Assembly: GCA_018260755.1 (NCBI GenBank)
Contig: JAGTWP010000016.1
Coordinates: forward strand, 1-16,372
Direction: 5' to 3'
From: Candidatus Altarchaeum sp.
GTDB lineage: Archaea > Altiarchaeota > Altiarchaeia > Altiarchaeales > Altiarchaeaceae
Length of the DNA: 16,372 bases
Notes under the pieces: generated by a model
Database searches by the model: none
Seen by the model: only the letters and a program-made list of their open reading frames with translations
What the model was told of the DNA's origin: nothing
Program-made: the position numbers and the translations under genes
Shown here: positions 1 through 16,372 of the stretch, piece by piece
How positions within the stretch are numbered: the first letter of the stretch is position 1
How the letters are laid out: each line of letters begins with the position of its first letter

Positions 1-121
1 AATTTTGTTTTTACGGGTTGAGTGCCAAATAAAAATGAGCCCCTAATTTAATGAAAAATTTAATAAATTAAAAATTTAATAAATTAAATTAATAAACCAC
101 AGTAAATTTATCTTTTCAAAA
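1..121. repeat. AT-rich intergenic with 16-bp tandem repeat
   Basis: This stretch lies downstream of argC. It contains two exact head-to-tail copies of a 16-bp A/T unit (aaaatttaataaatta) at 55-70 and 71-86, followed by a partial third. The first 50 bases show no open frame that I recognise. No gene is supported here, and the left neighbour lies outside the window. Confidence 0.6.
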
Positions 122-1216
122 TTAAACACCTCCTGCCATCATTAAGCCCTCTTTTTCGTCGTAGTCGCACATTAAATTCATATTCTGAACTGCCTGTCCC
201 GATGCACCTTTGAGTAAGTTATCAATTGCAGAAATAATTATTATGCGATTTGCGTAGGCATCAAAATTAAGTGAAATTTCGCATAAATTCGTATGCAAAA
301 CATCTTTCAGCTGTATTTCAAAATCATCATTTGAAATCTTCGAATGTAATGAAGTGACATTACCAACAAGACGGACAAAAAATTCATCTTTATAAATTTC
401 ATTATAATGCCCGGTGATTTCATTAAAGTCGGCAATTCCGGAGTTTTCCTTCAAAAATATATGGATGTTTGTAATAATTCCCCTTGAAATTGGCAAAAGT
501 GTCGGCGTGAATGAAATTTTTAAATTTTTTAAATCATCTAATTTTCTTAATATATTTTCAATTTCGGGACGATGGCGGTGGAATGAAACATTATACGGCT
601 TTAAATTGTTATAAATTTCGCTGTGCAAAAGTCCTTCTTCTGTCTTTTTTCCCGCTCCGCTTGTTCCTGACTTTGCATCAACGACAATTTTATCGGAAAA
701 AAATTGAGATTTAAATTTTGCCGCACAAATACCTCTCAATCCAAGGATTGCAGAAGTTGCATAACAACCTGGATTTGCAATCAATCTCGCAGTCCTTATT
801 TTTTCCCTGAAAATTTCTGGAAGTCCATAAACTGCTTCATCTATTAAATTTGTTGCTGTATGTTTTATTTTATAGGTATTTTCATAAACATCAGCAGGCA
901 ATCTGAAGTCAGCACTCATATCTATAACTTTGATTCCTTTTTCAATTAATGTTCCTGCAAAACGCATTGCTTCTCCGTTTGGCGTGCATAAAAAACAAAC
1001 ATCGCTGTCCAGATCGTCTATTGTCTTTTCGCCGTCAAAGTCGTGAAAATTTTGAAATTTATCAAATTTAACGAGTGATTTATTAACAACACCTACTTTC
1101 TTTCCTACATAAGTCCTTGAATACGGTTTTACCGAATCAACATTTCTGTGATTTGCCAAAATCCGCATTAATTCAATTCCCGTATATCCGCTTGCTCCGA
1201 TGATAGAAATTTCCAT
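122..1216 (-). CDS. argC: N-acetyl-gamma-glutamyl-phosphate reductase
   Basis: This enzyme performs the NADPH-dependent reduction of N-acetylglutamyl phosphate to the semialdehyde, the third step of arginine (or LysW-type lysine) synthesis in the cytoplasm. The N-terminal Rossmann motif GASGYTG is at residues 7-13. The catalytic-cysteine motif NPGCYAT places the nucleophile at Cys151. A Gly-rich SGTSGAGKK loop and an HRHRPE segment with the expected active-site histidine follow. At 364 residues it is close to family length and looks complete. It starts 22 bp after the stop of the radical SAM gene on the same strand; that gap is A/T only, so it may be co-transcribed or have its own promoter. 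No other arg gene is in the window, so arginine is assumed rather than the paralogous lysine pathway. Confidence 0.93.
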   Translation of the reverse strand: MEISIIGASGYTGIELMRILANHRNVDSVKPYSRTYVGKKVGVVNKSLVKFDKFQNFHDFDGEKTIDDLDSDVCFLCTPNGEAMRFAGTLIEKGIKVIDMSADFRLPADVYENTYKIKHTATNLIDEAVYGLPEIFREKIRTARLIANPGCYATSAILGLRGICAAKFKSQFFSDKIVVDAKSGTSGAGKKTEEGLLHSEIYNNLKPYNVSFHRHRPEIENILRKLDDLKNLKISFTPTLLPISRGIITNIHIFLKENSGIADFNEITGHYNEIYKDEFFVRLVGNVTSLHSKISNDDFEIQLKDVLHTNLCEISLNFDAYANRIIIISAIDNLLKGASGQAVQNMNLMCDYDEKEGLMMAGGV

Positions 1217-1238
1217 TTTAAATTTTAAAATTTTTAAA

Positions 1239-2240
1239 TTAAATTAAAGGCACGAGTTCATCCGCTGCAAGAGTTAGCTTCAACTTTACTCCCTGATTAG
1301 TATTTCTTCTTTTTAATTCCTTTTCAATCTTCGGGGTGATTCTTGCCCTGTATGAATCCCATTCGGGTGCCAACTTTGTTTCTAATCCGCAGTCCTTTGA
1401 AAGACGTTGGATTAAAATATTTCTGTCTAAATTTTCCAGAAAGTCAGCAGTTAAATTTATATATTCTACTTCACTTAAAGGTCTGTATGTTCCTTTTAGG
1501 TATTCACCCGCCAGTTTTGTGCCTTTCATTACAACGGTCGGATAAATTTTAACCGCATCAATTTCAAGCGCAGATAACATTCTTGCTGTTTCAATTGTTT
1601 CTGCTTTTGTTTCATAAGGTAATCCTATCATAATAAAAAACAAAACATGTATTCCTCTTTTATGTGCCTCCCTGACTACTCTGATACATTCCGCTATTCC
1701 GTGTTTGCGGTTTGTTTTTTCAAGTGTGTGTTCGTGCATGCTTTGCTGCCCTATTTCAAGCCATATTTCATAGCCCTTCTTTACATACCCTTCAAGTAAA
1801 TCCAAGACCTCATCGGGAAGGCAGTCCGGTCTTGTTCCTATACTTAATCCGATAACTTCTTTATTTTCTAAAATTTCATCGTAAATTTTCTTTAAAATTT
1901 CAATCCGCTGATAAGTATTTGTCCCGAATGCAACATAAACTAATCCCCTGTCACTTTCGCATGATTTGTAGTGTTTTAACTGACTTTCAATTTGTCCCGC
2001 GATGCTCAAATCCTTATACGGACGAAAACTCTCATAAGTAAATTGTCGGGCAAAATCAGGACAGAATGTGCATCCCTCTTTACTCAAACGACCGTCATAA
2101 TTTGGACATGTAAAATTTCCGTTAAACGGAATCTTAAATACCTTAAATCCGTATTTCAGCCGCATATACTCTCCGAAAGGTGCATACAACATTCCTTTTT
2201 TGTAAATTTCATCAACAATGTTGTGATTTATCTGATTCAT
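1239..2240 (-). CDS. Radical SAM protein, YhcC family (TIGR01212-type)
   Basis: This is a radical S-adenosylmethionine enzyme of the YhcC group, which is related to Elp3-like proteins and has no settled substrate. The cluster-binding motif is C-x11-C-x2-C with Cys45, Cys57 and Cys60, inside the family pattern CPNYDG...GCTFC. Other family landmarks are the GTNTY segment, SIGTRPDC, the EIGQQS..H segment and a MIGLPYET motif before the C-terminal half. At 333 residues it is about family length. The ATG at 2240 has a TATA-like run near 2259-2272, about 25 bp upstream, which suggests a leaderless transcript. The gene is divergent from the HisB-like gene across 91 bp and is followed by argC. Function beyond family membership cannot be read from the sequence. 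Confidence 0.85.
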   Translation of the reverse strand: MNQINHNIVDEIYKKGMLYAPFGEYMRLKYGFKVFKIPFNGNFTCPNYDGRLSKEGCTFCPDFARQFTYESFRPYKDLSIAGQIESQLKHYKSCESDRGLVYVAFGTNTYQRIEILKKIYDEILENKEVIGLSIGTRPDCLPDEVLDLLEGYVKKGYEIWLEIGQQSMHEHTLEKTNRKHGIAECIRVVREAHKRGIHVLFFIMIGLPYETKAETIETARMLSALEIDAVKIYPTVVMKGTKLAGEYLKGTYRPLSEVEYINLTADFLENLDRNILIQRLSKDCGLETKLAPEWDSYRARITPKIEKELKRRNTNQGVKLKLTLAADELVPLI

Positions 2241-2331
2241 TTGTTATATTTATTGAGCATTATAATTTATTAATTTAACTTAAGAATTACAATTAACAAA
2301 CAATTTTTAAATATTTAAAATTTATTTTAAA
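2241..2331. promoter_or_regulatory. Divergent promoter region
   Basis: This 91-bp gap separates the radical SAM gene (minus) from the HisB-like gene (plus). A TATA-like run, attataatttatta, at about 2259-2272 sits 20-32 bp before the minus-strand ATG. A second, tttttaaatatttaaaa at about 2303-2319, sits 13-29 bp before the plus-strand ATG. Neither start has a Shine-Dalgarno sequence, so both transcripts are probably leaderless. Confidence 0.5.
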
Positions 2332-2970
2332 ATGGAATACGGAATTAAAATAGATAAGAAAAATGATACTGTCACTGTTGAAAGGACAACAAAGGAAAGT
2401 AAAATAAGTGTAAAAATTTGGGAAAGAAATGACTCAAAACCAATTTTGAAGGTAAATACGGGAATAAATTTCTTAAACCACATGATTGAAACCCTCGCAT
2501 TCAGGTCGGAATTTAACATTGAAGTTGATGTCCGAACAGAAAATTTTTTAAAACATGTTGTTGCAGAGGACACGGGAATTGTGCTCGGAACCACTTTCTT
2601 TAAAATTTTTGAGGAAAAAACAAAGGAAGGAATAAGAGGGAACGGATTTTTCAGTGCGGTTATTGATGAAGCACAAAGTATGGTTTCAATAAGTGTTGAG
2701 GGCAGGCCAAATTTATATTTTGATAAAATTTCAGACGGGTTAAAGTTGAGCAATGTTGAAGATATGTGTTCTGCCGATTTGAAAAATTTTCTAACGGGAT
2801 TTGCCTTGGGAATGAAAGCAACCCTCCACATAAACTCTGAATTTGGAGAAGACCCTCATCATGCGTGGGAAAGTGTATTCAGGGCGTTGGGAGAAGCGAT
2901 TAAGGAAATGTTTGTTGGAGATGAGAAAAGAAAAAATTTAATAACCGGAGTGAAGGGAACGATTGAATAA
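2332..2970 (+). CDS. HisB-like (imidazoleglycerol-phosphate dehydratase family), divergent active site
   Basis: The fold is that of imidazoleglycerol-phosphate dehydratase, the manganese enzyme of histidine synthesis. Recognisable segments are RTTKESKISVKI (18-29), NHMIE (49-53), AEDTGIVLG (78-86), IDEA (111-114), GRP (124-126) and DPHHAWE (174-180). The metal-binding residues differ from the family. The usual DHHTxED motif reads K-H-V-V-A-E-D at 74-80, so the second His is Val. The later family motif containing E-H-F-F reads K-N-F-L at 151-154, replacing another His with Asn. His50, His75, Glu79, His176, His177 and Glu180 remain. At 212 residues it is a little longer than typical archaeal HisB. 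It is followed 15 bp later by a membrane hydrolase gene, not by other his genes. It could be a diverged HisB or a paralogue with another substrate, so I leave the symbol blank. Confidence 0.75.
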   Translation: MEYGIKIDKKNDTVTVERTTKESKISVKIWERNDSKPILKVNTGINFLNHMIETLAFRSEFNIEVDVRTENFLKHVVAEDTGIVLGTTFFKIFEEKTKEGIRGNGFFSAVIDEAQSMVSISVEGRPNLYFDKISDGLKLSNVEDMCSADLKNFLTGFALGMKATLHINSEFGEDPHHAWESVFRALGEAIKEMFVGDEKRKNLITGVKGTIE

Positions 2971-2985
2971 AAATTTAAAATTTAA

Positions 2986-3534
2986 ATGAATTTCAAACAA
3001 CACATTGCCTTTGGTATTGTTATCGGAGTGAGCTTTTCGCTCATATTTTTACTTTATGAGGGCTTGTCATGGTTATTTATTTTTCCTTTACTTTTGGCAA
3101 TTTTTGGCTCCGTGCTTCCGGATATTGACCACCACGCATCAATTCCTTTTAGAACCTTGAAGATTTTTGTATTTATTTTGAGCTTTTCGGCAATTTTTAT
3201 TCTTATTGCCGGACATAGTGAAATTTTAAAGCCCGCAACAGAGAAAATTTCTGAAATTTTTCCGAACTTTCCGGCGGAAATAATAAAATTTAGTCAAATT
3301 GCATTAATATCGCTTGCGATTGGAATTTTATCAGTAATAATAATCAAAATCATCAAACCGCCGCATAGAGGAGTAACACACAAAAAGATGTTTGGAATTT
3401 TTATCTCATTTTTGTTATTTCTGTTCTTTTATTTCACATTCTCGTATCAAAATTTTTCAGTAATATCAGCTGTTTCATTTCTTACAGGGTTCTTTTCCCA
3501 TCTGGCTTTGGATAAAATTTTATTTAAATTCTAA
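2986..3534 (+). CDS. Membrane-bound metal-dependent hydrolase, YdjM/DUF457 family
   Basis: This is an integral membrane protein of the LexA-binding/YdjM (DUF457) group, putative metal-dependent hydrolases of unknown substrate. Conserved polar motifs sit at membrane edges: His6 in the N-terminal HIAFG; LPDIDHH with Asp46, Asp48, His49 and His50; HRGVTH at 127-132; and SHLALD at 171-176. Hydrophobic segments are at about 8-24, 28-45, 60-77, 104-122, 136-152 and 158-172. At 182 residues it is of normal length. It begins 15 bp after the HisB-like gene with no ribosome binding site; an A/T run in the gap could be a promoter or a linker within an operon. Nothing in the context defines the substrate. 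Confidence 0.85.
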   Translation: MNFKQHIAFGIVIGVSFSLIFLLYEGLSWLFIFPLLLAIFGSVLPDIDHHASIPFRTLKIFVFILSFSAIFILIAGHSEILKPATEKISEIFPNFPAEIIKFSQIALISLAIGILSVIIIKIIKPPHRGVTHKKMFGIFISFLLFLFFYFTFSYQNFSVISAVSFLTGFFSHLALDKILFKF

Positions 3535-3537
3535 AAT

Positions 3538-3639
3538 TTAGATACATTTTGCTAATTTCTCATGACTTACGCCCAAAAAACGACCTATTATGTTTTTCAC
3601 ACTTTTCACACTTAATTTTTTAAGCAGCTAAACAAACAC
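3538..3639 (-). pseudogene. Possible transposase HTH remnant (copy 1)
   Basis: On the minus strand, a 29-codon frame without a start codon (3541-3627, stop at 3538-3540) reads like a helix-turn-helix: it includes NIIGRFLGVSHEKL, resembling the HTH of IS1-like transposases. The flanking DNA at 3603-3639 matches 4434-4470 at 31 of 37 positions by eye. In both places the sequence lies just 3' of a minus-strand gene (ribB here). It may be a decayed insertion-sequence end or a shared 3' element; the coding reading is tentative. Confidence 0.3.
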
Positions 3640-3681
3640 TTAAATTTTATCATTACTTGTTTATAGGTAAAATAAATTTGT

Positions 3682-4365
3682 TCATAAATTTTTCAAAATC
3701 TCCCTGCCTTCAACAACCGGAATGTTATGTTTATTCGCATATTCGAACACCTTCTCTTTGCTTTTTGCTTTAAATGTCCCGCCGTCTAAAATTTCACAAA
3801 TAGCTGCAACAGGAGTTAATCCGGCAATTTTTAAAATTTCTGTTGCTAATTCCGTGTGTCCTGCTCTGTTTTTAACACCCCTTGAAATTAGTAAATGAAC
3901 ATGCCCCGGAGTTCTGAAATTTTTCGCAAATTCAAAAACGGCATTTTCTGAATTCTCCGAATATTCTGAGGCGAAATCCGCAAATTTTTTAATTGTCAAT
4001 GCCCTGTCAAAATCGCTGATTCCCGTAAAAACACCTCTGAAATTTATATTTATTGAAAACGCCGACTTTTTATCATATTTCAAATCATTATCCGTCATTT
4101 TTTCAAGCACCTTAAATTTTTCGGATGCAAAATCACGGATGTCTGAAAAGAAAGGTATTTCTATCATTCCAGCAATTTCTCCTGACATAGCGATGCAAAT
4201 CATTCCTCCTCCTTCGGTCCTCATTCTCGCCACATGCTCCGGCTTTATAAATTCCGCTGCAATTACAAAATCACATTCGTTTTCTCTGCTGTCGGCATCG
4301 TGGATTATTATAAAATTTCCTTTTTGTAAGACATTTATCGCGTCGTTTAAGGCATCGTTAGTCAT
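3682..4365 (-). CDS. ribB: 3,4-dihydroxy-2-butanone 4-phosphate synthase
   Basis: This enzyme converts ribulose 5-phosphate to formate and 3,4-dihydroxy-2-butanone 4-phosphate, the four-carbon precursor of riboflavin. The N-terminal acidic active-site loop reads DADSRENECD at 23-32, with Arg27, Glu28 and Glu30 conserved; the usual second Asp before Arg is Ser here. Later landmarks are RTEGGGMICIAM (50-61), the TPGHVHLL motif, RAGHTELATE and an ICEILDGG segment near the C-terminus. At 227 residues it is a stand-alone enzyme without a fused GTP cyclohydrolase II domain, as is usual in archaea. An A/T-only TATA-like stretch at about 4376-4393 precedes the ATG and there is no ribosome binding site. 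Similar degraded sequences flank the gene on both sides. Confidence 0.93.
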   Translation of the reverse strand: MTNDALNDAINVLQKGNFIIIHDADSRENECDFVIAAEFIKPEHVARMRTEGGGMICIAMSGEIAGMIEIPFFSDIRDFASEKFKVLEKMTDNDLKYDKKSAFSININFRGVFTGISDFDRALTIKKFADFASEYSENSENAVFEFAKNFRTPGHVHLLISRGVKNRAGHTELATEILKIAGLTPVAAICEILDGGTFKAKSKEKVFEYANKHNIPVVEGREILKNL

Positions 4366-4393
4366 TTTAGTTAATTTTATAAAATTTATTATG

Positions 4394-4470
4394 ATGGTTA
4401 TGTGCCCCTATCATATTTGATTTCGTAGTTATTTTCTCACATTTAAATTTTCAAGCATCTAAACAAATAC
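4394..4470 (-). pseudogene. Possible transposase remnant (copy 2), more decayed
   Basis: Bases 4434-4470 resemble 3603-3639 (31 of 37 identical). Further along the minus strand the reading NMIGAHNHH can be laid against the NIIGRFLGVSHE of copy 1, but stops and frameshifts intervene. It lies 15 bp past the stop of the TsaC-like gene and before the ribB promoter. This is either a decayed mobile element or a shared 3' untranslated motif. Confidence 0.22.
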
Positions 4471-4484
4471 AACAAAGTCACAGA

Positions 4485-5141
4485 TTAAGGCGTGGAATTA
4501 GTGAACGCCCTTATTATCTTAAAATTTCTTAAATCAACGATTGTTGAAGGCACCTTATATTTACATTCTCCTATCAAAACAAGATCAACTGCATTTTTTA
4601 TTTTTTCATCAATTTCTTCAAAATTTTTTGCATAGATTTTATTGCTTATATTTGCACTTGTTGTAATTATTGGATATTTTTCATTTAGTGCCTTAACCCT
4701 TTTATCATTAATAAATCGCACGCCTACAACATCTCTGTTAGCAGTGATAATATCGGCAATTTTATCTGTTTTAGGAACAACAAAGGTATATGGTTTATCC
4801 AAATGCTGTTTTATAAATTTTTGCATATTGTTATCCAACTTTACAAATTCTCCAGCTTTGTTTAAATCATAAATTGCTACGGAAAGCGGTTTTGTTATGT
4901 CTCTTTTCTTTATTTCAAATATCTTTTTTACGCTTTCAATAAAATTTATCCTACATCCGATTCCATAAACAGTATCTGTAGGATAACAAATAATTTTTCC
5001 TTCATCCAGAAATTTTATTGCTAAATTTAAATCACTCGTTATTACCACTTCACTTTGTTCGGAGATTTTAAAATCTTTGGATTTTGAAATCACCTCACTT
5101 TGTTCGGAGATTTTAAAATTTAATAATTTTGAAATTGCCAT
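4485..5141 (-). CDS. YrdC/TsaC-type threonylcarbamoyl-AMP synthase, single domain
   Basis: The YrdC-domain protein is likely to make threonylcarbamoyl-AMP for the tRNA t6A37 modification. The core starts at about residue 36: the PTDTVYG signature is at 54-60, followed by KKRDITKPLSV, which contributes the K-x-R binding residues, then VGVRF, TTSANIS and VPSTIVD. At 218 residues it lacks the extra C-terminal Sua5 domain found in many archaeal proteins. Residues 2-31 are an N-terminal extension made of two 15-residue near-repeats, each ending in FKISEQSE. The next in-frame alternative start is a GTG at residue 32 (5046-5048), just before the conserved core, so the real start is uncertain. It begins 13 bp after the zinc ribbon gene and is probably in its operon. 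A YciO-like role cannot be excluded. Confidence 0.85.
   Translation of the reverse strand: MAISKLLNFKISEQSEVISKSKDFKISEQSEVVITSDLNLAIKFLDEGKIICYPTDTVYGIGCRINFIESVKKIFEIKKRDITKPLSVAIYDLNKAGEFVKLDNNMQKFIKQHLDKPYTFVVPKTDKIADIITANRDVVGVRFINDKRVKALNEKYPIITTSANISNKIYAKNFEEIDEKIKNAVDLVLIGECKYKVPSTIVDLRNFKIIRAFTNSTP
5050..5139 (-). repeat. 45-bp in-frame tandem duplication
   Basis: Two adjacent 45-bp units, 5050-5094 and 5095-5139, share an identical 25-bp block and 38 of 45 positions overall. On the minus strand they encode two 15-residue repeats at the N-terminus of the YrdC-type protein. The length is a multiple of three, so the frame is preserved. Confidence 0.85.
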
Positions 5142-5154
5142 AACATATTAACAT

Positions 5155-5316
5155 TTAAGGTGCTGTAAATCCACACTTCGGACACACATACTTTCTTCCT
5201 AACACTCTGCATGCATCACATCTTACAATTTTGTATGCTCCTTCGGATTCTTCACAGTTCGGACATTTAAATTCAACATATTTTGTTACTTCCTTTCCAC
5301 AACTTGTACATCTCAT
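5155..5316 (-). CDS. Small zinc-ribbon protein linked to translation (COG2888/DUF1610-like)
   Basis: This 53-residue protein starts [10 protein letters not shown] and ends CPKCGFTAP. It has four CxxC pairs: Cys3/6, Cys18/21, Cys33/36 and Cys45/48, enough for two zinc ribbons. This spacing and size match the archaeal Zn-ribbon RNA-binding protein family predicted to act in translation. A TATA-like run at about 5336-5350 lies 20-34 bp before the ATG and there is no Shine-Dalgarno sequence, suggesting it is the first, leaderless gene of a unit with the YrdC-type gene 13 bp downstream. Both probably serve tRNA or ribosome function. The family assignment rests on the cysteine pattern and length. 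Confidence 0.85.
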
Positions 5317-5383
5317 TCTTAATATAAAATTTAATAAATTTATAAAATTTAATACAAAATTAGGAGTTATTTAAATTATTATT

Positions 5384-7165
5384 TTAGTTATTATCGGCAT
5401 TGTCCGAATTGTTGTCCGAATTACTGTCTGATTTATTATTTGAATTGTTGTCCAAATTACTGTCTGATTTATTATTTGAATTGTTGTCCAAATTATTTAA
5501 CTTATTCGTATCCATATTTTCCTCTTTTTCTTCATCTTCGTTTTTTATGTCTTTGTATTTTGTTTCAATCACTTTGTTAAATTTCGCATAAATTTCATCA
5601 TAACTTCCTGCTGTCAACATACTTACCGCATCAGAACAGGGCATTGCATAATCCTTTAAAATTTTCAGCCGTGTTTTTTCTGTTTCGACATTTTTCTTTT
5701 TGGAAATATATCCGGAAATATTCCTTCCTGCATCCATTAATCCATATTTTGCCTCTTTAAAAATTTCCTCTTCGTAAGAAATACTCTGCTTACCTGCCGA
5801 CGCGTAGGGAATATATGTTGAGACAACATTTACAAAAATTGTTACCGGTGAATTATCAAAATCCTTGATTTCATATTTTTTCCATTCAATATCGTAAATT
5901 GCCTTGGTTATAAGGCACTCTCCATTATCAAACAGCAAAGGCACGGAATTAGCAAATCTCATAATTTCCGACTTTACTTTTCCTTCTGATGTTCTCCTTC
6001 CGGCATTTCCTCCGTAACATAAAGCACACTCAACCTGAAAAGCATATCCCCCTGAATGAACAGATGGCTTTCTCGTTATGACGAATAAAATTTCAGGATT
6101 AACTATTGCCGTTAATGCTCTTTTTATATTCTCTTCCCCGATAGTTCGTAACCCCTCTGATGACGGTGCTAAAAATTTGATGCTTTTAAAGGCATTAATT
6201 ATTTTTTCCGCATCCTGCCATGTCATTTCGTTTGCCTTTTTATCCAAATTTACCTCATTTCCGAGCATTGAACGAAGCTCATTAATTTTATCCTGTGTAA
6301 CTCTTGAAAGAGAGTGAATTAAAAAGGATGAAATTGATATGTTTTCTCTTTTGGATAATCGTATTAAATCATCTATATTTATCCCTCTCGGATGCGGCTT
6401 TATCTCTTTCGGTTTCTTTAAAATTTCACTACTGGTTCTTTCAAAGACCGTATTTTTGCCGTCAGGGTCGGTAAATGTAATTTTTGCATGCGGGTTTGCA
6501 ATAGCAGTTCTTCGCAGATATTCAAAAACACCGCTCTCGTTGTTGATATAAATTGCTTCTTTGCATTCTCCTTCTATAATTGTTCCCGTTGAAGTAAATA
6601 AATTTAATTCGCAATTTTTTTCTTCAACTATTATCGGTTTGTTTGCCGAGACATCTATCATTATTTTTGCTTCAATACATTCCGCCTTTGTTTTAGTAAT
6701 AACCCCGATTGGTTTTCCTGTTGTTATCTGACAAAACATTGTAACTCCCGATACGCCAAGTCCCTGTTGTCCCCTCATCTGAACATTTCTGTGAAATTTT
6801 GTTCCCGCAAGCATCTTTCCAAAAACATCCCCGATATGCTCTTTTGGAATCCCATAAGCATTGTCCTTACAAAAAAATTTATAATGCTCGTTATCTATTT
6901 GTTCAATTTTTACTTCTATTTCGGGAAAAATTTCACATTCTTCGCAGGCATCAAGGGCATTTGTGACGAGTTCGTGAATAATTGTTGTTAAATTTCTTGC
7001 TTTTCCACTGTATCCCAATTGTGTTCTGTTTTTTCTGAAAAACTCTGAAATCGAAATTTCCCTGAATTCCTTAAAAATTTCATCTGCGGTTTTTTCTGTC
7101 CCAGCGTTTTTTGTTTTATCTACTTTTTCTTCGTTTTCTGCCTTTTTTATCATTTTAAAAAACAA
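5384..7165 (-). CDS. top6B: DNA topoisomerase VI subunit B
   Basis: This is the ATPase subunit of the archaeal type IIB topoisomerase, which relaxes and decatenates DNA together with Top6A (not in the window). Numbering is from a TTG at 7165; the ATG at 7153 (MIKKAENE) is the more likely start. GHKL domain: the N-box ELVTNALDA (65-73), the G1 box DNAYGI (101-106, usually DNGPGI), FGKMLAGTKFH (115-125) and the G2 box GQQGLGVSG (132-140). An H2TH region lies around 265-305. The transducer domain holds CYGGNAG, ANSVPLLFD and YIPYASAGKQSI, with the expected conserved lysine. From about residue 543 the protein ends in an acidic, Asn/Asp/Ser tail containing two exact 12-residue repeats. The gene is divergent from DUF1464 across a near-palindrome. 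Confidence 0.95.
   Translation of the reverse strand: MFFKMIKKAENEEKVDKTKNAGTEKTADEIFKEFREISISEFFRKNRTQLGYSGKARNLTTIIHELVTNALDACEECEIFPEIEVKIEQIDNEHYKFFCKDNAYGIPKEHIGDVFGKMLAGTKFHRNVQMRGQQGLGVSGVTMFCQITTGKPIGVITKTKAECIEAKIMIDVSANKPIIVEEKNCELNLFTSTGTIIEGECKEAIYINNESGVFEYLRRTAIANPHAKITFTDPDGKNTVFERTSSEILKKPKEIKPHPRGINIDDLIRLSKRENISISSFLIHSLSRVTQDKINELRSMLGNEVNLDKKANEMTWQDAEKIINAFKSIKFLAPSSEGLRTIGEENIKRALTAIVNPEILFVITRKPSVHSGGYAFQVECALCYGGNAGRRTSEGKVKSEIMRFANSVPLLFDNGECLITKAIYDIEWKKYEIKDFDNSPVTIFVNVVSTYIPYASAGKQSISYEEEIFKEAKYGLMDAGRNISGYISKKKNVETEKTRLKILKDYAMPCSDAVSMLTAGSYDEIYAKFNKVIETKYKDIKNEDEEKEENMDTNKLNNLDNNSNNKSDSNLDNNSNNKSDSNSDNNSDNADNN
5421..5492 (-). repeat. 36-bp tandem repeat in the top6B tail
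   Basis: Two identical 36-bp units, 5421-5456 and 5457-5492, with partial repeats beyond, encode consecutive LDNNSNNKSDSN-type blocks. They form the low-complexity C-terminal tail of Top6B and lie outside its conserved domains. Confidence 0.85.
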
Positions 7166-7173
7166 TTGTAAAT

Positions 7174-7199
7174 GTAATTACTATAATTATTATAATTAC
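7174..7199. promoter_or_regulatory. Near-palindromic divergent promoter, top6B / DUF1464
   Basis: The 26-bp segment from GTAATTAC to TAATTAC is self-complementary at 22 of 26 positions, centred at about 7186. Its left arm lies about 26 bp from the top6B ATG at 7153 and its right arm about 26 bp from the DUF1464 ATG at 7225. Each arm therefore occupies the TATA position for one of the two genes, which suggests a symmetrical bidirectional promoter or an operator overlapping both TATA boxes. Confidence 0.45.
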
Positions 7200-7224
7200 T
7201 ATCTAAAATCAATATCCCTTAAAA

Positions 7225-8256
7225 ATGATAACTATTGGGATAGATGCAGGAACATCAAAATGGGCAATTTCCATTCTTGAAGAATACAAAAAAAAAGGAA
7301 AAACAAAGGTAAAATTTAAATTTGAGACAATAATTCCTACAAAAGAAATTAAAAGCAATGCCAATGCAGTAATAAATTTAATTGAAAATTTCAATGCCGA
7401 CTGCATAGTTCTTCCATCAGGATACGGATTGCCTTTAAAACACATTTCAGAACTGAGCGATGATGACTTATTTAAAATTTCTCTTAAAAATAAAGACGAG
7501 AAGGAATCCATCGGAATCAGGAAATTTTTGGATGAAATAAAAAAAAGAAATCTTAATGGCTATGTTATTCCATCTGTTAAACATCTTCCAACTGTTGAAG
7601 ATTTTAAAAAGGTTAATGTAATTGATTTGGGAACTTCCGATAAATTGTGTTCTGTGGTTTATGCTTTGTCATTATCAAAAAATTTTAAGGCAGAAAATTT
7701 TATTCTTGCTGAAATTGGTTACGGATTTAATGCATTTGTTAAAGTCCGTAACGGAAAAATCTGTGATGGAATCGGAGGAACAATTGCATCATCGGGATTT
7801 TTGGCACACGGAAGGACTGACAGCGAAATAAACAGGAATGCTGATAAATTTTCAGGCGGGGTTTTGAATATAATAAAGCAAAAAGTCGCTCCGGAAGACT
7901 TTTTCAAAAATTACAAAAAATTTGAAAACGGAAACCTTGCCTACAACTATTTTACAGACGGGATAATTAAGGATATTTCCGCATTGTCGGATTCAAAAAT
8001 TTCAAAAATTTATTTGTGCGGGAAAATTTCCGGATTTGTGGAAGGTGAAATCAAAGGAGGACTGGAAAGAAAGTTCGGAAGAATATTTGAAGTTAAAAAC
8101 ATTGAAAAAAATGTAAAAGGTGCAAATTGGAGTTCTGCAAGCAGAGGTGCTGCTATTCTGGCAAACGGAATTAACAAGGGAAAATTTAAAAATTTAATTG
8201 ACTGGATGGAAATTAAAGAAGCAAAAGGAAATATTTTTGATTATGTTTTTATCTAA
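7225..8256 (+). CDS. DUF1464 family protein (predicted ASKHA-type acyl kinase)
   Basis: This belongs to the archaeal DUF1464 family (COG2441), annotated as predicted butyrate kinase on fold grounds only. The N-terminal phosphate loop reads IGIDAGTSKWA (4-14). A second nucleotide-binding segment, VIDLGTSDKL, lies near 131-140. ILAEIGYGFNAFVKV and DGIGGT follow, and the C-terminal adenosine motif is IYLCGKISGF near 261-270. At 343 residues it is near family length. It starts with a TATA-like run about 26 bp upstream and no ribosome binding site. It stands alone on the plus strand between top6B and the repeat-bounded small gene. No acyl-metabolism gene is adjacent, so the substrate is unknown. 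Confidence 0.85.
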   Translation: MITIGIDAGTSKWAISILEEYKKKGKTKVKFKFETIIPTKEIKSNANAVINLIENFNADCIVLPSGYGLPLKHISELSDDDLFKISLKNKDEKESIGIRKFLDEIKKRNLNGYVIPSVKHLPTVEDFKKVNVIDLGTSDKLCSVVYALSLSKNFKAENFILAEIGYGFNAFVKVRNGKICDGIGGTIASSGFLAHGRTDSEINRNADKFSGGVLNIIKQKVAPEDFFKNYKKFENGNLAYNYFTDGIIKDISALSDSKISKIYLCGKISGFVEGEIKGGLERKFGRIFEVKNIEKNVKGANWSSASRGAAILANGINKGKFKNLIDWMEIKEAKGNIFDYVFI

Positions 8257-8276
8257 TTTTGAGAAGATCACAAGGA

Positions 8277-8425
8277 AATAAAATCTATTATTTTGAATAT
8301 TTACAAAGGAATTTAATTTTCACTCTTATGTTGATTTTCACTGATAGAGATAAACACTAAATCCAAGTTCAAATACACTATAAAATGCAAAACACAAAAA
8401 TTCAATGATAATAGGTATATGAGCG
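8277..8425. repeat. 149-bp direct repeat, copy 1
   Basis: This copy matches 8786-8934 at 146 of 149 positions with no gaps (offset 509 bp; differences at 8304, 8408 and 8410). It starts 21 bp after the DUF1464 stop and ends 8 bp before the stop codon of the 86-residue membrane protein gene, so it forms that gene's 3' flank. The change at 8304 (c instead of t) breaks the TATA-like word present in copy 2. It contains no convincing gene. Confidence 0.95.
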
Positions 8426-8433
8426 AAATTAAT

Positions 8434-8694
8434 CTATCCTCTTCGATCTTCAAATCTCCTAACAATAACAATTATTACACTTAAAATAGACATCAGAATC
8501 GGAAGATACCAACGACTCTCTCCAGAGATATACCCATAAATTCCTATTAAGATCAATACAGTAATAAGAATTACCATTAAGGGAGTATTCCTATACGCTG
8601 CCGATATGTTAACTTGCTTTACAAATAATAGCATTAATGAGGTTAATATTACTGCTACTACCATTATTATTAAAAAAATATTATATATATTCAT
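8434..8694 (-). CDS. Small three-helix membrane protein, unknown function
   Basis: I do not recognise a family. The 86-residue product is almost entirely hydrophobic, with three probable membrane segments at about 3-24, 38-56 and 65-80, a short charged turn around Lys26, and a basic and acidic C-terminal tail (RRFEDRRG) likely on the cytoplasmic side. The start is ATG at 8694. A TATA-like word at about 8716-8726 lies 22-32 bp upstream, consistent with its own leaderless promoter. The gene is bounded by two nearly identical 149-bp direct repeats, which suggests it arrived as a discrete insert between the DUF1464 and aRF1 genes. A small cargo or toxin-like role is possible, but nothing in the sequence shows it. 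Confidence 0.6.
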   Translation of the reverse strand: MNIYNIFLIIMVVAVILTSLMLLFVKQVNISAAYRNTPLMVILITVLILIGIYGYISGESRWYLPILMSILSVIIVIVRRFEDRRG

Positions 8695-8785
8695 TTTATT
8701 ATGTTTTATTTTGTCTTATATTTTAGATTAAATTGAATGGCTCATATTTCTTAAAGAGTGATTAATTATATTTGTTATAAATTAT

Positions 8786-8934
8786 AATAAAATCTATTAT
8801 TTTGAATATTTATAAAGGAATTTAATTTTCACTCTTATGTTGATTTTCACTGATAGAGATAAACACTAAATCCAAGTTCAAATACACTATAAAATGCAAA
8901 ACACAAAAATTCAATGTTCATAGGTATATGAGCG
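8786..8934. repeat. 149-bp direct repeat, copy 2
   Basis: This is the partner of 8277-8425. It ends 4 bp before the aRF1 stop codon (8939-8941), so it is also the immediate 3' flank of a minus-strand gene. It includes a TATA-like word (TTTATAAATA on the minus strand, about 8809-8818) that copy 1 lacks. Two attttcact words 12 bp apart lie inside each copy. Confidence 0.95.
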
Positions 8935-8938
8935 TTTA

Positions 8939-10069
8939 TTATTCGCTAACCCTGTATCTTAATATCGCTCCGACTCCTCCGAATGTATGTTCAAGCTGAA
9001 AGCCCTCTTCAAATGTCGTTGGCAGTAATTCAACCCTTGTTTTACTTTTCTTTGCAATTTCATAAAGCCGGTCAATTTCTTGAGCACCTATTTCTTCGGA
9101 TAAAAGTAAAATATCCACGGCACTCATTTCCAAATGCCTTTTTGCTTCCTCTCCGTAACTTACTGGCTCTGCATCTTTAACTAATCCGAGCATAAATCTT
9201 GCCATAATTTGTTGTTGTCTGACCATCTGCACTTCCTTCAAATCATCTTTGGACACCTGTATTAATTCCCTGATTCCCGATTCATCGGTATAGCTTATAT
9301 CTTTTATTGCAGTTATTTTCTTTTTTAACTCATGATTCATTCCTCCTTCCTCTATAAATTCAAGTTTTGTCGCACCGGGACCACCTATAATTATACCTTT
9401 TAGTTCCTTTAACATAGGCATGAAAATTTGTGTTGCGGAGTCCCCTATATACTTTTTAAAATTATGACTTTGCTCCTCAATTAACCGTTCGTATCTTCTT
9501 GCAGATTGTCCTCCGGCTCTGTGTTTTCCATGATATCCTGATTCCTTTTTCTTCAAAATAGTATAATGATCCCCTTTTAGAACACCAATTGTTGCTTCGT
9601 TATTATCAATAGCTATCAGTCCGTAAACATCCCGGACAGAGACCATATCTTCCAATGGCTGAGTTATAAATTGCTGATCACATCTGTAAAGTTTTATTGT
9701 TAATGGCTGCGGCGGTTCCAAACTCCATATTTTTATATCAGGGATACTTTCAACCTCGGATGTATTCCCGCAAAAAACAATGAGTCCGTGCGGAGGTGTT
9801 TTCTTGAATAATTTTAAATGCTGGGCTGTTTTTTCAAGTGCATCTGTAACATTTTTCCTATTAACCCTTGATTTAATATTCTCCGCTGTAAATTGTTCCT
9901 GCTGTATTTGCTGTAATGCCTGGATTATACTATACCCGCTTGGGATATAAAATGAGACCAAAGCAGTATGCTGCCCTCTTGTTTTTTTTAATGTCTGCAA
10001 TAACTTTTTTATACGATAAATTTCCACTTCTTTTTCTTCTTCCTCAATATCTTCATCGGCACCTCTCAT
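8939..10069 (-). CDS. prf1: Peptide chain release factor aRF1
   Basis: This class I release factor recognises all three stop codons and triggers peptidyl-tRNA hydrolysis. Domain 1 has TAENIKS (61-67, canonical TASNIKS) and YRCDQQF (128-134, YxCxxxF). Domain 2 carries the catalytic loop GKHRAGGQSARR with GGQ at 186-188. Domain 3 runs to the family-typical ending FGGVGAILRY. At 376 residues it is shorter than the roughly 410 residues usual in archaea. The shortfall appears to be in domain 3: the segment between LLLSEEIG and the following helix lacks the cysteine-containing minidomain seen in many aRF1 proteins. It is the last gene of the HMG-CoA synthase-pheT-prf1 unit, starting 12 bp after the pheT stop, with no strong ribosome binding site. 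Confidence 0.93.
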   Translation of the reverse strand: MRGADEDIEEEEKEVEIYRIKKLLQTLKKTRGQHTALVSFYIPSGYSIIQALQQIQQEQFTAENIKSRVNRKNVTDALEKTAQHLKLFKKTPPHGLIVFCGNTSEVESIPDIKIWSLEPPQPLTIKLYRCDQQFITQPLEDMVSVRDVYGLIAIDNNEATIGVLKGDHYTILKKKESGYHGKHRAGGQSARRYERLIEEQSHNFKKYIGDSATQIFMPMLKELKGIIIGGPGATKLEFIEEGGMNHELKKKITAIKDISYTDESGIRELIQVSKDDLKEVQMVRQQQIMARFMLGLVKDAEPVSYGEEAKRHLEMSAVDILLLSEEIGAQEIDRLYEIAKKSKTRVELLPTTFEEGFQLEHTFGGVGAILRYRVSE

Positions 10070-10081
10070 CTTTAACTTTAA

Positions 10082-10993
10082 TCATTCAATAATTTTTTGA
10101 GCATTCAATAACTTATTAAGTATATTTAAATTTATTTCAAAAGCAGTGACCGGAACTTCAATACCGAAATTTTCTATAACAAACGGAGAAATTTCCCCGA
10201 AAAAGCCGGCATCGGCATCCTTGATTAAAATTTTTGCCGCCCTTCCGTTTATGAAAAACGGCTTTTCTGTTTCTGAAATTTTCACATTGCTGCTGTCTGT
10301 AATACCAAACAAAATACCCTCAACGATAGCTTTTATTTCGGAAAAATTTGTTTTTGTGCCCGCAATTACTCCGCTGATTTTTAAGATCTCCTGAAAATTT
10401 TGAGCATCTGTTTTTTCAACACAATGACCTATTTCAAAAATTCTTTGTGGATATCCTTTTGTTTTGTTTATCTCAAGGAATGACATTAATGAAGGGAGCA
10501 GATAATTCCTTACAACATCGTGTTCTGTTGATAACGCATTTTCCGTTTCAACGACATCCTGTGCATTCTCAACATTCTCCGCTTCAATAAAAATATTCAT
10601 CCGTTTAAATAAATTTTCTCTGTTTGTAAGGATTAAGGACATTGTTTCCTGAAAATTTAAGCCGAGCATTAAATTTATAAGTTTGTTGCAAAATTTCCGG
10701 AATTTATCCTCCTGTCCGATTGTCCAGATTTTTGGAATTTCGGGAATAAAATTTTCATAACCGTAAGCAATCGCTATATCCTCTGCAATATCCATCTCAT
10801 GCAATATATCGGTTCTATAAGGAGGAACAAATACATTTAAGCGGTTTTTGTTAATGAGATCTGAATTCATTCCTGCTTTTAGCAGTAAATTTTGAATTTC
10901 ATAAATATTAAATTTCATTCCGAGGATTTTATTGACATAAGAAATACTAACCTCAATTGCATTGGTTTGCATAATTTGGGATGTGCTTTTCAT
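10082..10993 (-). CDS. pheT: Phenylalanyl-tRNA synthetase beta subunit, C-terminal half only
   Basis: This protein corresponds to the B5 domain plus the catalytic-like core of PheRS beta, which pairs with PheS to charge tRNA-Phe. The B5 domain (about 12-88) starts IEVSISYVNKILG and has VPPYRTDILHEMDIAEDIA (56-74). The core has the family pattern ending PQRIFEIGH (182-190), and the C-terminus looks complete. It has only 303 residues, against about 550 in archaea: the N-terminal tRNA-contact and B3/B4 editing domains are absent. The start is well supported, because a Shine-Dalgarno sequence (GAAAGGAG, complement of 10999-11006) sits 5 nt before the ATG, the clearest one in this window. Only 19 bp separate it from the HMG-CoA synthase stop, so the missing half is not upstream. 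It may be split, editing-deficient or a second copy. Confidence 0.88.
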   Translation of the reverse strand: MKSTSQIMQTNAIEVSISYVNKILGMKFNIYEIQNLLLKAGMNSDLINKNRLNVFVPPYRTDILHEMDIAEDIAIAYGYENFIPEIPKIWTIGQEDKFRKFCNKLINLMLGLNFQETMSLILTNRENLFKRMNIFIEAENVENAQDVVETENALSTEHDVVRNYLLPSLMSFLEINKTKGYPQRIFEIGHCVEKTDAQNFQEILKISGVIAGTKTNFSEIKAIVEGILFGITDSSNVKISETEKPFFINGRAAKILIKDADAGFFGEISPFVIENFGIEVPVTAFEINLNILNKLLNAQKIIE

Positions 10994-10998
10994 TTTTA

Positions 10999-11006
10999 CT
11001 CCTTTC
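10999..11006 (-). promoter_or_regulatory. Shine-Dalgarno site of the short pheT
   Basis: On the minus strand the sequence GAAAGGAG is followed by a 5-nt spacer and the ATG at 10993. Most other starts in the window lack such a site. It shows that translation of the half-length protein begins here rather than the gene being a simple 5' truncation. Confidence 0.75.
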
Positions 11007-11012
11007 TTTTTA

Positions 11013-12065
11013 CTATTTTCTCAAATGTATTCCTTTGATTTTTCCTTTGAATTTGGCATAAATTGCATAATCAATGTATTCTTTATTATCAATGTATTTT
11101 TTTATTGGATTGGGATTTCGTCTTAGTTCATTCTCTTTTGTAACCTTAATAATAAACGCATCACTTCCCGCTCCGCTGCCAAAAGATGTTGCAAGAATTA
11201 AATCACCTTCATTCGCATAATCCATAACATTTGCCAGACCAAGAGGTGTCGCTCCGGAATAAGTATTTCCGATATAAGGCGTAAGCAAGCCCAACTCAAC
11301 CTGTTCTTTTTTAAAATTTAATTTTTTGGCGACTTCAAGCGGAAATTTTCCGTTCGGCTGATGAAAAACAACATACTTAAAATCATCCGGTTTTAAATTA
11401 TTTCTTTCCATAATTGTTCCTGCTGCCGATGATACATGTCTGAAATATGCAGGCGCTCCGGTAAATCTTCCGCCGTGGCTCGGAAATTCCGCACCTTCTC
11501 GCCTCCAGAAATCAGGCGTGTCTGTTGTAAATGAATAAGTATCTAAAATTTCAGCAATTAAATTTTTTGTTCCTATTATAAACGCTGCCCCTCCTGCCGA
11601 TGCAGTATATTCTAATGCATCTCCGGGTCTTCCCTGTGAAGTATCCGTGCCTATTGCCATTCCGTATTTTATCATTTCTGACTTTACTAACCCCATACAT
11701 ATCTGAATTCCCGCTGTTCCTGCCTTACATGCAAATTCAAGGTCAGCTGCCATTAAATTTGGTGTTGCCATTATTGCTTCCGCAACGATTGTAGATGTCG
11801 GTTTAACAGCATAAGGATGTGATTCCGAACCAATATATAATGCACCTATTTCCTGCGGATTAATATTAGCATGCAGAATTGCATTTCTTGCCGCTTCAAC
11901 TGCAATTGTTGCCGCATCCTCATCCATTCCCGGAACCGACTTTTCATGAACATTCAAGCTCGCTGACATTCTCTTTCCATCTTCTCCCCACACTCTGGCT
12001 ATTTCTTCTGCTTTTATCCTGAATCTTGGAATATAACCTCCATAACCAACAATTCCAACTGGCAT
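11013..12065 (-). CDS. mvaS: Hydroxymethylglutaryl-CoA synthase, archaeal type
   Basis: This enzyme condenses acetyl-CoA with acetoacetyl-CoA to HMG-CoA, feeding the mevalonate route to isoprenoid membrane lipids. It has the thiolase fold with the N-terminal [15 protein letters not shown], a catalytic Glu81 in [12 protein letters not shown], nucleophile Cys113 in [11 protein letters not shown], and His235 in [10 protein letters not shown]. At 350 residues it has the normal archaeal length. In many archaea this gene sits with a thiolase and a DUF35 zinc-ribbon/OB protein that form a complex with it; neither is present here. Instead it heads a tight unit with pheT and prf1. The start has a TATA-like word at about 12090-12104 and no ribosome binding site. 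Further upstream lie 10-bp-period A/T repeats. Confidence 0.95.
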
Positions 12066-12113
12066 TTTGTTAAAATTTTGATGAAATTTTTAAAATTTAA
12101 TTGATTTTTCATA

Positions 12114-12152
12114 GAATAATTAAGAATAATTAAGAAAATTAAGAATAATTTT
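12114..12152. repeat. 10-bp-period A/T repeat upstream of mvaS
   Basis: The unit gaataattaa occurs at 12114-12123 and 12124-12133, then in shortened or variant form up to 12152. The spacing is about one helical turn, so the A/T tracts are phased. It lies 49-87 bp upstream of the mvaS start. Confidence 0.7.
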
Positions 12153-12188
12153 TATTAGTTTTACTTTCTGCACTTTCAACTCAAATAT

Positions 12189-12224
12189 TCACACAAATTC
12201 AACCTTCAATTTTTGCCTTGGCAT
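12189..12224 (-). other. Candidate 11-residue leader ORF with strong ribosome binding site
   Basis: A minus-strand ATG at 12224 begins MPRQKLKVEFV followed by a stop. It is preceded at a 6-nt spacing by a near-perfect AGGAGGTA (complement of 12231-12238). The ORF is 124 bp upstream of mvaS. It may be a leader peptide, the start of a decayed gene, or chance. Confidence 0.3.
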
Positions 12225-12322
12225 TTTTCTTACCTCCTGTTGACAGATTGTAAGGAAACTAAAAAATTCACCTTCAATTTTTGAAAAATTTGTGTTTTTT
12301 CACCTTCAACTTTTACATTCCA

Positions 12323-12460
12323 TTACAGCCTGTTGAATAATTCCTTGTATGCTGTTTTTTTTGTTTTTTTAGATTATATTTTTTCGTCAATTGTTAAAGG
12401 TATTTCTTCTTTTTTAATTCCATTTGTAATTAGTTCATAATTAATATCAACACAAAAAAT
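12323..12460 (-). pseudogene. Possible decayed coding fragment
   Basis: A minus-strand frame open from 12460 reads like a protein C-terminus, ending in KKEEIPLTIDEKI at a TAA (12374-12376). The same frame then continues with SKKTKKTAYKELFNRL to a second stop at 12323-12325. There is no start codon and no family I recognise. It overlaps the DUF63 promoter, so chance openness in A-rich DNA is a real alternative. Confidence 0.2.
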
Positions 12461-12466
12461 TTAACA

Positions 12467-13321
12467 ATGGGTGAAACAGATGCAACAAATATAATAACAA
12501 ATGGAATAAATTTCATAATCAATGAATTCACAAGGGTTGAATATACATGGTTCAATACGATTATGTTCGGAATTATTTTAGTTGCTGCCTTGTTCTTTGT
12601 TATAAAATTAATAAAAAAATGGAATATAGAGACAGATAAAAATTTTGTGTTTGCCTTGATTCCGTTTATCCTTTTTGGAGCTACGATGCGGGCATTAGCA
12701 GATGCAGAAATTTATCCGCACAGACCTGATACATCGGCATTTTTCTTTATTGCCCCGGGCATATATTTTACAATATTTCTGATTACAGTTGTGTCTTTGC
12801 TTATCGGACTTTATTTTTTTAAGAAAAAATATTACAAATTTATGCTCGTTGCAGGAGGGCTTTTATTCGGATTAAATTTATTTCTGATAGGAAATTTTTT
12901 ATTTTCTCATTCTGCAACGGCAAATTTTGGCGTATTCGTCGCTCTTTTGATTTTCGGATTATTGGCAATTGTCATTTATGCACTTATGAAATTAAAATTT
13001 TTAAATTTTTTTAAATTTTCGGACTTTTTAAGATATGAAAAGAATTATATTATTGTATTGGCACATTTATTTGATGCTTCTACAACTTATGCGGGAATTA
13101 CTTTCTTCGGTTATTTTGAAAAGCATGTTCTTCCATCAATAGCGATTGAAAATTTTTCCGCTGCAATTATGTTTGCGTTAAAGCTTATTGTAATTCCCGC
13201 TCTTTATTTTGTAGATAAGATAGATGACAAGACAACTAGAAGGATGATTAAAATAGTAATATTCATACTGGGAATTTCTCCCGCAATAAGAAATTTTACG
13301 AGAATTTTGTTAGGGGTCTGA
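12467..13321 (+). CDS. DUF63 family membrane protein
   Basis: This archaea-specific integral membrane protein of unknown function belongs to DUF63. The family-defining block is in the first third: ALIPFILFGATMRALADAE (62-80), followed by a predicted membrane segment with PGIYFTIFLIT. A second conserved block reads AHLFDASTTYAGITFFGYFEKH, and a third is LKLIVIPALYFVD. Around eight hydrophobic segments are visible across 284 residues, which is normal family length. Polar residues embedded in helices (Arg, Asp and Glu in the first block; Asp, Ser and Thr in the second) hint at transport or catalysis, but no activity is established. The ATG at 12467 follows an A/T-rich TATA-like word with no ribosome binding site. 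A transaldolase-family gene follows 62 bp downstream with its own TATA-like sequence. Confidence 0.85.
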   Translation: MGETDATNIITNGINFIINEFTRVEYTWFNTIMFGIILVAALFFVIKLIKKWNIETDKNFVFALIPFILFGATMRALADAEIYPHRPDTSAFFFIAPGIYFTIFLITVVSLLIGLYFFKKKYYKFMLVAGGLLFGLNLFLIGNFLFSHSATANFGVFVALLIFGLLAIVIYALMKLKFLNFFKFSDFLRYEKNYIIVLAHLFDASTTYAGITFFGYFEKHVLPSIAIENFSAAIMFALKLIVIPALYFVDKIDDKTTRRMIKIVIFILGISPAIRNFTRILLGV

Positions 13322-13383
13322 AAAATTATAAATTATAAAATTTTATAAACAAATCAAAATTTATAATATTAAATTTTATTAAA

Positions 13384-14049
13384 ATGAAAATTTTTTTAGA
13401 TACTGCAAATGTTGATGAGATAAAAAAGATGTGTGAATTAGGTATTGTAGATGGTGTTACAACAAACCCAACTCTTGTTTCAAAAGAAAAGGGAAAATTT
13501 AAGAATTTGAGCGAGTTAATAGGAACAATTTGCGATGTTGTCAAAGGTCCTGTAAGTGCGGAGGCAATAAGTGATGATGCAAACGGCATCGTTGCCGAGG
13601 CGGAAAAATTTTCAAAAATTTCGAACTATGTTGTGGTTAAAGTGGCAATGACAACAGAGGGACTAAAAGCAGTAAAAATTTTAAGTAAAAAAGGTATAAA
13701 GACAAACATGACTTTGATATTTTCGGCAAATCAGGCACTTCTTGCTGCAAAGGCGGGTGCGAATTATGTAAGTCCATTTATAGGGAGAATTGATGATACG
13801 GGTCATGAAGGAATGCAAGTAATTGAAGACATACAAAAAATTTTTTCAAATTATGCTTTTAATACGGAAATTATAGTTGCAAGTATCAGGCATCCTTTGC
13901 ATGTGCTGGAAGCGGCAAAAATCGGAGCGGATATATCAACAATTCCTTTTAATGTTTTGGATAAGATGCTCAAGCATCCTTTAACTGATATCGGAATAAA
14001 TAAATTTAAGGCGGATTTTGAAAAGGTGAAGGACGCATATAAAATATAA
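13384..14049 (+). CDS. Transaldolase / fructose-6-phosphate aldolase family protein
   Basis: This small, single-domain TIM-barrel enzyme belongs to the TalB-like/FSA subfamily, which forms a Schiff base with sugar phosphates. Landmarks are [10 protein letters not shown] (4-13) with Asp6, GVTTNPTL (24-31), the Schiff-base Lys86 in [20 protein letters not shown] (107-118), [11 protein letters not shown] (128-138) and the AASIRH-like VASIRHP. At 221 residues it matches the short subfamily rather than the roughly 320-residue classical transaldolase. It may supply pentose phosphates for nucleotides in an archaeon. The upstream 62 bp contains TATA-like words, one at about 13359-13369, at the leaderless distance. 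The subfamily cannot be split into aldolase versus transaldolase by eye. Confidence 0.9.
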
Positions 14050-14079
14050 AAATAAAATATAAAAATAAAATATAAAAAT
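14041..14079. repeat. 13-bp tandem repeat after the transaldolase gene
   Basis: Three exact copies of aaaatataaaaat lie at 14041-14053, 14054-14066 and 14067-14079. Degenerate aaatatgaa-type copies continue to about 14110. The first copy overlaps the last codons and stop of the transaldolase-family gene. Confidence 0.8.
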
Positions 14080-14170
14080 AAAATATGAAATATGAAAAAA
14101 TATGAAATATAAATTTTAATTAAAATTTTGTTTTAATCATAATTTTCAATCCTAATTATTATAAAAATTT

Positions 14171-14204
14171 AATTTTTTAAAATATCTAATTTTTTAAAAT
14201 GTCT
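14171..14204 (+). repeat. 17-bp tandem duplication spanning a start codon
   Basis: The units 14171-14187 and 14188-14204 are identical except that ATA in the first is ATG in the second. That ATG is the start codon (14199) of the 133-residue gene. The first unit falls where a TATA box would be for a leaderless transcript. Confidence 0.75.
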
Positions 14205-14600
14205 GTTGTAGAATTCAGAGCGTCTAAAATAGAAGGAGAACGAATTGTGGACTTTGAGAAATTTAAGAATGAAATAAGTTTAGCCTATGATTTTAAACCA
14301 TTAGGAGTAACCCGTGAAATGTCTGAAAAATTCGGTGATTATTTAAGGGTAAAATTTGAATTTAGGGTCCGATATTCTCCTGATGTAGGAAATTTAAAGA
14401 TTGAAGGAAGTGTTGCGTATAAAATAGAAGACGAAAAGAAGGACTTTGCTGAGGACAAAAGTGAAATTAAACTTTCAAAAGAGACTTATCAAAGGGTTTC
14501 AAATACGATTATGAAGATGTCCCTTATAGAATTATTCGGCATAGCAAGGAGTTTGTATCTTCCCGTTCCTTTTGACCTTCCGAGAATAAATTTCAAATAA
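14199..14600 (+). CDS. Conserved archaeal protein, possibly SecB-like
   Basis: This is a 133-residue soluble protein without signal or membrane segments. The middle is a beta-rich stretch (LRVKFEFRVRYSPDVGNLKIEGSV by position about 48-71), followed by an alpha segment and a C-terminal LYLPVPFDLPRINF tail. The pattern of a FEFxVxYSP-type strand pair, a G-S-V strand, long helices and a Pro-rich LP-x-P-LPR ending resembles the archaeal SecB-like small proteins, but the match is from memory of the pattern and is uncertain. It is on the plus strand after the transaldolase gene, 149 bp away. The start is at ATG 14199 in a 17-bp duplication, with a TATA-like word at about 14173-14185. It may be a chaperone; no partner gene is nearby. 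Confidence 0.6.
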   Translation: MSVVEFRASKIEGERIVDFEKFKNEISLAYDFKPLGVTREMSEKFGDYLRVKFEFRVRYSPDVGNLKIEGSVAYKIEDEKKDFAEDKSEIKLSKETYQRVSNTIMKMSLIELFGIARSLYLPVPFDLPRINFK

Positions 14601-14645
14601 AAAAGAAATTTTTGAACAGTCTGATTTTTAAATTTTTTAAATTTT

Positions 14646-14797
14646 TTATTCTTTCGTTTGGAGCTTAAACACATTAACTGTATTATTCAAAGGCATTGCA
14701 ACAGTCATAAGTCCTGCACCACCAGGAACCAAAGTAATAAGTGAGCTCTTATTTAAATACCTATATCAACAACAACCGCTCCGTCCTTCATTATATC
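14646..14797 (-). pseudogene. folD: folD remnant (C-terminal fragments)
   Basis: Two minus-strand pieces match the end of bifunctional methylenetetrahydrofolate dehydrogenase/cyclohydrolase. The first, from about 14797 to a stop at 14753-14755, reads DIMKDGAVVVDIGI, the NADP-site strand region of FolD (usually KxGAVVIDVGIN). The second, in another frame and ending at 14646-14648, contains SSLITLVPGGAGLMTVAM then NNTV, matching the family's ITPVPGGVGPMTVAMLxxNT. The segment that should join them is deleted and the frame is shifted; two conserved prolines are Leu. Everything upstream of the first piece is missing, and the beta-helix gene stops 20 bp away at 14817. This is a dead gene cut by a rearrangement. 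Confidence 0.75.
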
Positions 14798-14816
14798 TTA
14801 AAATTAAAGATAAACG

Positions 14817-16298
14817 TTAAGTGTATTTACCAATAACTATTTTGTCAATTAAAGCAAATACATCAAATAAATTTATTGTATTGTCGTTATTCAAATTATA
14901 ATAATCCATTTCGTGTGTCAGAAATTTTCCATTATTTAAATATTCAAGCATTTCAACGGCATCAAAAATATCATCTGCTTGATCTCCACCTCCAATATAA
15001 GAATACATGCATCCAACTACATTATTGTCATTCCAGCCAATTGTAATACCACAAGTATTGTTATCTCCTGAACTTGAAAGCCAATTTGTTGAATTAAAAT
15101 TTAATACATTGTTCCAAACAAAATTGTTATTTATGATTGAACCTGATAATTTTGAGAAAATTCCGATTTTATTATTTGAAATTTGATTATTTGCTATTGT
15201 ATTATTGAAATTTCCGTTTGAACACGAACTTAAATTCCAGGAAGTGCAATCACTTACGGCAATTCCGTTGTCCGTGTTATTTAAAATTCGATTATTTAAA
15301 ATTTGATTATAACTTGAACTTCCGAATACATAAATTCCATTGCTATTTAAATTTGCTGTGTTATTGGTGATGTTATTATTATTTGAAGAATAACTTAAAA
15401 TAATTCCGTCAAGTCCGTTGTGATTTGCCACATTATTTGTTATGTTATTATTTACGGATTGTCCAAGCCATATTCCATCGTATCCATTATAATTTGCAGT
15501 GTTATTGATTAAAGTGTTGTTTGATGCAAGATATAAAAAAATTCCTGCGTCTGAATTTTGCTCAACAAGATTATTTGCAATGGTATTATTTATAGTTCCA
15601 CTTATATAAATTCCATAATAAAAGTTTTTAATCGTGCAGTTTCTTATGGTGTTATTATCTCTTGAAGGATACAAGGAATCTTCTTTACATTTTTTGGCAA
15701 AATTTTCCATATCCGATATACTTGAAAATTCACCGACATGCAATTCACCATTTGAAGGACACCCGAATTGCGGAATTCCTCCACCAGTATTTATTTCTTT
15801 AGATGCACATTCTTTTACAATCTTTACTTTGTTCGGCTCTTTTTCTGCTTCAACCGAGAAAAATTTATATCCTTCATCAGTTAAATTTTGAACCCATGGC
15901 TTCATCTTTTGACAGTGCGGACACCAGTCGGTATGATAAAATATAACAGTATCCGTAGTTATGTGGTATTTATTTAAACACTCAATTGTTTTGATATTAC
16001 TTTTCAAATAAATTCCATAGTCAGTTCCAAAATTATCTCCGTCCAATGTATTCCCCTGGCAGTCAAAAATTTTGTTTGTGAAATTTAATGGACTATTAAT
16101 GCAACTTCCTGCCTGATTTGTTATGCTTTGATTTAATTTGACAGTGCTGCTGCAATTGTTATTGTCATTCAAAGCATTCGTGCAATCGTTACAATTACTG
16201 CATTCACAAATTCCGTTTCCTGAATTGCTGTATGCAAAGACATTTGTGCTTAAAACCAAAAGAATTCCAAAAGCAAAAAATAAAGGCACAAGTTTCAT
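14817..16298 (-). CDS. Secreted beta-helix protein with nested thioredoxin-like domain and dockerin-like C-terminus
   Basis: A signal peptide covers residues 1-22 (hydrophobic core, FAY at its end). A Cys-rich stretch follows (Cys31, 33, 36, 39, 49). NosD-type beta-helix turns begin at about 72 (KIFDCQGNTLDG, then YGIYLKS to residue 100). A thioredoxin-like domain then interrupts them at about 105-206: TVIFYHTDWCPHC with Cys126/Cys129, a GGGIPQF segment giving the expected cis-Pro, and a final helix. The helix turns resume with NTIRNCTIKNF (216-226) and run to about 400 as repeated NNTI, NGI and YGI turns, rich in Asn. Residues 441-489 resemble a dockerin: DYYNLNNDNTINLFDVF has the EF-hand-like Asn/Asp loop, but the first half lacks one. 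It is probably an exported surface protein that may reduce, form or shuffle disulfides. The host of its dockerin-like tail is unknown. Confidence 0.8.
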   Translation of the reverse strand: MKLVPLFFAFGILLVLSTNVFAYSNSGNGICECSNCNDCTNALNDNNNCSSTVKLNQSITNQAGSCINSPLNFTNKIFDCQGNTLDGDNFGTDYGIYLKSNIKTIECLNKYHITTDTVIFYHTDWCPHCQKMKPWVQNLTDEGYKFFSVEAEKEPNKVKIVKECASKEINTGGGIPQFGCPSNGELHVGEFSSISDMENFAKKCKEDSLYPSRDNNTIRNCTIKNFYYGIYISGTINNTIANNLVEQNSDAGIFLYLASNNTLINNTANYNGYDGIWLGQSVNNNITNNVANHNGLDGIILSYSSNNNNITNNTANLNSNGIYVFGSSSYNQILNNRILNNTDNGIAVSDCTSWNLSSCSNGNFNNTIANNQISNNKIGIFSKLSGSIINNNFVWNNVLNFNSTNWLSSSGDNNTCGITIGWNDNNVVGCMYSYIGGGDQADDIFDAVEMLEYLNNGKFLTHEMDYYNLNNDNTINLFDVFALIDKIVIGKYT

Positions 16299-16372
16299 TT
16301 TTTATTTTATCTTATCTTATCTTATATCTTATCTTATATCTTATCTTATATCTTATCTTATATCTTATCTTA
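16299..16372. repeat. 12-bp tandem repeat upstream of the beta-helix gene, truncated by the window
   Basis: Four exact copies of CTTATATCTTAT run from 16321 to 16368, then a partial copy continues past the window edge. Just before are CTTAT pentamers from about 16310, so the array alternates 5- and 7-bp words. It begins about 12 bp upstream of the ATG (16298) and occupies the whole visible promoter zone; its minus strand is GATATAAG-type and so contains TATA-like words in every unit. Confidence 0.9.

What the first reader, a model, noticed from the sequence alone, without database searches (positions are those of the whole stretch)
10082..10993. Half-length PheRS beta subunit lacking the editing half, with its own ribosome binding site
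The gene begins at the B5 domain and keeps the full core, but lacks about 250 N-terminal residues including the B3/B4 editing domain. A strong GAAAGGAG at the right spacing marks the start, and mvaS occupies the upstream DNA, so this is not an assembly edge. The N-terminal half may be encoded elsewhere (a split pheT), or this archaeon may have lost Phe-tRNA proofreading, or the protein may be a paralogue.
Basis: partly seen in the sequence, partly recalled or inferred. Interest (0 to 1): 0.75.

Follow-up and report, generated by a model that had tools for sequence, protein, structure and literature searches.

The report
Split PheRS beta subunit in Altiarchaeota
This gene is the back half of an essential enzyme subunit that charges tRNA with phenylalanine; in this archaeal phylum the front, proofreading half is a separate gene elsewhere in the genome, an oddity first published in 2016 that here proves to be a single ancient, stably kept gene split.

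Summary
It encodes B5 plus the catalytic-like module of an archaeal PheRS beta subunit and lacks B1 and B3/B4. The same genome has one separate gene for B1+B3/4 (C50:23379-24188), one pheS, and no second pheT. The genome belongs to Altiarchaeota. In 28 of 29 genomes held from this phylum pheT occurs only as halves, 22 showing both. On two large contigs the halves lie 355 and 450 kb apart. The editing-pocket residues tested are kept, both halves are under purifying selection, and neither end has room for an intein. The likely enzyme is therefore a three-polypeptide PheRS assembled non-covalently with proofreading intact. Bird et al. 2016 (PMC4975002) already described this split as an Altiarchaeales synapomorphy. 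Added here: phylum-wide sampling, same-contig placement of the halves, a conserved C-half/prf1 gene pair, the exact junction, and one Altiarchaeota genome (G004) with an unsplit pheT lying outside the split clade. These point to one fission after that lineage diverged. Assembly of the halves is inferred, not shown.

The parts
10082..10993 (-). pheT-C: C-terminal half of archaeal PheRS beta (B5 + catalytic-like module), 303 aa, own ATG
   Evidence: AlphaFold2 model mean pLDDT 89.5, best PDB matches are PheRS beta chains
10994..11012 (-). 19-bp spacer after mvaS, carrying GAAAGGAG five bases before the start codon
   Evidence: not conserved in congeners
8939..10069 (-). prf1 (archaeal release factor aRF1), next gene downstream; C half followed by prf1 on the same strand in 18 of 21 Altiarchaeota C-half loci
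11013..12065 (-). mvaS (archaeal HMG-CoA synthase), upstream neighbour, shared by the three congeners but not seen upstream in the other families

Best explanation
The gene encodes the C-terminal half (B5 plus CLM) of an archaeal-type PheRS beta subunit whose N-terminal half (B1 + B3/4 editing domain) is an independent gene elsewhere in the genome. An ancestral full-length pheT broke once, in the short linker between B3/4 and B5, after the lineage of genome G004 had separated from the other Altiarchaeota. The two pieces came to lie far apart, and no re-fusion or loss of either was seen (SHOWN by comparison). The two polypeptides and PheS most likely assemble non-covalently into a three-chain PheRS, (alpha, betaN, betaC)2. 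PheS with betaC would form the charging core and betaN would supply Tyr-tRNA(Phe) proofreading (INFERRED from domain content, conserved editing residues, purifying selection and lack of any splicing element).
For: One B3/4 gene, one N half, one C half and one pheS in the window's genome. 28 of 29 phylum genomes have only half-genes, 22 with both halves; the six with one half are 70-81% complete. Same-contig placement rules out assembly artefact: G012 (single 1.39-Mb contig) 355 kb apart, G010 450 kb apart. The N half aligns over its whole length with residues 1-267 of P. horikoshii PheRS beta (2CXI) and the C half starts matching it at 274, so only the linker is lost. Editing-pocket positions by P. 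horikoshii number: N217 19/19, S211 19/19, T236 19/19, R137 19/19, A141 A 16/S 3, D234 E 15/D 4; N217 and A141 are named as key in PMC3275996 and PMC4263187. dN/dS 0.14-0.25 for both halves. The split clade excludes unsplit G004: 100/100 in the careful pheS+aEF-2 tree, SH-aLRT 99 and 95 in the larger species and pheT trees. The 60 non-Altiarchaeota loci among the best 80 have full-length genes or run off a contig end. Bird et al. 2016 independently found the split and support by mapped reads.
Against: No data show that the halves are co-expressed or bind each other. pLDDT falls below 50 at residues 1-5 of the C half, so nothing about the junction is resolved. dN/dS of the C half (0.18-0.25) is a little above that of pheS (0.10-0.17). 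In the pheT-only tree, one test that nests G004 among the split genomes (all but the two congeners) is not rejected (p-AU 0.097). G004's place within the phylum is weak in the marker trees: 47% SH-aLRT, with another outgroup at 81/90.
Confidence: 0.9

Rival explanations
1. The N half works as a free-standing trans-editing factor (as AlaX or YbaK do for other tRNAs) rather than as a stable PheRS subunit; PheS and betaC alone charge tRNA(Phe).
For: Separate genes at unlinked loci with different neighbours; all tested editing residues kept in the N half; a trans-editor needs no covalent link.
Against: The N half retains the whole B1 region and the complete N-terminal stretch of the normal subunit, not a pared-down editing domain. 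The heterotetramer is conserved in known PheRS (review).
Confidence: 0.1
2. The two halves are joined post-translationally (split intein) or at the RNA level (trans-splicing) into a normal full-length beta subunit.
For: Bird et al. 2016 wrote that the split protein 'recombines post-translationally' without naming a mechanism.
Against: N halves end within about 0-15 residues of the last conserved beta-strand motif and most C halves start 0-5 residues before the conserved (T)PDL motif; each half has its own start and stop codon. A split intein would need roughly 100 and 35 extra residues (general knowledge); none is there.
Confidence: 0.03
3. Loss of Phe-tRNA proofreading: the editing half is gone.
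For: The C half by itself lacks B1 and B3/4.
Against: A B3/4 gene with the editing-pocket residues is in the same genome and across the phylum.
Confidence: 0.02
4. Decayed duplicate, paralogue or assembly artefact.
For: Draft genome of 78 contigs, 85% complete.
Against: No full-length pheT in the genome; purifying selection; same split in 28 of 29 genomes, two of them with both halves on one large contig.
Confidence: 0.01

Closest known systems
Split pheT of Altiarchaeales (Bird et al. 2016, Front Microbiol 7:1221, PMC4975002)
   Same: Same gene, same split site just before B5, two non-adjacent loci, same lineage; G012 is the IMC4 genome used there and G026 is WOR_SM1_SCG (contig titles).
   Different: They had six genomes plus one SAG and could not place the halves relative to each other. 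Here: 29 genomes, two with both halves on one contig, the unsplit G004, the prf1 linkage and a residue-level junction.
Archaeal/eukaryotic (alpha-beta)2 PheRS (2CXI, 3L4G)
   Same: Domain content and order of the two halves put together.
   Different: Beta subunit is one polypeptide there, two here.
Aquifex aeolicus split LeuRS and Nanoarchaeota split AlaRS (precedents cited in PMC4975002)
   Same: An aminoacyl-tRNA synthetase chain encoded in two pieces.
   Different: Different enzymes and split sites; here a subunit of an already multi-subunit enzyme is cut exactly between editing and core modules.

Membership tests
Archaeal PheRS beta subunit (TIGR00471 pheT_arch) | B5 and CLM domains | tested here: met
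   Pfam PF03484 and PF17759 above cut-off; TIGR00471 positions 275-549, 257 bits
Archaeal PheRS beta subunit (TIGR00471 pheT_arch) | B1 and B3/4 in the same polypeptide | tested here: not met
   Absent from the window gene, which stays under the 282.65-bit family cut-off; present in the C50 gene, TIGR00471 1-269, 307.6 bits
Archaeal PheRS beta subunit (TIGR00471 pheT_arch) | Editing pocket residues of archaeal/eukaryal B3/4 | tested here: met
   N217, A141, S211, T236, R137 and D/E234 conserved in the N halves
Altiarchaeales split pheT (Bird et al. 2016) | Split just before B5 with halves at non-adjacent loci, in an Altiarchaeales genome | tested here: met
Three-polypeptide PheRS holoenzyme | PheS, betaN and betaC form one complex | not testable with these tools
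   No multi-chain folding or biochemistry available
Split-intein protein | Intein fragments at the broken ends | tested here: not met
   No extra sequence at the ends of either half

The most novel reading that the evidence does not exclude
The separately encoded editing half is not a fixed subunit but an exchangeable module, so Altiarchaeota tune Phe-tRNA proofreading independently of charging, the first PheRS with detachable editing.
Probability: 0.1. Interest if true: 0.65.

Novelty: already known. Interest (0 to 1): 0.35.

Why it matters
A near-universal enzyme subunit has been carried in two unlinked pieces by almost a whole archaeal phylum. The unsplit G004 gene gives an outgroup that dates the fission to one branch and makes the before/after comparison testable. 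It is a natural case for how an essential multidomain protein survives being cut at a domain border, and a warning that annotation pipelines score each half as a fragment or a duplication.

Tried and rejected
Plus-strand reading of the given coordinates: 18 stops. Second full-length pheT in the genome: none. Split intein or trans-splicing: no extra sequence at the junction. Fissions outside Altiarchaeota: none among the 60 other loci of the best 80, though L104, L111 and L142 run off their contig's 5' end. First literature search missed the prior report; it was found through 'pheT + split gene'. The 2024 archaeal fusion/fission survey does not name Altiarchaeota or tRNA synthetases in its main text. 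The Sasaki 2006 editing-residue list is from memory; only N217 and A141 were confirmed in held papers.

Full report
WHAT IS THERE. The gene is on the minus strand, 10993 to 10082, 303 aa. It holds the B5 domain (residues 13-79) and the catalytic-like module of PheRS beta (86-289), without B3/4. Against TIGR00471 it aligns from model position 275 of 551. An AlphaFold2 model is confident (mean pLDDT 89.5), and its best solved matches are PheRS beta chains (Plasmodium 7BY6, human 3L4G). GAAAGGAG lies five bases before the ATG, but the three congeners lack it. mvaS ends 19 bp upstream and prf1 begins 12 bp downstream.

THE OTHER HALF. The window is contig C49 of an assembly of 1.32 Mb, 78 contigs, 85% complete. 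It holds exactly one B3/4 match and one N-half gene, C50:23379-24188, matching TIGR00471 1-269 at 307.6 bits. It also holds one pheS, C77:10417-11397. The protein search finds no second copy of the C half. The N half aligns over its whole length with P. horikoshii PheRS beta 1-267 (2CXI) and the C half from residue 274. Only a linker of several residues is missing.

WHO HAS IT. Record titles of the relatives name the lineage as Altiarchaeota (Altarchaeum, Altiarchaeales). Of 29 genomes held for the phylum, 28 have only half-genes. By my count from that table 22 show both halves; the other six (G016, G018, G019, G021, G022, G025) are 70-81% complete and show one. In G012 (single contig of 1.39 Mb) the halves are at 384,853-385,728 and 740,534-741,328. 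In G010 both are on contig C3, at 81,757 and 531,659. In the best 80 loci of the genome collection all half-genes are Altiarchaeota; the other archaea have frames of about 535-600 aa (one of 795), or run off a contig end.

ONE FISSION. G004, placed in the same class by the collection, has an unsplit pheT (C62:5299-6900, 555 bits). In trees of pheS plus aEF-2, and of pheT itself, the split genomes group together without G004. SH-aLRT is 99 and 95 in the larger trees. Ultrafast bootstrap/SH-aLRT is 100/100 in the careful marker tree and 89/87 in the careful pheT tree, where G004 plus the split genomes are set apart from the outgroups at 97/96. An alternative nesting G004 inside the split group is not rejected on pheT alone (p-AU 0.097). 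G004's exact place is uncertain in the marker trees (47%; beside G039 at 81/90), partly because its aEF-2 is a 213-aa fragment. The simplest reading is one fission after G004's lineage left. In G004 pheS and pheT already lie on different contigs (C40, C62), so the pheS-pheT pair seen in many other archaea was probably broken before pheT itself was split (inference).

NEIGHBOURS. The C half is followed by prf1 on the same strand in 18 of 21 loci, across four families (f1, f3, f4, f5), once with two small genes between; exceptions are G026, G009 and G001. N halves often lie head-to-head with a trkH gene. The two halves share no neighbourhood.

STILL FUNCTIONAL. Both halves are under purifying selection in the window's genus: dN/dS 0.18-0.25 for the C half, 0.14-0.20 for the N half, 0.10-0.17 for pheS. 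Editing-pocket positions (P. horikoshii numbering) in the 19 N halves: N217, S211, T236, R137, L168 invariant; A141 A or S; D234 E or D. N217 is the residue that a review places where the bacterial catalytic-site histidine sits (PMC3275996); A141 is the pocket-entrance residue mutated in flies (PMC4263187). K52 of P. horikoshii is not conserved, but neither is it in unsplit archaeal genes. Proofreading capacity is therefore probably intact.

HOW IT WORKS. Shown: two genes, domain-exact split, conservation, no extra end sequences. Inferred: PheS, betaN and betaC assemble non-covalently as a three-chain version of the (alpha-beta)2 enzyme, betaN supplying editing. An intein is excluded by lack of space at the ends. 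A freely acting trans-editing betaN is the main surviving rival (about 10%).

WHAT IS KNOWN. Bird et al. 2016 (PMC4975002) reported this split as a synapomorphy of Altiarchaeales, just before B5, with support from mapped reads and several assemblers. They could not place the halves because they were on different contigs. The finding is therefore already known; the additions here are incremental but useful.

Noticed in passing
window:14817-16298 (-): Secreted-looking protein with NosD/right-handed beta-helix repeats (residues 213-338) and, before them, a CPHC thioredoxin-like stretch (residues 116-157, Pfam PF00085 E 2e-4, just under cut-off): an odd combination.
   Followed up: partly
window:7225-8256 (+): DUF1464 protein (Pfam E 2e-71), weakly similar to methanogenesis marker 12.
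   Followed up: no
window:8939-10993 (-): pheT-C followed by prf1 is conserved across most Altiarchaeota (18 of 21 loci): a Phe-charging subunit linked to the release factor gene for no known reason.
   Followed up: partly
L040:4902-5770: In G003 two 111-aa genes of one family sit between pheT-C and prf1; a 353-aa relative lies beside pheT-C in G001 (L052), suggesting a mobile or expanding family.
   Followed up: no
genome G051 (another archaeal phylum): A 99%-complete genome shows no pheS or pheT above weak class II background hits; probably an assembly gap, as the two genes are adjacent in its relative G029, but unchecked.
   Followed up: no

Follow-up and report, generated by a model that had tools for sequence, protein, structure and literature searches.

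The window, a 16,372-nucleotide stretch from a draft genome of Altarchaeum, a genus of groundwater archaea, holds on its reverse strand (14817 to 16298) a gene for a 493-residue protein in which a NosD-type beta-helix repeat breaks off, gives way to thioredoxin-like sequence and then resumes. This raises the question of whether a thioredoxin module is nested within one exported beta-helix or whether the two simply follow each other and, if the module is nested, how the arrangement arose and what it might do. The genome (G000) is a 1.32-Mb draft in 78 contigs and is 85% complete.

Organization of the gene and its product

As read from the translation, the protein starts with a signal-like hydrophobic stretch, a probable Sec signal peptide at residues 1 to 22 (MKLVPLFFAFGILLVLSTNVFA; 16233 to 16298). 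This is followed by an N-terminal beta-helix part with a CECSNCNDC motif (residues 30 to 100; 15999 to 16211), which is common to 17 paralogues and contains strands in the structural model. The N-terminal part ends with YGIYLKS at residue 100, and NNTIRNCTIKNF starts again at residues 215 to 226. The intervening insert of approximately 110 residues carries the thioredoxin-fold module, at about residues 102 to 208 (15675 to 15995). The main beta-helix, with approximately eight further turns, occupies residues 214 to 400 (15099 to 15659), and the protein closes with a C-terminal tail resembling an EF-hand pair (residues 440 to 493; 14820 to 14981) that is common to the paralogues. All of these features are on the reverse strand. 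Cysteines of the N-terminal region lie at C31-C39, C49, C66, and C80, and the protein as a whole contains 17 N-glycosylation sequons. Directly 5′ of the gene, a short tandem repeat of the TATCTTATCT type fills positions 16303 to 16372, after which a run of N (a scaffold gap) extends past the window.

C-terminal of the insert, matches above threshold were found to the Pfam families Beta_helix (PF13229; 78.8 bits, 4.4e-22) and NosD (PF05048; 71.1 bits, 1.2e-19), and TIGR03804 repeats were detected in six stretches of the protein (106.4 bits). The copper-maturation NosD family (TIGR04247) was rejected by score, at 17.1 bits versus the 300 bits required. The tail is dockerin-like but sub-threshold in Pfam, as no match to type I dockerin (PF00404) was found in the window protein and the tails of its relatives scored 14 to 16 bits versus a cut-off of 22.9 bits. 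Several exported proteins of the window genome end in dockerin-like EF-hand pairs, likewise sub-threshold in Pfam, and the genome has two cohesin (PF00963) matches (L098 and L099); taken together, these observations suggest a possible surface assembly of the cohesin-dockerin kind.

The module is predicted to be nested within a single beta-helix

To place the insert relative to the helix, a query from which it had been deleted was aligned with homologous ORFs lacking the module. The query aligned through the closed junction in 17 such ORFs from four Altarchaeum genomes, two of them belonging to the window's own genome. In one example (L085) the empty site reads NYGVYLENKKNNTIRNCTI, versus DYGIYLKS-(insert)-DNNTIRNCTI in the window protein. 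In the paralogues, residues 30 to 100 and 214 onward therefore correspond to a single uninterrupted unit. The AlphaFold2 model of the full protein has strands at residues 76 to 78, 84 to 86, and 94 to 99 before the module and at residues 217 to 219, 222 to 224, and 228 to 233 after it. Residues 51 to 435 of this model align with residues 28 to 337 of NosD (7o0y_A), with 234 residues aligned at 2.5 Å and a Z score of 22.1, and alginate epimerases gave similar alignment rows. As this span aligns with a single NosD helix, helix turns flank the insert on both sides, and both flanks of the module are predicted to form one beta-helix. A tandem order, in which residues 1 to 104 would be an unrelated domain and the beta-helix would begin only after residue 206, draws on the low confidence with which the first turns were modelled (pLDDT below 50 at residues 59 to 91). 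However, the continuity of the two parts in the paralogues and their joint alignment to the single helix of NosD and of the alginate epimerases make such an order very improbable.

An orthologue with an identical insert position and flanks was found in the independent assembly of a second Altarchaeum species, G003 (L018:1682-3451, reverse strand; 589 residues), and lysA is the upstream neighbour of the nested gene in both genomes. A search across 29 genomes of the phylum recovered the beta-helix with a nested module from G000 and G003 alone, two of the four Altarchaeum genomes; no nested orthologue was present at the lysA locus of G001. The preliminary description had proposed a strand split by the insert, with the motif order given above, in an exported beta-helix scaffold displaying a nested redox domain. 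The split and the motif order are borne out by the translation, the empty-site homologues, and the G003 orthologue, and the nested scaffold is supported by these together with the structure prediction.

The insert has a predicted thioredoxin fold and conserved cysteines

When modelled alone, the insert adopted a thioredoxin fold with a mean pLDDT of 94. It aligned with TrxP 3hxs_B over 91 residues (Z score of 10.4, RMSD of 2.7), with Archaeoglobus fulgidus Trx3 4xhm_B and others tied, and on this predicted structure the module belongs to the thioredoxin-fold superfamily. TDWCPHC occupies residues 123 to 129, and its CPHC active-site motif (residues 126 to 129; 15912 to 15923) lies in the full model at the start of a helix spanning residues 127 to 141. 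The GGGIPQF segment (residues 172 to 178), described earlier as cis-Pro-like, carries P176 (15771 to 15773), a proline that is invariant at the expected position and whose cis geometry is presumed. Both the CxxC motif and the proline of IPQ/VPQ were kept in all 10 Altarchaeum copies of the module that were aligned. Family models scored lower: the Thioredoxin Pfam match (PF00085) inside the insert reached 21.6 bits, below the cut-off of 23.5 bits, TIGR01068 reached 12.5 bits versus a cut-off of 96.8 bits, and sequence profiles of PDI and thioredoxin gave weak matches.

Six cysteines (residues 107, 126, 129, 164, 180, and 204) are invariant across the 10 Altarchaeum copies. The four that lie outside the CxxC motif persist in nearly all distant relatives, even in one without CxxC, and it is therefore likely that they form two structural disulfides. 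A divergent copy (L050) lacks the equivalent of Cys-164 and has those of residues 180 and 204, a hint that the pairs are 107-164 and 180-204.

The module occurs in several other hosts

In the window genome, an FKBP-type protein (L002) also ends in the module. FKBP proteins of G003 and G001 hold two copies each and that of G002 at least one, while the oligosaccharyltransferase AglB of G001 and G002 carries the module at its C-terminus. In G027, which represents a related family, the module is found within an FKBP protein whose end is a DsbA-like domain. PMC4975002 mentions the putative peptidylprolyl isomerase A0A098E9R9, which is related to these proteins, and reports a thioredoxin domain for a related FKBP_C protein. 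Elsewhere in the Altiarchaeota and in one Micrarchaeote, the module makes up the C-terminal half of solo proteins that are apparently anchored in the membrane, and leuS adjoins these two-domain relatives in many Altiarchaeota genomes (L033, L034, L035, L039, L041, and L043). The CxxC motif has been lost in distant relatives, namely, in G004 a CWB2 (cell wall binding 2) protein and in G009 a solo protein, so the family includes members with non-catalytic roles. In the former (L049:555-2375, reverse strand), the C-terminal module lacks both CxxC cysteines, with the structural ones kept. From this distribution, the module looks like a lineage-specific movable cassette with several hosts.

The AglB proteins themselves are varied. 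Altarchaeum AglBs with C-terminal redox tails were identified at L020:1387-5091 (-), L019:2486-4069 (-), L080:1331-5290 (+), L081:439-4404 (-), and L100. The tail in G000 and G003 is a DsbA-like domain with apparently permuted halves (the CPFC half being last), that in G028 may be a third type (SPRCAESC), and several other Altiarchaeota AglBs have no tail. G005 encodes, far from its full-length aglB gene (L102), a separate fragment of the AglB C-terminus that is fused to the module (L036:1495-2265, reverse strand).

Probable sequence exchange between module copies

Nucleotides 352 to 536 of the gene (185 nt; 15763 to 15947) are identical to the FKBP-thioredoxin gene L002 of the same genome, with both edges diverged. 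Given 48 mismatches in 312 sites, the chance of such a run is bounded at 4e-20. Comparison with the G003 orthologue gave the reverse pattern, with a dN of 0.42 in the tract, at the centre of the module, and of 0.03 at residues 179 to 207. Together, the identical tract, its diverged edges, and this reversal indicate that an older insertion has recently undergone gene conversion. The two modules of a G003 FKBP protein (L017:2079-3584, forward strand) share a 171-nt identical run, which is read from the sequence as gene conversion within that one gene. A tree of the modules had few supported branches and singled out no donor of the nested copy.

An identical tract of this kind could also be expected if, during assembly, the 185-nt repeat had joined two separate genes, one for a thioredoxin and one for a beta-helix protein. 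The division of the draft into 78 contigs, the length of the tract, which is at least that of many short reads, and the run of N just 5′ of the gene are all compatible with such a chimera. However, G003, assembled separately, has the nested gene with matching flanks, the same lysA neighbour, and a diverged insert, and the edges of the insert outside the tract match the nested G003 copy and not the FKBP copy. The G003 orthologue rules out a chimera as the source of the nesting, leaving this explanation with next to no probability; an assembly effect could have contributed to the 185-nt tract but not to the nested architecture.

A putative role in redox maturation of surface proteins

The explanation that best covers these observations, and that we consider reasonably probable as a whole, is that the protein is an exported, glycosylated scaffold bearing a catalytic redox cassette for surface-protein maturation. 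The protein would belong to the large NosD-like family of Altarchaeum, be exported by the Sec route, and fold as a right-handed beta-helix rich in sequons, with a self-contained thioredoxin-fold module standing in for one of the solenoid turn loops (YGIYLKS to NNTIRNC). The scaffold would keep the redox centre extracytoplasmic, in the space between the two membranes or on the cell surface, where the module would perform thiol-disulfide exchange (reduction or isomerisation) on cysteine-containing surface glycoproteins. The same cassette would also have entered an FKBP prolyl isomerase and the AglB of sister species, both part of the machinery for envelope-protein maturation, and its copies would be kept alike by gene conversion. 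As the module protrudes from a turn loop with its catalytic residues kept, extracytoplasmic thiol-disulfide exchange is the simplest reading, and the module's presence in a prolyl isomerase and in AglB, which both act in protein maturation, points in the same direction. Catalytic exchange on cysteine-rich surface proteins is most likely on present sequence evidence, from which we infer the export route, the catalysis, its clients, and the disulfide pairing alike. No match to VKOR, a candidate electron partner, was found in the 85% complete window genome.

The module could instead be a passive structural or binding domain that a surface adhesin tolerates in one of its loops and that recombination between genes for exported proteins has spread, with its redox activity inconsequential to the host. 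Beta-helix loops tolerate insertions, module-less paralogues are far more common than the nested form, some relatives have lost CxxC, and the gene conversion that overwrote the insert does not necessarily imply selection. Against this, CxxC and the IPQ/VPQ proline are retained without exception in the Altarchaeum copies, the nested copy has been kept between species with few changes at residues 179 to 207, and the other hosts are protein-maturation enzymes, such that we regard a passive insertion as rather unlikely.

The preliminary description had further suggested that the module acts on the cysteine-rich N-terminus of its own protein, in which case it would form or proofread the beta-helix cysteines (C31-C39, C49, C66, and C80) during folding. 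The cysteine-rich N-terminus adjoins the insert in sequence, and equivalent cysteines are retained in G003. However, an equivalent cysteine-rich unit is carried by many module-less homologues, so its folding needs no module, and the FKBP and AglB hosts are without such an N-terminus. A role on other clients is therefore more likely, and the suggestion of self-action was not upheld; we consider it improbable.

A broader extension of the favoured redox-maturation role can be put forward only tentatively, and we hold it to be possible but doubtful. By this extension, the Altarchaeum cassette would couple disulfide exchange to N-glycosylation (AglB), proline isomerisation (FKBP), and surface scaffolds (NosD beta-helix), as an independent counterpart of the eukaryotic ER system of Ost3/6, PDI, and FKBP, homogenised by gene conversion.

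Comparison with known systems

The presence of a catalytic-type domain in a beta-helix, with the filled and the empty site both found within one genus, makes the insertion datable and testable. Because the module is found in the AglB of sister species, the link between disulfide exchange and N-glycosylation that is known from the eukaryotic oligosaccharyltransferase can be put to a direct test in archaea, in a lineage that has two membranes and carries unusual hooks on its surface. For protein engineering, the insertion site may be of use as a position in a beta-helix where a loop accepts a folded domain of 110 residues.

The hamus (grappling-hook) protein family has been described for Ca. Altiarchaeum (PMC4460559, PMC4975002), and one hamus protein contains NosD and FKBP_C domains (PMC4975002), which correspond to two host types sharing the module here. 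Hamus-type domains and the hosts of the module therefore overlap, but S_layer_N (PF05123) gave no match in the four Altarchaeum genomes, and there is no evidence that the window protein is a hamus subunit. In the literature searched, no report was found of a thioredoxin nested in a beta-helix or of AglB-thioredoxin fusions.

Beta-helix loops interrupted by inserted domains are a known kind of arrangement, as are fusions to thioredoxin. The scaffold is like that of NosD and other right-handed beta-helix proteins (PF05048 and PF13229; 7o0y), to which the window protein adds the nested module. With thioredoxin, TrxP (3hxs), A. fulgidus Trx3 (4xhm), and PDI domains, the module has in common the CxxC motif, the cis-Pro position, and the predicted fold; it differs from these enzymes in its identity of only approximately 15 to 20%, its four extra conserved cysteines, its sub-cut-off Pfam and NCBIfam scores, and its embedding in other proteins. 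The altiarchaeal FKBP-thioredoxin proteins share the module itself, including the 185-nt identical tract in the window genome, but their host is a prolyl isomerase and the module lies between domains and at the C-terminus, whereas in the window protein it occupies a solenoid loop. Ost3 and Ost6 are thioredoxin-fold subunits of the eukaryotic oligosaccharyltransferase, and in the AglB of sister species a redox domain is likewise attached to an oligosaccharyltransferase. There the attachment is a covalent fusion, encoded by a gene separate from that of the window, and the likeness is one of idea.
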